In this document: in pieces, positions 1 to 64,000 of the stretch
Layout of the letters: every line of letters starts with the position of its first letter
How positions within the stretch are numbered: the stretch's first letter is position 1
NCBI GenBank assembly: GCA_014058405.1
Contig: CP047423.1
Location: 3,146,501-3,210,500 of the forward strand
Direction: 5' to 3'
DNA length: 64,000 nt
From: Candidatus Nitrospira kreftii
Lineage (GTDB): Bacteria; Nitrospirota; Nitrospiria; Nitrospirales; Nitrospiraceae
Program-made: the position numbers and the translations under genes
The notes under the pieces: model-generated
Database searches by the model: none
What the model was told of the DNA's origin: nothing
What the model saw: the letters and a program-made list of their open reading frames with translations, nothing else

Positions 1-156
1 TATGTGGCCCTCCTGGGTGTGGTCGCGTTCTTCTTGTTCCAAATCCGTCAGCTACGCGGAACGATCACACCGATTCAGGCCTTCAAGATGTTCCGCGCGC
101 ATGTCGGGGTCGGGATCACTCTACTTATTGGACTTCTTGGAGGTTTGCTGATTTAA
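1..156 (+). CDS. C-terminal end of a membrane protein, UbiA-prenyltransferase-like (5' truncated)
   Basis: The first 51 codons of the window are open in frame 1 and end at TAA. They encode a hydrophobic helix, a short basic loop (QIRQLRG), then an AFKMFRAHVGVG stretch followed by a final glycine-rich helix. This resembles the end of UbiA-family polyprenyltransferases, in which a phenylalanine-rich loop and a Gly-rich helix close the protein. The match is weak because only the tail is present. The stop codon overlaps by four bases the stop of the convergent cytochrome gene on the other strand. Other multi-pass membrane proteins remain possible. Confidence 0.5.
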   Translation, partial: YVALLGVVAFFLFQIRQLRGTITPIQAFKMFRAHVGVGITLLIGLLGGLLI

Positions 157-1178
157 GGGTTCTCAACAGGCTTCTCTTCGACTGGCTCAGCTTTCGGTGC
201 CCGCAAGGTAGCCACATACATCGTCACAGCCTTTGCGTCTGCATCACTCAATCCTAATGCCGGCATACGTGTGGCTGAATCCATTGCCTGTGGATTCTTG
301 AGCCAGCGGTAGATCCAGGTGGCATTCAGCCGAAATCCAGCTCGATCTAAAGCAGGCCCAATCTTGCCACCCTCGTCGGCAAGACTATGGCAGCCGTTGC
401 AACCGTATTTATTCTCGTACAGTCGTTTGCCGCGCTCAATCAATGCGGCGGTCTCTGCAGGTTTAACCGTTAAATCCGGCCTCGGAATACTGACTCCCCT
501 TCCCGATCTGGTCGAGAAGTTATTGAGGGCAACCTGAGCCGTATCCAGCTCTTTCTTGGCTTGACCCATGGCCTCCTGTTCGGCAGCATAGGCGGATTCA
601 TCCACATCCACATCTTTATTCAGTTCTTCGCTTTTCCGCTCTGCTTCGTCGCTGGCCTTCTTTTCCGCCGCTTCATAGGCCTGCTTGGCTTGTTCAAACT
701 TCGCTTGTGCGGATTTCAGCCCTTCATCAAGGGATGCCTTGCGCGCCTCCACATTGAACTCCATCTTCATGTCGTGAAGCGTCCGCACATACCCGACGAT
801 TGCCCAGATTTCGTCCTCTGAAAGCGTATATTTGAACGTCGGCATAGTTGGAACCGCGAAGTCATCGTCGCCGATCTCATCACCGCCTTCCTCGCTCGTG
901 TCCAGCATGTCACGCGAGATCGTATCGAAGAGTTCTTGGTCCGTAAACGTTCCCATCTCAGACTTATTGGACAAATCTTTCGGCTTTGGATCAGGCATCG
1001 CCGACCAGTTGAACCCCTGATTTTGCTTACCGCTTTCACCGTGACAATCACTGCAGTAATGTGTATAGAGTTCGTGACCACGCTTTTCCTGCTCGCTTGC
1101 GCAACCCCCAGTGAGCACTGCTGCGACCCCTATCACACCAACCATCAATCCGAAGAGACCCAACCTTGCCGCCTTCAT
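153..1178 (-). CDS. Diheme c-type cytochrome with central coiled coil
   Basis: Exported electron-transfer protein of 341 residues and last gene of the respiratory operon. It begins with a signal peptide ending in a lipobox-like TGGCAS, so it is probably a lipoprotein on the outer face of the membrane. Two CXXCH heme sites are visible, CSDCH near the N-terminus and CNGCH in the C-terminal third, each followed by a methionine that could be the distal ligand. The domains are joined by about 75 residues rich in Ala, Lys and Glu that should form a coiled coil. The ATG at 1178 is chosen because it opens the signal peptide and has AAGGG upstream; an in-frame extension to 1301 would run through the previous gene. 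It starts 2 bases after the NxrC-like gene. Likely partner: bd-like or bc-like subunits of the operon. Confidence 0.88.
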   Translation of the reverse strand: MKAARLGLFGLMVGVIGVAAVLTGGCASEQEKRGHELYTHYCSDCHGESGKQNQGFNWSAMPDPKPKDLSNKSEMGTFTDQELFDTISRDMLDTSEEGGDEIGDDDFAVPTMPTFKYTLSEDEIWAIVGYVRTLHDMKMEFNVEARKASLDEGLKSAQAKFEQAKQAYEAAEKKASDEAERKSEELNKDVDVDESAYAAEQEAMGQAKKELDTAQVALNNFSTRSGRGVSIPRPDLTVKPAETAALIERGKRLYENKYGCNGCHSLADEGGKIGPALDRAGFRLNATWIYRWLKNPQAMDSATRMPALGLSDADAKAVTMYVATLRAPKAEPVEEKPVENP

Positions 1179-1180
1179 GC

Positions 1181-2008
1181 TCACTGCCCTTTCTTGAGTT
1201 TTCGGATCAGGACAAACTGAAATCCCAAGGCCAATACCGCAGCTATCGCCGCGTACATATAGCTCGAATAATCTGGCGGGGCATCGGCTCGGAAATACCA
1301 CCAGGAGGAAACGGCTTTTTGTGACCCTTTTTCCACCAACTCTCCCACGGCATCTTTGCGTCCGTCCCAGACCGCAAAGGCGATACTAATGAATTCTCCC
1401 GGCGTGATTTGAACATCCTCTTCAGGATGATCAGTCGAGAGGGTACGGGAAAAGACTATTTTCCAGCCTCCGTTTGAATAAGCTCCCTTCGCCTTCACAT
1501 CTTGATGCGTTTGAGGCTTTAATGTCCCGAAGCCTTTGGCGGTCATATCGACGGCTTTGTCCTCTTTATGTTTCCAAAACCAGATATTGACCGGACCACC
1601 TTCAACCTGGAGCATGGGTTGCCCGTGAGCAAAGTGCGCTTTTTTGTCTCCTACCATAAACTCGAATGCCGCCGCGTCGTCTGGATCCTCGCTGGGATCC
1701 TTATATTCGAGAAGAAAAGCAACCTGAGTGCCGTCGTGTAATGCTCGGACAGAGACGTCCTGGACGGTCACCTCTTGAATACGGTTCGGCCAATGAACCT
1801 GTGGCGACATGGGAAACGTCGCAGGCACTGCGCTGCTCCAAATTGCGGCATTGGGATCATCGACGGGCAACCCACCGGTGACAATCGTAGCCTTCACCGC
1901 TACGCTTTCCTGCGCAAAGCTGAGGGATGCCTCTGCGATAATCAGAGCTGCAATCGCAGCTAACGCACCCCGCAGAGCACGTTTCATGACGTGATTCACC
2001 CGTTTCAT
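1181..2008 (-). CDS. NxrC/ethylbenzene dehydrogenase gamma-like heme-binding protein with C-terminal anchor
   Basis: Predicted periplasmic heme b protein of 275 residues. It has a signal peptide (hydrophobic stretch ending SLSFAQE), a beta-rich domain with the features of the EB_dh/cytochrome c-552-like family (HDGTQVAFLLEYKD, later GGWKIVFSRTL and FISIAFAVWDG), and one C-terminal helix followed by KLKKGQ that anchors it to the membrane. In this family the domain binds heme b and passes electrons to or from a molybdopterin enzyme; Nitrospira uses relatives as NxrC. No catalytic or Fe-S subunit is encoded nearby, so here it more likely serves the respiratory complex. The ATG at 2008 has GAGG five bases upstream; the open frame reaches a TTG at 2032. 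Confidence 0.75.
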   Translation of the reverse strand: MKRVNHVMKRALRGALAAIAALIIAEASLSFAQESVAVKATIVTGGLPVDDPNAAIWSSAVPATFPMSPQVHWPNRIQEVTVQDVSVRALHDGTQVAFLLEYKDPSEDPDDAAAFEFMVGDKKAHFAHGQPMLQVEGGPVNIWFWKHKEDKAVDMTAKGFGTLKPQTHQDVKAKGAYSNGGWKIVFSRTLSTDHPEEDVQITPGEFISIAFAVWDGRKDAVGELVEKGSQKAVSSWWYFRADAPPDYSSYMYAAIAAVLALGFQFVLIRKLKKGQ

Positions 2009-2063
2009 GCTGGCCTCATTCTCCGTACGCAACTAGACCCGTACCCGCTGTTCTCTGTTGCCA

Positions 2064-2780
2064 TTACTCCCATGTCCGTGGGGATTGATGCGCTCCATCG
2101 TATTCCCCCATGATAATCTTCCAGATCCATTCGTCCGGCAATTCCAATTCCCAACGAGGCATGGCAGACTTCCATGGTGCACCTTCAATCGGAAGACCGA
2201 TGCCGCCTTTCTTGATGCGCCAGAACAGATAGCTTTCCTGCAACATGGCAATCGTCGTGGGATCGGCAAAATTTGCGGGTGGAGGATTGTATCCTCGTGC
2301 AGCAGGCCCTTTGCCATCAAAATTTCCGCCGTGGCAAGGGGAACAAAAGGCTGCATAAAACCCTTTCCCTTGCATAATATTCTCCGGGGTCTTGGGGACA
2401 GGGTTTGACAACCCCGTGTACTCTCCTGGCGGTGCAGGATGGATCGTTCTGCTCTCAGCCGGTGGAGCATCGCTCGATGCGGTGCTGCCGTAGGTTTGCC
2501 AGCCCACCAATAGAGGAAACAAAACAAGGACTCCATAGCGAAGCGTTTGCAACCCTCCGATATTCTCTCCGGTCAGGAACCGCTGCATCGGCCCCCAAAA
2601 TGCCTCTTTTGATTCTCCGCTCAACGTTTCAAAGATTACGATGCCGGCGGCGGTCAGCAGGAGATATAGAAATATCAGACTGGAGGGAAGTGGTGCTGAA
2701 CCTGGGATATACGGCAGCACAAACTTCAGGAATATATACATGGCTACCATGAGTATGATCGGCTTACCTAACGCGCCCAT
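2064..2780 (-). CDS. Membrane-anchored monoheme cytochrome c
   Basis: 238-residue protein with three N-terminal membrane helices (about residues 8-25, 35-52 and 80-96) followed by a class I cytochrome c domain on the outer side. The heme site is CSPCH near residue 147, and a methionine near the end (SAMPRWELELPDEWIWKI) may be the sixth ligand. The domain resembles the lipoprotein cytochrome at the start of the operon, with a shared SYLFWRI / SVWFWRI pattern, and probably docks in a similar way. A strong AGGAGGG precedes the ATG. The gene begins 9 bases after the preceding cytochrome gene, so the two are certainly co-transcribed. It probably carries electrons within the bc/bd-like complex. Confidence 0.87.
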   Translation of the reverse strand: MGALGKPIILMVAMYIFLKFVLPYIPGSAPLPSSLIFLYLLLTAAGIVIFETLSGESKEAFWGPMQRFLTGENIGGLQTLRYGVLVLFPLLVGWQTYGSTASSDAPPAESRTIHPAPPGEYTGLSNPVPKTPENIMQGKGFYAAFCSPCHGGNFDGKGPAARGYNPPPANFADPTTIAMLQESYLFWRIKKGGIGLPIEGAPWKSAMPRWELELPDEWIWKIIMGEYDGAHQSPRTWE

Positions 2781-2789
2781 ACGTCCCTC

Positions 2790-3413
2790 CTAGTGCGCTT
2801 GTGCAATCGCTAATGGAGCAGATCCGGCCGCTTGGACCGGGGCTGGCGATGCCTGGCCCGGCATTTCGAGTTCCGACGTGCTGACGGAGATCGGCTCACC
2901 GCTCATTTGCTGTAAAAACGCGATAACGGCCAAGATTTCATTCTTCGAGAGTCCGATCGGATCCTTGTCGATCGCGGGCATCGTTGCCGGATATTCCTTC
3001 GGCACACCCCCATGGCGGTAATCCTGATATACGAACGCCTGCGGATCAGTCAGGCTTTCATAGAGGAAGTCCTTGCTCAATTTGGCGCCGATCCCCTTTA
3101 AATCCGGACAACGGGCGGATTCACTTGGACCAATGGAATGACACAATGCGCATTGCCCCTTGCTGAAAAAGACAGTTTGTCCGATGGCTGCGATGTCCGT
3201 CGGGGTCTTGATACTGGCAATGTCGATCTTTTCCTCTGCCGGAGGGAGAGAGGCCAACTGCGGGACGGCGAGTGACATGAGCGAGAACAATCCCAACACA
3301 ATAGCAACAAACCCCGTGACCCGGAGAAACACAGCCTTGATGAACAGAAGGATCAGAATCCCGATCCCGACGATTGACAGTGCAATTAATTGTAATTGTG
3401 CGACTTCACCCAT
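2790..3413 (-). CDS. Membrane-anchored monoheme cytochrome c
   Basis: 207-residue protein with two N-terminal membrane helices (about residues 8-25 and 33-50), a linker, and a cytochrome c domain with heme site CALCH near residue 92. The distal methionine is probably in YPATMPAIDKD. The tail of about 30 residues is rich in Pro, Ala and Ser and looks disordered. GGAG precedes the ATG. It lies 58 bases downstream of bd-like subunit B and 9 bases upstream of the next cytochrome. The two-helix plus heme arrangement suits a fixed electron relay of a membrane complex rather than a soluble carrier. Confidence 0.87.
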   Translation of the reverse strand: MGEVAQLQLIALSIVGIGILILLFIKAVFLRVTGFVAIVLGLFSLMSLAVPQLASLPPAEEKIDIASIKTPTDIAAIGQTVFFSKGQCALCHSIGPSESARCPDLKGIGAKLSKDFLYESLTDPQAFVYQDYRHGGVPKEYPATMPAIDKDPIGLSKNEILAVIAFLQQMSGEPISVSTSELEMPGQASPAPVQAAGSAPLAIAQAH

Positions 3414-3471
3414 AGCTCTCCAACTCGTAAGTGTGTCATTCGATGTCTTCTTGATGCATGACGCTTACCTG

Positions 3472-5331
3472 TTACGGCTGCCGCTCTTCCGGAGCCCCTC
3501 CGGCCATCGCCGGAATGCCGTGCGGCAGGTCTCCCTTTCCTGTTCCAGAAGCGGCCTTGTATTTATCGCCCATGGTAGCAACCCAGAAGATAAATGCGAC
3601 GAGGATACAGAAGAAGAATGTGCAGAATGCCATAATCAGCGAGGCGCTGCCGAGAGCCGGCGAATAGGCATACGGGGACGTATCACGCATCACGCCATAC
3701 ACATGCCAATGCACGCGGGAAGAAGATCGCGCATATCCCATGAGCGTCATGAGGAGGATAACCATCACCGCATTGAGGACGAGCGCATACCCGGCGCGCG
3801 GAGGCATACTCCCCCAGACCATCTCCGTCGTCGTCTTGGCACTTTTGAGCAAGAGCGCCGTCAACGGCGTGATCGTGAGAATGACGAAGCCAACGATCGC
3901 CACCTGCGATGTGGAGAAATAATTAATGCGAACGATCGCCGGCACAAAATACCCCCACACTCCAAGGACAATGACAGCAAGACTCGCCACCACCAACACA
4001 GCACCCATCACTGCTTTTCCAAACTTCGCCCACCCCGCTGTATCCTGTTTCCCCGCCCGCCAATACATCACGAAGCTCATGAAGGTAATAAGAATCATGA
4101 GGTTCGAGACCGTCATTTTGGCCGACATGACGCCTAAGACTCCTAGTAAGGGATGGTGAGCACCTCCCATTTTCTGGGCCTCTTCAATGCTGGCCACAAG
4201 CGAGTGTGGCGTCATCCACACGGCAAGGCACAGCAAGAGGCTGACTAACATCATCAACATGGCTCGGCGATACTTCGCTTCCGATCCGGGAATGCGATAG
4301 GTAATCCCGAGCCAGAAATAATAGTTCGATCCAAGGAACAAAACCCCGATCAGCATGGCCTGGATGATGAAGAGCCAGGAGAGGAATCCTCCCATCAGTG
4401 TAATGCCCATCTGTTGGTTGTACTGATAGATTTCCCGCATGAGCCAATATCCGGCAAAAGGCAAGGCCAGCAGACCGAATACGCCGATAAAGTTCCCGAC
4501 ATACCCCATCCAATCGTAATGCTCCCGATCTTCCTTACCTTTGACCGATAAGTACCGAACTCCGGCATAGGCTCCGCAGATGTACCCCCCAAGCACCACG
4601 TTGGCGATGAGCCGATGAATGTTGATCGGCCACCAGGTTGGATTCCACGTCGCAGCCCAAGCCCGCTCAAAGGCCGTCCCTTCGGAAAGTACAACTGGGC
4701 TGGATTGGAACGTGGCCCAGGCGTTGGGCACGATCATAATGAACAAGGCGAAGAAGTTGAGAAGAAACCCGAGAAAGACATGCAACGTTTTTTTCCTGCC
4801 ATCCTGCATCGCATCCCACCCATACCAATAGAGATAGAGGGTCGCCGTTTCGAGCAGGAACAACAGGCAGTAGAGTAAAAACGACGGAAAGAAGACGTCC
4901 GTCAAATAATTCATCAGCTTGGGATAGAACGCCACCAACAGAAACAAGAGAATACCGCCGAACAAGGCGGTTGTGGCATAGGCTGAAGTCAGAAGCTTGG
5001 TAAACTCCTTGGCGAGCTTGTCATATCGCTTCTCCCCTCCTCGCCATGCAATGACCTCACAGAGCCACGCGAAGATCGGCACACCTAGGACAAACCCAGC
5101 GAGTAAGAGATGGAGTTGTGCAACAATCCAGACCAGATTGCGGCTTCCGATATATGGGATATCTCGATACTCCGTCGGACCAGCCGCCGTCCCCTCTGCT
5201 GCGATGCCGATCGAAGGGAGCGCCAGCCAGGCCGCCGTCAACAAGAGACCTGCAACCCATCCGCCGTGGCTTTTGACGGTCCGGAGAGCTGGCTGAATCA
5301 TTTCCGTCTCTTGTCGTATGACACTCACCAC
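3472..5331 (-). CDS. Cytochrome bd-like oxidase subunit I homologue (subunit B of the locus)
   Basis: Polytopic membrane protein of 619 residues with about 13-14 helices, distantly like CydA. Candidate heme ligands are His74 in the first core helix (IVAQLHLLLAG), Glu161 in a helix reading LLFLLETATLYLY, His184 and His239 (NIHRLIANVV). The same four residues recur in the paralogue at 9301-11004. The GRQPW signature and long Q-loop of canonical CydA are absent and no cydB is present, so it is not an ordinary quinol oxidase. The N-terminus carries an additional hydrophobic segment ending GIAAEG. The start is GTG at 5331 or 5328 with GAGG upstream; an ATG at 5301 is an alternative. Nitrospira genomes are known to hold bd-like proteins proposed as terminal oxidases; whether this one reduces oxygen is inference. 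Confidence 0.82.
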   Translation of the reverse strand: MVSVIRQETEMIQPALRTVKSHGGWVAGLLLTAAWLALPSIGIAAEGTAAGPTEYRDIPYIGSRNLVWIVAQLHLLLAGFVLGVPIFAWLCEVIAWRGGEKRYDKLAKEFTKLLTSAYATTALFGGILLFLLVAFYPKLMNYLTDVFFPSFLLYCLLFLLETATLYLYWYGWDAMQDGRKKTLHVFLGFLLNFFALFIMIVPNAWATFQSSPVVLSEGTAFERAWAATWNPTWWPINIHRLIANVVLGGYICGAYAGVRYLSVKGKEDREHYDWMGYVGNFIGVFGLLALPFAGYWLMREIYQYNQQMGITLMGGFLSWLFIIQAMLIGVLFLGSNYYFWLGITYRIPGSEAKYRRAMLMMLVSLLLCLAVWMTPHSLVASIEEAQKMGGAHHPLLGVLGVMSAKMTVSNLMILITFMSFVMYWRAGKQDTAGWAKFGKAVMGAVLVVASLAVIVLGVWGYFVPAIVRINYFSTSQVAIVGFVILTITPLTALLLKSAKTTTEMVWGSMPPRAGYALVLNAVMVILLMTLMGYARSSSRVHWHVYGVMRDTSPYAYSPALGSASLIMAFCTFFFCILVAFIFWVATMGDKYKAASGTGKGDLPHGIPAMAGGAPEERQP

Positions 5332-5344
5332 ATCACCTCGTAAG

Positions 5345-6346
5345 TTACGGTTTCGTCTTGGCCGTTGAATCTGCAGTTATTCCACTCTCGGTCTTTCCCT
5401 TGCCCTTTGCTTTTTGACCTTTTGTGGCCACCTTTTGCTGCTCCATGGCTTCAATTTTGGCCGCAAGCGTCGCAACGCGCTGCGCACTGCTGCTCAACGA
5501 CTCGACCGGTTTAAATACCGGCTCGACCTGTACGTCAGGTTTTTTACAGCATTCATGCGGATGGGGAGTCGTCACGGGAAGTATCGCCCAAAACATCAGA
5601 GAGAACACGACACCCACACCTACCAGTGACGTCAAGAGCAATCCTTGATCGGTTGGCACACGCATGAGGTCCCACCGGGTAATGAGTCCTTGATAACTTT
5701 CTGAAGTCGGTTGGCAATCTTCCGATATGCGCCGAACGATTTGTCCAAAAATGGATACTCCAATCAAAGATAACGCGATGAGCACGGCTGAAGAGATCGA
5801 GCCCCAGATTGTCAATTCAAGGCCGATTCGTTCTGCCACCGGAAGCCCCGTATCCGTAAGGTGCCTTAAACTCTCCATTTCGGCCATCGAGTGCGATGCG
5901 GTCATCGCGTTATCCGTTATGAAGCTCACAATACCCCAGAGGATCGGGAGGAAGAAGGCTCCAACCAGAGCCGCTCTCCACCAAATGGCAAGTCCAAGTC
6001 CATCCGGCGGTTCTTTCCGTAGTCGCTCAAGGAAAAACGTACGACCTACCAGACCGAGCGCCCAAATATCGACCGGAATCGAGAGCCAGAACAGGATCTC
6101 GAGGCCGATTCCTTCGCCAAAGTGCGCGCCAAACAAGGCCATGAGGATTGGAATCGCAAAGACCGTGACCGGACTGACCAGCAGCATAACGACGGCAAGC
6201 CCAAATCTGCCTTCAAAATGCACCAATCCCATCGTCAAGAGAAGAACGGCAAAGACCGATTTCACCACCATACCGGTCCAGCAGGCGGACCAGAGGATGC
6301 TGAAACCTATCTTCGTCGGAGACATTGACTCGCGTTCTTCAGCCAT
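5345..6346 (-). CDS. Unrecognised multi-pass membrane protein of the respiratory operon
   Basis: 333 residues with about seven or eight predicted membrane helices and a charged, Lys/Ala-rich tail of about 70 residues. I do not recognise a family. Features that stand out are conserved-looking acidic and aromatic residues within the helices, a loop with HPHECCKKP after the last helix that contains two adjacent cysteines and two histidines and could bind a metal, and a final stretch likely to be coiled or disordered. It lies 18 bases after cytochrome b and 13 bases before bd-like subunit B, so it is very likely a structural subunit. It could take the place of a cytochrome b C-terminal section or of CydB, but no sequence signature supports either. 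Confidence 0.8.
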   Translation of the reverse strand: MAEERESMSPTKIGFSILWSACWTGMVVKSVFAVLLLTMGLVHFEGRFGLAVVMLLVSPVTVFAIPILMALFGAHFGEGIGLEILFWLSIPVDIWALGLVGRTFFLERLRKEPPDGLGLAIWWRAALVGAFFLPILWGIVSFITDNAMTASHSMAEMESLRHLTDTGLPVAERIGLELTIWGSISSAVLIALSLIGVSIFGQIVRRISEDCQPTSESYQGLITRWDLMRVPTDQGLLLTSLVGVGVVFSLMFWAILPVTTPHPHECCKKPDVQVEPVFKPVESLSSSAQRVATLAAKIEAMEQQKVATKGQKAKGKGKTESGITADSTAKTKP

Positions 6347-6364
6347 AACGAATGGGGACCTGCA

Positions 6365-7507
6365 TTAATCCAAGAACTCTCGGTTGATCACTGAGGCAAC
6401 CGTGAACAACACAATAACCACCATGATTGCGATCCAGCTGATCAAGGCAATCGGTCGTTTAAAGATATTCCGCTCCGGATCCTTATCGAAGAACGGAAGG
6501 GCCACGAGCAATGCCATGAAGATGACCGGCACCACAACCGCCCCCAGCAATTGCCCGAACTCGCCGGCAAAAATTTTCAACCTCAGAAGCTGGAAATAGA
6601 ACAGAAAATACCATTCCGGTTCGGGATGGTACTCCCCAGGGTCAGGGGCAGCTTGGTCCAGTAGGACGACCGGCTCCCAAAGGGCTAATGCGCAGATTCC
6701 GGCAAAGACGAAAGCCATCCCGACCATATCCTTCCAAATTTGACGGGGGAAGAAGTAGTCGGTCTTAGCTTTGATCTCTTCCTTCGTACCGCTAAACGGT
6801 CCGGCAGGAGCCGCCACCCGAAACAAAAACAAATGGAGCCCGGCTAGCGCCATAAGCGCTGCCGGAAGAATCATCACATGGAGGACGAAAAAGCGGCTCA
6901 ACGTCATCTGACCAGGAGTCGGTCCTCCTTTGAGAAATCTGGCAATAAAGTCACCGAGAATAGGCGTTTTATCCAAGATTTCAACGCCCACTGTCGTTGC
7001 CCAAAATGCTCGTTGATCCCAGGGTAAAAGGTAACCTGTAAAGCCAAAGGTGATTACAATACCAAACAAAGCTAAGCCGACAAGCCAGAGCAATTCTCTT
7101 GGTTTTTTATATGCCCCCCAGAGAAAGACTTGAGACATATGAGCCACGACACAGACCACCATCGCGCTGGATCCCCAGAAGTGATAGCCCAGTAGAAACC
7201 ACCCATAATCAACGTCATGGATAATATATTGGGTGCTGTCATACGCATGGTCTGTGGTGGGGACATAATAAAACATCAGCAGAGTACCCGTCAGCGCCTG
7301 CATGGCAAAGATAAACAATAGGATTGAGCCGAAGACATAGGCCCAACGGGAACCGCCTGGAATCGGTTCATTGAGCATCTTGGCCTGCATTTCCTTGAGT
7401 CCAACCCGTTCGTCAAGGAAGGCAACGAGCTTTTCGATCGTGCTAGGCTGATGATCAGGGATTGCTGCAGGGGACGAGTGTTTACTATCCATATCGCTAG
7501 ATTTCAC
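6365..7507 (-). CDS. Cytochrome b of a bc1/b6f-type complex
   Basis: 380-residue diheme cytochrome b that oxidises quinol together with the Rieske protein. Heme b ligand pairs are His109/His123 (13 residues between) and His210/His225 (14 between). The 14-residue spacing in the second pair is the cytochrome b6 form rather than the mitochondrial form. The Qo motif PEWY lies at residues 297-300, so b6-like and subunit IV-like parts are fused in one chain. There is an N-terminal extension of about 50 polar residues and about eight helices. The ATG overlaps the Rieske stop by four bases (translational coupling). No separate petD or cytochrome c1 gene follows; the membrane cytochromes c of this operon presumably replace c1. 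Confidence 0.93.
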   Translation of the reverse strand: MKSSDMDSKHSSPAAIPDHQPSTIEKLVAFLDERVGLKEMQAKMLNEPIPGGSRWAYVFGSILLFIFAMQALTGTLLMFYYVPTTDHAYDSTQYIIHDVDYGWFLLGYHFWGSSAMVVCVVAHMSQVFLWGAYKKPRELLWLVGLALFGIVITFGFTGYLLPWDQRAFWATTVGVEILDKTPILGDFIARFLKGGPTPGQMTLSRFFVLHVMILPAALMALAGLHLFLFRVAAPAGPFSGTKEEIKAKTDYFFPRQIWKDMVGMAFVFAGICALALWEPVVLLDQAAPDPGEYHPEPEWYFLFYFQLLRLKIFAGEFGQLLGAVVVPVIFMALLVALPFFDKDPERNIFKRPIALISWIAIMVVIVLFTVASVINREFLD

Positions 7508-8439
7508 ACGATCCGCACTTGTGCTTTTGTACCGGCCTTGAACTCCATGTCGATGATCTCAACCTCGCCACTCACGGAGATCCGCACGGGCAACGCGTCA
7601 AGGGCGCGCGGAGCCGGGCCATCCAACACGTTTCCTGCCGCATCATAAATACTCAAATGGCACGGACAAAGGAACACCGGGCCGAGGGCTTTATGGTTTC
7701 GCCACTTGTATGCACATCCGAGATGCGGGCATTTACCGGAAAACGCGACGTACGGAATCTCCTTCTTATTGGTCCAGATAACGGTCCCCTTGGCGTCACG
7801 GAATTCTTCATCTTTTCCCTGATAGACCTTCTCGAGAAGCTCGGGAGTCGCGCGCACGACCCAGACGTTCTTCTCAACTTCATATTCGGGCATGTACACT
7901 TCCTTCACTTTTTTCTTGTACTCGAACTGTACCCCGACATCCTCTTTCTTGATCTTGCTTACGTTTCCCACGTTCAGCCATTGGTTGTCAAAATCCGCGT
8001 ACATGGGCTTCATGAGATAACGAAGAATGGGATAGGCTATGGGCAGTCCGATCAAGAACCCGATGACATGAGTAAAATTCATGAAAAACGTGCGGCGCTT
8101 GACGCTCTTTTCAAGGTCAGGCAGAGGTACCAACACCTCCCCTGGCGTGACATGGATATTGTCTTCGAGATGTGAGATCTCCACTTCATGCGTGGTGACG
8201 TAGTCTGCTCGCTTAAACGGCGGCAATGCCAAAATATCTCGTGATGGCGTACCTAGCTGCACGAGATCTTCCGTCACAGCCTGCACATGGTCCATCGCAA
8301 CTTGCCGCTCGCCGTTGCCGTTCATCGACACCACGATATGACTGATCTCGTGGGAGAACGGATCAAGCACAACCTTCGAGACTTCGCCGATGTCGAGGTC
8401 CGTGCACCGGACTTTGGATTTCAGCTTTGGCTGCAGCAT
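7504..8439 (-). CDS. Rieske iron-sulfur protein with N-terminal PRC-barrel-like domain
   Basis: 311-residue Rieske subunit of the bc-type complex. The C-terminal domain carries both cluster motifs: C237PH239LGC242 and C258PC260H261LS. Cys237, His239, Cys258 and His261 bind the 2Fe-2S cluster and Cys242/Cys260 form the disulfide. A single membrane helix spans about residues 119-143. Ahead of it lie about 100 residues (KVRCTDLDIGEVSKVVLDP and on) that look like a PRC-barrel, a domain unusual in Rieske proteins, which would lie in the cytoplasm. An insertion rich in charged residues (about 150-225) separates the helix from the cluster. The start shares one base with the preceding stop (TAATG), and the stop overlaps the cytochrome b start. 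Confidence 0.92.
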   Translation of the reverse strand: MLQPKLKSKVRCTDLDIGEVSKVVLDPFSHEISHIVVSMNGNGERQVAMDHVQAVTEDLVQLGTPSRDILALPPFKRADYVTTHEVEISHLEDNIHVTPGEVLVPLPDLEKSVKRRTFFMNFTHVIGFLIGLPIAYPILRYLMKPMYADFDNQWLNVGNVSKIKKEDVGVQFEYKKKVKEVYMPEYEVEKNVWVVRATPELLEKVYQGKDEEFRDAKGTVIWTNKKEIPYVAFSGKCPHLGCAYKWRNHKALGPVFLCPCHLSIYDAAGNVLDGPAPRALDALPVRISVSGEVEIIDMEFKAGTKAQVRIV

Positions 8440-9248
8440 TATTTCTTCTTGATAGGCTTCGGGGTATTCACTGAGGTATTCTTGAAGGTTCCCAACCAGG
8501 TGGCGAGCGCCAACATTTCTTTGGGGTCCATGAGATCCTTAAACTTGTCTGGCATCACGCCCTTCTGCCATTCCTTATCATACCCCTCAGCCATGAAACT
8601 CTTGGGGTCTACAATTTTCTGTTGAATTTCTTCGATCGTCAGCAGTGTGCCGATGTTATCAAGTTCAGGACCTCGCTTCTTTCCACCCTCACCCCTGAGT
8701 TTGTGGCAGTTGTAACATTCCTGCAATTGCCACTGCTCTTCACCTATCTTCAGCACATCACCTGCGGCACCCCCACCTCCCCCGGTTCCTGCGGGAGGCT
8801 TATCTCCAATGGGAGGTGTCGGCGCGGCTGTTGCAACTTGACTCCCACCCAAACCTTTAAGCCGTTCTTCGAGAGCTTTTACCTGCTCATCAAGCGCCTT
8901 GGCACGAGCGATCAACTCGTCTGCCTTCCCCTGCTGGGAGCCGGCTCGTTGCTTTTCCAAAAGCTTGGAAATTTTTTCCCGCTCATCTTCCGGATCAAAC
9001 TGAGGCAACAGAGAGGCCCCGGCGATGCAGACCGTCACGATGAAGATCCAGAACGCGGCGACCGCCAGGAACGACTTCCCACCGCTCATCGTCGCAAGCG
9101 GTTTGGCATCGAGCAACATAAATACCAGGGCCCCGATCATCGCAAAAATTGCCCACAGCAGCTGAAAGTCGGACGGTACTTCTTGCGAATGAGCGAACGC
9201 CACGACCGCTCCACCAACCAACAACGCAATGCCAAATTTCTTAAACAC
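8439..9248 (-). CDS. Membrane cytochrome c with coiled-coil and Gly/Pro linker
   Basis: 269-residue protein. Three hydrophobic helices at about residues 5-20, 30-47 and 60-82 anchor it. A charged coiled coil follows (DPEDEREKISKLLEKQ to KALEERLKGLG, about 85-135), then a flexible Pro/Gly/Ala linker, then a monoheme cytochrome c domain with CYNCH near residue 178 and probable Met ligands in GVMPDKFKDLM. The build is a fixed anchor with a swinging heme domain, as expected of a subunit that replaces cytochrome c1 and accepts electrons from the Rieske protein encoded next. It lies 52 bases after bd-like subunit A. Confidence 0.88.
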   Translation of the reverse strand: MFKKFGIALLVGGAVVAFAHSQEVPSDFQLLWAIFAMIGALVFMLLDAKPLATMSGGKSFLAVAAFWIFIVTVCIAGASLLPQFDPEDEREKISKLLEKQRAGSQQGKADELIARAKALDEQVKALEERLKGLGGSQVATAAPTPPIGDKPPAGTGGGGGAAGDVLKIGEEQWQLQECYNCHKLRGEGGKKRGPELDNIGTLLTIEEIQQKIVDPKSFMAEGYDKEWQKGVMPDKFKDLMDPKEMLALATWLGTFKNTSVNTPKPIKKK

Positions 9249-9300
9249 GATCCACCTTCTGGATGCTGATAAAACTTACCACCAATGCGATGACTCCGAC

Positions 9301-11004
9301 TTACTTCGCTCCAACAGGGATGGGATTCACCTCCGGCTCGCGCACTTTTGAAACGGATGGCCGGAGCGCCACCAGCGCGGCCAGCGTGACAATGACAAGA
9401 AAGCTGACGGTAATCCCGGTAATCCACCAGGCAGAATAGGAAAGCGTCGGCGTAAATGACTCCACCGTAAAGTCTGACACCAGGCTGTAGGCATGGAAGT
9501 ATTTCTTGAGTAATGACCTGACGGCTCCCATCAATCCCATGATCCAGGTAGAGATAAACGCCAAAAAAATCAGGACGAATTGCGCGACAAAATCAATTTT
9601 GCCCCACAGAATCGTCCCCTGCTTGATGGTCTTGTTGTAGAGAACATAATTGACGACAGTCACGAATACCAACACGATGATCGCGGAGAGCTTGGCCGGC
9701 ATCGACGCGAGATAATCCCATCCTTCCGGCAGCTTCAGCTCATCGGGCATATCACTGCCAGTGGCCACGAAACCACTGGGAGTAAGCCACACCGCGTCGC
9801 TGATGAGCATCACGATAAAGCCGATCTTGATGACAGTCCGAGCAGAAACGGTCACGGAAACCAATCGCCCCAATAGGAATGGTGACAAGACCAGGGGCAA
9901 CAAGAAGGCCAATGACATCGGATCAGGGATCCAGTAGGTATTCATCACCCACATCGTCACCGGAAGCAAGGCAATCAGGACAATGGGAGCCAGGATCGTC
10001 ATCCGCACTTTTTCAGCACCCTCGATTCGCTTCACGCTGAGCCAACTATAGTAGTTGATCGCTAAGAATAGTAGCCCGATCATCATTCCCTGCACCTCAA
10101 AAAACATCGAGAGCTGATCGGCCATCATGTAAGGACAGAAAGAAAAATCGTAATCACACATTTCATAGGCCAGCAACAGCCCCGTGAACGGCTGTAAGAG
10201 CGATCCCCCCACCGCAATCCAAATCGCGACGAAGCCCATCCAATCATAATAGGCTCGCTCTTCTTGCGTCTTCGATCCCATATACATGTAGGCGGCGATC
10301 ATACCGGCAATAAACCCACCGAACGCGACATTGCCGTCGATCCTATGCAGACTGAGTGGGAACCAGCTTTGATTCGCAATTTTATCCCACAAGGTCGCCG
10401 CCGCGAGGAAATCCTGAGGCGAGATCCCCTCAGCCTTTGGTGGAGTGTTCATGAACGACGTGGGGCCATTGATCACAAAAAGAATGAGCAAACAGACAAG
10501 ATTCAAGACTATGCCTAGCGCGATATGTCGCCCCTTCTTTTCACCTTTCCAGACATCCCAGGTATAGAGATAGGCATACATGAGAATGGTCTCTACGATG
10601 AACAGAGCCGGATAGAGGATCGCGAAGACGACATAGAATTGATTGATGAACCAGGTTGTGAATTGAGGATAGGCTGCCAGAAGGATAAAAATGAATAAGC
10701 CTCCGGTCACAGCCGTCATACTAAAAAGGATAACCGTGACTTTGGTGATCTCTTTGGCCATACGATCGTAGCGTGGGTCTTGCTTGCGATAGCCCAGCCA
10801 CTCAGATATGACAACGAAAATCGGGGCTCCCAGAATGAAAGCGGCGAATAAGATATGGAGTTGCGCGACAACCCAGACAGCCGTCCGATTGCCTGTGTAT
10901 GGAAAATCCACCGAAGACGCTCCAAGCTCCTGGGCGTAGACGGCAGGCACAACACACACACCAAGCGCGACAAGAGCTAGGAGACTATTCCACATTTTTT
11001 TCAC
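9301..11004 (-). CDS. Cytochrome bd-like oxidase subunit I homologue (subunit A of the locus)
   Basis: 567-residue polytopic membrane protein with a cleavable-looking signal segment (to AVYAQE) and about 13-14 helices. It is a paralogue of the protein at 3472-5331; both have a near-identical first core helix (VWVVAQLHILFAAFILGAP here) and an RYD-AKE-TK loop. Candidate heme ligands are His50, Glu139, His160 and His220, aligned with His74, Glu161, His184 and His239 of the other copy. The canonical CydA GRQPW motif and Q-loop are lacking. Several Met and Cys residues in one loop (AYEMCDYDFSFCPYMM) are absent from the other copy and could bind metal. The start is GTG at 11004 with GAGG upstream; ATG at 10995 is possible. 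Confidence 0.83.
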   Translation of the reverse strand: MKKMWNSLLALVALGVCVVPAVYAQELGASSVDFPYTGNRTAVWVVAQLHILFAAFILGAPIFVVISEWLGYRKQDPRYDRMAKEITKVTVILFSMTAVTGGLFIFILLAAYPQFTTWFINQFYVVFAILYPALFIVETILMYAYLYTWDVWKGEKKGRHIALGIVLNLVCLLILFVINGPTSFMNTPPKAEGISPQDFLAAATLWDKIANQSWFPLSLHRIDGNVAFGGFIAGMIAAYMYMGSKTQEERAYYDWMGFVAIWIAVGGSLLQPFTGLLLAYEMCDYDFSFCPYMMADQLSMFFEVQGMMIGLLFLAINYYSWLSVKRIEGAEKVRMTILAPIVLIALLPVTMWVMNTYWIPDPMSLAFLLPLVLSPFLLGRLVSVTVSARTVIKIGFIVMLISDAVWLTPSGFVATGSDMPDELKLPEGWDYLASMPAKLSAIIVLVFVTVVNYVLYNKTIKQGTILWGKIDFVAQFVLIFLAFISTWIMGLMGAVRSLLKKYFHAYSLVSDFTVESFTPTLSYSAWWITGITVSFLVIVTLAALVALRPSVSKVREPEVNPIPVGAK

Positions 11005-11124
11005 GATACCTCAATGCCCCCTTGCTTACTGAACCCCGTCAAGATTCTTGGTTTCACAGACTCCCAACGCCGACCTGAGACACCTGTTGAAATGAGGCAG
11101 CGGGTCACCCGACCTCACTGCTTG

Positions 11125-11616
11125 TCATTTATCACTCGCATCCATCCACTGTTTCTTTTCTTCATTCCACATTTTTCCTGACAATCCAAAGTTACGCTCG
11201 TACAATACAAGCTTCCATACGTCATCCTCTGAGAGCTTACTCTTCCAACCCTTCATCTTGGTATTGGGAACTCCCTCGGAGATACGCCAAAACCAGACTG
11301 AATCGGAATACAACTTCATGCGCTCAGGATTTCTGAAATCTGTGGCCCCAGATTTTACAGGCTTCCCGTCACTCCCGTGACAGCTGGCACATTTCACATC
11401 TGGATTTGCCTCACCAAGGTAGAGCTTTCGGCCCTCTTCCAGTTTCTGAGCATCCCCCCACCAGTCGGGCGGCATATGCCTATCGGCATATTCTGCTGGT
11501 GCCGGAGGCGGCGGAACGATTGGCCCCTCTTCACCACCTTGAGTACAACCTGATAGAAACCCGATACTCATGGCCGCCAATATCGTCCGTCTACACGCCA
11601 ATTTTAATAACATCAC
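11125..11616 (-). CDS. Lipoprotein monoheme cytochrome c, first gene of the respiratory operon
   Basis: 163 residues. The signal peptide ends in the lipobox LSGC, predicting lipid attachment at Cys24. A Pro-rich linker is followed by a class I cytochrome c domain with CASCH near residue 77 and a likely Met ligand in NTKMKGW. The SVWFWRISEG segment resembles the cytochrome at 2064-2780. It lies 120 bases upstream of bd-like subunit A and about 40 bases below a candidate promoter. A mobile lipid-tethered cytochrome at the head of the operon could bring electrons in from, or hand them to, the bd-like subunits. Confidence 0.87.
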   Translation of the reverse strand: MMLLKLACRRTILAAMSIGFLSGCTQGGEEGPIVPPPPAPAEYADRHMPPDWWGDAQKLEEGRKLYLGEANPDVKCASCHGSDGKPVKSGATDFRNPERMKLYSDSVWFWRISEGVPNTKMKGWKSKLSEDDVWKLVLYERNFGLSGKMWNEEKKQWMDASDK

Positions 11617-11655
11617 TCAATAACTCCACTACCATTTGACCAGCGACCTTCAGCG

Positions 11656-11683
11656 AGCATACGACAACAACCTCTGCACACAA
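11656..11683 (-). promoter_or_regulatory. Candidate promoter of the respiratory operon
   Basis: Reading the minus strand, TTGTGT and TATGCT are separated by 16 bases, about 40 bases above the first cytochrome gene. The -10 hexamer matches the sigma-70 consensus at four of six positions and the -35 only at three. It sits directly after a hairpin terminator, where the operon promoter would be expected. Support is modest. Confidence 0.3.
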
Positions 11684-11684
11684 T

Positions 11685-11728
11685 AAAAAACGCTTCTGCC
11701 GAGGTGTCTACACCCCTAACAAAAGCGT
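11685..11728 (-). terminator. Rho-independent terminator-like hairpin
   Basis: On the minus strand ACGCTT (11728-11723) pairs with AAGCGT (11695-11690), with an inner stem AGGGGTGT/ACACCT, followed by a run of six T (11690-11685). It lies about 100 bases past the stop of the gene at 11826-12443 and should separate that gene from the respiratory operon. Confidence 0.6.
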
Positions 11729-11825
11729 CTCAGCTCCACCCACTTGATCACTCTGCACACTGGCCCTCGCCCACCTACCGACCGATTCGGCGAGGCACTC
11801 CGCAGCCCTGGCCCGTCATCGGCGA

Positions 11826-12443
11826 TTATGATTTACGCTTACTTTGCCATTTGCCCTTGCCCCGCTCCTGCCTCCGCTGAGAACGGACAAGCTTCATTCC
11901 AATCGCACTACCTACTGCAACCACTACGGCCCCCCCTCCCCACCAAAGCCAGACGGGAGGCCCATTCGCATCGCAACCAGTTCCAAAATTAACTTGGATC
12001 CTTCGCTCACTTTCAAGGTCTTTCGGATCGAAGTCAACTTTCAGATGCTGCTGCTCCCCCCTGACTTCTACAAGGAGGGGATCTCCGAGATTGTCGTTGT
12101 GCAGATGGAAGGTTGCCTTGTAGTACCCATCTCCATCCGTCCTCACAACCTGCCCATACGAAATTTTTGTGTCTTTGACAAGTACGTTGACGTTCGAAAC
12201 CGCACTTCCGTCAGATCCGCACACATGTCCTTCAACCATGAAACGATGGTCCGCCTCATGAGTCGTGCGAGCCACGGATGGAAATACGGCACTCGTCACG
12301 AGACAGCAAGCTAGAACGCTTACACCTACTCGACATCGTCCATAACGCTGCACACTTGATTGCTGACTCGTCGCTCGCTCCTTCGAAGAAAGGCACGCTC
12401 CATGACCGCGAGCGCATTCTATTTGGGCAGGGGTTTCTAGCAC
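11826..12443 (-). CDS. Exported membrane-anchored protein with carboxypeptidase-regulatory-like domain
   Basis: 205 residues. An N-terminal hydrophobic segment (VGVSVLACCLVTSAVFPSVA) should be a signal peptide. A beta-sandwich resembling the carboxypeptidase D regulatory/transthyretin-like fold follows: FMVEGHVCGSDGSAVSNVNV then VVRTDGDGYYKATFHL. A C-terminal helix (VWLWWGGGAVVVAVGSAIG) and a basic tail anchor it. Such domains act in adhesion or as modules of larger surface proteins; no specific role can be given. The first 37 residues before the hydrophobic segment are untypical and the true start may be later, although I see no better ATG. Confidence 0.6.
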   Translation of the reverse strand: MLETPAQIECARGHGACLSSKERATSQQSSVQRYGRCRVGVSVLACCLVTSAVFPSVARTTHEADHRFMVEGHVCGSDGSAVSNVNVLVKDTKISYGQVVRTDGDGYYKATFHLHNDNLGDPLLVEVRGEQQHLKVDFDPKDLESERRIQVNFGTGCDANGPPVWLWWGGGAVVVAVGSAIGMKLVRSQRRQERGKGKWQSKRKS

Positions 12444-12533
12444 AGAGTCAAATCTTTGTCAACGAAACAGACGTCCTTTTGGATGACGCTGGAGTGCGTT
12501 GTCTCTTCCGGATCAGCAGTAGAGGAGAGTGGA

Positions 12534-12953
12534 TCAGAGATAGCCTTTCGTACGTGCGACTGCCTCATTTTTTTCGGCTTCTGCTCGACGCTCTGACTCC
12601 TTTTTTGATACCCAAGATTCCCAAGACTTGCCGTTTGCTGTATCTTCACCCGTGAAGGCAATCGTGACAATGTCGCGGTACAAAATACACTGAGGATTCG
12701 GACAGTCCGCAGGAAAGAGCTCAAGATAGGGATCACGACCTGCATCCTGACGATTGAAGATGTATCCACTCACCGATTCACCGGACCGTAACATCAAGGT
12801 CACGTCGCCACGGTAATCAAATGCAAGCTCAATTGCCTCCGCAGCCTCTTTCATTGAGCCCGGCGTGAACACTCGTCCTTCAAGAGAGCCGGTCATAACA
12901 GCAGTGTGATTCTTGGTGTCGGTCATCTCAGGAGCCCGCTCGTCACAATCCAT
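12534..12953 (-). CDS. Conserved hypothetical small soluble protein
   Basis: 139 residues, no membrane segment or signal. The middle part (ELAFDYRGDVTLMLRSGESVSGYIFNR) looks like an SH3-like or Sm-like beta barrel handling a small ligand, and the end is charged and helical. An alternative start is the ATG at 12926. It begins 51 bases below hpnH and on the same strand, so they may be co-transcribed; a hopanoid role is only suggested by position. Function unknown. Confidence 0.65.
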   Translation of the reverse strand: MDCDERAPEMTDTKNHTAVMTGSLEGRVFTPGSMKEAAEAIELAFDYRGDVTLMLRSGESVSGYIFNRQDAGRDPYLELFPADCPNPQCILYRDIVTIAFTGEDTANGKSWESWVSKKESERRAEAEKNEAVARTKGYL

Positions 12954-13004
12954 ATATTAATGAGCATATTGCCATGGTGATGATGAACGTTGAACGGTTA
13001 CCGA

Positions 13005-14021
13005 CTAACGAGAAGTAGGCGACAAGGTCAATTTAGCGGTTCGCGCAAAACCGGAGATAGTGCTAAACGTATCCTCGACAGCCGACGCCTCGTAGCCGCA
13101 ATGGACCATACAATCAGCACACTTTTCATTTCGACCGGTTCCGTAATTTTCCCACTCCGTCAATTCCATCAACTCCCGGAACGTCTTCGTGTACCCTTCT
13201 TGAAGTAAGTAGCAAGGCTTCTGCCAGCCAAAGACGTTATAGGTCGGATTACCCCAAGGAGTGCACTGGTATTCACGCCGGCCCATGAGGAAATCCAAAA
13301 ACAATGGAGATTGATTAAACTGCCAGCCCGATTTGGGACGAGTCAGGATCTTTGAGAATAGCTCTTGGGTTCGAGCCCGTTTCAGGAAATGCTGTTGATC
13401 TGGGGCTTTTTGATAACTATACCCCGGCGAGATGGTCATACCTTCAACGCCCAGCGCCATCATTTCATCAAAAAACTTTCTGACCCGCTCAGGATTTGCA
13501 TCGTCGAACAACGTGGTATTTGTCGTAACGCGATGGCCCCGTTTGACGGCTGCCTTGATGGCTTTCACCGCTACCTCATAGACGCCATCCCGACATACGG
13601 CCAAATCATGTTCATCCTTGAGTCCATCCATATGGACACTGAATGTGAGATATTTCGAGGGCTTGTACTCATCCAGCTTGCGCTCCAAGAGAATCGCATT
13701 AGTGCAGAGATAAATATACTTCTTTCGATCTACTAGGCCCTGTATGATTTGTGCGATTTCAGGATGAATGAGTGGCTCACCACCAGGGATGCTCACCATA
13801 GGGGCTCCACATTCTTCCGCGGCCGCCCAGCATTGTTCGGGCGTTAACCGTTTATCAAGGACATGATCAGGGTACTGAATCTTTCCGCAACCCGCGCAGG
13901 CCAAGTTACAACGAAAGAGCGGCTCAAGCATGAGCACTAAGGGATACCGTTTCACTCCCTTCAGTTTCTGGGAGAGGACGTACGTCGCCACTGTATACAT
14001 CTGGGAAATCGGAACAGCCAT
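13005..14021 (-). CDS. hpnH: HpnH, hopanoid biosynthesis radical SAM protein (adenosylhopane synthase)
   Basis: 338-residue radical SAM enzyme that joins a 5'-deoxyadenosyl group to diploptene to give adenosylhopane, the first step of hopanoid side-chain extension. The 4Fe-4S motif is C38NLAC42AGC45, followed by SIPGGEPLIH typical of SAM-radical barrels. A C-terminal cysteine cluster (CADCMVHCGYEASA) matches the SPASM-like tail of HpnH. Length and start agree with the family; AAGGAG lies at proper distance from the ATG. Its substrate is made by the squalene-hopene cyclase at 24365-26545 and its product is used by HpnG at 23541-24368. Confidence 0.93.
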   Translation of the reverse strand: MAVPISQMYTVATYVLSQKLKGVKRYPLVLMLEPLFRCNLACAGCGKIQYPDHVLDKRLTPEQCWAAAEECGAPMVSIPGGEPLIHPEIAQIIQGLVDRKKYIYLCTNAILLERKLDEYKPSKYLTFSVHMDGLKDEHDLAVCRDGVYEVAVKAIKAAVKRGHRVTTNTTLFDDANPERVRKFFDEMMALGVEGMTISPGYSYQKAPDQQHFLKRARTQELFSKILTRPKSGWQFNQSPLFLDFLMGRREYQCTPWGNPTYNVFGWQKPCYLLQEGYTKTFRELMELTEWENYGTGRNEKCADCMVHCGYEASAVEDTFSTISGFARTAKLTLSPTSR

Positions 14022-14149
14022 TCCGTTCTCCTTATCTACTCGGCTTTATTTTCTAGCCCGTATATATGAATAGCCGCTCAGCGCAGCTATACGTGGAAGC
14101 ACAATAATGTGCGGGATTCTAACATCAAGTATGAGGCCCGTCAATTTGA

Positions 14150-14491
14150 TCAACTTCTAAGCGCAACCGAGTAATTCGTCTCCTGAATTTTCCTTATCCT
14201 CTCCTGGCTGATGATCTTTTCGTCTTTGATAAAATTCGAAATTTCAGAAAAAGAATTTTCTTCGTCGGTGACTTCGGAAGTTTCATTCACGGTTGCACGG
14301 GATGCGTTGATGGATGAAAACTGCCCATAGTGTTCTTCGATCAAATCCAGAGCATCCGTTAGCCTTGATCCTTCAACAACACCCAACAGCGTGTCATCCC
14401 CCGTGACCTTCCAATGGGTCCATCTTCCTCTGAGACCAGGGAATCTGTGTTCCCAGCCCTTTCGTACTGCGGCTGGTACCTTCATCGGCAT
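14150..14491 (-). CDS. Small hypothetical protein
   Basis: 113 residues, polar, no signal or membrane helix. The first 55 residues look folded (GWEHRFPGLRGRWTHWKV, then LTDALDLIEEHYGQF), the rest is acidic and probably helical or disordered. GGGG precedes the ATG at 14491; a second ATG is at 14485. It stands alone between hpnH and tRNA-Cys on the same strand. I do not recognise a family and expression is not certain. Confidence 0.45.
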   Translation of the reverse strand: MPMKVPAAVRKGWEHRFPGLRGRWTHWKVTGDDTLLGVVEGSRLTDALDLIEEHYGQFSSINASRATVNETSEVTDEENSFSEISNFIKDEKIISQERIRKIQETNYSVALRS

Positions 14492-14604
14492 TTTCCCCGA
14501 AGCATGTAGCGATTCAGAAAGTGATCAAAACACTGGAGGCGCTTATCCGACGACGGCAATTACTATAAAACGATGATTAGTCGTCGGTATGCGCAAGCGA
14601 GGTT

Positions 14605-14679
14605 TGGAGGCGCCGAGCGGGTTCGAACCGCTGCATCGCAGTTTTGCAGACTGCTCCCTTACCACTTGGGTACGGCGCC
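14605..14679 (-). tRNA. tRNA-Cys (GCA)
   Basis: On the minus strand the acceptor arm GGCGCCG (from 14679) pairs with CGGCGCC (14615-14609), discriminator T, and CCA is encoded in the DNA (14607-14605). The anticodon loop CTGCAAA gives anticodon GCA, and the T-arm carries GGTTCGAACCC. All arms of the cloverleaf can be drawn. It stands between the GT87 gene and hpnH, transcribed in the same direction. Confidence 0.96.
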
Positions 14680-14796
14680 CCAGGAGGCGGCATTATAGTC
14701 GCTTCGTTTCCTTGAACACAACACGCAGTTGAAAGACCACAGAGTTCACCATCTCTTTTACTCCCACGGCTGAACGTGCGTATCGCACTCGTCATA

Positions 14797-16128
14797 CTAC
14801 CCCTCGCCTGCCGTTAGCGAAGATCCATGGTTCGTTTTCATAAAAAGCGATTGAAGCCTGTTCCGAGAACCCGCACTTCCGAGGAGAAGCCCGAATAAGA
14901 TCAGTATCGCAATGCCAAGATGGTGATAGCTTTTCAGCGCTTCCCATTTAGCTGAACCCACCACCTCATAGTTCAACACCATTGTGAGCACGATATACGC
15001 AGCCAAGACGACATACCCAGCGCTGGTCAACCTGCCGCTCATCCGGACCGCAGCCGCCACCACGACGAGCGCCGCCGGTATCATCCACACCAGGTGCTGA
15101 TCCCAGGTAATGGGAGAAAACAACAAAGCAAGGATCAGGGTTCCTGCGCAATCCCGCCCCCACGTGGAATCTCCCGGCCCTTGAAACGGCCGCCGGCTTG
15201 ACCACGCGAAGAGTCCAAGCAGACTGAGCCCTGCGATCGCGACGATTGCATTGGCAGCGAGAGAGGGTAGATCCATGACTGGTTTGTATCCCGGATCCAC
15301 TTGCCGAAGCCGATGCGTCGGCGGATACGTGACTAGATACCGCAGCATAGTATGCCGAAGAGAGAGGTTGGCCTTTTGCAATTCATTTTCTTGCCGACCT
15401 TCTGCCTGCCGATCCAAAACTGACATCACGGCATTGTTGGTCCATTCAGTGTGATGTTCCCACCAATCCGTAGGTCCCATATACAAAACAGGCAGCGCGA
15501 TCCAGATAAGTGTGGCCAGCACCGTGTATGCCGCAACACGCCACTGTCTCTTCCAAAGAAACAGTAGCACGAAGAGCGCAGGGGTGATCTTGAGGACAAT
15601 GCCGAGCCCGACTAAAGCGGCGCCCAGCCGTTCCCGACCAACCCATATGGAATAAATCCCTCCAACCAGAATGCCCAGCAGTATGAGGTGCGGGCCGCCA
15701 TCGTCGAGATCATTCAAGATAAATTGCAGCGTTAACGCGCCTGCGCCTACGCCAAGCAGTAGTCCACCCCACCCTGTCGAGTTCTCGAAGCTGCACACCA
15801 TCCGGTGGAATAGACTGATCGTAATGACCAAACAGCCGATGGCGATGGCGTAACGCAAAGCCAAGCTTGGATTTCTGTCGAGAACAAGCAAGGGGGCGAA
15901 ATAGATACCGGTGGTAGGCAAATACATGTAGCAGTAATCGTTTGCGTAGAGATATTCTCCTGAGAGAAAGCGCCGTCCGATTTCGCGATGAATATCGATA
16001 TCTCGAAAGTGAAACGATCGCCCGAAGGAGATAATGTATCCATGCACCATTGCCGCAACGATCAAGCCAAGCTTGACCACTCGCACAAACAGATCTGACC
16101 TGACGAACTCTTTCATCCTATCGATCAT
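14797..16128 (-). CDS. GT87-type (DUF2029) membrane glycosyltransferase
   Basis: 443-residue integral membrane protein with about ten to twelve helices. It has the layout of the DUF2029/GT87 family of GT-C glycosyltransferases, which use polyprenyl-phosphate sugars on the outer face: an early acidic loop (RDIDIHREIGRRFLSGEYLY), then a helix pair with GIVLKITPALFVLLFLWKRQWR, and later SPITWDQHLVWMIPA. These motifs are typical of the family. It lies 112 bases downstream of ispG, so it may belong to the isoprenoid-hopanoid transcription unit. A role in glycosylating a lipid, perhaps a hopanoid or cell-envelope glycolipid, is inference. Confidence 0.8.
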   Translation of the reverse strand: MIDRMKEFVRSDLFVRVVKLGLIVAAMVHGYIISFGRSFHFRDIDIHREIGRRFLSGEYLYANDYCYMYLPTTGIYFAPLLVLDRNPSLALRYAIAIGCLVITISLFHRMVCSFENSTGWGGLLLGVGAGALTLQFILNDLDDGGPHLILLGILVGGIYSIWVGRERLGAALVGLGIVLKITPALFVLLFLWKRQWRVAAYTVLATLIWIALPVLYMGPTDWWEHHTEWTNNAVMSVLDRQAEGRQENELQKANLSLRHTMLRYLVTYPPTHRLRQVDPGYKPVMDLPSLAANAIVAIAGLSLLGLFAWSSRRPFQGPGDSTWGRDCAGTLILALLFSPITWDQHLVWMIPAALVVVAAAVRMSGRLTSAGYVVLAAYIVLTMVLNYEVVGSAKWEALKSYHHLGIAILILFGLLLGSAGSRNRLQSLFMKTNHGSSLTAGEG

Positions 16129-16240
16129 GACGTTTTATCGCATTGGCGTAACGACACGATTCTTGCGCCACAAGAATGCGCCGTCATGTCCGTCTGAAAA
16201 CCTGAATCAAGTAGCAGGAGAGACGCTGACCAGAGCGCGT

Positions 16241-17425
16241 CTACCGGTGAGGTAATACGGGGATCTCTTTCCCGAGCGTTGAGCGAGGCTCCGATTGGGG
16301 CATCAGTGATTCCCACTCGGTTGAGGGAAGAGGCACGATCGCTTCGCCACTACTTTCCGCGTCTTTTTCCTTGGCGAGCAGCTCCACTTCCTGAATCAAG
16401 GTCTCCATCAATTCGTCCATCGGAACCTTACGAACAAGCTTACCCTTCTTGAACAAGATACCTTTTCCCTCACCGCCGGCGATCCCGATGTCCGCCTCTT
16501 TACCTTCGCCAATTCCATTCACCACACACCCAAGCACCGAGACGTTCAACGGAGTCTTGATATGTCCCAGCTTTTTCTCCAACTCGTTCGCCATTCGAAC
16601 AACATCGATCTCAACGCGCCCGCACGTCGGGCAGGCGATGACATTAATCCCTCGATGACGCAACTCAAGCGATTTTAAAATCTCAAACCCAACTTTGACT
16701 TCCTCGACAGGATCAGCAGCCAGCGATACACGTAGCGTGTCTCCGATACCCTGCGAAAGCAAGTAGCCAAGACCAATGGAAGACTTCACCGCCCCGGTCA
16801 TGGCTGTCCCGGCTTCGGTAATTCCAATGTGAAGCGGATAATCCGACTGATGAGCGAAGAGCCAATACGCATCGATGGCATGATGCACGTCCGACGCTTT
16901 CAGCGAGACTTTCAGATTGGTAAAGCCCACATCTTCCAACGCATGCACGGCATTGAGTGCGGATTCTGCCAACGCCTCTGGAGAAGGCCAACCATATTTT
17001 TCCAGCAGAGGGCGTTCGAGTGACCCTCCGTTCACACCGACTCGAAGGGGAATACCCCGTTCATTCACAGCCTTGATGACTTCTTCCACCTTCCACCAGG
17101 CTCCGATATTGCCGGGGTTGATACGGACACAATCGACCACATGGGCGGCTTTTAAGGCTAATCGATGATCGAAGTGGATATCGGCAATCAGCGGCACCGT
17201 CATAGCCGCTTTAATTTGCGGAAGAACTTGGGCGGCTTCATCATCTGGAACCGCCACACGAATAAGTTCGCAGCCGGCCGCTTCGAGCCGGCGAATCTCG
17301 GCTATCGTCGAAACCACATCGCGCGTATCCGTCGAACACATGGATTGGACGGAAACGGGAGCATCGCCGCCGACTTTCACATTACCGACTGAGATCTGTC
17401 GGGTTTTTCGCCTTGCTATATGCAT
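16241..17425 (-). CDS. ispG: IspG, 4-hydroxy-3-methylbut-2-enyl diphosphate synthase
   Basis: 394-residue enzyme of the MEP isoprenoid pathway that reductively opens methylerythritol cyclodiphosphate. Cluster ligands are Cys265, Cys268, Cys300 and Glu307 (CPTCGR, GCVVNGIGEGKEAD). The N-terminal TIM-barrel shows VQSMCSTDTRD and ADIHFDHRLA. The length is that of the bacterial single-chain form with a short extra C-terminal tail. It follows dxs by 40 bases on the same strand. With dxs here and ispH at 32413-33375, three of the pathway's genes lie near the hopanoid genes that use the product. Confidence 0.96.
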   Translation of the reverse strand: MHIARRKTRQISVGNVKVGGDAPVSVQSMCSTDTRDVVSTIAEIRRLEAAGCELIRVAVPDDEAAQVLPQIKAAMTVPLIADIHFDHRLALKAAHVVDCVRINPGNIGAWWKVEEVIKAVNERGIPLRVGVNGGSLERPLLEKYGWPSPEALAESALNAVHALEDVGFTNLKVSLKASDVHHAIDAYWLFAHQSDYPLHIGITEAGTAMTGAVKSSIGLGYLLSQGIGDTLRVSLAADPVEEVKVGFEILKSLELRHRGINVIACPTCGRVEIDVVRMANELEKKLGHIKTPLNVSVLGCVVNGIGEGKEADIGIAGGEGKGILFKKGKLVRKVPMDELMETLIQEVELLAKEKDAESSGEAIVPLPSTEWESLMPQSEPRSTLGKEIPVLPHR

Positions 17426-17465
17426 CTGGTGCTAACTGCCTGTTTTATGCCGTGACCACCCTCAC

Positions 17466-19412
17466 TCAGCTACCCTGTTCGTCGCCATGGGGAAGGTGGC
17501 TGCCTAGTGCCGCACCAGCAAATTGGGATTTGATCGTTGACGCCTTGCCGATCAGTTCCTTCACGCTCTGGTAGATCCCCTCAGCTGTCAACCCGTATCG
17601 TTCACGCAAGAGATCTTGAGGCCCCTGTTCGATGTACCAATCAGGCAAGCCCAAGACCTTAGTCTTCACTTCCGTCACACCAGCATCTGAAAGGGTTTCC
17701 AATACAGCTGAGCCAAACCCTCCGATCTTGCAACCTTCCTCCACAGTTACAACATACCGCGCTCGCTTGGCCACATCCGCGATCAGCTCCTGATCAAGCG
17801 GTTTGACAAATCGACCGTTTACGACAGCCGTGGAGATACCTTCCTTGCCGAGCCGATCGGCCGCCTCGACGGCTTGCCATACGGAGACACCGATCGCAAA
17901 GATAGCGACATCTGTTCCTGATTTCAGGAGCTCCCCTTTCCCGATCGGGAGCGCCTTGGGAGCCGGATCCATCTTGACGCCAAGGCTCACCCCGCGCGGA
18001 TAGCGCACGGAAATCGGCCCGTTAAATTCCAGACAGGTTTTCACCATATGCTGCAGTTCGTTTTCATCCTTCGGAGCCATCACCACCATATTGGGAACGT
18101 GGCGCAGGTAGGCATAGTCGAATGCGCCATGATGGGTCGTCCCATCCTCCGCGACGAGCCCGCCGCGATCAATGCAGAAAGTGACCGGAAGATTCTGGGT
18201 GGCGACATCGTGCACGACCTGGTCATACGCGCGCTGGAGGAAAGTCGCGTACATCGCGACAACCGGCTTCATCCCCTGTGCCGCCAGCCCCGCTGCAAAC
18301 GTCACGGCATGCTGCTCAGCAATACCAACGTCGTACAAGCGGTCCGGGAATTCCTTTTCAAAAGCTGTCAACCCGGTGCCTTCGCACATCGCCGCCGTAA
18401 TGGCTACGACACGTTTATCCTCGCGAGCCAATTTGACCAGCGCATCCATGGCGATCGCCGTATAGGAAGGGCGTGCTGCTTTCTTCGCCGGTGCGCCCGT
18501 CTCCAAAACAAACGGAGGGCAGGCATGGAACCACACCGGGTTCTTCATGGCCGGCTCGTAGCCAAGCCCCTTCTTCGTGATGACATGAAGCAATACCGGC
18601 CCCTTCATTTTCAACACATTCTCAAGCGTCGGGAGCAGATGCTCAAAGTTGTGACCATCGATCGGACCACTGTATTGGAAGCCCAGTTCCTCAAAGAGCA
18701 ATCCCGGCAGAATCACACCTTTGGCGAGTTCTTCCGCCCGACGAGCGAGTTTTTGCATGTCAGACCCAATGTGGGGAATCTTACCCAACAACTGTCCGGT
18801 CTCTTCCCGCATCTTTCCATAAAACTCACCCGTGATGGTCCGACTCAGATACGCGGAAATAGCTCCAACGTTTTTCGAGATCGACATCTGATTGTCGTTC
18901 AAGATTACGAGAAAGTCTTTCCCCAGTCCTCCCGCATGATGCAGCCCTTCGAGGGTCATCCCTGCCGTCATGGCACCGTCACCCACGACGCAGACAACTT
19001 TATTCTTCTGTTTCAACTGCTCTCGAGCCTCGACCATACCGAAGGCAGCCGATACACCGGTACCGGCATGGCCCGCGTTGAACGTATCGTACTCACTCTC
19101 CTCCCGCTTGCAAAACCCGCTCAGCCCACCATATTGCCGCAACGTATGAAATTGCTCCCGCCGGCCAGTGAGGAGTTTATGTGTATAAGATTGATTGCTC
19201 GTATCCCAAACAATCTTGTCGGTCGGCGTGTCCAGGAGATACTGTAAGGCGACCGTGAGCTCAACGACACCCAAATTCGAGGCCAGGTGTCCTCCGACAT
19301 TCGAGACCGCTCCGATAATCTGTTCACGAATCTCCTGGCACAAGACCGGAAACCGGTCAGGAGATAACCGCTTCAGATCAGCTGGACTATGGATTGTCTT
19401 AAGAATCGACAT
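17466..19412 (-). CDS. dxs: Dxs, 1-deoxy-D-xylulose-5-phosphate synthase
   Basis: 648-residue thiamine-diphosphate enzyme that makes DXP from pyruvate and glyceraldehyde 3-phosphate, the entry step of the MEP pathway. The TPP-binding motif starts GDGAMTAGM; the glutamate-bearing pyrimidine-domain segment DVGIAEQHAVTFAAG and the C-terminal transketolase domain are present. The ATG at 19412 is chosen because GGAG lies seven bases upstream; an in-frame extension to 19445 has no such site. The 215 bases above it contain a TTGACA-based promoter candidate, so it may start a dxs-ispG(-GT87) transcript. Confidence 0.96.
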   Translation of the reverse strand: MSILKTIHSPADLKRLSPDRFPVLCQEIREQIIGAVSNVGGHLASNLGVVELTVALQYLLDTPTDKIVWDTSNQSYTHKLLTGRREQFHTLRQYGGLSGFCKREESEYDTFNAGHAGTGVSAAFGMVEAREQLKQKNKVVCVVGDGAMTAGMTLEGLHHAGGLGKDFLVILNDNQMSISKNVGAISAYLSRTITGEFYGKMREETGQLLGKIPHIGSDMQKLARRAEELAKGVILPGLLFEELGFQYSGPIDGHNFEHLLPTLENVLKMKGPVLLHVITKKGLGYEPAMKNPVWFHACPPFVLETGAPAKKAARPSYTAIAMDALVKLAREDKRVVAITAAMCEGTGLTAFEKEFPDRLYDVGIAEQHAVTFAAGLAAQGMKPVVAMYATFLQRAYDQVVHDVATQNLPVTFCIDRGGLVAEDGTTHHGAFDYAYLRHVPNMVVMAPKDENELQHMVKTCLEFNGPISVRYPRGVSLGVKMDPAPKALPIGKGELLKSGTDVAIFAIGVSVWQAVEAADRLGKEGISTAVVNGRFVKPLDQELIADVAKRARYVVTVEEGCKIGGFGSAVLETLSDAGVTEVKTKVLGLPDWYIEQGPQDLLRERYGLTAEGIYQSVKELIGKASTIKSQFAGAALGSHLPHGDEQGS

Positions 19413-19501
19413 AGATGGTCTCCTTCTTTCTTCTTCCGTCAGCACCGTATCAGTTCGACACGCTGACGGATATCCCTTGCGCAGGCACTGGATTTTTGTG
19501 G

Positions 19502-19530
19502 AGTCTCACACAGGAACCACATGATGTCAA
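19502..19530 (-). promoter_or_regulatory. Candidate sigma-70 promoter of dxs
   Basis: On the minus strand a perfect TTGACA (19530-19525) is followed after 17 bases by GAGACT (19507-19502), about 90 bases above dxs. The -10 keeps only the A at position 2 and T at position 6 of the consensus, so it may be weak or need an activator. Confidence 0.4.
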
Positions 19531-19626
19531 GCGCTTACACAAGATCCTTACCGTTGAAGACGCCTCGTGCGGTACTGAGGGTTAAGACACAAGGTCGTTC
19601 TCATTATGCCGGCCTGACGGATGTAC

Positions 19627-20823
19627 CTAGTAAGGGAAATCAAGCCCGGCAAAGATGGCTCCACCTTCTTTACTAAACCCGTAATCAATTCGTCCCACTA
19701 CGTTGGGTCTGATGATTCCCCGAAACCCGATACCCGGCGTGATACGGTAGTCTTTGAAGCTCACATTCTTGAAGGAGTTGAATACCTGCCCGGTATCGAT
19801 GAACGGCGCGATCTCGAAGTCCGCCATGACGCCGGCGAGGCGCGTCCGCAGAATATGAATGCGCTCTTCAACACTGAACGCAATCAATTGCTTATCGATG
19901 TACCGATCCACGCCAAAACCGCGCAAATTGTTTTGTCCTCCTAACGAGCTTTGCTCATAGAACGGAACATCGGTACCCAGCGTTGCTTGTAGTTCCCCAC
20001 GCACAACCAAGATCGCTCGTTTGGACTCGCTGGCGAACATCTTCTTCACCTCGAGTCCGTACCTCGAATACATCGGCTCCGCGCCGCTCTTGAAGTTATA
20101 GTTGAGCTCGGCATAGGCAGTGATTGCCGTTCCATCCGTCGGTGTGACCAAATTATTGCGCGTATCGTAATGGAAGCTGACCCGCTGGCCGAGAATCGTC
20201 GCCCCTTCCCCGCCGGGAGCGTCCGGGAAGAGGTCCCCTGTAAATGGAAGCGACGTGCCTCCCTGTTGAATCGCTTGCATGTGTCGTAACCGCTGACTCA
20301 CCGCGATTTGCGTAACCTCGTTCGCATAAATACCGAATCTCCAGTTCAATCTCGTCTCGGACGCCGTATAGTTTGTCTCCTGCTCCTTGACCGTAGTCGG
20401 ACCAAGTCCGAAAAATCGCACGGTTGCGTTCTTAAAGTGCATCGCGCTAAAGCCAATGCTATATCGTCCATTACTGAAACCTGGGTCGACATAACTGATA
20501 AGAAATTTTCGCTCAATCCGCTCTGTCCAGGAGGCAATTCCCCGGAGTTCTTTCCCCCCTGGTTCGTAACGGAACAGATTGACCGTGCCGCGAGTGCCGA
20601 CGATCGAGTTGTAGACCACCATCGGCGCAACCAAATATTTGAGGTCCCCGTCCGGTCCCGTGATGAGCGCCGGCACGATCATCCCGATATCGTTGCCGTC
20701 GTTTTTACTCGTGCTTATGGCAGGGATAGGGAAGAACTTCACCTCTGCATGGGCAGGATCCAAGGGAAATGGGCACACGCTCCCAAGCAAGAAAAATGTC
20801 AGACTGAGCGCAAGGCTACGCAT
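19627..20823 (-). CDS. Omp85-family outer membrane barrel without POTRA domains
   Basis: 398 residues: signal peptide (to DPAHAE) and then almost at once an Omp85/BamA-type surface antigen barrel. Family features are SSLGGQNNLRGFGVDRY (the LRG motif of strand/loop 6), VVGRIDYGFSKEGGAIF and a C-terminal aromatic (GLDFPY). About 30 residues separate the signal from the barrel, too few for even one POTRA domain. It is the last gene of the shc-hpnG-mlaEFDC series, 29 bases after mlaC. That position suggests it is the outer-membrane end of the lipid route, where other bacteria use MlaA with a porin. Patatin or other fused domains are absent. Confidence 0.85.
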   Translation of the reverse strand: MRSLALSLTFFLLGSVCPFPLDPAHAEVKFFPIPAISTSKNDGNDIGMIVPALITGPDGDLKYLVAPMVVYNSIVGTRGTVNLFRYEPGGKELRGIASWTERIERKFLISYVDPGFSNGRYSIGFSAMHFKNATVRFFGLGPTTVKEQETNYTASETRLNWRFGIYANEVTQIAVSQRLRHMQAIQQGGTSLPFTGDLFPDAPGGEGATILGQRVSFHYDTRNNLVTPTDGTAITAYAELNYNFKSGAEPMYSRYGLEVKKMFASESKRAILVVRGELQATLGTDVPFYEQSSLGGQNNLRGFGVDRYIDKQLIAFSVEERIHILRTRLAGVMADFEIAPFIDTGQVFNSFKNVSFKDYRITPGIGFRGIIRPNVVGRIDYGFSKEGGAIFAGLDFPY

Positions 20824-20852
20824 ACACGTTCTCGTGGTCCCGCAAGACGACG

Positions 20853-21494
20853 TTATGGCGCTTTGAGTTTCTCGGATTTCTTGCGGAGCTGATCCACGAG
20901 ATCGGAATACGATGATGCGCGAAGAATTTTCGTAAACTGTCCGCGATAATTGTTCACTAGACTAATATTGTCCACAACAACATCATAGACCCGCCAGTCT
21001 TCGGCTTTATTGATCAAGCGATAATCGAGCGGGATCTCGGTTTTCCCAGAAAGGACTTTGGTCCGCACTTCTGCATACTCTTTTTCCATCCGCTCGTTCA
21101 AATATTCCACCCCTTCGCCCGAATAGGTTTCAATCTTGTCCGCATACGAATTGGTGAGCAACGTCCGAAAGAGATCGACGAATTCTTGCTTCTGCTGATC
21201 AGTCAACTGATTCCAAGGAGCCCCCAGTGCCCGGCGGGACATTTCCGCATAGTCAAATCGAGCCGACACGACCTTTTCAAGCAGGTGCCGACGTTCGTCT
21301 GAGTTGTTCTTCTGTTTCAAGTCTTGATCGCGAACAATGCGAAGCACTTCGTCCACGGTCGCTTTCATGGCTTCGGTCGGAGCGCCAGCGTATCCTGGAA
21401 CGACCGACGACCCAACGACGACGGCCGCCAAGAACGCAATAGCTCCCCAGTGAAACGAGGCTCGCCCACGCTTAAAAACTCTCATAGCCATCAT
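20853..21494 (-). CDS. mlaC: MlaC-like periplasmic phospholipid-binding protein
   Basis: 213 residues with signal peptide (to VPGYAGAP) and the MlaC/Ttg2D fold: VDEVLRIVRDQDLK, RALGAPWNQLTDQQKQEFVDLFRTLL, LINKAEDWRVYDVVVDNISLVNNYR. It should shuttle a lipid between the inner-membrane MlaFED complex and the outer membrane. In hopanoid clusters of other bacteria a relative is called HpnM, so this copy may carry hopanoids. It lies 59 bases after mlaD and 29 before the Omp85 gene. The start may be ATG 21494 or the ATG three codons on. Confidence 0.88.
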   Translation of the reverse strand: MMAMRVFKRGRASFHWGAIAFLAAVVVGSSVVPGYAGAPTEAMKATVDEVLRIVRDQDLKQKNNSDERRHLLEKVVSARFDYAEMSRRALGAPWNQLTDQQKQEFVDLFRTLLTNSYADKIETYSGEGVEYLNERMEKEYAEVRTKVLSGKTEIPLDYRLINKAEDWRVYDVVVDNISLVNNYRGQFTKILRASSYSDLVDQLRKKSEKLKAP

Positions 21495-21553
21495 TGCGCT
21501 CTCTCCCTCGCCCGAATTTCCATATCCTCGCCCATCGGCATTACCAGATGAGC

Positions 21554-21997
21554 TTAATTCACTTTGCCATGAACGTATTGGCTCACCAACTCCTCAAGGT
21601 CTAGACCTGCTTCTGTATCACGAATGATTTCTCCAGGTTTCAGCGGATCCCCTCCCCCGCCAGGCGAGAGCGCGAGGAATTTTTCTCCAATGATCCCCCT
21701 GGTTTTGATGGAGGCGATTGTATCGGAATACAGCTTCGTTCCGTTCTGCACCGCTAACTTCACCATTGCCCTATCTTCTTTGAGACTGATGGTCTTGACG
21801 CGCCCGACCTCAACACCGGCGATTTCCACCGTCGCTCCGGGTTTTAACCCCGACGCTGAGTTAAACAACGCCTCCACTTCAAAGAGATCTCCGCCGATGA
21901 TTTCTAACTTACCGAGCTTGATCGAGAGATACCCCAGTGAGACGATTCCCACCAATACAAACACGCCCACAACCAATTCCAGCTTGCTCTTGTCCAT
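21554..21997 (-). CDS. mlaD: MlaD-like MCE protein
   Basis: 147 residues. An N-terminal membrane anchor (LVVGVFVLVGIVSLGYLSIKLG) is followed by one MCE domain: LFEVEALFNSASGLKPGATV, then VEVGRVKTISL. MCE proteins form a hexameric ring on the periplasmic side of the permease and hold the lipid in transit. Length agrees with MlaD of the Mla system. Only 12 bases separate it from mlaF. Confidence 0.92.
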   Translation of the reverse strand: MDKSKLELVVGVFVLVGIVSLGYLSIKLGKLEIIGGDLFEVEALFNSASGLKPGATVEIAGVEVGRVKTISLKEDRAMVKLAVQNGTKLYSDTIASIKTRGIIGEKFLALSPGGGGDPLKPGEIIRDTEAGLDLEELVSQYVHGKVN

Positions 21998-22009
21998 CCT
22001 GGGACTCCT

Positions 22010-22768
22010 CTAATTTGCGGGGACCGCTCCGGTCAGCGACACCGTCCCACCAACCGAGATGAATTCTCTAATTTCAGGATCCGTTGTTCGCTGAAACTCA
22101 GATGGCTCGGCCATCAATGCAATCTTCCCCTGCTTCAACATTGCCACATAATCGGAAATGCCGAAGATCTCAGGAATTTGATGGCTCACCATTACGGCAG
22201 TAAACCCAAACTTCCGCTGCATACCCGTGATGAGATCATGGATCGACTTGGCCATGAGCGGATCAAGCCCGGTTGTCGGTTCGTCGAAGAGGATAATTTC
22301 CGGTTGCATTACCAATGCGCGGGCCAGACCGGCACGCTTGCGCATGCCACCGCTCAGTTCTGCGGGAAACTTGTGCCCCATGCCTGCTAATCCGACTTGC
22401 TCAAGTTTTTCTTCCACCCGGTGAGTCACGTCACCACCCTTCAGGCGGAGCTTTTCCCGAAGAGGAAACGCGACATTCTCAAAGACCGTCAACGAATCGA
22501 ACAACGCCGCACCCTGAAACAGCATCGCAAACCGCTTCCGGACTTCATTCAGGGCCTGTCCACGAAGTCGTGAAATCTCCACGCCGTCAACCCAGACTTC
22601 TCCGGAATCCGGCTGAAAAAGACCGATCATGTGCTTCAGCAGGACGCTCTTCCCTTCTCCGCTTCGACCGATGATCGTGGTAAGTTTCCCTGCCGGAATG
22701 GCCAGATCAATTCCTCGCAAAACCGGTTGGCCACCTAACATCTTCGTCACACCGACGAGCTTCAGCAT
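22010..22768 (-). CDS. mlaF: MlaF-like ABC transporter ATP-binding protein
   Basis: 252-residue ATPase of the lipid transporter. Walker A is GRSGEGKS (residues 34-41), the signature is ELSGGMRKRAGLARAL and Walker B ILFDEPTTGLDP, with a switch His in VMVSHQ. The ATG at 22768 gives the family's normal N-terminus (MLKLVGVTK) and sits 2 bases after the mlaE stop; the longer in-frame extension overlaps mlaE and is unlikely. No mlaB (STAS) gene is present in this operon. Confidence 0.95.
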   Translation of the reverse strand: MLKLVGVTKMLGGQPVLRGIDLAIPAGKLTTIIGRSGEGKSVLLKHMIGLFQPDSGEVWVDGVEISRLRGQALNEVRKRFAMLFQGAALFDSLTVFENVAFPLREKLRLKGGDVTHRVEEKLEQVGLAGMGHKFPAELSGGMRKRAGLARALVMQPEIILFDEPTTGLDPLMAKSIHDLITGMQRKFGFTAVMVSHQIPEIFGISDYVAMLKQGKIALMAEPSEFQRTTDPEIREFISVGGTVSLTGAVPAN

Positions 22769-22770
22769 GG

Positions 22771-23538
22771 CTATAAGAGAACCGACGTCAAAAAATAGTC
22801 CCACACGAGAATCACGACCGACGACAACACGACAGCCTCGGTCGTGGCAGTACCGAGCCCCTCGGCACTCATCCTGGTGTAGAACCCTTTATAGCAACAA
22901 ACCCAGCTGATAATCAGCCCGAAACTGATGGATTTGAGAATACCGCCATAAACATCTTTCCATTCAACCGCTGACTCGATCGAGTTCCAATACGAGCCGG
23001 CGTTCACCCCGAGCAAGTCCACCCCTACTAGATGGCCGCCATAGATTCCCACCACATCAAAGATCGCGACGAGCAACGGAACCCCAATTAATCCTGCGAC
23101 GAGTTTCGGAGCAATCAGGTATTGAAGAGGATTGATGGCCATAGTATCGAGTGCGTCGATTTGTTCCGTGATCCGCATGATCCCGATCTCCGCCGTTATA
23201 GCCGAACCGGCTCGAGCCGTCACCATGAGCGCAGCCAGCACCGGCCCCAGTTCACGAATCATACTGAGTGCTACCGCGGATCCCAGCAATCCTTCGGAGC
23301 CGAACTTCCGTAACGTGTAGTACCCCTGCAGCGCCAAAACCATCCCAGTAAAGGCTGCAGTCAGCACGACAACAAACGTCGATTTGTATCCGATAAAGTG
23401 GAGCTGCTTAACGATCTGAGTAATCCGAAACGGCGGTCGTGCTAGCCAGGCGAAGGACGAGACCACGAAGATCAGCATCCGTCCCATTTCGGTCACATAT
23501 GTGAGAGCCCATCGTCCGATGGTTTCCGGAAATCGCAT
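22771..23538 (-). CDS. mlaE: MlaE-like ABC transporter permease
   Basis: 255-residue inner membrane permease with five to six helices. Motifs of the family are GMVLALQGYYTLRKFGSEGLLG, ARAGSAITAEIGIMRITEQI and DALDTMAINPLQYLIAPKL. The ATG at 23538 begins MRFPETIGRW and lies 2 bases after the hpnG stop; an in-frame extension to 23709 lies inside hpnG. Its place directly behind two hopanoid genes is the main reason to suspect that the transported lipid is, or includes, a hopanoid. Confidence 0.94.
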   Translation of the reverse strand: MRFPETIGRWALTYVTEMGRMLIFVVSSFAWLARPPFRITQIVKQLHFIGYKSTFVVVLTAAFTGMVLALQGYYTLRKFGSEGLLGSAVALSMIRELGPVLAALMVTARAGSAITAEIGIMRITEQIDALDTMAINPLQYLIAPKLVAGLIGVPLLVAIFDVVGIYGGHLVGVDLLGVNAGSYWNSIESAVEWKDVYGGILKSISFGLIISWVCCYKGFYTRMSAEGLGTATTEAVVLSSVVILVWDYFLTSVLL

Positions 23539-23540
23539 GG

Positions 23541-24368
23541 TTATGTCGGCGAGAGTTCTCGCTCTTGTGGATTGGTTGCCATGGCTGCTGTGTACCGGCG
23601 GAAAAATTCCGTCAAGGCTTGCGCGGCGACTGCACTCTGCCGCCGAAGTCGACCAAGACCCCAGAGGCACGACGGTGCAGCCAAAACCATCCCAATACCT
23701 TTGATCCACCCAGTGGGCCTGAGAAACAGATTGAAGTCAAGCGGAAGATCTTCGTCGAGAAGATCAGAAACTGATCGAATGATCAGAAAAGGAACCTGCG
23801 CTCGTTGCGCTTCAGCCGCCAAGGCCGCACTCTCCATATCGAGCCCAATCGCGTTGGTACTCTCCGCAAACTCCCGTTTGTCCCTGGCGACGCCGACCAC
23901 ACGATCCGTAGAGACAAACTTCCCAATGAGCCGAGGCGGCACTATAGTTTGAACAAACGCCAACGCCAGTTCCCGCTCAGCACCCGTTACAGCAATTGTC
24001 TGTGAAGATTGCAAACTTTCCCTCGTTCTCTGCACGACTTCGAGTCCTGCAAAAAGTGCTCCGATGTCAGCTTCAACGAGCGCACAGGTAAATCCTGTCG
24101 ACACCATGAGATCAAAGGTTTGGTTGCCAAAGAGTTGCTTGGCACAGCGCCGTGCTTTTTCCAACCCCATCCCAGTTCGAGCCAACCAATATTCCCTGTT
24201 TCCTACTGTGTGAACGTGAACGGAGAGACCATCGAGACATCGTTCTCTACCTGGAGGGAAGGCTGATTGAACCGCATTCATTTCCCACGGGGTCGCAGCA
24301 AAAATAGCGGTTCGTTTCTCTGGCACAGAACCTGACGGGAGCAGGGAAACAGAATTGGCAGAGGTCAA
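23541..24368 (-). CDS. hpnG: HpnG, hopanoid-associated nucleoside phosphorylase
   Basis: 275-residue member of the nucleoside phosphorylase family. In hopanoid synthesis HpnG removes adenine from adenosylhopane to give phosphoribosylhopane. Visible features are FAATPWEMNAVQSAF at the start of the fold, STGFTCALVEADIGAL, and the active-site GLDMESAALAAEAQ in which the Glu contacts ribose. The ATG overlaps the shc stop by four bases, showing translational coupling with the cyclase. About 18 residues precede the usual family start. Confidence 0.9.
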   Translation of the reverse strand: MTSANSVSLLPSGSVPEKRTAIFAATPWEMNAVQSAFPPGRERCLDGLSVHVHTVGNREYWLARTGMGLEKARRCAKQLFGNQTFDLMVSTGFTCALVEADIGALFAGLEVVQRTRESLQSSQTIAVTGAERELALAFVQTIVPPRLIGKFVSTDRVVGVARDKREFAESTNAIGLDMESAALAAEAQRAQVPFLIIRSVSDLLDEDLPLDFNLFLRPTGWIKGIGMVLAAPSCLWGLGRLRRQSAVAAQALTEFFRRYTAAMATNPQERELSPT

Positions 24369-26545
24369 TGCTCGGACCGGTACGAGTCAGTTCCTTGTAT
24401 GTGATGGCGAAGTTCATCGGCCCGCATCTTCCCCCGAGAACGGAGGTTCCGATACATCGCCAAAGCCCACAAGGGGAAATACTGGCAATACCAGTGGTAC
24501 CGGAGATAGAACACCCGAGGGAACCCAGTGCCGGTATGGGCAATCTCTTCCCAGCCTCCGTCCTTTTTTTGGTGACGAAGAAGGAATTGCACCCCACGCG
24601 CCACACTGAAAGAATCGATCGCTCCGGCCGACATGAGCGCCATCAATGCCCATGCGGTTTGGGAGGGCATGCTTTCCCCTTGCCCGTGATGCTCGGAATC
24701 GTTGTATGACAGGCACGACTCGCCCCAACCACCGTCTGGATTTTGTTTCGACTCCAGCCAGGATACAGCCCGCTGGATATAGGATGCCGAAAGATCTTCG
24801 CCGATAGCCCTCAGTCCCGCCAAGACGGACCAGGTTCCATAAATATAATTAACCCCCCACCGTCCATACCAGCTGCCGTCCGCTTCCTGCTCTTTCTTCA
24901 GAAACGCCAGAGCCTGCACGGCAGCAGGATGTGTCTGGTCATACCCTAACGCGCCAAGCATCTCCAAACATCGCCCGGCCAAATCGGCAGTACTGGGATC
25001 CAACAATGCCTTGTGGTCGGCGAACGGGATATAATTAAACACCACTCGATTGTTATCTTTATCGTAGGCCCCCCATCCACCGTCCGAACCCTGCATCGCC
25101 AGCACCCAACGCATGCCACGGCCAATGGATTCATCAACGTCCCGCTCCTGCTCGGGAAGTTTCAGTTTAGACAACGCCATGATGACCACAGCCGAATCAT
25201 CCACATCGGGATACAATTCATTTTCGAACTGAAAGTACCATCCACCTGGTTCCGCATGCGGCGAAGAGATAATCCAGTCTCCTACCGTTTTTGTTTGCCG
25301 TGATATTAAATAACGACCGGCTTTTTGGAGTGCCGGATGATCCTGCGAAACTCCCGACTCAACCAGAGCATTGGTCAACAACGCCGTATCCCAAACAGGA
25401 GAAAAACAAGGCTGTAGATGAAGCGTAGGAAGCACCTCGCCGTTGACCTTCACGGAATCGTAGACTTCCAACTCTTCGATCTCACGAAGCGCCTTGACGA
25501 CCAATGGATCATCGGCATCGTAGCCCAAGCACTCGAGTGCCATGATGGAGTTCGCCATCGCCGGATAGATCGCACCAAGCCCACCAGACCCTTTAAGATG
25601 ATCCAACATCCAGGTGGCGGCTTTATGGAGCGCCTTCTCCCGCAACACCCGCATAGGCATGCGGTCATACAACTTTAACATCGCATCCAACGCCACAAAG
25701 ACGTTATGGGGCGTGAGCCACGCTTGGTCTTTATTGAACGGAGGATACTTCCAATAGCGCACTTCCTCACGACGGATTGGGTACAATTCGTCGATGCCTT
25801 GCTCGCGAGGAATCTGGCAGACCGGTCGGTGAGCGAACACGATCAGCAACGGAATCAAGACCGCCCGGGACCAATACGAGATGGCATAGATACTGAAGTA
25901 GAATTTCTTTGGGAGCAGCATAATCTCGACTGGCATGTGGGGAACGCCTTCCCAATCATACTGATCGAACAACGCCAGTGTGATCTTGGTGAACACGTTC
26001 GCTTGCAGAACACCGCCCATCGCCAAGATTCGCTCTTTGGCCCGGATCATGAGTGGTTCATCCGCCGACACACCGCTCAGCTTGAGCGCAAAATAGGCCT
26101 TGACCGAGGCACTGATCTCGGACGGCCCGCCGTAATAGATCGGCCATCCCCCATCGGGCAGCTGTGTCGATTTAAGATACTGGACAGCCTTTTGCTCTCG
26201 TTCAGGATCTACACGATCGAGAAATCGGCGTAGCATCAAATATTCGGATGTCAGCGTCGTATCTGCTTCCAGCTCTGCAACCCAATATCCCTCCGCATGT
26301 TGTCGGCTGAAAAACCACGACTGACTCCGCCTGATTGCGTCATCCACCGCATCAGGTTGACTGACAGCATGACCAATGGGCCTTCGAACCGTCGAAGAAT
26401 CCAATGACGGTAGAACGACCGGCTTATCCGACACCAACCGAAGCGAAGCAACCGGCGTAAACTCCGTCGCAGGATCGAACCGTCCCTGCGCATTGGGGAG
26501 CAAGCTAACAGAGAGGCGATTGAAAAACGCCTTGATGATGTTCAT
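24365..26545 (-). CDS. shc: Squalene-hopene cyclase (HpnF)
   Basis: 726-residue cyclase that folds squalene into hopene/hopanol on the membrane. The catalytic acid motif DVDD is at residues 447-450. Many QW repeats are visible, for instance QLPDGGWPIYYGG, QGSDGGWGAYDKD, QNPDGGWGESCLS and QKKDGGWEE. About 60 residues precede the first conserved segment (AIRRSQSWFFSRQHAEGYW), a little longer than usual. It is the first gene of the series shc-hpnG-mlaEFDC-Omp85 with a good promoter about 100 bases upstream. No clear ribosome binding site precedes the ATG at 26545. Confidence 0.95.
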   Translation of the reverse strand: MNIIKAFFNRLSVSLLPNAQGRFDPATEFTPVASLRLVSDKPVVLPSLDSSTVRRPIGHAVSQPDAVDDAIRRSQSWFFSRQHAEGYWVAELEADTTLTSEYLMLRRFLDRVDPEREQKAVQYLKSTQLPDGGWPIYYGGPSEISASVKAYFALKLSGVSADEPLMIRAKERILAMGGVLQANVFTKITLALFDQYDWEGVPHMPVEIMLLPKKFYFSIYAISYWSRAVLIPLLIVFAHRPVCQIPREQGIDELYPIRREEVRYWKYPPFNKDQAWLTPHNVFVALDAMLKLYDRMPMRVLREKALHKAATWMLDHLKGSGGLGAIYPAMANSIMALECLGYDADDPLVVKALREIEELEVYDSVKVNGEVLPTLHLQPCFSPVWDTALLTNALVESGVSQDHPALQKAGRYLISRQTKTVGDWIISSPHAEPGGWYFQFENELYPDVDDSAVVIMALSKLKLPEQERDVDESIGRGMRWVLAMQGSDGGWGAYDKDNNRVVFNYIPFADHKALLDPSTADLAGRCLEMLGALGYDQTHPAAVQALAFLKKEQEADGSWYGRWGVNYIYGTWSVLAGLRAIGEDLSASYIQRAVSWLESKQNPDGGWGESCLSYNDSEHHGQGESMPSQTAWALMALMSAGAIDSFSVARGVQFLLRHQKKDGGWEEIAHTGTGFPRVFYLRYHWYCQYFPLWALAMYRNLRSRGKMRADELRHHIQGTDSYRSEH

Positions 26546-26855
26546 GAATGGTTAGGACTCAAAAGAAATAAATGCGGCAGGCGAAAGACCGACATCTATA
26601 GCAGGTCTCCCTTAATACGTTTCCTCACAACGTACACAAACGTACCGCAGCCTTATATAACAGACACCTAGAAATGAGTCAAGCAAGGGGAGATGGGAAG
26701 TGCCTGATGTACTTATATTTTTTGGAGAGTTCAGATGAACAGGGAATGCCTTCTGGCGAGACTGCGACTGGTCGTCGCGACACTTCACGGCTTGGGCCTC
26801 ACAGACATGAGAACTTGTAAGCTCGTCATAGAAAAATAGGTGGCTTGGTTGGATA
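26546..26855. other. Non-coding leader and spacer between shc and a small ORF
   Basis: 310 bases. Apart from the shc promoter at 26654-26682 and its A/T-rich surroundings I see no gene, hairpin or repeat in it. Confidence 0.5.
26654..26682 (-). promoter_or_regulatory. Sigma-70-like promoter of the shc operon
   Basis: On the minus strand TTGACT (26682-26677), a 17-base spacer, then TATATA (26659-26654). Both boxes match the consensus well and the spacing is ideal. The leader to the shc ATG would be about 100 bases. Confidence 0.6.
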
Positions 26856-27110
26856 TTATGACGTCAGGAAGAAAGCGAGACCAAGGACGCTCCACAACAG
26901 GAACGAGATGCGCAGTCCATTTAGAATTCCTCTGGCGGGCGCCAGCGCGTCATCCGTCTGCTCCTCCATTTCGGCACGTTCCACAAGCCGAAGATTTCGA
27001 TCATCCTTGCGGTCGGTTGCGAGCAGCTCCTTTGCGCGGGCGTCGGTGAAGGCGAGGTAACTGACCAATTGCAGGTACCGTCTTTGATATTGTCTCCGTG
27101 AGATCGGCAT
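26856..27110 (-). CDS. Small protein with C-terminal membrane helix
   Basis: 84 residues. The N-terminal part is strongly basic (SRRQYQRRYLQL), the middle acidic, and the end is a membrane helix after a PARGILNGLRISF turn. The pattern of an acidic stretch, then PARGI and a helix with LW, recurs in many small uncharacterised membrane proteins, which makes this more credible than a chance frame. GGGG lies about eight bases before the ATG. It stands alone between shc and rlpA. Function unknown. Confidence 0.5.
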   Translation of the reverse strand: MPISRRQYQRRYLQLVSYLAFTDARAKELLATDRKDDRNLRLVERAEMEEQTDDALAPARGILNGLRISFLLWSVLGLAFFLTS

Positions 27111-27658
27111 TCGCTGCCCCGACTAGAACTGAGAGAGCATCAACTCTAATTTCACCAACGATTGCGCTATACAGCAAAATACCGCATGCCATGATATTCG
27201 AATAGTGAAACCATCTTTTATGAAAAATGAACCGGTGTCTCCACTAAATCAAAAAGTCTTTTCGTTCTGTAAGTCGTTGATCAGAAATACGCTCTCCCTT
27301 TACTATTCGCCATTGCTTTCACAGGTACAGGTGAGCCATCCGCTGAGCTAGTTTGGAACTTCTTCGAATGGGTGACGAGAAATGCGGCCTTGAGTCAGAT
27401 CACTTTGTGAACTATTGTGAAGCAAACAGCCTACACAATTGTTTATGGACAGGGGAATCCGCAATACACATGGCACTCGCCACGGTCCAAGCCAAATGCC
27501 GTTCGCTCTAGGCTAGGCCATCAGCGTCACCGCTTAGGACGATCGGATAACCTGCCGCATTTCAGATGGAGCGCATGGCTGGACCATTTTGATCCCAATA
27601 GCTCCGATGAGCGTCCTCGGGATGAAGATATAATCACACCCGTCACGAAAGGCGGCTC
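27111..27658. other. Intergenic stretch upstream of the RlpA-like gene
   Basis: 548 bases with no convincing gene. One frame at 27417-27662 is open for 81 codons but has composition and order unlike a protein. It must hold the promoter of the RlpA-like gene; I cannot place it with confidence. Confidence 0.4.
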
Positions 27659-28438
27659 ATGAAATCCCCTCATTCAACCGTGGAAGAATTTTGTGAGAAT
27701 CTCCGCGCGTCTCGATTTGCCCTTCCCTTGCTCCTTCTCGTTACTCTACTGATGCTCACGTCCTGTTCGGTGATTGAGACGTCCTTTTCTGCGATCAAGA
27801 CAACCTTCTCGGCAATCAAGACCGGCTACCGTGCTGTCAAGAAGACAGTGAAAGGCACAATATGGGTCGTTCGAGGAACCTATCAGTTTACGAAGGCGAC
27901 CACCAAGATTGTGTATCAGATAGGGAAATTTACCTTTGAGGTCGTCCGTGCTCCATTGGAGTATCCCTTGATGAGGGATGACATTGAGGCGATCGATGGG
28001 CTGCCGGTCAAAGAGGCGATTCGTCTTGGACGGGTAAAAAACGCGCCCTATACCGTCAAGGGTCGCCAGTATGTGCCGATGACCCTTGCCAGCGCACAGA
28101 CGTATGAAGAGACGGGTTTGGCGTCATGGTATGGAGAAGAAACCAGACGCCAGCAAGGAGGTCACATGACGGCCAACGGCGAACTGTTCAACCCCAGAGC
28201 GCTGACAGCGGCGCATAAATATCTACCACTTCCCATTCATGTCCAGGTGACGAATTTAGAAAATGGACGGTCGATCGTTGTGAGAGTGAATGACCGTGGC
28301 CCCTTCTCCAGCGACCACAATCCCGATTCCGGGAAAAGGATCATCGACCTGAGCCGAGGGGCAGCCGAACAACTTGGATTTACCGAACAAGGAGTCGCCA
28401 AAGTCCGTGTGGAAACGATTCAGCTGGAAGAAACATAA
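27659..28438 (+). CDS. rlpA: RlpA-like septal ring lipoprotein (double-psi beta-barrel)
   Basis: 259 residues. The signal peptide ends in the lipobox LTSC. A repeated amphipathic segment follows (SAIKTTFSAIKTGYRAVKKT), then the RlpA domain: GLASWYGEE, TANGELFNP, TAAHKYLPLP, VRVNDRGPF and RIIDLSRGAAEQLG. RlpA proteins are lytic transglycosylases or peptidoglycan binders acting on naked glycan strands at division sites. No SPOR domain is present, so septal targeting would need another element. The AAAGGCGG before the ATG is acceptable. It converges on smc. Confidence 0.88.
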   Translation: MKSPHSTVEEFCENLRASRFALPLLLLVTLLMLTSCSVIETSFSAIKTTFSAIKTGYRAVKKTVKGTIWVVRGTYQFTKATTKIVYQIGKFTFEVVRAPLEYPLMRDDIEAIDGLPVKEAIRLGRVKNAPYTVKGRQYVPMTLASAQTYEETGLASWYGEETRRQQGGHMTANGELFNPRALTAAHKYLPLPIHVQVTNLENGRSIVVRVNDRGPFSSDHNPDSGKRIIDLSRGAAEQLGFTEQGVAKVRVETIQLEET

Positions 28439-28498
28439 ATGAGCGTGTCAGATACACCCAGCCATGGCGAGTGACGATGCTGTGCGCGAGGTGAATCT

Positions 28499-31400
28499 CT
28501 AGGCTGGTTGCAGCTCTCCGAGCCTCACCGACACCAGCTTGGAGACACCCGGTTCTTCCATCGTCACACCAAAGAGGGAATCCGCGATGCTCATCGTTCG
28601 CTTGTTATGAGTGATGACGAGGAATTGAGCGTTCTGTGCCAGATCCTTCAAGACCGCCGTAAACCGCCCAATGTTTTCCTCATCGAGTGGGGCATCGATT
28701 TCGTCCAATAAACAAAACGGCGTCGGCCTAATGAGAAAGCTCGCAAACAGTAGCGCCATCGCCGTGAGTGTCTTCTCGCCGCCCGACAGCATGGTAATGC
28801 TCTTCAGTCGTTTTCCTGGTGGTTGCGCAACAATTTCAATGCCCGGTTCTTCACTGCCGGCCGATTCGCCGTTTTCCGACGGAGCTTCCTCTACCAACTG
28901 CAACTCGGCCCGTCCCCCAGGGAAAAACTGACTGAACACTTCGGTAAACTTTTGCTGGAGTTCATCGTACGTCGCAGCAAACATTTCTTTGGTCGTGCGA
29001 TGAATCCGCTGAATGATCTCCTTGAGCGACGCGATCGAATTCGACAAGTCTTGCTCCTGAGCCGATAAGAATGTGTGGCGCTCTTCAAGTTCTTGGTGCT
29101 CACTGATCGCGGCCAAATTGATCGGCCCCATACGATCAAGCCGGTCACGGAGTTTCTGTAGCTGCTCCTTCAACTCGGTATCGGACCGTTCGACGGTTTC
29201 GTGCTCAGCTGCAACGTGGGTCTCCGACGAGGGCTCGCTTGGTGCTGGAGGCACATCGATCAGCGTCGACGGATCCAGTTGATAGGTGCCCGACAAGGTG
29301 CTTTCGACCGTACTCAATTGCATACGGGTTTCAGCGCGACGGACCTCGACCGTCATGCGTGCGTCACGAATCGCAGACATTCCTCGCCGTGATTCATCGA
29401 GACTGCTCTCCAATGCCTGACTGGTCCCCGTCTGTTGCGCGTGTCGCTCCTGAGCGGCGACCAGGTCTTCCTTGACTTGCCCTGCGGTCACGCCAAGTTC
29501 CCTGCAAAGTGTTTCTTGACGAGTTTGTTCGGTCAGGCTCTGCTCGATCTGACCTTTCAGACTATCGAGATGCTCGCCCAATACTCGACGCCGATCCTCC
29601 GTCTCCTGGATCTGCTGTATCACCCGAGCCCGATTCAGCTGCTCATGCTCTCGTTTAGCCCGCAGTCCCTCAGCAGCTAACCGGGCCTCCGTCACACGTT
29701 CCTGATGTGTTCGCAGGTTCTGATCGAGCAGCCCAAGTCCCTCGCGCACCCGTGATAACAACGTATCATGCCCGGTTTTTTCTGTGATCCACTGACTCAG
29801 TTGAGCTTGAACCGACTGTGATTCTTGTTCCAGCTGCTCACGCTCACTCAGACCTTCCTGAATCTCTGCTTCCACCGCGCTGAGTCTGTGATCAAGATCG
29901 GTCAACACATGCTGGAGCTTTTCTTCGTCTTTGCGTAATGACAAATTTTGCATTTCGGCTTCACGCAGGGAATCGCCAAGATGACGGTCGCGCTCGGTCA
30001 ACTCCTGGATCTGGGTATGCACAGCATCTCGCTGCTGCTTATTCTGATCAAGCTCCATCACAAGCACGTGCCGCTTGGTTTCAAGGTCAAGCACCTCTCG
30101 TCGCCGTTCGAGTAAACCCAGCGTGCCTTGTACCTGACCACCCGTCACGATGCCGGACGCATCCACCACGTCACCGTCCAGAGTCGCTAGGATCGGACCG
30201 GTCGGAGCACCCCAAGCATGGCGCTCCCACAGCTGAAGCGCGTGGTCCAAAGAGCGAACGATCACGACTCGATCGAATAACGAATCACGAGCAACCGTTC
30301 GGGCAGCATCGGTCTGAATCAGATCCACGGCCCGTCCAACGACTTCCGGCTCAGTGGCGATGGCCGGCCACCAGTCATAAACTTGCGCCCCTGCCCAACG
30401 CGGATGTTGTGGGATAAAGCTGCCCCGCCCCAACGTCTCCTCTTGCAGAAACCGGATCAATCGTCGCCCGACGGACGGTTCGTCGACAAACCACCCACGA
30501 ACACGCTCCCCTAACACCGCTTCGACTGCGCGCTCCATCCCAGACGGAATCACCAGCCATTCCGCGACCGCGTCGCGCACCCCTTCACAAGACTTCAGGG
30601 CTGGCCCCTGATCTGCTCCCTGCCGGCCGTATCCCATCTCCTCGCGGACCACACTTTGCAGCGCCTCTAGGCGTGACTCCAGACCAGCGAGTTCTTCAGA
30701 ACGCCGCAAAATCACCTGATCCAGCGACTGCATGAGGCCGACCGCTTGAGCGACTTCCTCCTTCACGGTGCGTTGGTCTGCTTGCAGCGTCGCAACGAGG
30801 CGGTCCGCATTTCCATATGCTTCGCGTAATGTTTCGTGACGGGTGATCGAGGATTCACGTTGGTTCCGAAGCTCATCTCGCTCCATGGTCAACCGGGTTG
30901 CGCGGTTGGTAGATCCTTCCATCCGCTGGGCCAACTGCGAGATGCTCTGCTCAGTGTTGGCGACAAGCACGGCGAGTTGCAGCACATCTTTGCGCCCTCG
31001 CTCTTCTTCTGCGACCGCCGCTGTACGCTGTTGAAGCAACTGTGTCATCTCCTGATCAAGCTCCTCAAGAGCTTGATTTCGAAGCGTGACATCCTCCTCG
31101 AGCCTGACCAAGAAAGACTCAATGGCCTGAAGTGTACCGACCATCTGTTCCTGCGAACGGACAAGCTCTTCCAGTTCAGCCGACTCCTGAACTTGTTGTT
31201 GGCTGAATAACTGACCACGATTGCGTTCAACTTCAGCCGCGGTCAGCGCATGCGCCTGCTGCTGCTCCACGCCCGCCAACTCCTCTCGAATTTTCCCGAT
31301 TGAATCTGCCGTGGCAATCGCATCGAGGCGAGCCTGTTCGAGCTCCGTCGTGAACCGAGCTTGTTCGGCCGCTTTCTCCGATTCCTGCTGATCCAGGTCC

Positions 31401-32179
31401 AGAACCTCACTCTCGACCTCCTGCAACGTCTGCCGCAGTGTTCTAAACTCTCTCGTTAACAAGGTCACTTCGATCTCACGAGCTTCACCTTGCAACGTCT
31501 GATACGTGCGCGCCTGGCGCGCCTGCCGTTCCAGAGAATTGAGCTGCTTCTTGACCTCTGCCACAATGTCTCGAACGCGCAAGAGGTTTTGCTGCGTCGC
31601 TTCCAGTTTTCTCAACGCCTCGGCCTTCTGTTTCTTGTAGCGAACAATACCGGCAGTTTCTTCGATGAGCTCACGTCGATCTTGCGGAGAGGCGTTCAAG
31701 ATCTGATCGATCTGCCCCTGTGCGATCACGGTATGCCCTTTGCTGCCAGCGCGCGTATCGAGCAACAGGCTACGGATATCTTTCAGCCGGCAGTGAATCT
31801 TGTTGATGAGATACTCGCTCTCGCCGTTGCGGTACAGACGGCGGGTAATCATCAATTCCTGAACTTCGGTCAATTCGCTCGGAAGCCCCGAGTTTCCATC
31901 CAGTTTCATAGCCGCCTGATCCAACCCACCGATCACCAACGAGACCTCCGCCATGCCTAATGGCTTTCGGACCTCGGTACCGTTAAAAATGACGTCTTCC
32001 ATCTTTTCGCTTCTGAGCGTCTTGGTACTCTGCTCACCCAGTACCCAGAGGATGGCATCAACGACATTGCTCTTCCCGCTCCCATTGGGCCCCACCACTG
32101 CAGTGACCCCTTCGGGAAACTCAATCTTGGCCTCCGCGAACGACTTGAATCCCAACATATTCAACGATTTCAAGTGCAT
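28499..32179 (-). CDS. smc: SMC chromosome segregation ATPase
   Basis: 1226 residues. Walker A (GPNGSGKSN, residues 30-38) at the N-terminus, a long coiled coil, a hinge at about 510-660 ([34 protein letters not shown]), a second coiled coil, and a C-terminal head with signature [14 protein letters not shown] and Walker [14 protein letters not shown]. It compacts and separates replicated chromosomes together with ScpA and ScpB, which are not in this window. The ATG at 32179 follows GGAAGGGTG; the frame opens three bases earlier with TTG. Length is normal for bacterial SMC. Confidence 0.97.
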
Positions 32180-32412
32180 CAATTCACCCTTCCATGCACA
32201 GGTAGAGCGTTCTCATAAGGAAACAAAAATTTCCGGCCCTTGTACCATAGGGGTTTCAAGAAATCAAAATAAAACACAGCCGCTAGGGCGGTACTGGGTT
32301 GTGCCTACAATTTATGGGGTACTTCCAGAAAAAGCTCTGGCATGGGGCGAGCAAACCTCAATCACCAAGGTTGCTGTACGCAGGATGGTTAAGGCCGTCG
32401 CCTGCAACCAAA

Positions 32413-33375
32413 CTAGCCGGCAATGCCGGCGACTGATCTCTTGGAGGATTCTATTTGAACGAGTTCCTTCGGCAGAAGGAACTCGACGTCTTCCTCAATA
32501 ACCGTCAGCTCTTCAACCTCGGATGGTTCTGACACTTTCAAAAACGCCACCACTTCAGTCACGAGAATTTCCGGTGCTGAAGCGCCGGCAGCAATCCCGA
32601 CCGCCTTGGCCCCTTCTAACCATGTCGGATTAATGTCCGCGGCTGAATCAATGAGATAGGATGGAATGCCGCACTGTTCCCCCAACTCCCGCAACCGGTT
32701 AGAATTGGAGCTGTTCGGCGAGCCGATGACCAGAATGACATCCACGAGGCGAGACAATTCCTTAACCGCATTCTGCCGGTTCTGTGTCGCGTAACAGATA
32801 TCTTCCTGATGTGGTCCTTTGATGTTTGGAAACCGTTGATGCAGCGCGCCGACGATGTCTCGACACTCATCTACACTCAGCGTCGTTTGCGTGACATACG
32901 ACAGATTAACCGTGTTCTCGACCTGTAGTTTCTCCACATCGTTGACAGACGACACCAGATGAAATTTGTCGGGGACCTGGCCCAACGTCCCAATGACCTC
33001 CGGGTGTCCGGCATGCCCGATGAGGATCAGCTCGTATCCCTGCGTATAATCGCGGTTCACCTCGTTATGGACTTTGATCACCAGCGGGCAGGTCGCATCA
33101 ATTACGTGCAAGCGCCGACGGTTGGCTTCCTCCCAGACGGACTTGGCTACTCCATGCGCGCTGAAGATGACGACCGATCCCTCTGGAACTTCGTTCAGCT
33201 CTTCCACAAAGACCGCGCCTTTGTGCCTTAGCGACTTCACGACATGACGGCTGTGGACGATCTCATGACGTACATAAATGGGAGCGCCATATTTCTTCAG
33301 CGAAAGCTCCACGATTTCGATTGCCCGATCGACACCGGCGCAAAACCCACGGGGATTGGCGAGGTATATCTTCAT
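32413..33375 (-). CDS. ispH: IspH, 4-hydroxy-3-methylbut-2-enyl diphosphate reductase
   Basis: 320-residue final enzyme of the MEP pathway, making isopentenyl and dimethylallyl diphosphate. Cluster ligands Cys12 ([11 protein letters not shown]), Cys96 (DATCPLV) and Cys194 are present, with substrate-binding His41, His74 and His124 and the [10 protein letters not shown] loop. The tail of about 35 residues is acidic and longer than the minimal enzyme. It lies 233 bases upstream of smc on the same strand. It completes, with dxs and ispG in this window, part of the precursor supply for hopanoids. Confidence 0.96.
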
Positions 33376-33741
33376 GGTCGTCGTCGCTCCTTAGCTCAGT
33401 GCTCGAACAAAGACGTCTTAATCTGGGATGAGGGCACGATACGTCAGATCCATGGGGTCCGTCAACAGAATTGCCGCCATCTCCGTGGAAGCCATCTTGC
33501 TCCCATTTTCATATTGAGATCATACCGGAATGTCCAGGTACGCACACATCATTTATAAAGAGATGCATGACACGATGAAAATCTCAACTGAAGTGAGCTA
33601 CCGCCCTTCAGATCCCTTGCCCTCCCCTTGACTCTCTCCCCCCTCCCCCGTACGCTTGATCTCTGTTGAGACTTCGCATCCATCGGGCCGTTAGAACATT
33701 TTCATCTCTGGTTCCGATCATTCAAAAAGGAGACGCTTCAT
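33376..33741. other. Intergenic region between ispH and a hypothetical gene
   Basis: 366 bases between divergent genes. It contains the promoter-like block at 33628-33656 and an AAAGGAG ribosome binding site at its end. No other gene or repeat is seen. Confidence 0.5.
33628..33656 (+). promoter_or_regulatory. Promoter-like block, copy 1
   Basis: TTGACT, a 17-base C-rich spacer, then TACGCT. The last part of the spacer and the -10-like hexamer (CCTCCCCCGTACGCT) are identical to copy 2 at 34280-34308, with the -35 in the same register. The leader to the gene at 33742 would be about 80 bases. Confidence 0.5.
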
Positions 33742-34149
33742 ATGGCTCAACGACCTTTTCAAACAGGAGCAGCCGTCAATCTGAGCGGTGGAGAAAACAT
33801 CAAGGAAGTCGTCATCTATACTGTCCCGGCCAAGAAACGGTTCCACGTCAGATTTCTCGGCGTCAACGGGTTTGGGCATCCCAATCAACCTCTCTTTTAT
33901 GCTGTCCACGTTACAACAGGATCGAGAATGGGCATCTACCCTTTTGCATTCAACGGTGTAGCTGAAATAGCCGAGCCCGAATTTCCAGTGCGGTATTTTG
34001 GAAGTCAGGCAGTCATTCTCTATGCAGATCCAGGATCCGACCTCATCTTCACCGTCGCGCGCAAGGATACAACGGGCAACGTCAGGGTCTTCATTGATCT
34101 CTGTGGAATTCTCGTTGATGTGGGTGCGAGGAACCGAGCAGGACAGTAA
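33742..34149 (+). CDS. Hypothetical beta-rich protein
   Basis: 135 residues, no signal peptide or membrane helix. It reads as a run of beta strands (EVVIYTVPAKKRFHVRFLGV, FPVRYFGSQAVILYADPGSD, NVRVFIDLCGILVDVG) and may be a small jelly-roll or sandwich. AAAGGAG lies about ten bases before the ATG, so translation is likely. It shares a promoter-like block with the response regulator gene that follows 168 bases later. I do not recognise a family. Confidence 0.7.
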   Translation: MAQRPFQTGAAVNLSGGENIKEVVIYTVPAKKRFHVRFLGVNGFGHPNQPLFYAVHVTTGSRMGIYPFAFNGVAEIAEPEFPVRYFGSQAVILYADPGSDLIFTVARKDTTGNVRVFIDLCGILVDVGARNRAGQ

Positions 34150-34279
34150 TCAGGAGGGATGAGTAGTGCCTCTCACCATTCGAAGAGATTCACCTTAGCC
34201 GGACCATCGAGTGCAGCAGTGGCCTACACATAATCTGTCGGTCGTAAGCCCATTTTCAACCACCGCCTTACCGCATTAC

Positions 34280-34308
34280 TTGACAGCCTCTTCCCTCCCC
34301 CGTACGCT
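34280..34308 (+). promoter_or_regulatory. Promoter-like block, copy 2, almost touching its gene
   Basis: TTGACA, 17-base spacer, TACGCT, the second copy of the block at 33628-33656. It ends only nine bases before the response regulator ATG at 34318, so a transcript from it would be leaderless or nearly so. Confidence 0.5.
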
Positions 34309-34317
34309 GAGATCCCT

Positions 34318-35028
34318 ATGGGTAACATTACTCACAAGAAAATTCTGATCGTCGAAGATGAACGGGATATTCTGCACCTCATCACACATTACCTCGAGAA
34401 AGAAGGCTTTCGAACCGTCGTCGCCATGACCGGGCTCGAGGCCCTGAAGAAAGTCACGGAAGATAAGCCCGACCTCGTGGTCCTTGATCTCATGTTGCCG
34501 GAGATGGACGGCCTGGAAGTCTGCAAGCGTCTGCGTTCTGCTCCTGACACCGCGATGCTGCCGATCATTATGCTGACGGCCAAGGCCGAAGAATCGGACA
34601 CGATCGTCGGGCTGGAACTGGGCGCGGATGACTACGTGACCAAGCCCTTCAGCCCGAAAACACTGGTCGCCCGCCTCAAAGCCCTACTACGGCGCGTCGA
34701 GCACACACCTGAGACCACGCCCAACCTCTACCGTTACGGGACGCTCATGATGAATCTCTCCCGCCATGAAGTCAGCCTTGGTACACAAGAGGTGCCCTTG
34801 ACTGCCAAGGAATTCGGCTTGCTGGAGCATTTACTTCGCCATCGAGGTCGCGTGCTCACCCGCGAGGTGTTGCTCAATGCCGTGTGGGGATACGACTATT
34901 ATGGAACGACGAGAACGGTCGATGTGCATATTCGTCGGCTCAAACAAAAACTCCCGCTCCTTGAAGAAGCCATCGTATCCGTCAAATCACTCGGATACAA
35001 ACTGAAAGATGTAGACGAACCAGGATGA
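34318..35028 (+). CDS. OmpR/PhoB-family response regulator
   Basis: 236 residues: receiver domain with phospho-acceptor Asp57 (VVLDLMLPEMDG) and Lys109 (GADDYVTKPF), then a winged-helix DNA-binding domain ending in VWGYDYYGTTRTVDVHIRRL and VKSLGYKLK. The domain order, length and pairing with a PAS-containing kinase make PhoB the closest named relative. No pst or pho genes lie nearby, so the signal is unknown. The stop overlaps the kinase start by four bases (ATGA). Only a weak ribosome binding site is visible, consistent with a leaderless transcript. Confidence 0.92.
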   Translation: MGNITHKKILIVEDERDILHLITHYLEKEGFRTVVAMTGLEALKKVTEDKPDLVVLDLMLPEMDGLEVCKRLRSAPDTAMLPIIMLTAKAEESDTIVGLELGADDYVTKPFSPKTLVARLKALLRRVEHTPETTPNLYRYGTLMMNLSRHEVSLGTQEVPLTAKEFGLLEHLLRHRGRVLTREVLLNAVWGYDYYGTTRTVDVHIRRLKQKLPLLEEAIVSVKSLGYKLKDVDEPG

Positions 35029-36884
35029 CGTGGTCGATCCGCTGGAAGGTAATGCTCGGAACGCTGGTGGCAGTGATCTGTGGCCTGCTGATCGCCGGCG
35101 TGATAACAGTCCAAACCCTCGAACGACAGCGCGTGGCGCAAATGGGAGAGGTGCTGGAGGCGAAAACCAAACTCGTCGCATACGGGTTCCAGCCCCTCCT
35201 TGACAGGAATCCTTCATCCCTACCCCCTACTCTCCTTCAGGAAACCGCGCGCGAACTCGGCATCCGAGCAGCAGCTCGGGTGACATTGATCGCCGCAGAT
35301 GGAATCGCTCTCGCCGATAGCGCGGTTCAAGGCGTCGAACTCGCCGCCATCGAAGATCACAACGCTCGCCCGGAAATCAATCAGGCCTTTTCCTCGGGAC
35401 AGGGACAAGACGTCCGCTCCAGTCACACCACCGGGGAACGGACGATGTATCGTGCCGTGCTCATGCAGACTACCAAGGAGACTGTCCCTGTTGTCGTACG
35501 GGTAGGGCTCCCGATGGGCGGGCTTGACCGAGAACTCTCGGAGGTACGAGAACATCTCTTTCTAGCGCTTGGCTTGGCGATCCTCATCACCCTCACGCTC
35601 AGCGTTTGGTTGGCACACAGCGTTACCAAGCCGCTCTCGGATATCGCCTTGGCTGCTCGCCAACTGAGTGCGGGCAACCATACCTTTCGTATCAGGACGA
35701 CCGCACAAGATGAAGTCGGCCTGCTGGCCTCCACACTGAATCAGATAACTGACCAACTCCAGGCCAAAATCGACGAACTGTCAGAAGATCGCACTCAACT
35801 CCTGGCCGTCCTCACATCAATGGTTGAAGGCGTCATGGTCTTGGACTATCGCGGCCATGTCTTACAGGTCAATCCGGCGCTGGAACGGATGTTCGGCATC
35901 TCCCGTATCGAAGCGCGCGGCCGCCCCTGCACCGAGTTATTTCGTCATCAACAGCTCAACGAATTGATCGCCTTCATCCTTCAATCAGCGGCCCATCATC
36001 AGGATGAAATTGTGTTGCCGCTTACAGGACGATGTTTGCAAATTGAAGCGTCTCCCGCAGGGGGTAAGCGAGAAAACGAAGCCTGTGTGGTGTTGGTCTT
36101 CCACGACATTACAGAACTGCGACGCTTAGAGAAGATACGGACGGATTTTGTGGCGAACGTCTCGCACGAGCTTCGCACTCCGCTGACGTCCATCAAGGGT
36201 TATGTCGAGGCCCTGCTCGATGGGGCCAAGGACGACCCTGTTGCGTCCTCAAAGTTTTTGAATATTATACTTAAGCAAAGCGATCGGCTGAATCTGATCA
36301 TCGAAGACCTGCTCGAATTGTCGAAGATCGAATCAGGCCGAATTTCCATGAAAGAGGAACCGCTTGACCTACAAACGCTCGTTGAGCGGACGCTTTCGAT
36401 GATCAAACCGATGGCCGACAAGAATCGACACCACCTCGTGACGGCCATCATGTCCTCGCTCCCCCCTGTGGCAGGTGATGAAGGCCGACTTGCACAAGTT
36501 TTGACTAATCTGCTCGATAACGCGATCAAGTATACGCCAGCGGGTGGAACCATTACGGTCAGCGCCGCCTTGGCTCCTTCTCCGAGATCTTCCGAACGAC
36601 CGGCGACGGCCATTGATCTGAGCGTCGCCGATACCGGGATCGGGATCCCGGAACAAGACCGACCTCGTGTCTTCGAACGTTTTTATCGTGTCGACAAGGC
36701 CCGCTCGCGTGAACTGGGAGGAACAGGGTTGGGCTTAGCAATCGTGAAACACATCGTTGAAGGGCATGGTGGGCATGTATGGGTGGAGGCAAATCATCCT
36801 CATGGCAGTCGGTTTGTCGTTCGCTTGCCACTCGGAGGTAAAGCTCGCGGCTCCGCGTCTATAGTTGAAGCCGGCAAGATCTAG
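35025..36884 (+). CDS. PhoR-like sensor histidine kinase
   Basis: 619 residues. N-terminal membrane helix (about 8-30), extracytoplasmic sensor region, second helix (about 178-198), HAMP (to about 250), PAS domain (about 255-365), HisKA with phospho-acceptor His381 (FVANVSHELRTPLTSI), and a HATPase domain with N box (LLDNAIKYTP), G1 (DTGIGIPEQD) and G2 (GGTGLGLAIVKHI). It is co-translated with the upstream regulator. The presence of a periplasmic sensor loop of about 145 residues and a PAS domain fits PhoR-type and related envelope sensors. Substrate or signal unknown. Confidence 0.93.
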   Translation: MTWSIRWKVMLGTLVAVICGLLIAGVITVQTLERQRVAQMGEVLEAKTKLVAYGFQPLLDRNPSSLPPTLLQETARELGIRAAARVTLIAADGIALADSAVQGVELAAIEDHNARPEINQAFSSGQGQDVRSSHTTGERTMYRAVLMQTTKETVPVVVRVGLPMGGLDRELSEVREHLFLALGLAILITLTLSVWLAHSVTKPLSDIALAARQLSAGNHTFRIRTTAQDEVGLLASTLNQITDQLQAKIDELSEDRTQLLAVLTSMVEGVMVLDYRGHVLQVNPALERMFGISRIEARGRPCTELFRHQQLNELIAFILQSAAHHQDEIVLPLTGRCLQIEASPAGGKRENEACVVLVFHDITELRRLEKIRTDFVANVSHELRTPLTSIKGYVEALLDGAKDDPVASSKFLNIILKQSDRLNLIIEDLLELSKIESGRISMKEEPLDLQTLVERTLSMIKPMADKNRHHLVTAIMSSLPPVAGDEGRLAQVLTNLLDNAIKYTPAGGTITVSAALAPSPRSSERPATAIDLSVADTGIGIPEQDRPRVFERFYRVDKARSRELGGTGLGLAIVKHIVEGHGGHVWVEANHPHGSRFVVRLPLGGKARGSASIVEAGKI

Positions 36885-36994
36885 AACCAGGAGGACCGCT
36901 TGGGATTAACAGCGCTCGCGCGAGCTTCCCTATAATCGAGCAGGCGCCATCGCGATTTTATTCCTCGCGCAGGTCTCGATTGTCTACGACCCGC

Positions 36995-37987
36995 TTACCA
37001 GCGAACAAGGCTCGTGGCCCACGTCAGGCCACCGCCAAAACTGCCAAGGAGCACCAGGTCTCCTGGCGAGATTTTCCCACTGCGCGCCGCATCATCGAGC
37101 GCGATCGGGAGAGATGCCGATGACGTATTGCCGTACCGTTCAATCACCGATGCCAAGCGATCAGAGCTGACACCCAGGCGATCCGCGATTTGAGACAAAA
37201 TGCGCCCGTTCGCCTGATGAAGCACCACTTGCTTAATATCCTCTGTACGAACGCCGAATTCTTTCAAGACATCCATCACCGCGCGCTCCACTCGTCGAAT
37301 GGCCAACCGAAAAAGCGGTGCCCCCCGCATACGGAGCGTATGCCCCCCTGTTCTCAACGTATCGGACGATAACGGCACCCGCGACCCACCGCCAGGAACA
37401 CGGATGAGTCCATGGTGGCCCCCATCGGCATATAACTTCGTGCCGAGAATCCCTCGCCACTCAGGATTGTAATCTTCTTCACCTCGAACGATAACGGCTC
37501 CAGCCCCGTCTCCAAACAACAGTGTCGTCGCGTCATCCTGGAGATCGAGGGATCGCGATTTTACCTCCGACGCGATCACGAGACAGGTCCGCACGTGGCT
37601 ACTCTGGATCATGGCTTGCGCCATGGAAAGGCCATACAAAAATCCCGAGCAGGACGCAGACACATCAAAGGCTCCTACTTGCCTACATCCTAAGCCTCGC
37701 TGAACGGCGCACGCTGTTGACGGAAATGCCATATCAGGAGATGTTGTCGAGAGGATGATGGCATCAACGGAAGAAGGTGTACATCCTGCAGCATCGAGGG
37801 CCCGACGCCCTGCCGCAATAGCCATATCGGAAGACGCTTCCTGCTCTGCAGCCCAACGACGCGTCTGAATACCGGTGAGTCGTTCAATGCCAACCGGAGA
37901 TACCCCCGTCATGCGGGCAATCTCTTCGTTGGTAACGATACGGGAAGGAAGATAGCTGCCCGTTCCAATGATCTGCGGTCGAAGCAT
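36995..37987 (-). CDS. fabH: FabH, beta-ketoacyl-ACP synthase III
   Basis: 330-residue condensing enzyme that starts fatty acid synthesis from acyl-CoA and malonyl-ACP. The catalytic triad is Cys113 (SASCSGFLYGL), His257 (LHQANGRI) and Asn287 (YGNTSSASLPIAL). Length and N-terminus (IIGTGSYLPSRIVTNEEIARM) are normal. It converges with the sensor kinase gene and is divergent from the BamD-like gene. It is not part of a fab operon here; a specialised KASIII of a secondary lipid pathway cannot be excluded. Confidence 0.93.
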   Translation of the reverse strand: MLRPQIIGTGSYLPSRIVTNEEIARMTGVSPVGIERLTGIQTRRWAAEQEASSDMAIAAGRRALDAAGCTPSSVDAIILSTTSPDMAFPSTACAVQRGLGCRQVGAFDVSASCSGFLYGLSMAQAMIQSSHVRTCLVIASEVKSRSLDLQDDATTLLFGDGAGAVIVRGEEDYNPEWRGILGTKLYADGGHHGLIRVPGGGSRVPLSSDTLRTGGHTLRMRGAPLFRLAIRRVERAVMDVLKEFGVRTEDIKQVVLHQANGRILSQIADRLGVSSDRLASVIERYGNTSSASLPIALDDAARSGKISPGDLVLLGSFGGGLTWATSLVRW

Positions 37988-38134
37988 TCTCCTAAACCAT
38001 TACGATTTATAGAAAAATTGAGCAGATTGCAGAAAGCGAGTCTTCGGATGGATTATAGGGAGCATGAGTAGACAGGTCAACCAAATCGGGTATGCGATTG
38101 ATTTTTACCTGTTTCCTTGCTATGTGTGTCGAAT

Positions 38135-39127
38135 ATGAGTTTCTTCGTTTTTCATCCCGTGGTTCCTCCACCATCCAAATCCTTTCGTGTTCACCTAACC
38201 GGGTGTCTGATCCTGGGGTCTCTCTTTCTCGTCTCCTGCGCCGGTGATATTACTCCCAGCGACGTACGGAGTGGACTCAAGAAAGTCATCAGTGGAACAG
38301 ACGAGCAAATTTTCATCGGAGATACCGTCGACAACCATTACCACCCCAATGTGATCATGAAGCGAGGGGAGGCGTATTTTGAGAAAGAAGAGTATGCGGA
38401 GGCCTTAGTCGAATACAACCACTTCATGGACCTTCATCGCAATCACGTACTGGCTCCTTACGCGGCATTCAGGATCGGAGAAATTCATTTCAAGATGGCC
38501 AAGACTATCGATCGGGACCCCGAACCGATGCAGAAAGCCATTACGGCATTCGAACAGATGAGAAAAGACTTCCCCGGCAGCCGCTATGATGCGCAGGCGC
38601 AACAAAAACTTGAGGAGTGCCACAATTGGATTGCTCAGATGCATCTCTTCGTGGGGCAATTTTATTACCGACGGGGTTCATATCTTGCCGCCGCTCATCG
38701 TTTCGGACAGATCATCAAAACCTATCCGGATAAGCCGGTCGCCTCCGATGCGTTGTATTTCCAGGCTAAGGCATACCATGAAATGGGGGCCGACGATTGG
38801 GCCAGGGATAATCTCGTCGTACTCCTGGACAAACATCCAAACAGTACAGCCTCCGAAGCCGGGACCGCGTTATTGGAGAAAATTGGTGGAGCCCGCCCCA
38901 ATACCCTTCTTGCACAGAAATCAGATCCGACGTCCCTTTCAGATGCCGGCTCGGCGATCATCCTAAGCACTCAACCGCGTACCCCTAACGGACCATCCGT
39001 CTCCTCATCACCATCTTCAGAGATAGGGACACTCGACATCTCCTCATCGTTCGACCGCCTCAGTTCTCCCCGCACGGGTGCGCTCGGAAGCGCTCTCACG
39101 GTCTGCCGCCTTGGCGCCTGGTGCTAG
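38135..39127 (+). CDS. bamD: BamD-like TPR lipoprotein
   Basis: About 330 residues. The signal peptide ends in lipobox LVSC, followed by tetratricopeptide-like repeats (KRGEAYFEKEEYAEALVEYNHF, DFPGSRYDAQAQQKLEE, VGQFYYRRGSYLAAAHRF, DALYFQAKAYHEMG) as in BamD, the lipoprotein of the outer-membrane barrel assembly machine. The last 60-70 residues are Ser/Pro-rich and end oddly (TVCRLGAWC). A second frame from about 39025 to 39305 continues with plausible protein sequence, so the tail may have been altered by a frameshift. The ATG at 38135 is preferred; the frame opens with TTG at 38117. Confidence 0.85.
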   Translation: MSFFVFHPVVPPPSKSFRVHLTGCLILGSLFLVSCAGDITPSDVRSGLKKVISGTDEQIFIGDTVDNHYHPNVIMKRGEAYFEKEEYAEALVEYNHFMDLHRNHVLAPYAAFRIGEIHFKMAKTIDRDPEPMQKAITAFEQMRKDFPGSRYDAQAQQKLEECHNWIAQMHLFVGQFYYRRGSYLAAAHRFGQIIKTYPDKPVASDALYFQAKAYHEMGADDWARDNLVVLLDKHPNSTASEAGTALLEKIGGARPNTLLAQKSDPTSLSDAGSAIILSTQPRTPNGPSVSSSPSSEIGTLDISSSFDRLSSPRTGALGSALTVCRLGAWC

Positions 39128-39266
39128 CTCGGTTATCACTGGATTAAAAGCAAAGAATGATTCTGTCAACGAGACGACGGAAGTCGAACGATTGCGGATC
39201 GTAGGTTGTGCTTTCGACCCGGGACGCAAACGAGCTACGCTGAGGGTATCGTTCGAGACCAACTCA

Positions 39267-40013
39267 CTACTGCCCCAAATACCACCCGATACCATAGCGT
39301 TCTAAGAAACTGGTCACCATTGTGAGTGAGTTGGCATAAATCATCACGCCAACCAGGACCAGCATAACCCCGCTTACCGTTGAAACTCCCCACAAATAGG
39401 CTCGCACTTCTTTGAAATAGGCCAGAAATCGATCCACACCCAATGCCGTAAGGAACAGCGGTAACCCCAACCCTAGCGAGTAAAACGTTAGTAGCACAAC
39501 GCCGCTGAGAAGAGAGTCAGTCGTACTCGCATAGAGAAGAATGGATCCCAGCACCGGTCCGACGCAGGGTGTCCACCCTGCGGCAAAGGCCACTCCGATC
39601 AAGAACGACCCCAAGTACCCGGCCGGCCTGTTGCGGAACTGAAATCGGTGTTCCATCTTTAGGAACTTGAGATTCAAAATCCCTAACAGATAGAGCCCGA
39701 ACACGATGATCAGGACTCCGCCGACGCGGCGAATGAGGTCCTGATGGGTGATCAAGATCTGTCCCAGAAAGCTCGCCGACGCGCCGAAAGCAATAAAGAC
39801 TGATGAAAAACCGGCGATGAACAGCAGAGAGTTCACGACGATCGCCTTTTTGAATTTCATCCGCTCAGAGGCATCGGTGAGCTGCTCGACCGAGAGTCCC
39901 GTGATATACGAGATATAGCTTGGCACCAGCGGTAGGACGCAAGGAGACACAAATGAGAGAAGTCCTGCCGAGAAGGCTGCAATCAGAGAAATCTGTGGGA
40001 TCGATTGCGTCAT
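39267..40013 (-). CDS. ccdA: CcdA-like thiol-disulfide transport protein for cytochrome c maturation
   Basis: 248-residue membrane protein with six helices. The conserved Cys residues lie in SFVSPCVLPLVPSY and AFAAGWTPCVGPVLGS. It carries reducing power from cytoplasmic thioredoxin across the membrane to keep apocytochrome CXXCH cysteines reduced. It starts 2 bases after the TlpA-like gene, its likely electron acceptor. The pairing suits a cell with the many c-type cytochromes seen at 153-11616. Confidence 0.94.
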   Translation of the reverse strand: MTQSIPQISLIAAFSAGLLSFVSPCVLPLVPSYISYITGLSVEQLTDASERMKFKKAIVVNSLLFIAGFSSVFIAFGASASFLGQILITHQDLIRRVGGVLIIVFGLYLLGILNLKFLKMEHRFQFRNRPAGYLGSFLIGVAFAAGWTPCVGPVLGSILLYASTTDSLLSGVVLLTFYSLGLGLPLFLTALGVDRFLAYFKEVRAYLWGVSTVSGVMLVLVGVMIYANSLTMVTSFLERYGIGWYLGQ

Positions 40014-40015
40014 CG

Positions 40016-40570
40016 TTACGACTTCATCAGCACATGAATCAATTCACGGGCCTCGGGCGAAGCCCAGTCGCGAGCACCGAAGATCTTTTGGCGCACAATC
40101 CCCTGGCGATCAAGCATGAAAGTAATCGGCAGTGTGCGCGCTCCATACACCAATCCAGTGCGATACTCCGAGTCGTGGAGAATGGGGAACGTAAATCCCA
40201 TTTGCTTCTGGAATGGTCGTGTCACTACCGCACCCTGCGAATCCGTCGACACTGCGAGAATCTCGAATTCTCGTCGAGGGAACGCTTGATAGAGCTGTTC
40301 CATGGCCGGCATCTCGACACGACACGGTCCGCACCAGGTCGCCCAGAAATTCAGGAGAACGACTTTGCCTCTGAACTGCGACAAGCTCATCACCTTTCCG
40401 GTGAGGTCGCGCAGAGTAAAATTGGGCGCTTCGTCCCCGACGCGGACCATGTCCCGCTCAAGAATCGATCCCTTCCCAGATTGAGCTGGCTCCGCCCCAG
40501 GAAAAGGTCCCAGGACCATACCACCAGCGACCAATAGGGGTAACAGTTGTGCTACGAGATGATGTCTCAT
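40016..40570 (-). CDS. TlpA/ResA-like thiol-disulfide oxidoreductase
   Basis: 184 residues. N-terminal signal or membrane anchor (LLPLLVAGGMVLG), then a thioredoxin fold of the AhpC/TSA-Redoxin type with active site WATWC80GPC83. Features of the ResA/TlpA group include APNFTLRDLTGKVMSLSQF and the cis-proline segment LPITFMLDRQG. It probably reduces apocytochrome c thiols with electrons from CcdA, encoded immediately downstream. Confidence 0.92.
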   Translation of the reverse strand: MRHHLVAQLLPLLVAGGMVLGPFPGAEPAQSGKGSILERDMVRVGDEAPNFTLRDLTGKVMSLSQFRGKVVLLNFWATWCGPCRVEMPAMEQLYQAFPRREFEILAVSTDSQGAVVTRPFQKQMGFTFPILHDSEYRTGLVYGARTLPITFMLDRQGIVRQKIFGARDWASPEARELIHVLMKS

Positions 40571-40885
40571 ATAACTTTATACTGTTGCTCAGATAACCGG
40601 TGTTACACTTTTGGCATGATTGTGGTCGCTAGGTATGCCCCCTTGCTTCGGCACGGCGACAATTTTGGAGAAACCTGACTATGTTACAAGTGTATAAAAA
40701 CCTGAGTCAAGCAAGCGACCAGTGACACATTTTCATACCCTTACCAACGAAGTGATGGACAAAACCGAGCGACATCTCTAGAATTGCCGAGGTTTGTGCG
40801 TGGCTTGTCACTCGGCACCACATCCTCACGTGTACCATCGACAGAAAAAAGCGTTGGTTTCCATAACCTGAACCCACGAGGGCAT
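40571..40885. other. Leader region upstream of metK
   Basis: 315 bases between divergent genes. A hairpin GCCGAG (40786-40791)/CTCGGC (40811-40816) with a 19-base loop lies about 70 bases above the metK ATG. I do not find a SAM or SAH riboswitch consensus. No convincing promoter could be placed. Confidence 0.4.
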
Positions 40886-42034
40886 ATGAGAGACAATTAT
40901 CTGTTCACTTCAGAATCGGTCACTGAAGGCCACCCGGATAAGATCGCCGACCAAATTTCAGACGGCATCCTGGATGCCATCATCGCCCAGGACAAACATT
41001 CCCGCGTCGCCTGCGAAACCATTCTGACTACCGGCATCGCGCTGGTAGCCGGCGAAATTTCGACGAAGGCCTATGTCGAGATTCCGGATATTATCCGCGA
41101 AGTCATCAAAGATGTCGGGTATTGCGACGCCTCGTGGGGATTCGACTTTCATACCTGCTCAGTTCTGACCGCCATCCACCAACAGTCCAGTGATATCGCG
41201 ATGGGCGTGGATTCCGGGGGGGCCGGCGATCAGGGTTTGATGTTCGGATATGCTACCAATGAAACAGACGAGCTCATGCCGATGCCGATCGTGTTAGCCC
41301 ACCGGCTGACGAAGCGTCTGGCCGAGGTGCGCAAGAAAAATATTCTCAAGTGGGTACGGCCGGACGGCAAGTCTCAAGTGACGGTCGAATACAAGAACGG
41401 TAAACCCGTGCGGATCGATACCATCGTCGTCTCCACACAACACGGCCCTGATGTGACCAATAAGCAGATTGAACGTGAACTCATGGAAAAGGTGATCAAG
41501 CCTGTGATGCCGAAGGGGCTCTATGACCCAACCAATGTCAAGCATCATATCAATCCAACCGGCCGGTTCGTGGTAGGCGGCCCAATGGGTGATACCGGTC
41601 TCACCGGCAGAAAGATCATCGTCGACACCTACGGCGGACATGGGAGTCATGGCGGTGGAGCATTCTCCGGCAAGGATCCGACGAAGGTGGACCGATCTGC
41701 CTCCTACATGGCTCGTTACATCGCCAAGAACCTTGTGGCCGCCCAATTGGCCGATAAGTGTGAAGTGCAGCTGGCCTATGCGATCGGAGTGGCCGATCCG
41801 GTGTCCGTCCTGGTCGATACGAAGAACACCGAAAAGGTTTCGGTCGAGATTCTCGATAAGCTCGTGCGCAAACATTTCCCCTTGACCCCCCGTGGGATCA
41901 TCGATCATCTCAAGCTTCGACGGCCGATTTTCAGAAAGACTGCCGCCTACGGGCATTTCGGACGCAACGAACCAGAGTTTACGTGGGAAAAAATCGACAA
42001 GGCCAAGACACTGCGCAAAGACGCCGGGCTCTAA
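40886..42034 (+). CDS. metK: S-adenosylmethionine synthetase
   Basis: 382 residues; makes SAM from methionine and ATP. N-terminal [21 protein letters not shown], the [12 protein letters not shown] loop and the [19 protein letters not shown] loop are all present. The ATG at 40886 gives the family's N-terminus and has GAGGG upstream; the frame is open for 34 more codons without a family match. A terminator-like hairpin follows at 42062-42092, then ahcY. SAM is needed by HpnH and other radical SAM enzymes and methylases. Confidence 0.97.
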
Positions 42035-42061
42035 CCGGATCACTCCCAGGCGCATCGGCAA

Positions 42062-42092
42062 GGGGGACGGGTGCTCTACCCGCCCCCCTTTT
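42062..42092 (+). terminator. Hairpin terminator or attenuator between metK and ahcY
   Basis: GGGGG-A-CGGGT (42062-42072), loop GCTCT, ACCCG-CCCCC (42078-42087), then C and TTTT. A strong GC stem with a short T run. It may end part of the metK transcript and lower ahcY expression relative to metK. Confidence 0.7.
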
Positions 42093-42097
42093 CATGA

Positions 42098-43390
<1,293 letters not shown>

Positions 43391-43534
43391 TCGCGGGTCC
43401 TGTCGGGGAACGGCCCTGACGTGCTCACTACACCCATCCCTCAGCGGGTCCCTTTCGTTGCGCGCGTCAGTGGAGGCATTCCCCGCCACCCGCTAATGAT
43501 GTACCTCTCCCATGTGCTCACTGAGGGTAAAAGA

Positions 43535-43567
43535 AAAGGCCACCTCAATTGAGGTGGCCTTTCTCTT
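43535..43567. terminator. Bidirectional rho-independent terminator
   Basis: A 12-base-pair perfect stem AAAGGCCACCTC (43535-43546) / GAGGTGGCCTTT (43551-43562) with loop AATT, flanked by T-rich sequence on the + strand (CTCTTT) and A-rich on the left. It ends ahcY and lies just above the dioxygenase gene, whose start must therefore be downstream. Confidence 0.85.
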
Positions 43568-43595
43568 TCAGGTAGAGTATGGGCAAGGAGCCCAT

Positions 43596-44798
43596 GTGAA
43601 ATCCTCCACCTCCCAACCGCTGTCGCTTGCAGATTTTGGAATCTCTCCTGAACGGGGTTTTCTGCCGTCTGATCCTTGTGAAACTCTGCCTGACTCTTCC
43701 ACTCTGAATTATCTTGCCCATGAGATGCCGAAGCTGTTGAGCGCACGCCAAGTCCGGCCATTTATCAACAAACAGTCATCGTTTCTCGAGTCCATTCCGT
43801 CGGATTGGCGTGAAGGGGATTACCGAGCTGCAATGCGGATCCTATCATTCGCCGGCCACGCTTATGTCTGGGAAACGCCAGGGCAACCAGCCATCAAGCT
43901 CCCCTTCCAGCTCGCCCGGCCATGGTATGAGATCGCTCAGAAGCTCGGTCGTCCACCGGTCCTCTCCTATGCGTCTTACGCATTGGACAACTGGCGCCGG
44001 CTTGACAGGACGAAACCCATCCAGTTGGACAATATCGTGCTGCTGCAGAATTTTCTCAGTGGGTTGGATGAAGAGTGGTTCGTTGTCGTCCACATCCAGA
44101 TCGAGCGGCAGGCGGGGCCTGGTTTGGAAGGATTGGTGCGAGCGATCAATGGAGCATCGGAAGAAAAGGATGATGAGGTGCTGTTGGGTCTACAAGCCTT
44201 GGCGTCTGCGCAAACCGCCATGCGAGATACGCTGCTCCGCATGAAAGAGCGCTGCGATCCCTACGTGTACTACACCCGCGTGAGACCCTACATCCACGGC
44301 TGGAAAAACAGTCCGTCTCTGCCCGACGGCCTCATCTATGACCAGGTGGGAGCCTATGCCCAACAGCCACAGCAGTTTCGTGGTGAGACCGGCGCGCAGA
44401 GTTCGATCGTGCCGTGTCTAGATGCCGGACTGGGCATCCACCATGAACCCGATCTGTTGACGGTGTATCTGCAAGAGATGCAGGAGTACATGCCACCCCA
44501 ACACCGTGCCTTTCTTCATGCCTTGGAGAACCAGACTGATGACCGTGGACGCACCATCCTATCTGGCTATATCCATGATCGAAGGCAGAGTCACCCCGAA
44601 CTGTGGTCTGCCTATTGTGCATGCGTCGGTCTGTTGGCTCAGTTCCGAGAAATCCACATCGGCTACGCCGATAGCTACATCAATCGCCAACATCAGACCA
44701 GCGCGACCAATCCCACGGCAGTCGGTACCGGCGGCACACCCTTCATGACCTATCTGCAAAAACATTTAGACGAAACCAAACAGACTATCGTAGGCTAA
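43596..44798 (+). CDS. Indoleamine 2,3-dioxygenase-like heme protein
   Basis: 400 residues. Family signs of IDO are clear: PFINKQSSFLESIP, then RPYIHGW, GAQSSIVPCLDAGLGI, EMQEYMPPQHRAFLHAL, REIHIGYADSYI and GTGGTPFMTYL. His354 (in REIHIG) aligns with the proximal heme ligand His346 of human IDO, and the GTGGT loop at residues 377-381 with its substrate-closing loop. The expected reaction is tryptophan to N-formylkynurenine with O2; bacterial relatives may use other indoles. The GTG start at 43596 has AAGGAG five bases upstream and lies below the terminator. A formamidase-like gene is at 46922-47761. Confidence 0.87.
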   Translation: MKSSTSQPLSLADFGISPERGFLPSDPCETLPDSSTLNYLAHEMPKLLSARQVRPFINKQSSFLESIPSDWREGDYRAAMRILSFAGHAYVWETPGQPAIKLPFQLARPWYEIAQKLGRPPVLSYASYALDNWRRLDRTKPIQLDNIVLLQNFLSGLDEEWFVVVHIQIERQAGPGLEGLVRAINGASEEKDDEVLLGLQALASAQTAMRDTLLRMKERCDPYVYYTRVRPYIHGWKNSPSLPDGLIYDQVGAYAQQPQQFRGETGAQSSIVPCLDAGLGIHHEPDLLTVYLQEMQEYMPPQHRAFLHALENQTDDRGRTILSGYIHDRRQSHPELWSAYCACVGLLAQFREIHIGYADSYINRQHQTSATNPTAVGTGGTPFMTYLQKHLDETKQTIVG

Positions 44799-44904
44799 GC
44801 CAAAGCTCAGTGCAGCCTCATTTGACACATCGAGGTTACCCAGCGACCGACACCTATCCTTTCACTATTCATCTGAATTCGGTCTCTCCTCAGCATCACG
44901 CCAT

Positions 44905-45675
44905 CTAAGGATGCAAATCAATTATGGCTCGCCATCGCCCTCGGAAGTCTTCAAGCTGCGCATCAAAATGAACACCCAGCGAATCCGTTGCATCATGAAG
45001 CATATCGCAAGCCAAGATGATGCCGAATTTTAGGCAAACATATGCACTCATCATTGACTGGTCAGAAAATCCAATCCCTTGCCCTTCCGGCTGTGGAGGC
45101 ATATACATAAAAAGATCTCCCAAATGGGCTGCTTCACATGCAAGACGGTAGACTTGCCGATAGTGATCCGACCGATTCCCCTCATCAGCAATTTGTTCGA
45201 GGGAGCTACGGTGAAAATCTTTCCATTCAGTCCTTATCCCTTCAAGCACCTGACTTTGTAGACTGCCCCACTGGGCTGCGAGTTCTTGCTCTTCAACAAG
45301 TCCGTAGTAAACAACCTTTGATCGATAACCATCCGCCAAGAGGAGCTTTGCCCTGGTGTCTCCCTGATCCTTACCCACCCATCCAGAATAGATAAAACTT
45401 TCCGCCATGGTTTTAAGATGGTGTGAGCACTCAGATCTCTTCTCCCTTGCATCGACAATAAGGCGATCAAAAGAGTCTAGGGTCTTCAGATAGAGCGCCA
45501 CTAGAACTCGGTTACGAAGGGTATGGCTAAGGTGCCTGACTTGCTGATCTAGTTGCCGCTGGATTTGCGTTCGGAGCGCAAGTACATCATCTGCAAGAGC
45601 TAGAAATCGACGCAACTTCTCCTCTGCAATAGCGATATGCTGCTCTTCATTGGCAGGCATTTGCATTTCACCCAT
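44905..45675 (-). CDS. Hypothetical alpha-helical protein (DUF5677-like)
   Basis: 256 residues, soluble, nearly all helical. The pattern with RVLVALYLKTLDSFDRLI early, and DHYRQVYRLACEAAHLGDLF later, resembles proteins of the DUF5677 family, whose function is unknown; some lie near defence or toxin genes. It neighbours, on the same strand, the MntA/HepT pair but with 178 bases between. The first four codons (MGEM) give two possible ATG starts. Confidence 0.7.
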   Translation of the reverse strand: MGEMQMPANEEQHIAIAEEKLRRFLALADDVLALRTQIQRQLDQQVRHLSHTLRNRVLVALYLKTLDSFDRLIVDAREKRSECSHHLKTMAESFIYSGWVGKDQGDTRAKLLLADGYRSKVVYYGLVEEQELAAQWGSLQSQVLEGIRTEWKDFHRSSLEQIADEGNRSDHYRQVYRLACEAAHLGDLFMYMPPQPEGQGIGFSDQSMMSAYVCLKFGIILACDMLHDATDSLGVHFDAQLEDFRGRWRAIIDLHP

Positions 45676-45853
45676 GGCTTATGGCTAAGGTCGACGCGAT
45701 CGAGGCTTCGTATTGAGCTAGAGCGAAGGAGCCAAAATAATGATGGATTTGATTTCTATCAAGGATGGTGAGGATCCAGCCAAGAGTGTGAATGGAGACA
45801 TAAGCTGATCTTTCGGGAAATATTGTTTAGGGTCAGACATTCGGTCCTCAGCG

Positions 45854-46198
45854 TTACGAGTTCTCGCTTGGAACGATCCGTTTCAATTCTTCCACCAGCA
45901 AAGGCAATTCATGGGCCACGGAATCCCAGACGATGTCTTCGTCCACATCCATGTAATCGTGCACGATCTTGTTCCTCATACCCGCGATGGCGTCCCACGG
46001 AATCTCTGGGTACCTCTCACGGAATGGAGGAGAGACACGGCGGGCAGCTTCTCCTATTACTTGGATCAGATGCGTGAGAGCCAAGCGGAGGACGGTATCA
46101 CGATCGTAATCTTGGCGAGTTTTCTCGTGAACTAGCGAGAGTGTTTCCTGGGCTTTGTCCAGCATGTGGCCGACATAGAACAGGTCATCCTTCGGCAT
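45854..46198 (-). CDS. hepT: HepT-like toxin RNase (DUF86)
   Basis: 114 residues, helical HEPN fold. The active-site motif R75NKIVH80DY82 matches Rx4HxY of HepT ribonucleases. Such toxins cut RNA, for example tRNA 3' ends, until modified. The start overlaps the antitoxin gene by 14 bases. Length and motif are complete, so it should be active. Confidence 0.9.
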   Translation of the reverse strand: MPKDDLFYVGHMLDKAQETLSLVHEKTRQDYDRDTVLRLALTHLIQVIGEAARRVSPPFRERYPEIPWDAIAGMRNKIVHDYMDVDEDIVWDSVAHELPLLVEELKRIVPSENS

Positions 46199-46496
46199 AC
46201 TGGACCTCGGCAGCGGCCAGCACCCGATCTCTAATTCGACGGTTCAGAAATTTTTCCGTGATCAGGTCTACCTTCCGTCCACTCAAGAGGCGAGACAACT
46301 CCTGCTCCATCCGGAAGAGGGCAATGAAGCCTGGTCCATGATCGGACTCAAACTCGACAAGCACATCCACATCACTATCCGATCGAAAATCATCTCGGAG
46401 CACGGACCCGAAGAGGGATAACTTGCGAATATGATATTGTCGGCAGAACTCTTCAAGCCCTTCTTTGGAGATGCTAATATGTGCTTTCCCACTCAT
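46185..46496 (-). CDS. mntA: MntA-like nucleotidyltransferase antitoxin
   Basis: 103 residues of the minimal nucleotidyltransferase fold. The motif is G30S31 followed ten residues later by D42xD44 (LFGSVLRDDFRSDSDVDVLV). In type VII toxin-antitoxin pairs MntA neutralises HepT by adding AMP to the tyrosine of its motif. The ATG at 46496 gives the normal family start; the frame is open for 41 more codons of unlikely sequence. It precedes hepT in the operon, as in known pairs. Confidence 0.88.
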   Translation of the reverse strand: MSGKAHISISKEGLEEFCRQYHIRKLSLFGSVLRDDFRSDSDVDVLVEFESDHGPGFIALFRMEQELSRLLSGRKVDLITEKFLNRRIRDRVLAAAEVQYAEG

Positions 46497-46626
46497 CGAA
46501 TACCCATCGGATACTATGAGGACCAAGTCTCTGGGTGAAGCGGTTCCCTTAAACGTTCTAGGGACATTGCCATGCCCCCCCTGTACGCAGATTATCCTCT
46601 GCGTGCCAACCAGGGTCAAGAAATCA

Positions 46627-46839
46627 TCAAGTCGAGATATCAGAAGGAAGGAGCCGATACCCCCTCGGAGAACACCGGTTCAATTCGTAGCAGATATCGG
46701 AGAGGTTCAATGCAATGGCCAGCCGTTCTTCCGGAGTCTGACGTCTAGCCCGTTCAATTTTCTCGTCAGCAAGCTGCTGACTCAGCTTGCTTGGTCGCCG
46801 TTGTGACTCCTGAGAGCTAGGCTGTTGCCGAGGTTTCAT
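46627..46839 (-). CDS. Small hypothetical protein upstream of mntA
   Basis: 70 residues. The segment ERARRQTPEERLAIALNLSD resembles short proteins often found near nucleotidyltransferase antitoxins. No good ribosome binding site. It lies 130 bases before mntA in the same direction and may be a third member of the unit. No function can be given. Confidence 0.45.
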   Translation of the reverse strand: MKPRQQPSSQESQRRPSKLSQQLADEKIERARRQTPEERLAIALNLSDICYELNRCSPRGYRLLPSDIST

Positions 46840-46921
46840 GTGTACGAGTATACATGGCTCTGCCGGAACCGAAAAGGGCGAAGAAGGAAGCCGCTACACT
46901 GTAGTAGAGAAGATTCGATGA

Positions 46922-47761
46922 CTAAGAACGCGGCACTATCGCAATAATCCGCAGTGGCCCGCCCGTCCCACCGGCGATTTTCATGGGCAATGCGACCACG
47001 TCAAAGCCTCGATCAGGCAAGTCGCCAAGATTGGCAAGATTCTCAAACACTGGAACATTTGCTGAAAGTAACGCTACATGTGTTTCGAACTTGGTCGACT
47101 GCCCATAATCGATCGATACCGTGTCGATACCGACTGCTCTGACGTGTCGTTCACGTACCAGCCAAGCTGCCGCTTCAGGATGAAGCCCTGGGAAATGCAA
47201 TGCTCGCACCCCTTCCTCCCCTCTCAGCTCCGTTCCCAGGTAATCCTTCCGACCTGGCCAGAACCTGGCGTAGCCCGTATTCAACAGGACAATGGCCTGA
47301 TTTGGAATTCGACCATGCTCGACTTCCCATCGTTCGAGATCAGAGATAGTCATGCGGTAATCGTGATCACGCGCACATTGCTGAGTGACATCGATTTGAA
47401 CGCCGGTTCCAACCAGACGTTCTATTGGAATCTGGTCTAGTGTCTGCTTCCCTCTGGAAAAGTGAATCGGCGCATCGATATGCGTACCACCATGCTCCGG
47501 CATCTCCACACGGTTCGACGCATAGTAGTAGCCACCAGGCGTATCTTCAGCATGTTGACCGATAAGTTTGAAATCCTGTTCAGTAGGCCAGACAACCGTA
47601 TCCGATCCAAACGAGTGAGTCAGATCGACAATCCGGGAGTGTTCCCAGACAGGATGATTGGCATGATGGCCAGACGCACATCCCAAGGTGGTGATCACGC
47701 CTAACCCCACCAACACCTTCCTCGCTTGATACGAGAGTCTCTTCACGCTGAGACAGTTCAT
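46922..47761 (-). CDS. Cyclase-family (kynurenine formamidase-like) lipoprotein
   Basis: 279 residues of the metal-dependent cyclase family (PF04199). The signature EH90GGTH94IDAP supplies metal-binding His90, His94 and Asp96; a later NTGYARFWP and AVGIDTVSIDYG also fit. The N-terminus is a signal peptide with lipobox TLGC (Cys28), so the enzyme should be a periplasmic lipoprotein, unlike cytosolic KynB. The ATG at 47761 has AGGAAAGAG upstream; the frame extends to 47818. The family hydrolyses N-formylkynurenine or other amides and lactones. A dioxygenase that would make N-formylkynurenine lies 2.1 kb away. Confidence 0.85.
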   Translation of the reverse strand: MNCLSVKRLSYQARKVLVGLGVITTLGCASGHHANHPVWEHSRIVDLTHSFGSDTVVWPTEQDFKLIGQHAEDTPGGYYYASNRVEMPEHGGTHIDAPIHFSRGKQTLDQIPIERLVGTGVQIDVTQQCARDHDYRMTISDLERWEVEHGRIPNQAIVLLNTGYARFWPGRKDYLGTELRGEEGVRALHFPGLHPEAAAWLVRERHVRAVGIDTVSIDYGQSTKFETHVALLSANVPVFENLANLGDLPDRGFDVVALPMKIAGGTGGPLRIIAIVPRS

Positions 47762-47840
47762 ACTCTCTTTCCTAGTCTCGAATGGAACGGATGCGCGAGG
47801 CGGTCCGCGCCATAGCAACCATTGCCAGATTTGTTGGGAC

Positions 47841-47865
47841 GCAATGCCGGATGCGACGGCATTGC
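47841..47865. repeat. Perfect 9-bp inverted repeat
   Basis: GCAATGCCG (47841-47849), seven-base loop, CGGCATTGC (47857-47865), followed by a second palindrome GCGACGacGTCGC. It lies between the glutaredoxin stop and the cyclase start, without a T run. It may be an attenuator, a processing site or an operator. Confidence 0.5.
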
Positions 47866-47987
47866 GACGACGTCGCAGTCTTAGAGGAGCATCCGGAGAA
47901 AAGGTATGGACTTGTTAGTCAGCCGGCCTTCGTGCGTTATGGCGCAACCGATCCTCGCGCACCGTTCGCCAGCCGAGAGTTCCCCTC

Positions 47988-48311
47988 TTACTTCCCGAAT
48001 GCTTTTTTCAACAGCGGTTCGATCTCGCCCTTGGCGGCCATCGGATCAAGCACGTCGGTATCGCCATAGAAAGTGCCGTCGATAAATACCTTAGGGAGCG
48101 TCGGCCAATTCGTGATTTTCGTCAGCGCTTCGCGCTTAGCCGGTTGCGACAGGACGTCGATGAGCTCGTAGGGGTACCCATACTTATCGAAAAACTGCAT
48201 AGTTTCCCTCGTGAACCCGCACATCGGCATCGTCTTGGTCCCTTTGCCGTAGATCAAAATTTTATGCGCCTGTACTTCCTTCTGAATTTCTTCTTCTATC
48301 TGGTCGGCCAT
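47988..48311 (-). CDS. grxD: Monothiol glutaredoxin (Grx4/GrxD type)
   Basis: 107 residues. Active site CGFT with a single cysteine at 31 (MPMCGFTRETM), and glutathione/Fe-S-binding WPTLPKVFIDG and the DTDVLDPMAAKGE segment. Such proteins carry 2Fe-2S clusters together with BolA. It follows the bolA gene by 9 bases. Fe-S delivery is relevant to IspG, IspH, HpnH and the Rieske protein in this window. Confidence 0.93.
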   Translation of the reverse strand: MADQIEEEIQKEVQAHKILIYGKGTKTMPMCGFTRETMQFFDKYGYPYELIDVLSQPAKREALTKITNWPTLPKVFIDGTFYGDTDVLDPMAAKGEIEPLLKKAFGK

Positions 48312-48320
48312 GGCCTCCTC

Positions 48321-48587
48321 CTATGTCTCAGCTTTGGTTCGGGCAGTGAGTTCTAATGCGTGGATCCGTCCATCCTTCATGGGTGCGTCTAAGGCCTGAT
48401 AGATCAGACGGTGCCGATCTAAAAGATTTTTCCCCTCGAACCCCTCGGAAACAATGACGACCTTCAGGTGGTTCATAGTCCCTGTACGATCAGTCACCGT
48501 CACCTCAGCGTCCGGCAGGCTCTTGCGAATATATTCAGTCAGTACATCAGGTGTAATCACAGGTATCAACTCCAGCTGTGTTTTCAA
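48321..48587 (-). CDS. BolA-family protein
   Basis: 88 residues with the BolA fold: TPDVLTEYIRKSLPDAEVTV, NHLKVVIVSEGFEGKNLLDRHRLIYQAL and GRIHALELTART. BolA proteins bind monothiol glutaredoxins through a shared 2Fe-2S cluster; the glutaredoxin partner is encoded next. Small, complete, probably essential to Fe-S trafficking rather than to transcription. Confidence 0.9.
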   Translation of the reverse strand: MKTQLELIPVITPDVLTEYIRKSLPDAEVTVTDRTGTMNHLKVVIVSEGFEGKNLLDRHRLIYQALDAPMKDGRIHALELTARTKAET

Positions 48588-48814
48588 TACCCTAGCTGAA
48601 ATGTGCCCTGAAAGGCAATGAGCATCCGTCGGTGGTGGATTTCATCAATCTGGTGGTGCCTTTGAGCCAGTCGGCGACATGCAGAAGCAAGTTTGATTCA
48701 ACTTCCTGTTGAAATAATGGAGCTTCGTATGCCTTTCAATCTCAGCATCGACCTTGCAATAGTTCAGATCGTGATGGAACCCACTGCACTCCGTTCTTCA
48801 CCAAGGAGGTTGCC

Positions 48815-49249
48815 ATGAGTGAATTCAAGTCGGGGTTTTTTGTCGGGGGTGAGAGTTGCAACGGTCGGGTATTGATCGTCGATGACGAACCAGACATCCG
48901 GAAAGTCGTTCGGATGACTCTGCAAAAAGCCGGGTACGATGTGCTTGAAGCTGAGAACGGGGAGAAAGCCATTGAAATCATCAACTCAGGGGAAAATCGC
49001 CTCCTGCTGGATGTCATGGTCTGCGACATCCGGATGCCGAAGGTGAACGGAATCGAAGCAATCGCCTACTTTCGCGAGAACTATCCGCGGGTGCCGTTAA
49101 TTGTTCTGACTGGGTTCCCGGACACCGACATGGCCACATCGCTCCTTCGGCAGGGCGTCGTGGACTATCTCGTGAAGCCGGTGGAGGGTGAGATATTGAA
49201 GGCTGCCGTCGGTCGTGCCATGGAACAACGAGAATTAGCGCGCCTATGA
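48815..49249 (+). CDS. Single-domain response regulator
   Basis: 144 residues: receiver domain with acceptor Asp71 (MVCDIRMPKVNG), Thr (VLTGFP) and Lys (YLVKPVEG), no output domain. AAGGAGG lies five bases before the ATG. The stop overlaps the next gene by four bases. It starts a four-gene signalling operon with two kinases and a heme protein and could be a phospho-relay or a CheY-like switch. Confidence 0.9.
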   Translation: MSEFKSGFFVGGESCNGRVLIVDDEPDIRKVVRMTLQKAGYDVLEAENGEKAIEIINSGENRLLLDVMVCDIRMPKVNGIEAIAYFRENYPRVPLIVLTGFPDTDMATSLLRQGVVDYLVKPVEGEILKAAVGRAMEQRELARL

Positions 49250-50397
49250 TGGACAGACCACCATCGGATGGAATGGGTACGGCGATCACCTCTCCGGCCA
49301 TCGCTCATTCCAGCGTGGAAACCCAACGGAGCACATCAGCACCGGCCGTGCTTCCGATGAGAGTCGCGATCGTCGGAGCCGGCCGTGGAGGAACCGCACT
49401 TCTTGAGGTGCTCCATCAGATTCGGGCTATTGAGATTATCGGCATTACCGACAAGGATGACTCAGCACCAGGACTCAAGCGCGCCAAAGAGCTGAACGTG
49501 CCCGTGTATGGAGTGATTACCGATCTGCTCAGGGACCCCACACTCAACGTTGTGATGGACGTGACCGGTGATCCATCGGTAGAAACCGTGCTTCAACAAC
49601 ACGGGCCGACAGGGACGGCGATTGTAAGTGGACAAGCATCGCGGCTTCTCTGGCTGCTTGTCCAACATGAATCGACGTTGCAAACCGAGTTGCTCCACGC
49701 AGAGAAACTCGCCGGCTTGGGCTCGTTTGCAGCCGGCATCGCGCATGACATGAACAATCCCCTCCAGCTGATTCTCGGCATGGCTGAAAATCTGGCTGAC
49801 GAAACGGACCTCAAAACCGTGCATGCCCAAGCCGTGGATATTATTGAAGCCGTGAAACGAACGACGGCTATTTGCCGGGACCTTACCTCTTACTCTCGTC
49901 GCGCGTCCTTACAGCAAGATGGCCTTGTCAACATCAACAGCAAGCTCGATGAAGCCCTGAAGATCGCCCGTTATGCCGTGGCACTGCAAGACATTGAGAT
50001 TCGCAAGCGCTATCAATCTGACGTCGTCGTGAAGGGAAACCCTGATAAACTCCTCCACGTGTTCGTGAATCTGATCACCAACGCGGTTCAGGCGATGGAA
50101 CATCACGGCACTCTGACGCTAGAAACTACCGCTGTAGCCGGCGCAACACACGTTCGTGTTTCAGACACCGGCTGCGGCATCGCACCGGAAGTCTTGACTC
50201 GAATTTTTGAACCGTTCTACACCACGAAGCCACCGGGGAAGGGAACGGGACTGGGGCTTTACAATATCAAGAATGTGATCCAGCACATGCACGGCACTAT
50301 CGGAGTCGAGAGTCACGTCGGTCATGGTTCAATCTTTACCCTCACATTCCCCGGTGACCCATCGATTGCTGAGGGCACCCCTCGGACGGGACCATGA
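49246..50397 (+). CDS. Histidine kinase with N-terminal Rossmann nucleotide-binding domain
   Basis: 383 residues, no membrane helix. Residues 38-135 form a NAD(P)-binding-like Rossmann fold: VAIVGAGRGGTALLEVL (glycines 44, 46, 49), acidic D69 at the end of the second strand, NVVMDVTGDPSVETVL, and AIVSGQASRLLWLL. Then follow a HisKA segment with acceptor His167 (AAGIAHDMNNPLQLI) and a HATPase domain (NLITNAVQAM, DTGCGIAPEV, GKGTGLGLYNIKNV). Overlap of four bases on both sides couples it to the regulator and the next kinase. A kinase that reads NAD(H) or another dinucleotide is an attractive inference; the domain could also be an inert scaffold. Confidence 0.9.
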   Translation: MMDRPPSDGMGTAITSPAIAHSSVETQRSTSAPAVLPMRVAIVGAGRGGTALLEVLHQIRAIEIIGITDKDDSAPGLKRAKELNVPVYGVITDLLRDPTLNVVMDVTGDPSVETVLQQHGPTGTAIVSGQASRLLWLLVQHESTLQTELLHAEKLAGLGSFAAGIAHDMNNPLQLILGMAENLADETDLKTVHAQAVDIIEAVKRTTAICRDLTSYSRRASLQQDGLVNINSKLDEALKIARYAVALQDIEIRKRYQSDVVVKGNPDKLLHVFVNLITNAVQAMEHHGTLTLETTAVAGATHVRVSDTGCGIAPEVLTRIFEPFYTTKPPGKGTGLGLYNIKNVIQHMHGTIGVESHVGHGSIFTLTFPGDPSIAEGTPRTGP

Positions 50398-52871
50398 CTA
50401 CGACACCCACATCCTCACCGTCAGGCGCCAGATGGGGGCTCAAGACTAAAGTCATACTATCCATGCTTCTGGTCGGAATTGTCCCTCTCGTCGTTGGTTT
50501 AGGGATGGCCTTCTGGCAGGGGTCTCAAGAAATCCGAGAGATCAGCGGAGAAAGCTTCGAAGCACTGGCGACGGAAGCGGCTCGCAAACTTGATCTCCTC
50601 GTGGTTGAAGAAATCTCGCACACTGCCCGTATCGCTCATGATCCGACGATCATTCGGGAGCTAGAACGTCGTCGAGATGCCTTACGGGATCCAAAACGTT
50701 CGACCGCAGCCGCCACAGACCTCGAACAGCGCTGGAAAAGGCGAGACCCTGCGGCGATCACATCGTTGACAGGAAATACGCTGAGCGCCCTACTCCACGA
50801 ATACTATGCCGGAGTGTACAGCGCACCAGGCCAATTGCTGCCACAGGTTGTCCGTGCATCGACGAAGATGCTGTTTCTGACCGATGTGCAGGGAGCACTC
50901 GTCGCCACCATGACTGACCACCCGGCATTCAGACACCACGATGCCCCTTGGTGGCAAGGGGCTTTCAATAAGGCGGTGGGGAACCTCTACATTGAAGACA
51001 TCCACTTTGACGACCAGATGAACACCTATGTGTTCACAATCTCACTCCCCATCATGGATAGCTTGCGCTACGAAGCCGTCGGCGTGCTGCACCATGTCAT
51101 CGATGCCAAGGAATTCTTTTCCCCCTCAACCCATGCCATTCGATTCGGCAAGACCGGCCATGTCATGCTGATCGACAGTAGAGGCATCGTCATCAGCTGC
51201 CCAATTCTTCCAACAGGCGTTCCATTATCCGATCGAAACTTGACTCCACTCGTAACCCCCCAACACCCTGGCTGGGTGGAGGCCTCCAGCGACGGCCACG
51301 GCGGGCAATCGACGTCTGTCATCGGATTTGCCCCTCTGCCGGAAACCAGCCGGGCAACCAACGGCTCAATCGAGAATGGATCGTGGCACACGTTCGTTTG
51401 GCAATCGTCCGATGAACTGTTCGCGCCGATCCAACATCTGCTCACCTGGGTGATGGTATTCGGAGCTGTCGCCATCATGCTGCTGGTCTCGCTCGGCTAC
51501 GTCGCAGCGGGTCGCATCGTCACACCAGTCAGGCAGCTGCAACAGGCGGCACAAGCCATCGGGCGGGGCGAGCTACAGACGCCGATCCAGATCAACACCG
51601 GCGATGAGCTGGAAGACCTTGCGAGAGAATTCACACGCATGAACGCGCAATTGAAAGCCGCATTTGCAGGACTGACCGACCAGGTCAAGTTGAAAACTCA
51701 AGAAGTCCAAGTCCTGCAGCAGTCCACGGATCAGATCTTGGACGCTGTTCCAACTCCCATTCTCTTGATCGATGCCCACCAAATCGTACGCTATATCAAT
51801 CAGGCAGCCCGTGACGCGTTCACAATCCGAACACCGTTGTCGAACGCGTCCCTGTTTTCGGTGCTGTCACTCGACCAGGCCGTTCAGAAACAGCTTCAAG
51901 CAGAATTCGAGATGAACGGCGATACGGCAGCCACCCTGCCCGATATCGAGCGCCAAACGGTACCAAGAGACCCATTGCAACCTCGTACGGATCATGAACC
52001 AGCCGGTCATCGATCCGAGCTCACCATCGGATCACGTATCTACCATTACCAATGGTTCCGATTGCCCACGAAACCAGGCGAAGAAGACAGTATCGGGCTG
52101 GTGCTTCGAGACATCACCGACGAGAGTAGGCTGCAAGACAAGCTGGTCCAAGCGGAAAAGATGGGAAGCCTCGGAGTCCTAACCGCTGGAATCGGGCATG
52201 AACTCAATAATCCGTTGTTCGGGATCATTGGGTTAGGAGAAATCCTCCAGGATGAACAGGACTTGGAGCATATCAAGAGTTGCGCTCAAGACATCGTGGC
52301 TCATGGCCGTCGCATGGCCACCATCATTCGAGATTTTACCGGAGTCACCGATCGTGAAGCCTCTGATACGCCGGTGTCGGTGCCCGTAGAGGACGTCTTG
52401 GACAAAGCGTTGGCCACAGCACAAACCAGCGTTGATATGAAGGATGTCGTGATCCACAAGAGCTACGCAGGCAAGACCCCGGTATCAGTCCTCCCAGACC
52501 AACTTCGGCAAGCGTTCGTGAATCTGTTGACCAATGCCGCTCATGCCATGAAAGGCACGGGGACGCTCACATTGTCGACCGTCGTGTCAGACCATACGGT
52601 GACCACCACCGTCGCCGATTCGGGGCCGGGAATCTCCAAACAACACCTTTCAAAAGTCTTCGACCCGTTTTTTACGACGAAGGAGCAGGGAGAGGGGTCA
52701 GGTCTGGGATTGACTGTCGCCAGGCGCATTGCTCGAAAGTTCGGAGGCGATATCCGCATTGAGTGCCTCGAAGATCGAGGCACGGCATGCCACCTCATGC
52801 TCCCGATCAATACCTCAACGTCATCTACAGGAGGCCCATGCACCACCTCCGTTTCGCGATCCACGTCATAA
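50394..52871 (+). CDS. Large membrane sensor histidine kinase (Cache-HAMP-PAS)
   Basis: 825 residues. First membrane helix at about 20-42, an extracytoplasmic Cache-like double sensor region of about 300 residues (including MLFLTDVQGALVAT and RFGKTGHVMLIDSRGIVIS), second helix near 360, HAMP, PAS (ILDAVPTPILLIDAHQIVRY), HisKA with His602 (LTAGIGHELNNPLFGI) and HATPase (NLLTNAAHAM, DSGPGISKQ, GEGSGLGLTVARRI). The kinase core resembles that of the Rossmann-kinase upstream. The end overlaps the heme-protein gene by 34 bases. Confidence 0.92.
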   Translation: MTTTPTSSPSGARWGLKTKVILSMLLVGIVPLVVGLGMAFWQGSQEIREISGESFEALATEAARKLDLLVVEEISHTARIAHDPTIIRELERRRDALRDPKRSTAAATDLEQRWKRRDPAAITSLTGNTLSALLHEYYAGVYSAPGQLLPQVVRASTKMLFLTDVQGALVATMTDHPAFRHHDAPWWQGAFNKAVGNLYIEDIHFDDQMNTYVFTISLPIMDSLRYEAVGVLHHVIDAKEFFSPSTHAIRFGKTGHVMLIDSRGIVISCPILPTGVPLSDRNLTPLVTPQHPGWVEASSDGHGGQSTSVIGFAPLPETSRATNGSIENGSWHTFVWQSSDELFAPIQHLLTWVMVFGAVAIMLLVSLGYVAAGRIVTPVRQLQQAAQAIGRGELQTPIQINTGDELEDLAREFTRMNAQLKAAFAGLTDQVKLKTQEVQVLQQSTDQILDAVPTPILLIDAHQIVRYINQAARDAFTIRTPLSNASLFSVLSLDQAVQKQLQAEFEMNGDTAATLPDIERQTVPRDPLQPRTDHEPAGHRSELTIGSRIYHYQWFRLPTKPGEEDSIGLVLRDITDESRLQDKLVQAEKMGSLGVLTAGIGHELNNPLFGIIGLGEILQDEQDLEHIKSCAQDIVAHGRRMATIIRDFTGVTDREASDTPVSVPVEDVLDKALATAQTSVDMKDVVIHKSYAGKTPVSVLPDQLRQAFVNLLTNAAHAMKGTGTLTLSTVVSDHTVTTTVADSGPGISKQHLSKVFDPFFTTKEQGEGSGLGLTVARRIARKFGGDIRIECLEDRGTACHLMLPINTSTSSTGGPCTTSVSRSTS

Positions 52872-53431
52872 CCATCGCATTCCTCTTAGGAGTATGCTGG
52901 ACCGTGACAGCGCTCCATGCCGCCAAGGAGAATCCCATGACAGTCGGCATCGCGCCGGAAAAGGTCGCCGATTACATTCATGCCATACTCGAGGCAGATC
53001 GAACCTTTTACACCTCACATATCGTCAACCGGCTCCAGGAAAAAGGCATTCTGGCTTCGACGGAACAGTGGGAGCAGGAGAACACGCTGCCCTTACCTGC
53101 CCAGTTTCTTCAGCACTCCGGCCGGTTAGTTGCGGAAAGTGGAAGAGGAATCCGTTACCGGCTGATCGGATTTTCCCCGATCTATCAGCGTAATGCGCCT
53201 GCCACCGAGTTTGAGCGAAAAGCATTGGACGTTCTCAGGCGACAGCCCGATCGGCCGGTCACAGGGATTGTTTCAAGCGGCAAGAAACAGTATTTCCAAG
53301 CCATCTATTCAGACCGTGCCGTCTCGTCCGCCTGCGTCACCTGTCATAACAGTCATCCACTGAGTCCGAAACAGAATTTTAAGTTGAACGATGTGATGGG
53401 TGGGATTGCGATTACCATTCCGCTCGAATAG
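52838..53431 (+). CDS. Exported c-heme protein with Tll0287-like domain
   Basis: 197 residues with a signal peptide (to ALHAAK) and a Tll0287-like (DUF3365) domain that ends in one heme site CVTCH (166-170) followed by NSHP. In this family the heme sits in a PAS-like pocket and is thought to sense gas or redox state. The ATG at 52838 follows AGGAGG; the longer in-frame extension lies inside the kinase. It could sense in the periplasm for the membrane kinase encoded just before it, as a detached input module. Confidence 0.88.
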   Translation: MHHLRFAIHVITIAFLLGVCWTVTALHAAKENPMTVGIAPEKVADYIHAILEADRTFYTSHIVNRLQEKGILASTEQWEQENTLPLPAQFLQHSGRLVAESGRGIRYRLIGFSPIYQRNAPATEFERKALDVLRRQPDRPVTGIVSSGKKQYFQAIYSDRAVSSACVTCHNSHPLSPKQNFKLNDVMGGIAITIPLE

Positions 53432-53512
53432 CAGCAGGCGTGATCGTGACGTGCCGGCTGTCGACTGGAAGTCACGCGAGTGTGCGAACGACCGTGGCAC
53501 GCCACGAAACCA

Positions 53513-54610
53513 TTATGAAGGTGCGGGCGGCCTCGCCGAGACCTCCAGCTGCGTGAGATGATATTCTTCTCGATAGATCTGCACGGCGGTCATCAACAAA
53601 CTGACGAGAATGGGGCCGATGAACAGGCCGAGCAATCCGTAGAGGGCTAATCCTCCTAACACACTCAAGACCAGGAGCAACACGGGAATCTGTACATCTT
53701 GACCGATTAACCATGGTCGAAGAAATTGATCGACCATTGAGACGACACCAATTCCCCACACCAGCATGGCCAGTGCTTTTCCGGTCATCCCCACCAAGAA
53801 TAGATAGAGCGCCACGGGCAACCAAACCAAACCCGTTCCGCCGAACGGGATCGGGGCTAAGACGATGGTCAGCGCCGTGAGTCCCATTGGAAACGGCACA
53901 CCGAGGACCACATAGGCTATCCCAGCCAGCACGCCCTGCACAATCGCCGTCACCAGCACCCCTTTCACCACGGCTCGAATTGTTTGGTCCAATCGAACGA
54001 GGATTTTGGACTTGTGAGACTCCTCCATTGGAATCAAATCGTATAGGACGGAGAGCCACTGCCGACCATCTTTGAAGAGAAAAAACAATATCAACAACAT
54101 CATGAAGAAATTCGTGATGAGCGCGAAGGTATTCTTCAGCAAGCCCCCCATCCCACCGACTAGAAATTGGCTGAGCGCCTTCACGCCGGTCATGACTGAT
54201 TGCTCCAAGGACAAGGCTGGCGTGGCAGCACCTGATACAGCCGACTTCAACCAGGCGCCGATGACGGGAACGGTCGCCAATTGGTCGGGGAGTTTTTGAA
54301 GTCCTCCCGATGAAATCCAGACGCGGATCTCATGCTCCGCCACACCAGCCTCACGGACCAACATGCCCCCCATCACGACCAGCGGTACGACCACGATTGC
54401 TAACGCACCAGCGGTCAGTATCGCGGCGGAAGGCATTTCCTTCCCGCCGAATAGTCTCGTCAGCCGAAGATGCAGGGGAAAGGCCCAGTGGGCAAGCAGC
54501 CCGGCCCAGAGAGCCGAAAACACAAACGGTTCAAACATCAACCCGATCTGGTAGAGCAACAACACCAGCAGGGCGAAGAACACGATGGAGAAGGTCTGCT
54601 GTCGAGTCAT
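53513..54610 (-). CDS. AI-2E/PerM-family membrane transporter
   Basis: 365 residues, about seven to eight helices. Family signs include FSALWAGLLAHWAFPLHLRL, NFFMMLLILFFLFKDGRQWL and GTGLVWLPVALYLFLVG, with the final GLALYGLLGLFIGPILVSLL. Members export autoinducer 2 or act as Na+/H+ or other exchangers; the substrate here is unknown. It converges on the heme-protein gene. Confidence 0.92.
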   Translation of the reverse strand: MTRQQTFSIVFFALLVLLLYQIGLMFEPFVFSALWAGLLAHWAFPLHLRLTRLFGGKEMPSAAILTAGALAIVVVPLVVMGGMLVREAGVAEHEIRVWISSGGLQKLPDQLATVPVIGAWLKSAVSGAATPALSLEQSVMTGVKALSQFLVGGMGGLLKNTFALITNFFMMLLILFFLFKDGRQWLSVLYDLIPMEESHKSKILVRLDQTIRAVVKGVLVTAIVQGVLAGIAYVVLGVPFPMGLTALTIVLAPIPFGGTGLVWLPVALYLFLVGMTGKALAMLVWGIGVVSMVDQFLRPWLIGQDVQIPVLLLVLSVLGGLALYGLLGLFIGPILVSLLMTAVQIYREEYHLTQLEVSARPPAPS

Positions 54611-54746
54611 AAATGACGTGGCGTTCCCTTAAGAGGTACCGAGTAGATAGCAGATCCAGCAATCTCTGTCACGGGTGGAAGACTTGGGAGGAACGGAGGA
54701 GCCATAGAATGGGACACGGACTATGCAGCAACAATTTGCAGTTCGC

Positions 54747-55190
54747 TTATAGGTCGGCCTCTCTTCCTATCAATGCGACAGCTTTCCCACGGTGGGCGTT
54801 CATATCACGAACATTACTGGGCAGCTTCGGTGCTTCCTCAGGCCATCCCGTGACACCCATATCACTCACGCCCTGAAATTTAGCCCCTTCCTCCATCAAC
54901 ATGGTGGGGCAATGCACCTCACCGATCAGAATAGCGGTCTTGAGAAGCTGGATTTTCCCCGTGACCGTCACGGTGGCTTTGATGCGTCCGCTACTGATCA
55001 GCGAATCGGCATGGATGGATCCCTTCACCATGCCATCTTCGCCGACAATCACTTCGCCCTTCGTGTGAACATCACCCTCCAGACGTCCATCGATGCGTAC
55101 CGTGCCCTCCACCTTGATTTCACCCTTTAGTTCGACTCCCTTTGCCAACAGCGTAATGTTGCCGTCATCTGCATAACCCGTCTTCTTCAT
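54747..55190 (-). CDS. Bactofilin
   Basis: 147 residues. A right-handed beta-helix built from short repeats (GVELKGEIKVEGTVRIDGRLEGDVHTKG... type), with flexible ends. Bactofilins form filaments on the inner membrane and often arrange cell-wall enzymes; a penicillin-binding protein is encoded directly upstream on the same strand, 104 bases away. The tail of about 30 residues is disordered-looking. Confidence 0.9.
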   Translation of the reverse strand: MKKTGYADDGNITLLAKGVELKGEIKVEGTVRIDGRLEGDVHTKGEVIVGEDGMVKGSIHADSLISSGRIKATVTVTGKIQLLKTAILIGEVHCPTMLMEEGAKFQGVSDMGVTGWPEEAPKLPSNVRDMNAHRGKAVALIGREADL

Positions 55191-55294
55191 GGGGGACTCC
55201 TCTGTGCAGGCCTGTCTCCCCCAAGGTTACCTGAGGACCAGAGATACGCCTAACAGTTTGTGGAATCCAGCACCACGGCTTGGTGAAAACGCAT

Positions 55295-57613
55295 CTAGGA
55301 GGAAAAGTCAAACGTCTGCTTCAATCGTTCCCACAGCCCACCTCCATGGACCTCGCAGTAGGTCTTGGGCTCTGTCCCTGTAATAAAGTACTCAGACTTG
55401 TTCTCCGGGCATCGTGAGGTCGCAAGCTGACCTGTTCTTGGATCAATCCGGCGCTGAACGACCCCACGGGGCACCTCAAAATCGGGAAGGTCCTTCGGAA
55501 TGAGCCGAACGGCCAGCTCGCTCCAAATGGGCAAGGCGGCCTGCGCACCGGTCAGTTTGAGAGGTCGCTCATCATCAAACCCGACCCACACACCAATAGC
55601 GATATCCGGCGAGTATCCGACAAACCAGGCATCTCGGGATCCATCCGTCGTCCCGGTCTTGCCTGCGACCGGCCCCTTCACGCCTAAGGCTCTGGCCTTG
55701 GAAGCAGTTCCTCGATCCACCACCCCTTTTAGGAGAGATGTCACAAGGAACGCCCCCTGTGGAGTAGCCGCCTGACTTCGATCCAGGGGTGGACTCCAGA
55801 TTGTCTCCCCCCCTTCACGCGTCATGTTGGACAGCGCCACGGGACGGATCACGACCCCTCCATTAGCAAGCCCGGCATACGCAGCTGTGATCTCCAGTAA
55901 CGAGACCGTAGAACTGCCGAGCGCTAGGGAGAGGTTATTGGCCAGGGGGGTGGTAATTCCAAAGGCTTGGAGCTGGCGAGTGAGCGCCGGCATCCCAGTT
56001 CGGTGGGCTGTTCGGACGACCGGAACATTCAATGACTGCTCGAGCGCCGTTCGAACCGTTACCTGCCCTCGATACTGTCGGTCATAATTTTGTGGCGACC
56101 ACTGACCCGTACCTGATTCCAAGGTCACCGGTTCATCTGCCAGCAATGTCGCCGGCGTGAGACCAGCCGCCCCTAGGTCTCGAGCCGCCTCAAATCCGGC
56201 CAAATACACAAACGGTTTAAAAAGAGAGCCCGCTGATCGATGCGCCTGCACCGCACGATTGAACTGGCTCACTCGATAATCGCGTCCGCCAACCATCGCC
56301 AGCACATGCCCATGCTTCACATCCAATACGACGACAGCTCCTTGAACCGGCGGCTCGGCGTCGGCCAATGCGGGATAGTTTTTCTCGAGCTTTACGAGTC
56401 CTTCATGTAAGACCTGCGCGGCAATCTGCTGCGATCTGGAATCGAGCGTCGAATAGATTCGTGACCCTTCGGGGGTGACCACTCCAATCCCTTGTTCGAT
56501 TTCTTTGAGCAGGAAATCGACAAAGTACGGGGCATCGGTAAGGGCGTCATCGGTCAACATCACCTTCACCGGACGAGCCAAGGCTACTTTCAATGATTCC
56601 TCTGTTACGACCCCTTCTGCTCGCAAACGGTGGAGGACCACATCTCGACGCTTGGTTGACAGCTCAATGTTTTTCACCGGTGAATAGATATTGGGACCTT
56701 TGATCAATCCAACGATCAGCGCAATTTCCTCGATCGACAATCGGTCGAGTGGTCTGCCGAAGTACCGGTGGGCCGCCTCCCCCACACCGTAGATCGACAC
56801 AGGACCGGCTTGGCCCAGATAGATCTCGTTGACATAGCTTTCCAAAATATCTTGTTTGCGATACTTGAACTCGAGCGCCAGCGAAGCCACCAGCTCCTTA
56901 AATTTCCGCCATATCGTGCGTTTGGGAGAGTAGAAGAGATTTTTTGCCAATTGCTGGGTCAGTGTACTGCCACCCTGTACAACTGCCCCCCGAGTGATAT
57001 TGGTCCACAGCGCTCGTCCGATAGCGATCGGGTCAACTCCAAAATGAGAAAAAAAGCGTCGATCTTCGATGGCCAGGAGCGCCTGAATCAAGACGGGAGG
57101 GACATGATCCAGTGGAATCCATTCCCGAAGCTGCTTCGTCCCGGCCCGTACGCCACTGATCACGACCGGTTCGAGCGCCACGAGTGAGACTGGTCGTCCA
57201 TCAGTGCCGGATAAGACCTCGGTTACAATATCGTCCGTCAAAGCCAGTTTGATTAACCGAGCAGGAAGCCGATGCTCTTCTTGCGCATGCAAAAAAATCT
57301 CAATCGAGTTTTTCGTCGCAAAATACTCACCCGCAACCTTCGGCTTGGCGGTGGCCGGTCGATACTCCAAACGATGCAGACGGTCGAACAAACCTTCATC
57401 TACGGGATGAAGCCCCGGCGTGAGAAAAAACGGTGCTCCGTAGATCAGCAACGGTGGATGCTCGTCGCTCTTCGGCAGGGCCAAACTCGTAGAGAGGACA
57501 AATCCGTATCCTGCTAGGAGCGCGAGTGCAACTCCACAGACGATGAGGAACAGCATCACCAGGCGCCGCGCTGAGAAGACGGGCTGAGAAGATAGATGGG
57601 CTGACATCCCCAC
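55295..57613 (-). CDS. Class A penicillin-binding protein (PBP1b-like)
   Basis: 772 residues. One membrane helix (about 17-40), a UvrB-like linker domain, a glycosyltransferase domain with catalytic Glu183 (AIEDRRFFSHFG) and GGSTLTQQLAKN, and a transpeptidase domain with S463LFK466 (SAGSLFKPF), an SxN-type motif, and KTGTTDGSRDAWFVGYS. It polymerises and cross-links peptidoglycan. The start is GTG at 57613 with AGG upstream, or ATG at 57607. Domain order and length fit PBP1b rather than PBP1a. Confidence 0.94.
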   Translation of the reverse strand: MGMSAHLSSQPVFSARRLVMLFLIVCGVALALLAGYGFVLSTSLALPKSDEHPPLLIYGAPFFLTPGLHPVDEGLFDRLHRLEYRPATAKPKVAGEYFATKNSIEIFLHAQEEHRLPARLIKLALTDDIVTEVLSGTDGRPVSLVALEPVVISGVRAGTKQLREWIPLDHVPPVLIQALLAIEDRRFFSHFGVDPIAIGRALWTNITRGAVVQGGSTLTQQLAKNLFYSPKRTIWRKFKELVASLALEFKYRKQDILESYVNEIYLGQAGPVSIYGVGEAAHRYFGRPLDRLSIEEIALIVGLIKGPNIYSPVKNIELSTKRRDVVLHRLRAEGVVTEESLKVALARPVKVMLTDDALTDAPYFVDFLLKEIEQGIGVVTPEGSRIYSTLDSRSQQIAAQVLHEGLVKLEKNYPALADAEPPVQGAVVVLDVKHGHVLAMVGGRDYRVSQFNRAVQAHRSAGSLFKPFVYLAGFEAARDLGAAGLTPATLLADEPVTLESGTGQWSPQNYDRQYRGQVTVRTALEQSLNVPVVRTAHRTGMPALTRQLQAFGITTPLANNLSLALGSSTVSLLEITAAYAGLANGGVVIRPVALSNMTREGGETIWSPPLDRSQAATPQGAFLVTSLLKGVVDRGTASKARALGVKGPVAGKTGTTDGSRDAWFVGYSPDIAIGVWVGFDDERPLKLTGAQAALPIWSELAVRLIPKDLPDFEVPRGVVQRRIDPRTGQLATSRCPENKSEYFITGTEPKTYCEVHGGGLWERLKQTFDFSS

Positions 57614-57788
57614 AGCTTACCTGGAGTTATCGAACAAGTGAACTGGATAAAAGAGACCAGGCGGAGGTCAGCACGATGAGAAGATTGGGACGGGAGGAGA
57701 CGACCTAGCAGTCTGCTGAAAAACTCGGTGTCTACTTCGCGCAGCGTTGCACGATGACAGAAAGAGCTGTGGCACCCTCCACACCAGA

Positions 57789-57902
57789 ATGCTCAAAAAG
57801 GCCATCCAGCAAGACCGCAGCGAGCGAAGGGGCGAGGCGTACGCTTCGGTACGTTGAGCCTCTGAGTGAAGTGAGAACGCCGCTGGAGGACTTTTTGAGC
57901 AT
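57789..57902. repeat. REP-like palindromic element, 114 bases
   Basis: Outer arms ATGCTCAAAAAGGCCATCCA (57789 on) and GCTGGAGGACTTTTTGAGCA (57882-57901) are near-perfect inverted copies. Inside lies a second hairpin of about 28 bases centred on a CTTC loop (GAGGCGTAC / GTACGTTGAGCCTC). The right arm ends four bases before the stop of the hybrid kinase gene. The structure is that of a dispersed palindromic repeat; one copy only is in the window. Upstream, 57710-57725, is a separate short AGTCTGCTGAAAAAC stretch. Confidence 0.75.
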
Positions 57903-57906
57903 TCGG

Positions 57907-59696
<1,790 letters not shown>

Positions 59697-59700
<4 letters not shown>

Positions 59701-61622
59701 GCCGAAACCTCAATCGGAATGAACGGCAGGTCCAATATGAAAGCGGCCCCTCGGCCCTGTCCCTCGCTTCGGCCTTGCAAGGTCCCACCAAGATTCTTGG
59801 CAGCCAGGGCGGCGCTGTGAAGTCCGATACCATGCCCCTCCGGCCTGGTAGTAAAGCCTTGCGTGAAGAGTCGACCGAGATGCTCCGACGCAATCCCGAC
59901 ACCAGTATCAGACACCTGAAACCGCACAAAACCGGTGCGATCCTCCGCACGGCCGAATTGCACCGTCAATCGATGCCGCGTACCCGGCATCATATCCATG
60001 GCATTCTTTGCGTTGCTAATCAGGTTCACCAGAATCTGCAAGACTTGATGACGATCGCACATGCCCTGCGGAATGGCATCAGAGCGTCGCTCGATCTCAT
60101 ACCCACGACTCTCGAACGCCGATACATGAATGGCCAACGCCTGCTCCATGAGGTCTTGGAAATTCACAGGCTCCAAGATGGTGCCGCCTGGTCTGGCTAA
60201 GTCAACCTGTCGATCCACGACCTGCCGAATATGCTCGATATTACGACCGAGCCCATCCAGCTCTTTTTGAACGAGCGTTTGGTTTTGAGTGACGGCTTCC
60301 GCCAGCATGGAGAGATACGATGGGATTTGCTTCCCCTCCTGGGTCTCAGAGAGATAGGTCCCGAGATGATGCTTGTGCTCCTGGAGCATCGAGGCGATCA
60401 ATGCCACGTCGTTCATCGGCGTCTGCTTGAGCAGATTGGTTACCACGTCCACGGACACATTCACGCTATTGAGCACGTTCCCCACGTTATGCAAGACCGT
60501 CGACGCGACGTCCGCCATGCCCACCAGCCGTGAACTTTCCAGAAGCTGTTTATTGAGCTGCTCCCGTTCCAACTGGATACGCTTGCGTTCTTCGATTTCG
60601 ATCTGGAGCACTTCGTTCGTGTGTTCAAGCTGTTCGTTTTGCGACAAGACCTGTGTGCGGGATTGCTCGAGCTGGGTAATCGCTTCTCGGAGTTGCGAGT
60701 TTGCGCGATCGACAGCCGTGACATCGTGGAACGACACCAACACACCGCGCGAGCGGCCATCCGGGTCTTGAATCGGGGTGGTGGTCACTGAGAGCGTCTG
60801 AAGCGCTTGTTCTTTGGTGTGATACCCAAACCGGATCCCCTGTCGCCCGCGCGGGTGATCAGCTGCCGCTTGCCATGGAAACTGATAATCCGCTGCCAAC
60901 GGTATCCCCTGATCTTGAACCCACGGCAGTTGGGACAAGGATACGCCCAAGAGCGAGGAGAGTGATCGTTCAGTCAGTCGACAGAACGTGTCGTTGGCCA
61001 GCACGATCGAGCCGGACAGATCGACCATCACCACGCCATCAGTCAGACTGTCGAGCGTCGATTTGACTCGAGGCGGAATCATTTCGGATGGATCAAGATG
61101 GCGCAGGGTACGTTTCATAAACGTGAAGTATCCGATGAATCCTAGGACCGCGACTAGCAGAACATATCGCACCCACACGTCTTCATAGAATTTCTTGCCC
61201 GACACATCTCCCAACGCACGAAATGACAGCTGGAGAGTTCCCCAATGCATGGCCCCCTTATAGATGGGGACTTGGATGTGAGTGGGTGTCGATCGTTGCC
61301 CGCTTGGTTGCACCCAATGGCGGAGATGATCGCCCGCAGCAGCGAGTGGCCCCCCATCCGCGGTCTGAAGCGCTGCCGAAAGGATCTCGGCGTTACGTTC
61401 GACCAAGGCGCGCATCGCGGTCTCAATTGTCGTCGTCTGTCCCGACGCCGCTAACAACGAATACTGTACGGCCAAGTTCTCGCAGAGCGTCTTCCTCGCC
61501 TCGAACACCTCTTTCCGCTGGTCAGGACTGAACCCAACGATAGCTTGTCCGGCCAGCATGGCGCCGATTGTCACGCAGACCAGGCACAAGCTGATCAAGA
61601 CAATGGGCGAAATCCGACTCAT
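59697..61622 (-). CDS. Membrane histidine kinase with PAS domain and HNxxN-type core
   Basis: 641 residues. First helix (about 5-27), periplasmic sensor region of about 130 residues, second helix near 155, PAS domain ([30 protein letters not shown]), coiled coil, then a kinase core whose acceptor segment is [18 protein letters not shown] instead of the usual H-E-x-R-T, and a HATPase ([33 protein letters not shown]). The C-terminus is followed, overlapping by four bases, by the hybrid kinase. Together they form a phosphorelay. Confidence 0.92.
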
Positions 61623-61674
61623 GCTTCTCTACTTATCGGAGGGTTTGGTTTGTTGCTTGAGAAGCGGGGGTGGG

Positions 61675-62055
61675 TTAAAAGAACTTCTCGAGACCACCAA
61701 ATTCGTTCTGCTCTTGACGTTGTATGGCATCGGTCGCCTGCCGGCGGCTGTCCCGCTCTTGTCGGCTCAATTTGACGACAGGAAGTGGGTCGAAGCTCTT
61801 CCAGGCTGGAAGGGTGGTCAGGCAGCTGGCAAGCAGTGCGCTGCTCCGGACTGCCCAGGCCACAAATCCCACCGACAACGTCGTGCCGCTCAATGCGGCC
61901 ACCCGGGCCACAATCATCTCGTGTTCTTCTTCCACTCCGATGGCCTCTTCGAGTGACTTGGTCATGGCATCGAGTTTGGCCATCAGAACATCGCTGATGT
62001 AAGGCTGCTCTTCCGGTGGCTTCGAGTCGACCGGCTGCTCAGTCTCCACAGGCAT
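61675..62055 (-). CDS. Hypothetical protein with membrane helix, adhesin-tail-like
   Basis: 126 residues. A Pro/Glu-rich start, a helical acidic stretch (DVLMAKLDAMTKSLEEAIGV), a hydrophobic helix (TTLSVGFVAWAVRSSALLASCL) and a polar tail (AWKSFDPLPVV). That helix-plus-tail is like the C-terminal end of some large surface proteins, so the gene could be an orphan or remnant tail. The ATG at 62055 is chosen because the longer frame has a composition unlike protein. It lies 52 bases before the kinase, same strand. Confidence 0.55.
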   Translation of the reverse strand: MPVETEQPVDSKPPEEQPYISDVLMAKLDAMTKSLEEAIGVEEEHEMIVARVAALSGTTLSVGFVAWAVRSSALLASCLTTLPAWKSFDPLPVVKLSRQERDSRRQATDAIQRQEQNEFGGLEKFF

Positions 62056-62240
62056 GATTGTGAAAGGCGAGGGAGAAGAAGGTTCCCGTGACGATATCGG
62101 CTGAGCAGCAGTAGTGACGGAGGACCCACAGATCCCTTCTTTCGTGTTACCCCGTCCGGGCTCTAACCGACCACACACTCATCAGCTATCTTTCCATCAG
62201 CGAGCACGAATCTTACAACCTGCAACCCGGGAGAAAGCAT

Positions 62241-62486
62241 ATGAGTTGTTCACGTTGCCACGGTCTCATGATCAGGGATCACTTCTTGGATTTCGACGGC
62301 ACTATTGGACACATGTGGGCGAACGGATACCGTTGCATGAACTGCGGGAATGTTCATGACCCGGTCATCGAGCAACATCGCCATGCTCGGAAACAACAGG
62401 CACTGCCAATTCACAATAGCGAGCACGAATCTAGGAAGAACGACCTTATCCCGGAATCTCAAACAGTTATTCTGCGTGCAGCCTAG
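62241..62486 (+). CDS. Small zinc-ribbon protein
   Basis: 81 residues. Two CxxC pairs, CSRC near the N-terminus and CMNC at about 32-35, with an MSCSRCHGLMIRDHF start, form a rubredoxin-like or zinc ribbon knuckle. The tail is polar. GGGAG precedes the ATG. Small proteins of this kind are common in Nitrospira-like genomes; role unknown. It is divergent from the hypothetical gene on the left. Confidence 0.7.
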   Translation: MSCSRCHGLMIRDHFLDFDGTIGHMWANGYRCMNCGNVHDPVIEQHRHARKQQALPIHNSEHESRKNDLIPESQTVILRAA

Positions 62487-62541
62487 ATTGAGAGGGATAT
62501 GAGTGTTGCTCTATATACTCTTGGATCTAACGAGGGAATAG

Positions 62542-62904
62542 ATGGCTTCCATTTTGATCGTCGATGATGACGCCCCGATTCGAGCCTTGTTACGTCGCAT
62601 CCTTGAAGAAGATGGTCATCAGATTCGCGAAGCCTCGAACGGTGAGATCGGCCTGAGGCTTTATCGAGACGCACCTGCAGATCTTGTCATCACAGACATC
62701 ATGATGCCGGAGCGAGACGGGATGGAAGTCACCCTCGCCCTGACTCAAGAGTTCCTAGACGCTCGCGTGATCGCCATCACCGGCGGAACCGGTGATCAGA
62801 ACTTTCTCAACGTCGCCAAGCTCTTTGGTGCCCGACGAGTGATTCAGAAGCCCTTCACACCGCGAGAAGTGCGTCGGGCCGTACTTTTCGTTCTCAATCA
62901 TTAG
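62542..62904 (+). CDS. Single-domain response regulator
   Basis: 120-residue receiver domain only: acidic pocket VDDDAP, acceptor Asp52 (VITDIMMPERDG), Thr (AITGGTG) and Lys (VIQKPFTP). No output domain. It is near the kinases at 57907-61622 but on the opposite strand and may be one of their targets. Confidence 0.9.
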   Translation: MASILIVDDDAPIRALLRRILEEDGHQIREASNGEIGLRLYRDAPADLVITDIMMPERDGMEVTLALTQEFLDARVIAITGGTGDQNFLNVAKLFGARRVIQKPFTPREVRRAVLFVLNH

Positions 62905-62971
62905 CCTCCCGAAACAATGAACCTGAAGAGTAGATCATGACGTTGGTCAAAAACTAAACCGGACACCGTAC

Positions 62972-64000
62972 TCACTCGCCAACTACCCTCCCGTTGGTCT
63001 TTTTCGATTTACGCACCTGTAAAGGCCATAGCGACCCCACCAGCATGCCGATTCCCGCCATCAAAAATCCAATGAGCTGAGGCGGCCAGACGTCGGTTGG
63101 CTGACTCAAGAACTCCAACACTAACCAGCTCGTGAGACCAGCGATGATGGCATAGAGAGCGCCCTGTGTCGTGGCCCTCTTCCAATAGAGCCCTGCGACC
63201 AATGGAATAAATGCTGCTACCAAAGTCACCTTATACGTATTCACTACCAACTTATAGATTGTCGCATCCGACCAGAGCGCAATGGTCAAGACCACCAATG
63301 CAAATACGAGCAGGACCACGCGCATCAGGCGAAGGAACTCCGCATCATTGACATGTGAAAGCATCGGCCGAATGACGTTTTCGCTCAACGCCACGGATGG
63401 CGCGAGTAAGGTTGCACTTGAACAACTCATCACGGCCGACAGAACAGCTCCGAAGAAGATGATCTGTGCCGGAAGTGGTGTGTGCTCCATAATCAGCGTC
63501 GGAAGAATAAGCTGTGAATCCTGCTCCAATAACGCTCCGAACTTGGCTGGATCAATCAGCGTCGCGGCGTACGCGAGAAACATCGGGACAAAACAAAACG
63601 CAAAATAGAGTGCCGCACCAAGCAACGAACCCCGCACCGCAGTCTGTTCGTTCTTCGCAGACGTGATTCGTTGAAATACGTCTTGCTGTGGAATAGACCC
63701 GAGCATCATGGTCATCCAAGCCCCAACGAATGGAATCCATGCTGTAATCGAAGCGGACGGGAACAAGTCCAACTTACCAGCCCCGGCCGCATGTGAGATA
63801 ACCGTTTGCACCCCGCCGGCCATCTCCCCTACAAGCGATGCGATATAGAGCAATCCTCCCATGATCACCGAGATCTGAACAAAATCCAGAATCGCCACAG
63901 AAAACATGCCGCCGAATGTCGTATAGGTCAGGACAATGACTGCACCGATCACGATTCCCGCGGACTGGCTGACTCCGCCTTCGGTCACCACATTGAGCAC
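62972..64000 (-). CDS. Sodium:solute symporter family protein (5' truncated by window end)
   Basis: At least 342 residues of the SSF transporter fold, read from the window edge. Family signs are TYTTFGGMFSVAILDFVQI, LGSIPQQDVFQRITSAKNEQTA and SCSSATLLAPSVALSENV, with about nine helices visible and a basic cytoplasmic tail. It would import a solute (amino acid, acetate, proline, pantothenate are family examples) with Na+. The substrate cannot be told from the sequence. Confidence 0.9.
   Translation of the reverse strand: MLNVVTEGGVSQSAGIVIGAVIVLTYTTFGGMFSVAILDFVQISVIMGGLLYIASLVGEMAGGVQTVISHAAGAGKLDLFPSASITAWIPFVGAWMTMMLGSIPQQDVFQRITSAKNEQTAVRGSLLGAALYFAFCFVPMFLAYAATLIDPAKFGALLEQDSQLILPTLIMEHTPLPAQIIFFGAVLSAVMSCSSATLLAPSVALSENVIRPMLSHVNDAEFLRLMRVVLLVFALVVLTIALWSDATIYKLVVNTYKVTLVAAFIPLVAGLYWKRATTQGALYAIIAGLTSWLVLEFLSQPTDVWPPQLIGFLMAGIGMLVGSLWPLQVRKSKKTNGRVVGE

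Follow-up and report, generated by a model that had tools for sequence, protein, structure and literature searches.

Two bd-like proteins encoded in one operon of Candidatus Nitrospira kreftii, P0001 and P0002, are best explained, with our confidence evenly divided, as two anciently diverged OR-N-branch members of the cytochrome bd superfamily in a known Nitrospira operon, where P0001 and the c-type cytochrome cytc_C would form an oxidase module and P0002 a separate module tied to complex III rather than an obligate CydA'. P0001, the better oxidase candidate of the two, appears from gene neighbourhoods and fusions to come with cytc_C as a cytochrome c partner of its own. The kind of protein, the locus and the heterodimer idea are already known from the published Nitrospira cluster and OR-N cytochrome bd.

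Genes of the conserved operon

The window, a 64,000-nt stretch (GCA_014058405.1, contig CP047423.1, positions 3,146,501 to 3,210,500), contained both bd-like open reading frames where the first-pass annotation had placed them, and these belong to an 11-gene conserved operon whose genes are all on the minus strand. The first cluster gene encodes a monohaem c-type cytochrome, cytc_E (11125..11616; CASCH), recognised from Pfam Cytochrome_CBB3/Cytochrom_C, its CxxCH motif and synteny. It is followed by P0002 (9301..11004), likely the bd-like_1 of N. moscoviensis (Pfam CydA, AF2, tree), the membrane-anchored monohaem c-type cytochrome cytc_D (8439..9248; CYNCH; Pfam scan, synteny) and the complex III genes for a Rieske [2Fe-2S] protein (7504..8439; PF00355) and cytochrome b (6365..7507; PF00033 and PF00032). 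The next gene, mem333 (5345..6346), encodes a 333-aa membrane protein without a family: neither Pfam (at E 0.1) nor NCBIfam (at E 0.01) gave a match. The protein was kept at the same place in Nitrospirales loci at 32-89% identity.

P0001 (3472..5331), a putative O2 reductase of the bd-like_2 or NIDE0901-like type (Pfam CydA, AF2, tree, N. moscoviensis layout), precedes three monohaem or b-type cytochromes and a dihaem one. These are cytc_C (2790..3413; CALCH), the proposed donor subunit of P0001 from its orthology to fused domains, cytc_B (2064..2780; CSPCH; Pfam scan, synteny), an EB_dh/DOMON periplasmic b-type cytochrome (1181..2032; PF09459) matching alt_nxrC_1 by its position in the N. moscoviensis description, and a dihaem c-type cytochrome (153..1301; CSDCH, CNGCH; ORF list, Pfam scan, synteny), the start of which is probably downstream of the listed ORF start because the ORF overlaps the preceding one. 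A Pfam scan of the 11 operon proteins found no CydB, the window operon has no MrpD-like gene, and no NCBIfam model was found for P0001, P0002 or mem333.

Family, fold and phylogeny

Both proteins exceeded the curated cut-off of the Pfam CydA model (PF01654; 26.2 bits), P0001 with 48.5 bits and P0002 with 85.9 bits, and 19/19 rows of row set A2 matched it. The two are full-length homologues (496 aligned columns, HH E 3e-119). The ten best PDB matches to each AF2 model were CydA-type chains, with Z scores of 24.8 to 21.9 for P0001 (pLDDT 81.4) and 27.9 to 25.1 for P0002, whose model was of moderate quality (pLDDT 71.6); ACIII subunits came next with Z 15.6 and 22.6, respectively. A PDB sequence search returned only canonical CydA as relatives, the rows below being weak and unrelated, and neither protein had a COX1 profile match in Pfam.

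A CydA tree that contained qOR but no OR-C reference rows placed a 39-row OR-N clade (support 100/100) apart from its 7 qOR rows, and the P0001 and P0002 clades were each supported 100/100. An origin of the two as sister clades from a local duplication was without tree support, their joint monophyly being disfavoured though not rejected (AU p 0.093). Placement in the bd family was thus borne out by Pfam, the top PDB fold matches and the trees, with neither protein falling outside it.

Quinol signatures and haem sites

The first-pass annotation described both proteins as lacking CydA signatures, which was too strong given the Pfam scores and is correct for the quinol-related ones. GRQPW was absent from both sequences, and alignment with E. 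coli CydA gave no Lys or Glu opposite the Q-loop residues K252 and E257; in the P0001 AF2 model only about nine residues lie between helices 266-307 and 317-346, at the Q-loop place. The loss of the quinol signatures, from which the first-pass annotation had suggested that quinol may not be the donor, was supported in this way.

A pattern of His, Glu, His and His was recovered in register in the P0001-P0002 HH alignment, at H74, E161, H184 and H239 of P0001 and at H50, E138, H160 and H220 of P0002, the glutamate of P0002 having been placed earlier at position 139, which is Thr. The three histidines were invariant, far beyond chance, in 34/34 P0002-clade and 42/42 P0001-clade rows. The glutamate was variable (present in 26/34 and 37/42 rows, respectively), and where it was missing, in both clades, it had truly been replaced by G, S or T. 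In a solved bd enzyme His186 and Met393 ligate haem b558, Glu445 ligates b595 and His19 haem d (PMC8585947), and Glu107 is a proton donor in cytochrome bd (PMC13189123). By alignment H74/H50 correspond to E. coli H19 and H239/H220 to H186, both known haem ligands, and E161/E138 to E107, a proton-path residue and not a haem ligand. H184/H160 correspond to H126, for which no role, haem ligation included, was found in the literature searched. The reading of all four residues as a ligand pattern was therefore half right, holding for the first and last histidines.

The position of E. coli E99 was Tyr in 42/42 P0001-clade and 34/34 P0002-clade rows, and is Y154 in P0001. No acidic residue that could be a counterpart of E445 was present in the segments M528-R539 of P0001 and M489-H504 of P0002. 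The haem sites, which had been expected to be retained, are so only in part, since the H19- and H186-type histidines are kept as matches to ligands and the E99 and E445 equivalents are gone. The helix carrying Met393, the equivalent of which would be the sixth ligand of the H239 haem, was of uncertain alignment, mafft and HH disagreeing. An invariant His occupies the former GRQPW region, and the P0001 clade has four extra invariant histidines, H376, H392, H393 and H543 (42/42 rows each). The His of the TPH motif was also invariant in the P0001 clade (42/42); P0002 has S410 there, and 24/34 P0002-clade rows have His.

A cytochrome c partner for P0001

Thirteen P0001-clade proteins of the 109-row tree set carry a fused C-terminal c-haem domain, and this domain was orthologous to cytc_C in each (41-61% identical). 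Among the 11 cluster proteins cytc_C was the best match of the fused domain in 13/13 cases (137-194 bits), the next best reaching at most 42.4 bits. A cytc_C gene was fused or within 400 bases in 93 of the 95 P0001-clade gene copies, the exceptions being L064, where it is about 600 bases away, and L189, which is at a contig end. Because cytc_C is fused to P0001-type proteins, cytochrome c is supported as the donor, as the first-pass annotation had proposed, and the synteny agrees. In the existing view, nitrite-oxidising Nitrospira use such a relative of cytochrome bd to respire with cytochrome c and not quinol. The P0001 and P0002 clades each had their own neighbouring cytochromes. The fused homologues represent a single-chain version that is expressible in principle.

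Co-occurrence of the two clades

A survey of 195 genomes found genes of both clades in 74, of the P0001 clade only in 5 (G103, G121, G137, G145 and G147, which at 94-99% completeness may be incomplete) and of the P0002 clade only in 2 (G167 and G012). The counterpart was thus absent from 5/79 P0001-clade and 2/76 P0002-clade genomes, which argues that the pairing is not obligate, and on this gene content a fixed P0001-P0002 pair looks doubtful. The P0001-only genomes still encode other bd-like paralogues, which are conceivable partners. One CydA-like gene per locus was found at L100, L101, L108, L109 and L064, and 6/6 membrane proteins tested beside P0001-clade genes in G145, G103 (two loci) and G137 were of the MrpD/NuoM type. 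In G167 and G012 the P0002-like gene has as neighbours genes for molybdopterin and FeS subunits and for a dihaem cytochrome made up of fused homologues of cytc_D and cytc_E.

These distributions bear on the possible, tentatively held alternative that P0001 and P0002 are the two subunits of a CydAA' heterodimer of the OR-N type, that is, a cytochrome c oxidase of a catalytic CydA and a haem-poor CydA' replacing CydB. An OR-N1/OR-N2 CydAA' cytochrome c oxidase has already been proposed (PMC12342949, PMC10839748), and the lack of CydB in the operon and the loss of the TPH His in P0002 are consistent with it. Both clades were present in 71/71 Nitrospirales genomes and share one operon. This is what would be expected of a heterodimer, and it counts against separate modules. 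However, genomes without the counterpart, loci with a single CydA-like gene and the separate cytochromes of each clade argue against such a dimer. The earlier suggestion of a heterodimer in place of CydA-CydB was weakened by the lack of strict co-occurrence and the separate cytochromes and partners, although it was not refuted for Nitrospira. With cytc_C (gene 2790-3413) named as a cytochrome c subunit and the obligate pair in doubt, it is clearer what to purify together, and Y154, H376 and H543 are the residues worth questioning in P0001.

Proposed electron path

If P0001 and cytc_C form the oxidase and P0002 a module of its own, electrons from complex III (quinol) and/or nitrite oxidation would reach cytc_C, which as a subunit of the P0001 complex would donate them to the H239-ligated haem. 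From there they would move to a high-spin haem at H74, where O2 would be reduced. The invariant Y154 would take the place of Glu99, which lies beside haem d in E. coli, and the invariant H543 may substitute for lost ligands. P0002, cytc_D and cytc_E would make up another electron-transfer module with the bd fold, linked to complex III, and P0001 and P0002 may touch within a III-IV supercomplex.

A more specific proposal, which we regard as rather unlikely, is that P0001 and its cytochrome c subunit are a bd-fold cytochrome c oxidase without P0002, its E99 and E445 sites rebuilt around Y154 and H543 as a tyrosine-assisted O2 site, and that P0002 separately couples complex III, or molybdenum enzymes elsewhere, to its own two cytochromes c. 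If true, the bd fold would serve two distinct purposes within a single operon.

It is improbable that neither protein reduces O2 and that both are electron-transfer modules, for example for reverse flow from cytochrome c to quinone, with another enzyme as the O2 reductase. The loss of the E99 and E445 equivalents in both proteins and the molybdopterin enzymes beside P0002-like genes in G167 and G012 would fit this, as would the reverse-electron role proposed for other bd-like proteins (PMC3578206). However, no haem-copper oxidase was over the cut-off in the genome, and its two canonical CydA genes belong to a type with low expression in N. moscoviensis grown on nitrite, in which expression of the bd-like_2 region was strong (PMC6606698). 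A bd-like protein is assumed to be the O2 reductase of nitrite oxidation in most Nitrospirales, the OR-N enzymes lacking biochemical demonstration (PMC10839748). A haem-copper-like active site in P0001, suggested in the past on the basis of presumed haem b and copper sites (reported in PMC6606698) and compatible with the extra invariant histidines, is very hard to credit as the fold and sequence are CydA-type and not haem-copper.

Comparison with known systems

P0001 and P0002 share with canonical CydA (qOR) the fold, the H19, H126 and H186 equivalents in all rows and the E107 equivalent in most. They differ in having no GRQPW, K252, E257 or E445, in the Tyr at E99 and in extra helices, and their operon differs in having neighbouring c-type cytochromes and no CydB. 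The TO_2 complex of Ca. Manganitrophaceae, which resembles loci L100 and L101, is described with a bd-like protein, two MrpD-like subunits and b-type cytochromes (PMC9040806), whereas the window operon lacks MrpD-like genes and instead encodes complex III and one further bd-like protein.

The closest known system is the Nitrospira bd-like_2 / NIDE0901-like cluster, described in N. moscoviensis with bd-like_1, complex III (CIII_1), bd-like_2 and alt_nxrC_1 (PMC6606698), with which the gene order was identical and no substantive difference was found. NIDE0901-like proteins are assigned to OR-N2 (PMC12342949); P0001 would be the NIDE0901 / bd-like_2 counterpart, judged by place and neighbours and not by locus tag, and P0002 would be OR-N1. 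All 11 genes were present in N. defluvii (L131) and N. moscoviensis (L136), where P0001 was 77 and 84% and P0002 67 and 70% identical, respectively.

Cluster organisation and family assignment

The two bd-like proteins P0001 (positions 3472-5331, minus strand; bd-like_2 type) and P0002 (9301-11004, minus strand; likely bd-like_1) are encoded in an 11-gene minus-strand cluster of a 4.13 Mb genome whose nearest named relatives are Nitrospira. The order is cytc_E (11125-11616), P0002, cytc_D (8439-9248), Rieske, cytochrome b, a 333-aa membrane protein, P0001, cytc_C (2790-3413), cytc_B (2064-2780), an EB_dh-type cytochrome and a dihaem cytochrome, with intergenic gaps of about 120 bases or less, some negative. 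The 11 genes recur in this order at the N. defluvii locus L131 and the N. moscoviensis locus L136. Nitrospirales loci place the 333-aa protein (5345-6346), which has no family match, after cytochrome b and before P0001; it was not found at the other-class loci L057-L059.

Both proteins scored above the Pfam CydA cut-off. The top structural matches of their AlphaFold2 models (pLDDT 81.4 from 33 rows for P0001; 71.6 from 19 rows for P0002) were CydA-type, namely 5doq_A for P0001 (Z 24.8, 354 residues, 3.8 A) and 7ose_A for P0002 (Z 27.9, 349 residues, 4.2 A), followed by alternative complex III subunits (Z 15.6 and 22.6, respectively). A careful 46-row tree placed P0001 in a 12-row and P0002 in an 11-row clade (each 100/100), both inside a 39-row clade separate from seven canonical CydA (100/100), and a 109-row quick tree, which carries a long-branch warning, agreed. 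The proteins are ordinary in kind and already named.

Two Nitrospira-type operons (L176:8001-10373 and G129:C79:10518-12266) carry a longer P0001 gene, fused to a cytochrome c at L176, that is just 63-64% identical; this length and low identity suggest that it was replaced singly by a foreign copy. P0001-clade genes also occur on contigs titled Cyclobacteriaceae (L148, 96% identical), which looks like a mis-binned Nitrospira contig, and Gammaproteobacteria (L182, 61%).

Cytochrome c as probable electron donor

Of the 109 tree rows, 13 carry a C-terminal monohaem cytochrome c domain. Every one belongs to the P0001 clade, and in each case cytc_C was the domain's best match among all 11 cluster proteins (41-61% identical). 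Among 95 P0001-clade copies from scanned loci (identity at least 55%, some loci sharing one genome), cytc_C was fused or within 400 bases in 93. Hence cytc_C is probably a subunit of P0001 or its dedicated donor, which supports the c-type cytochrome donor proposed in the first-pass annotation, a view already in print (PMC10839748).

Co-occurrence of P0001 and P0002

Counted by clade membership, 76 of 195 phylum genomes carried the P0002 clade, 79 the P0001 clade and 74 both. P0001 matches of 46-51% identity were excluded from the P0001 count in G006 and G021 by tree position (L105, L063), in G012 by resemblance to L063 and in G016 by identity only. Both clades occurred in 71/71 Nitrospirales (in G163 as contig-end fragments), while five genomes had the P0001 clade only (G103, G121, G137, G145, G147) and two the P0002 clade only (G167 and G012, the latter with other bd-like paralogues). 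P0001-type genes adjoin large membrane proteins in G137, in G145 and at two loci of G103; all 6/6 of these proteins tested matched the MrpD/NuoM profile PF00361, and a similar arrangement is on record for the Ca. Manganitrophaceae TO_2 complex (PMC9040806). The neighbours of the P0002-type gene in G167 and G012 are subunits of molybdopterin and 4Fe-4S type, together with a cytochrome with two haems that matches cytc_D and cytc_E. P0002 with cytc_D/E and P0001 with cytc_C/B therefore behave as two modules, joined into one operon by Nitrospirales. The P0001-P0002 heterodimer suggested earlier in place of CydA-CydB thus loses ground in its obligate form, although contact between the two, or a true CydAA' dimer (two paired CydA-type subunits), may occur in Nitrospira.

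Haem ligands

By profile alignment, E. coli CydA H19, H126 and H186 correspond to H74, H184 and H239 of P0001 and H50, H160 and H220 of P0002, E107 to E161/E138, and E99 to Y154/Y131; at GRQPW-A, P0001 reads SRVHW-H and P0002 has a KKYF-H-type stretch. The three His and the Tyr were invariant across 42 P0001-clade and 34 P0002-clade rows, as were H376, H392, H393, M402, K405, M528, M531, R535, R539 and H543 in the former and M435, K438, M489, M492, R496 and H504 in the latter. The Glu was retained in 37/42 and 26/34 rows, the remainder being true substitutions. The bd-II structure report (PMC8585947) describes b558 bound by His186 and Met393, b595 by Glu445 and haem d by His19, and places Glu99 at 5.1 A from the iron of haem d. 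Retention of the haem sites, as first annotated, is therefore only half shown, since the alignment keeps two His ligands but lacks Glu445 and Glu99, and at the helix of Met393 the mafft and HH alignments disagree. The TPH-motif His, invariant in the P0001 clade, is missing from P0002 (S410) and from that column in 10/34 P0002-clade rows, so of the two, P0001 seems the likelier active subunit.

Comparison with other bd-like systems

Elsewhere in the genome, a second, short pair of neighbouring CydA-like genes (439 and 438 aa; L094:6563-15125, G000:C1 ~2262563-2271125) adjoins alternative complex III (ACIII) genes (ActD, NrfD, FeS, molybdopterin, multihaem c), and fits the OR-N5 CydAA' beside ACIII described in PMC12342949. 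Two further paralogues of bd-like_3/4 type (L093:6943-18615, G000:C1 ~996943-1008615) are accompanied by c-type cytochromes and an EB_dh/c-type fusion. A 465-aa ORF (L097:4340-5737, G000:C1 ~2993340-2994737) has a partial COX1 match under cut-off (29.2 vs 34.8 bits); it could be a haem-copper-like protein that has diverged, or the match may be spurious.

In N. moscoviensis, the cluster carrying bd-like_1 and bd-like_2 is on record as highly expressed, and a III-IV supercomplex was suggested there (PMC6606698). A bd-like protein of Nitrospina is reported to have lost its Q-loop and quinol residues and to have retained the haem ligands near its N-terminus (PMC3578206), and OR-N1/OR-N2 CydAA' with a cytochrome c donor, from branches of the cytochrome bd superfamily, has been put forward as a hypothesis (PMC10839748, PMC12342949). 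What the present analysis usefully contributes is the fusion to cytochrome c, a co-occurrence that does not hold throughout, and a residue map of the haem ligands truly kept.

Follow-up and report, generated by a model that had tools for sequence, protein, structure and literature searches.

Four genes lie in order on the forward strand at positions 48815-53431 of the window (the whole 64,000-nucleotide stretch of Candidatus Nitrospira kreftii DNA analysed here). They encode a receiver, a soluble histidine kinase with a Rossmann domain (RosHK), a membrane histidine kinase with a Cache domain (CacheHK) and an exported heme protein. The features are as follows, with the basis of each in parentheses:

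48805..48810, + strand: Shine-Dalgarno site of the receiver gene (sequence; AAGGAGGT block)
48815..49249, + strand: stand-alone receiver, 144 amino acids (aa), no output domain (open reading frame [ORF] and Pfam)
49246..50397, + strand: RosHK, soluble histidine kinase, 383 aa, HisKA phospho-His H167, HATPase_c (ORF, Pfam, alignment, AlphaFold2 model)
49357..49632, + strand: putative Rossmann sensor domain of RosHK (residues 38-129), GAGRGG, D69, DVTGDP (Pfam, invariant motif, AlphaFold2 model)
50394..52871, + strand: CacheHK, membrane kinase, 825 aa, with a transmembrane segment, dCache-like periplasmic domain, HAMP, PAS, HisKA (H602) and HATPase_c (ORF, Pfam, alignment)
52838..53431, + strand: exported stand-alone sCache_heme (Tll0287-like) protein, 197 aa, CVTCH at residues 166-170 (Pfam; start from AGGAGG and orthologue starts)

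The preliminary description of this locus named these four components and stated that every gene overlaps the next. All four are present as judged by ORFs and Pfam, and the overlaps are borne out in this genome: receiver and RosHK genes share 4 bases (ATGA), as do the RosHK and CacheHK genes. The open frame of the heme gene begins at a GTG at 52763, with a candidate ATG start inside it at 52838. An aggagg Shine-Dalgarno sequence (52829-52834) lies immediately 5' of this ATG, which opens a signal peptide and matches the start of the orthologues. The gene most likely starts at 52838 rather than 52763, so that its overlap with the CacheHK gene would be about 34 bases, not 109. The short overlaps are not kept in every species; there are gaps, for example, in N. 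defluvii (L142). Upstream of the operon, conserved DNA blocks are found in the intergenic gap between the BolA and receiver genes, and AAGGAGGT is invariant in 9 relatives upstream of the receiver gene.

A public scan with organism names yielded 80 loci, and gene order was counted at 51 loci that show full RosHK and CacheHK genes together with DNA behind the latter. At 50 of the 51, receiver, RosHK, CacheHK and heme protein genes follow one another on one strand in this same order, which is more than chance; the conservation of gene order proposed as a check in the preliminary description is upheld. These loci include N. defluvii (L142), N. moscoviensis (L119) and other Nitrospirales, and when whole genomes of relatives were searched, almost all those sampled from the genus proved to have an orthologous Rossmann kinase. 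The sole exception (L157) has both kinases, with neither a receiver nor a heme gene found beside them. One genome (G011) has two copies of the four-gene block (L046 and L047); its assembly has about 3% contamination, and this may be either a second copy or a mixed bin. Another Nitrospira genome (G021; L095, 7093-7826) has an intact receiver (93%) and a RosHK fragment that contains a stop; neither CacheHK nor a heme gene was found next to the receiver. This retention of the receiver where the kinases are broken or missing suggests that it may have other partners.

By sequence, the locus has the parts of a two-component system: two HisKA and HATPase_c cores (H167 and H602) and a receiver with the conserved Asp (D71). 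The receiver (Response_reg, 3e-28) has all of its catalytic residues (D23/D24, the phospho-site D71, T99 and K121) and is the most conserved of the four gene products, with 81-97% identity within the genus. CacheHK matches dCache_1, HAMP, PAS_4, HisKA and HATPase_c. Its dCache_1 match (39.5 bits, E 6e-10) is under the curated cut-off of 45, and the same domain is matched in 19/19 aligned Cache kinases (CacheHK and 18 orthologues; E up to 0.001, best 1.8e-15).

The heme protein consists of a Tll0287-like domain (PF11845; 67.5 bits against a cut-off of 24.1, E 2.9e-18), a match shared by all 24 heme proteins aligned, with no fused signalling module; a kinase gene adjoins it instead. The Tll0287 or DUF3365 domain was named sCache_heme in a 2026 preprint, in which a stand-alone member with Cys/His ligation is redox-protein-like and a member tied to a signalling module, without the Cys, binds NO tightly (PMC12889525). 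The protein of this operon is not fused to a signalling module as the NO-sensor type is, and it lacks the axial Cys ligand of the redox type: no Cys outside CxxCH occurs in the mature protein or in 23 homologues. By ligand it thus resembles the sensor type, though it stands alone. The absence of the axial Cys points to sensing of NO or another gas, or to redox sensing at an open site, and NO or gas sensing is at least as likely as periplasmic redox sensing. Two conserved residues, H173 and M187, are candidate heme ligands. The sequence of the heme protein by itself brought no useful match from the PDB, and a search with its profile found only Tll0287, weakly and with the axial region outside the alignment. 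At another locus, a 369-aa protein has two sCache_heme domains in tandem (L101:4411-5517).

The heme protein may instead be an ordinary periplasmic redox carrier or NO scavenger, merely co-transcribed with the kinases or a target of theirs, that passes no signal into CacheHK. It does stand alone, like the preprint's redox-acting member, and of four other Tll0287-like genes in this genome, the two examined closely are both away from kinase genes. We nevertheless find a carrier or scavenger rather unlikely, as the heme gene follows CacheHK at 50 of the 51 loci, the redox-type axial Cys is absent, and a heme gene also once follows a gene for a receiver with a nested Rossmann domain (L170, described below).

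RosHK matches HisKA (1.8e-9), HATPase_c (1.8e-26) and, at residues 38-129, GFO_IDH_MocA and DapB_N; these last two matches are marginal, at 24.2 bits (cut-off 24) and 23.4 bits (below the cut-off of 25.6), respectively. This region has a GAGRGG motif, an acidic residue ending beta2 and a DVTGDP motif, and G44, G46, G49 and D69 are invariant in the 21 sequences compared. In the AlphaFold2 model of RosHK (mean pLDDT 76; about 82-93 across most of the Rossmann region), strands and helices alternate as in a Rossmann fold, which continues directly into a helix (residues 130-185) that becomes the first DHp helix; residues 1-33 are of low confidence and residues 1-37 have no secondary structure. By profile, the solved proteins closest to the domain, each matching only weakly, are acetaldehyde dehydrogenase, inositol dehydrogenase and Rex, a sensor of NADH. 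The top Foldseek match to the whole model is the LvrB hybrid of Leptospira (PDB 8vc9), in a search dominated by kinase cores, in which the Rossmann part was hardly probed. With its invariant GxGxxG, acidic beta2 end and profile like those of DapB, Gfo/Idh/MocA and Rex, it is plausible that this domain reads cytosolic nucleotide state; going by the related families, the ligand is most likely NAD(H).

The Rossmann domain also occurs on other proteins, and was present in 60 of the 148 genomes of a phylum sample. In the genome studied here (L009:2749-3849; C1:783 kb), it is joined to a NarX-type HisKA_3 kinase that is followed by a NarL-type regulator, and a second match like this one is present in most Nitrospirales sampled. 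In other phyla (L172, L174, L175, L180 and L182) it is found on GAF-PAS kinases of a planctomycete and a deltaproteobacterium, on a GAF-GGDEF protein of a deltaproteobacterium, with an MCP signalling domain encoded by a Syntrophomonadaceae genome, and on a hybrid kinase of an elusimicrobium. Its presence across HisKA_3, GGDEF and MCP outputs indicates that it behaves as a portable sensory module.

In a further set of proteins, conserved in several Nitrospirales, the Rossmann domain is inserted within a receiver between beta4 and alpha4 (L071, L085-L089, L151, L159, L163, L170 and probably L166). Four of the nested genes are located as follows:

L151:7674-8465: nested receiver-Rossmann gene
L163:7674-8465: nested receiver-Rossmann gene
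L159:451-1242: nested receiver-Rossmann gene
L170:1762-2631: nested receiver-Rossmann gene

These receivers keep the acidic pair, Asp, Thr and Lys. A model of the L151 protein (mean pLDDT 72.5, from only four sequences) has a receiver fold around the insertion and aligns with solved receivers over residues 16-264 (Z up to about 16). Of the nested-receiver loci inspected, only L170 has a related gene alongside, a heme gene that directly follows the nested one; at the others neither a kinase nor a heme gene of this family was found. The fusions, in one case with a heme gene, give independent support for the receiver, Rossmann domain and heme protein belonging to one pathway. The L170 contig is labelled Gammaproteobacteria and is possibly a misbinned piece of a Nitrospirales genome.

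Such reuse on many outputs is hard to reconcile with a degenerate domain that serves in dimerisation or protein contact and has no nucleotide ligand, as is the invariance of the GxGxxG and beta2 acidic residues, which would be unexpected in a degenerate site. The loss of any enzymatic C-terminal domain and the weakness of the NAD-family matches, at or near the cut-offs, are in keeping with degeneration, which we consider unlikely. More broadly, and as a tentative proposal that we hold to be doubtful, the ligand-binding reading would make this domain a class of cytosolic sensory input that has gone unrecognised and that probably responds to NAD(H) redox state. Kinases, GGDEF proteins and chemotaxis-type proteins of several phyla would share it, and in receivers it would even be nested at their beta4-alpha4 switch region. 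Nitrospira would combine it, on a single receiver, with a periplasmic heme sensor for NO or redox, giving one relay that reads the two sides of the membrane.

The two kinases are closely related. In a maximum-likelihood tree with 36 rows of kinase cores, those of RosHK and CacheHK all fall into a single clade (support 100/99) that excludes the 20 paralogous kinases of this genome, and the protein of the genome that matches RosHK best, other than RosHK itself, is CacheHK. This supports their being sister kinases that arose by duplication. Together with the single receiver beside them, the common clade makes a shared receiver likely, and the two kinases probably act on this one protein. The specificity positions H+11/H+12 are Gly and Leu/Met/Phe in most RosHK and most CacheHK sequences, a combination that is rare in the paralogues; as a sign of common partner specificity this is only suggestive. 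One related family (f2) has the receiver and RosHK only, with no CacheHK arm seen, and another (f4) has CacheHK and the receiver only, with no RosHK arm seen. In light of these sub-assemblies, the operon as a whole seems to consist of two kinase branches that meet on one receiver. The closely akin cores, as well as the overlapping genes and the equal dose that goes with them, would also suit a heterodimer or an opposing kinase and phosphatase pair in place of two independent inputs to the receiver; since families f2 and f4 each have one kinase with a receiver and without the other, this is quite unlikely.

The surroundings of the operon are largely fixed in Nitrospira: upstream are glutaredoxin and BolA genes (often with a cyclase gene) running away from the operon, and downstream are AI2E, bactofilin and PBP1 genes facing it. 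In the window, the monothiol glutaredoxin and BolA genes are at 47988-48587 (- strand), divergent from the operon, and are conserved there across Nitrospira. Side by side at 45854-46619 (- strand) lie small HEPN-like and nucleotidyltransferase-like (MNT) genes that resemble a toxin-antitoxin pair, and such a pair is also near the four-gene block in L110. In nine loci of other Nitrospirales (L153, L155, L156, L160, L161, L165, L173, L177 and L178), none of the flanking genes was detected in fetched DNA of up to 8 kb on each side, and the four genes stay together, which argues that the block has its own cohesion as a unit. Inherited synteny without joint function, suggested by the flanks (cyclase-Grx-BolA and AI2E-bactofilin-PBP1) that are also conserved within Nitrospira, was therefore rejected as highly improbable, the order persisting where those flanks differ.

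We propose that the operon encodes a two-component system with two inputs and one output, a reading of the whole on which our confidence is evenly divided. It builds on gene content, order, conservation, kinase kinship and motifs, from which we infer the ligands, the contact between heme protein and kinase, the shared receiver, phosphotransfer and the output. Duplication of a kinase would have given rise to RosHK and CacheHK, which retained a related catalytic core. The Rossmann domain of RosHK would bind a cytosolic ligand, of which NAD(H) or a nucleotide like it is the likeliest, and the resulting state would pass along the continuous helix (residues 130-185) to the DHp helices. CacheHK would sense the periplasm through its dCache domain, with the exported sCache_heme protein as its separate periplasmic cofactor sensor, responding to NO binding or to redox change at a heme without axial Cys. 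Both kinases would phosphorylate or dephosphorylate the single receiver at D71, and the receiver, without an output domain, would have to relay the signal to a partner by protein contact. In this way the cell could probably join a metabolic signal from inside to a redox or nitric oxide signal from outside.

The sub-assemblies, the kinase clade, the order at 50 of the 51 loci and the reuse of the Rossmann domain on varied outputs count in favour of this two-input model, as do the nested receiver-Rossmann fusions, the invariant Rossmann motif with a profile closest to NAD-binding proteins such as Rex, and a heme protein that lacks the axial Cys, like the NO-binding member in the preprint. Counting against it are L157, with no receiver or heme gene found beside its kinases, the receiver of L095 that persists where the kinases are broken or missing, and the observation that the NO-sensor traits in the preprint belong only to the fused member and the redox-like traits to the stand-alone one (PMC12889525), the heme protein here being stand-alone. 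The preliminary description took the operon for one signalling unit that reads cytosolic nucleotide state and periplasmic redox together. Conservation and the shared ancestry of the kinases bear out the composition, the topology and the idea of one unit. The reading of nucleotide state is plausible, and with no Cys beyond CxxCH, periplasmic redox becomes only one of the options.

The same description knew of no system of this composition. In the literature searched (open papers only), we found nothing on point for Rossmann or NAD-sensing histidine kinases, for such a Nitrospira operon or for nested receivers; every class of component except the Rossmann sensor has already been described. This is a real, conserved variant of the two-component system, of which the combination and the Rossmann input are undescribed in the open papers searched. 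Members of Nitrospira rank with the Earth's main nitrite oxidisers, and little is known of how they are regulated. As a signalling unit retained throughout the genus, in N. defluvii and N. moscoviensis among others, this operon is a good candidate for a core regulator that would tie energy state to redox or NO conditions around the nitrite-oxidising membrane. Bacterial signalling would gain a testable class of cytosolic sensor in the Rossmann input module, and where that domain is nested in a receiver, a ligand would control the receiver directly.

Among known systems, LvrB (PDB 8vc9) is like RosHK in having an alpha/beta domain on a long helix ahead of the kinase core; LvrB carries a receiver where RosHK carries a nucleotide-type Rossmann domain, and the superposition is poor (rmsd about 20). 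The Rossmann domains of Rex, Gfo/Idh/MocA and DapB share the GxGxxG and acidic beta2 end, with weak profile matches. RosHK has the N-terminal NAD(P)-binding type of Rossmann domain of the Gfo/Idh/MocA and DapB oxidoreductases, but a helix and kinase core take the place of their C-terminal catalytic domain; unlike Rex, it has no winged helix before the Rossmann domain (no such Pfam match). Tll0287 (PMC12889525; PDB 5b82) resembles the heme protein in its PF11845 match over the cut-off, CxxCH motif, export and stand-alone form, whereas the heme protein lacks the axial Cys and is genetically tied to a separate Cache kinase, not fused to it. Kinases of the AtoS/ZraS type with a receiver partner are similar in their HisKA and HATPase_c cores, which are nearest to the AtoS and ZraS models, and in the full set of receiver catalytic residues. 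In contrast to that type, the Nitrospira operon has two kinases, one of them bearing a Rossmann sensor, and one lone receiver; it lacks a sigma-54 activator output and includes a separate heme protein.
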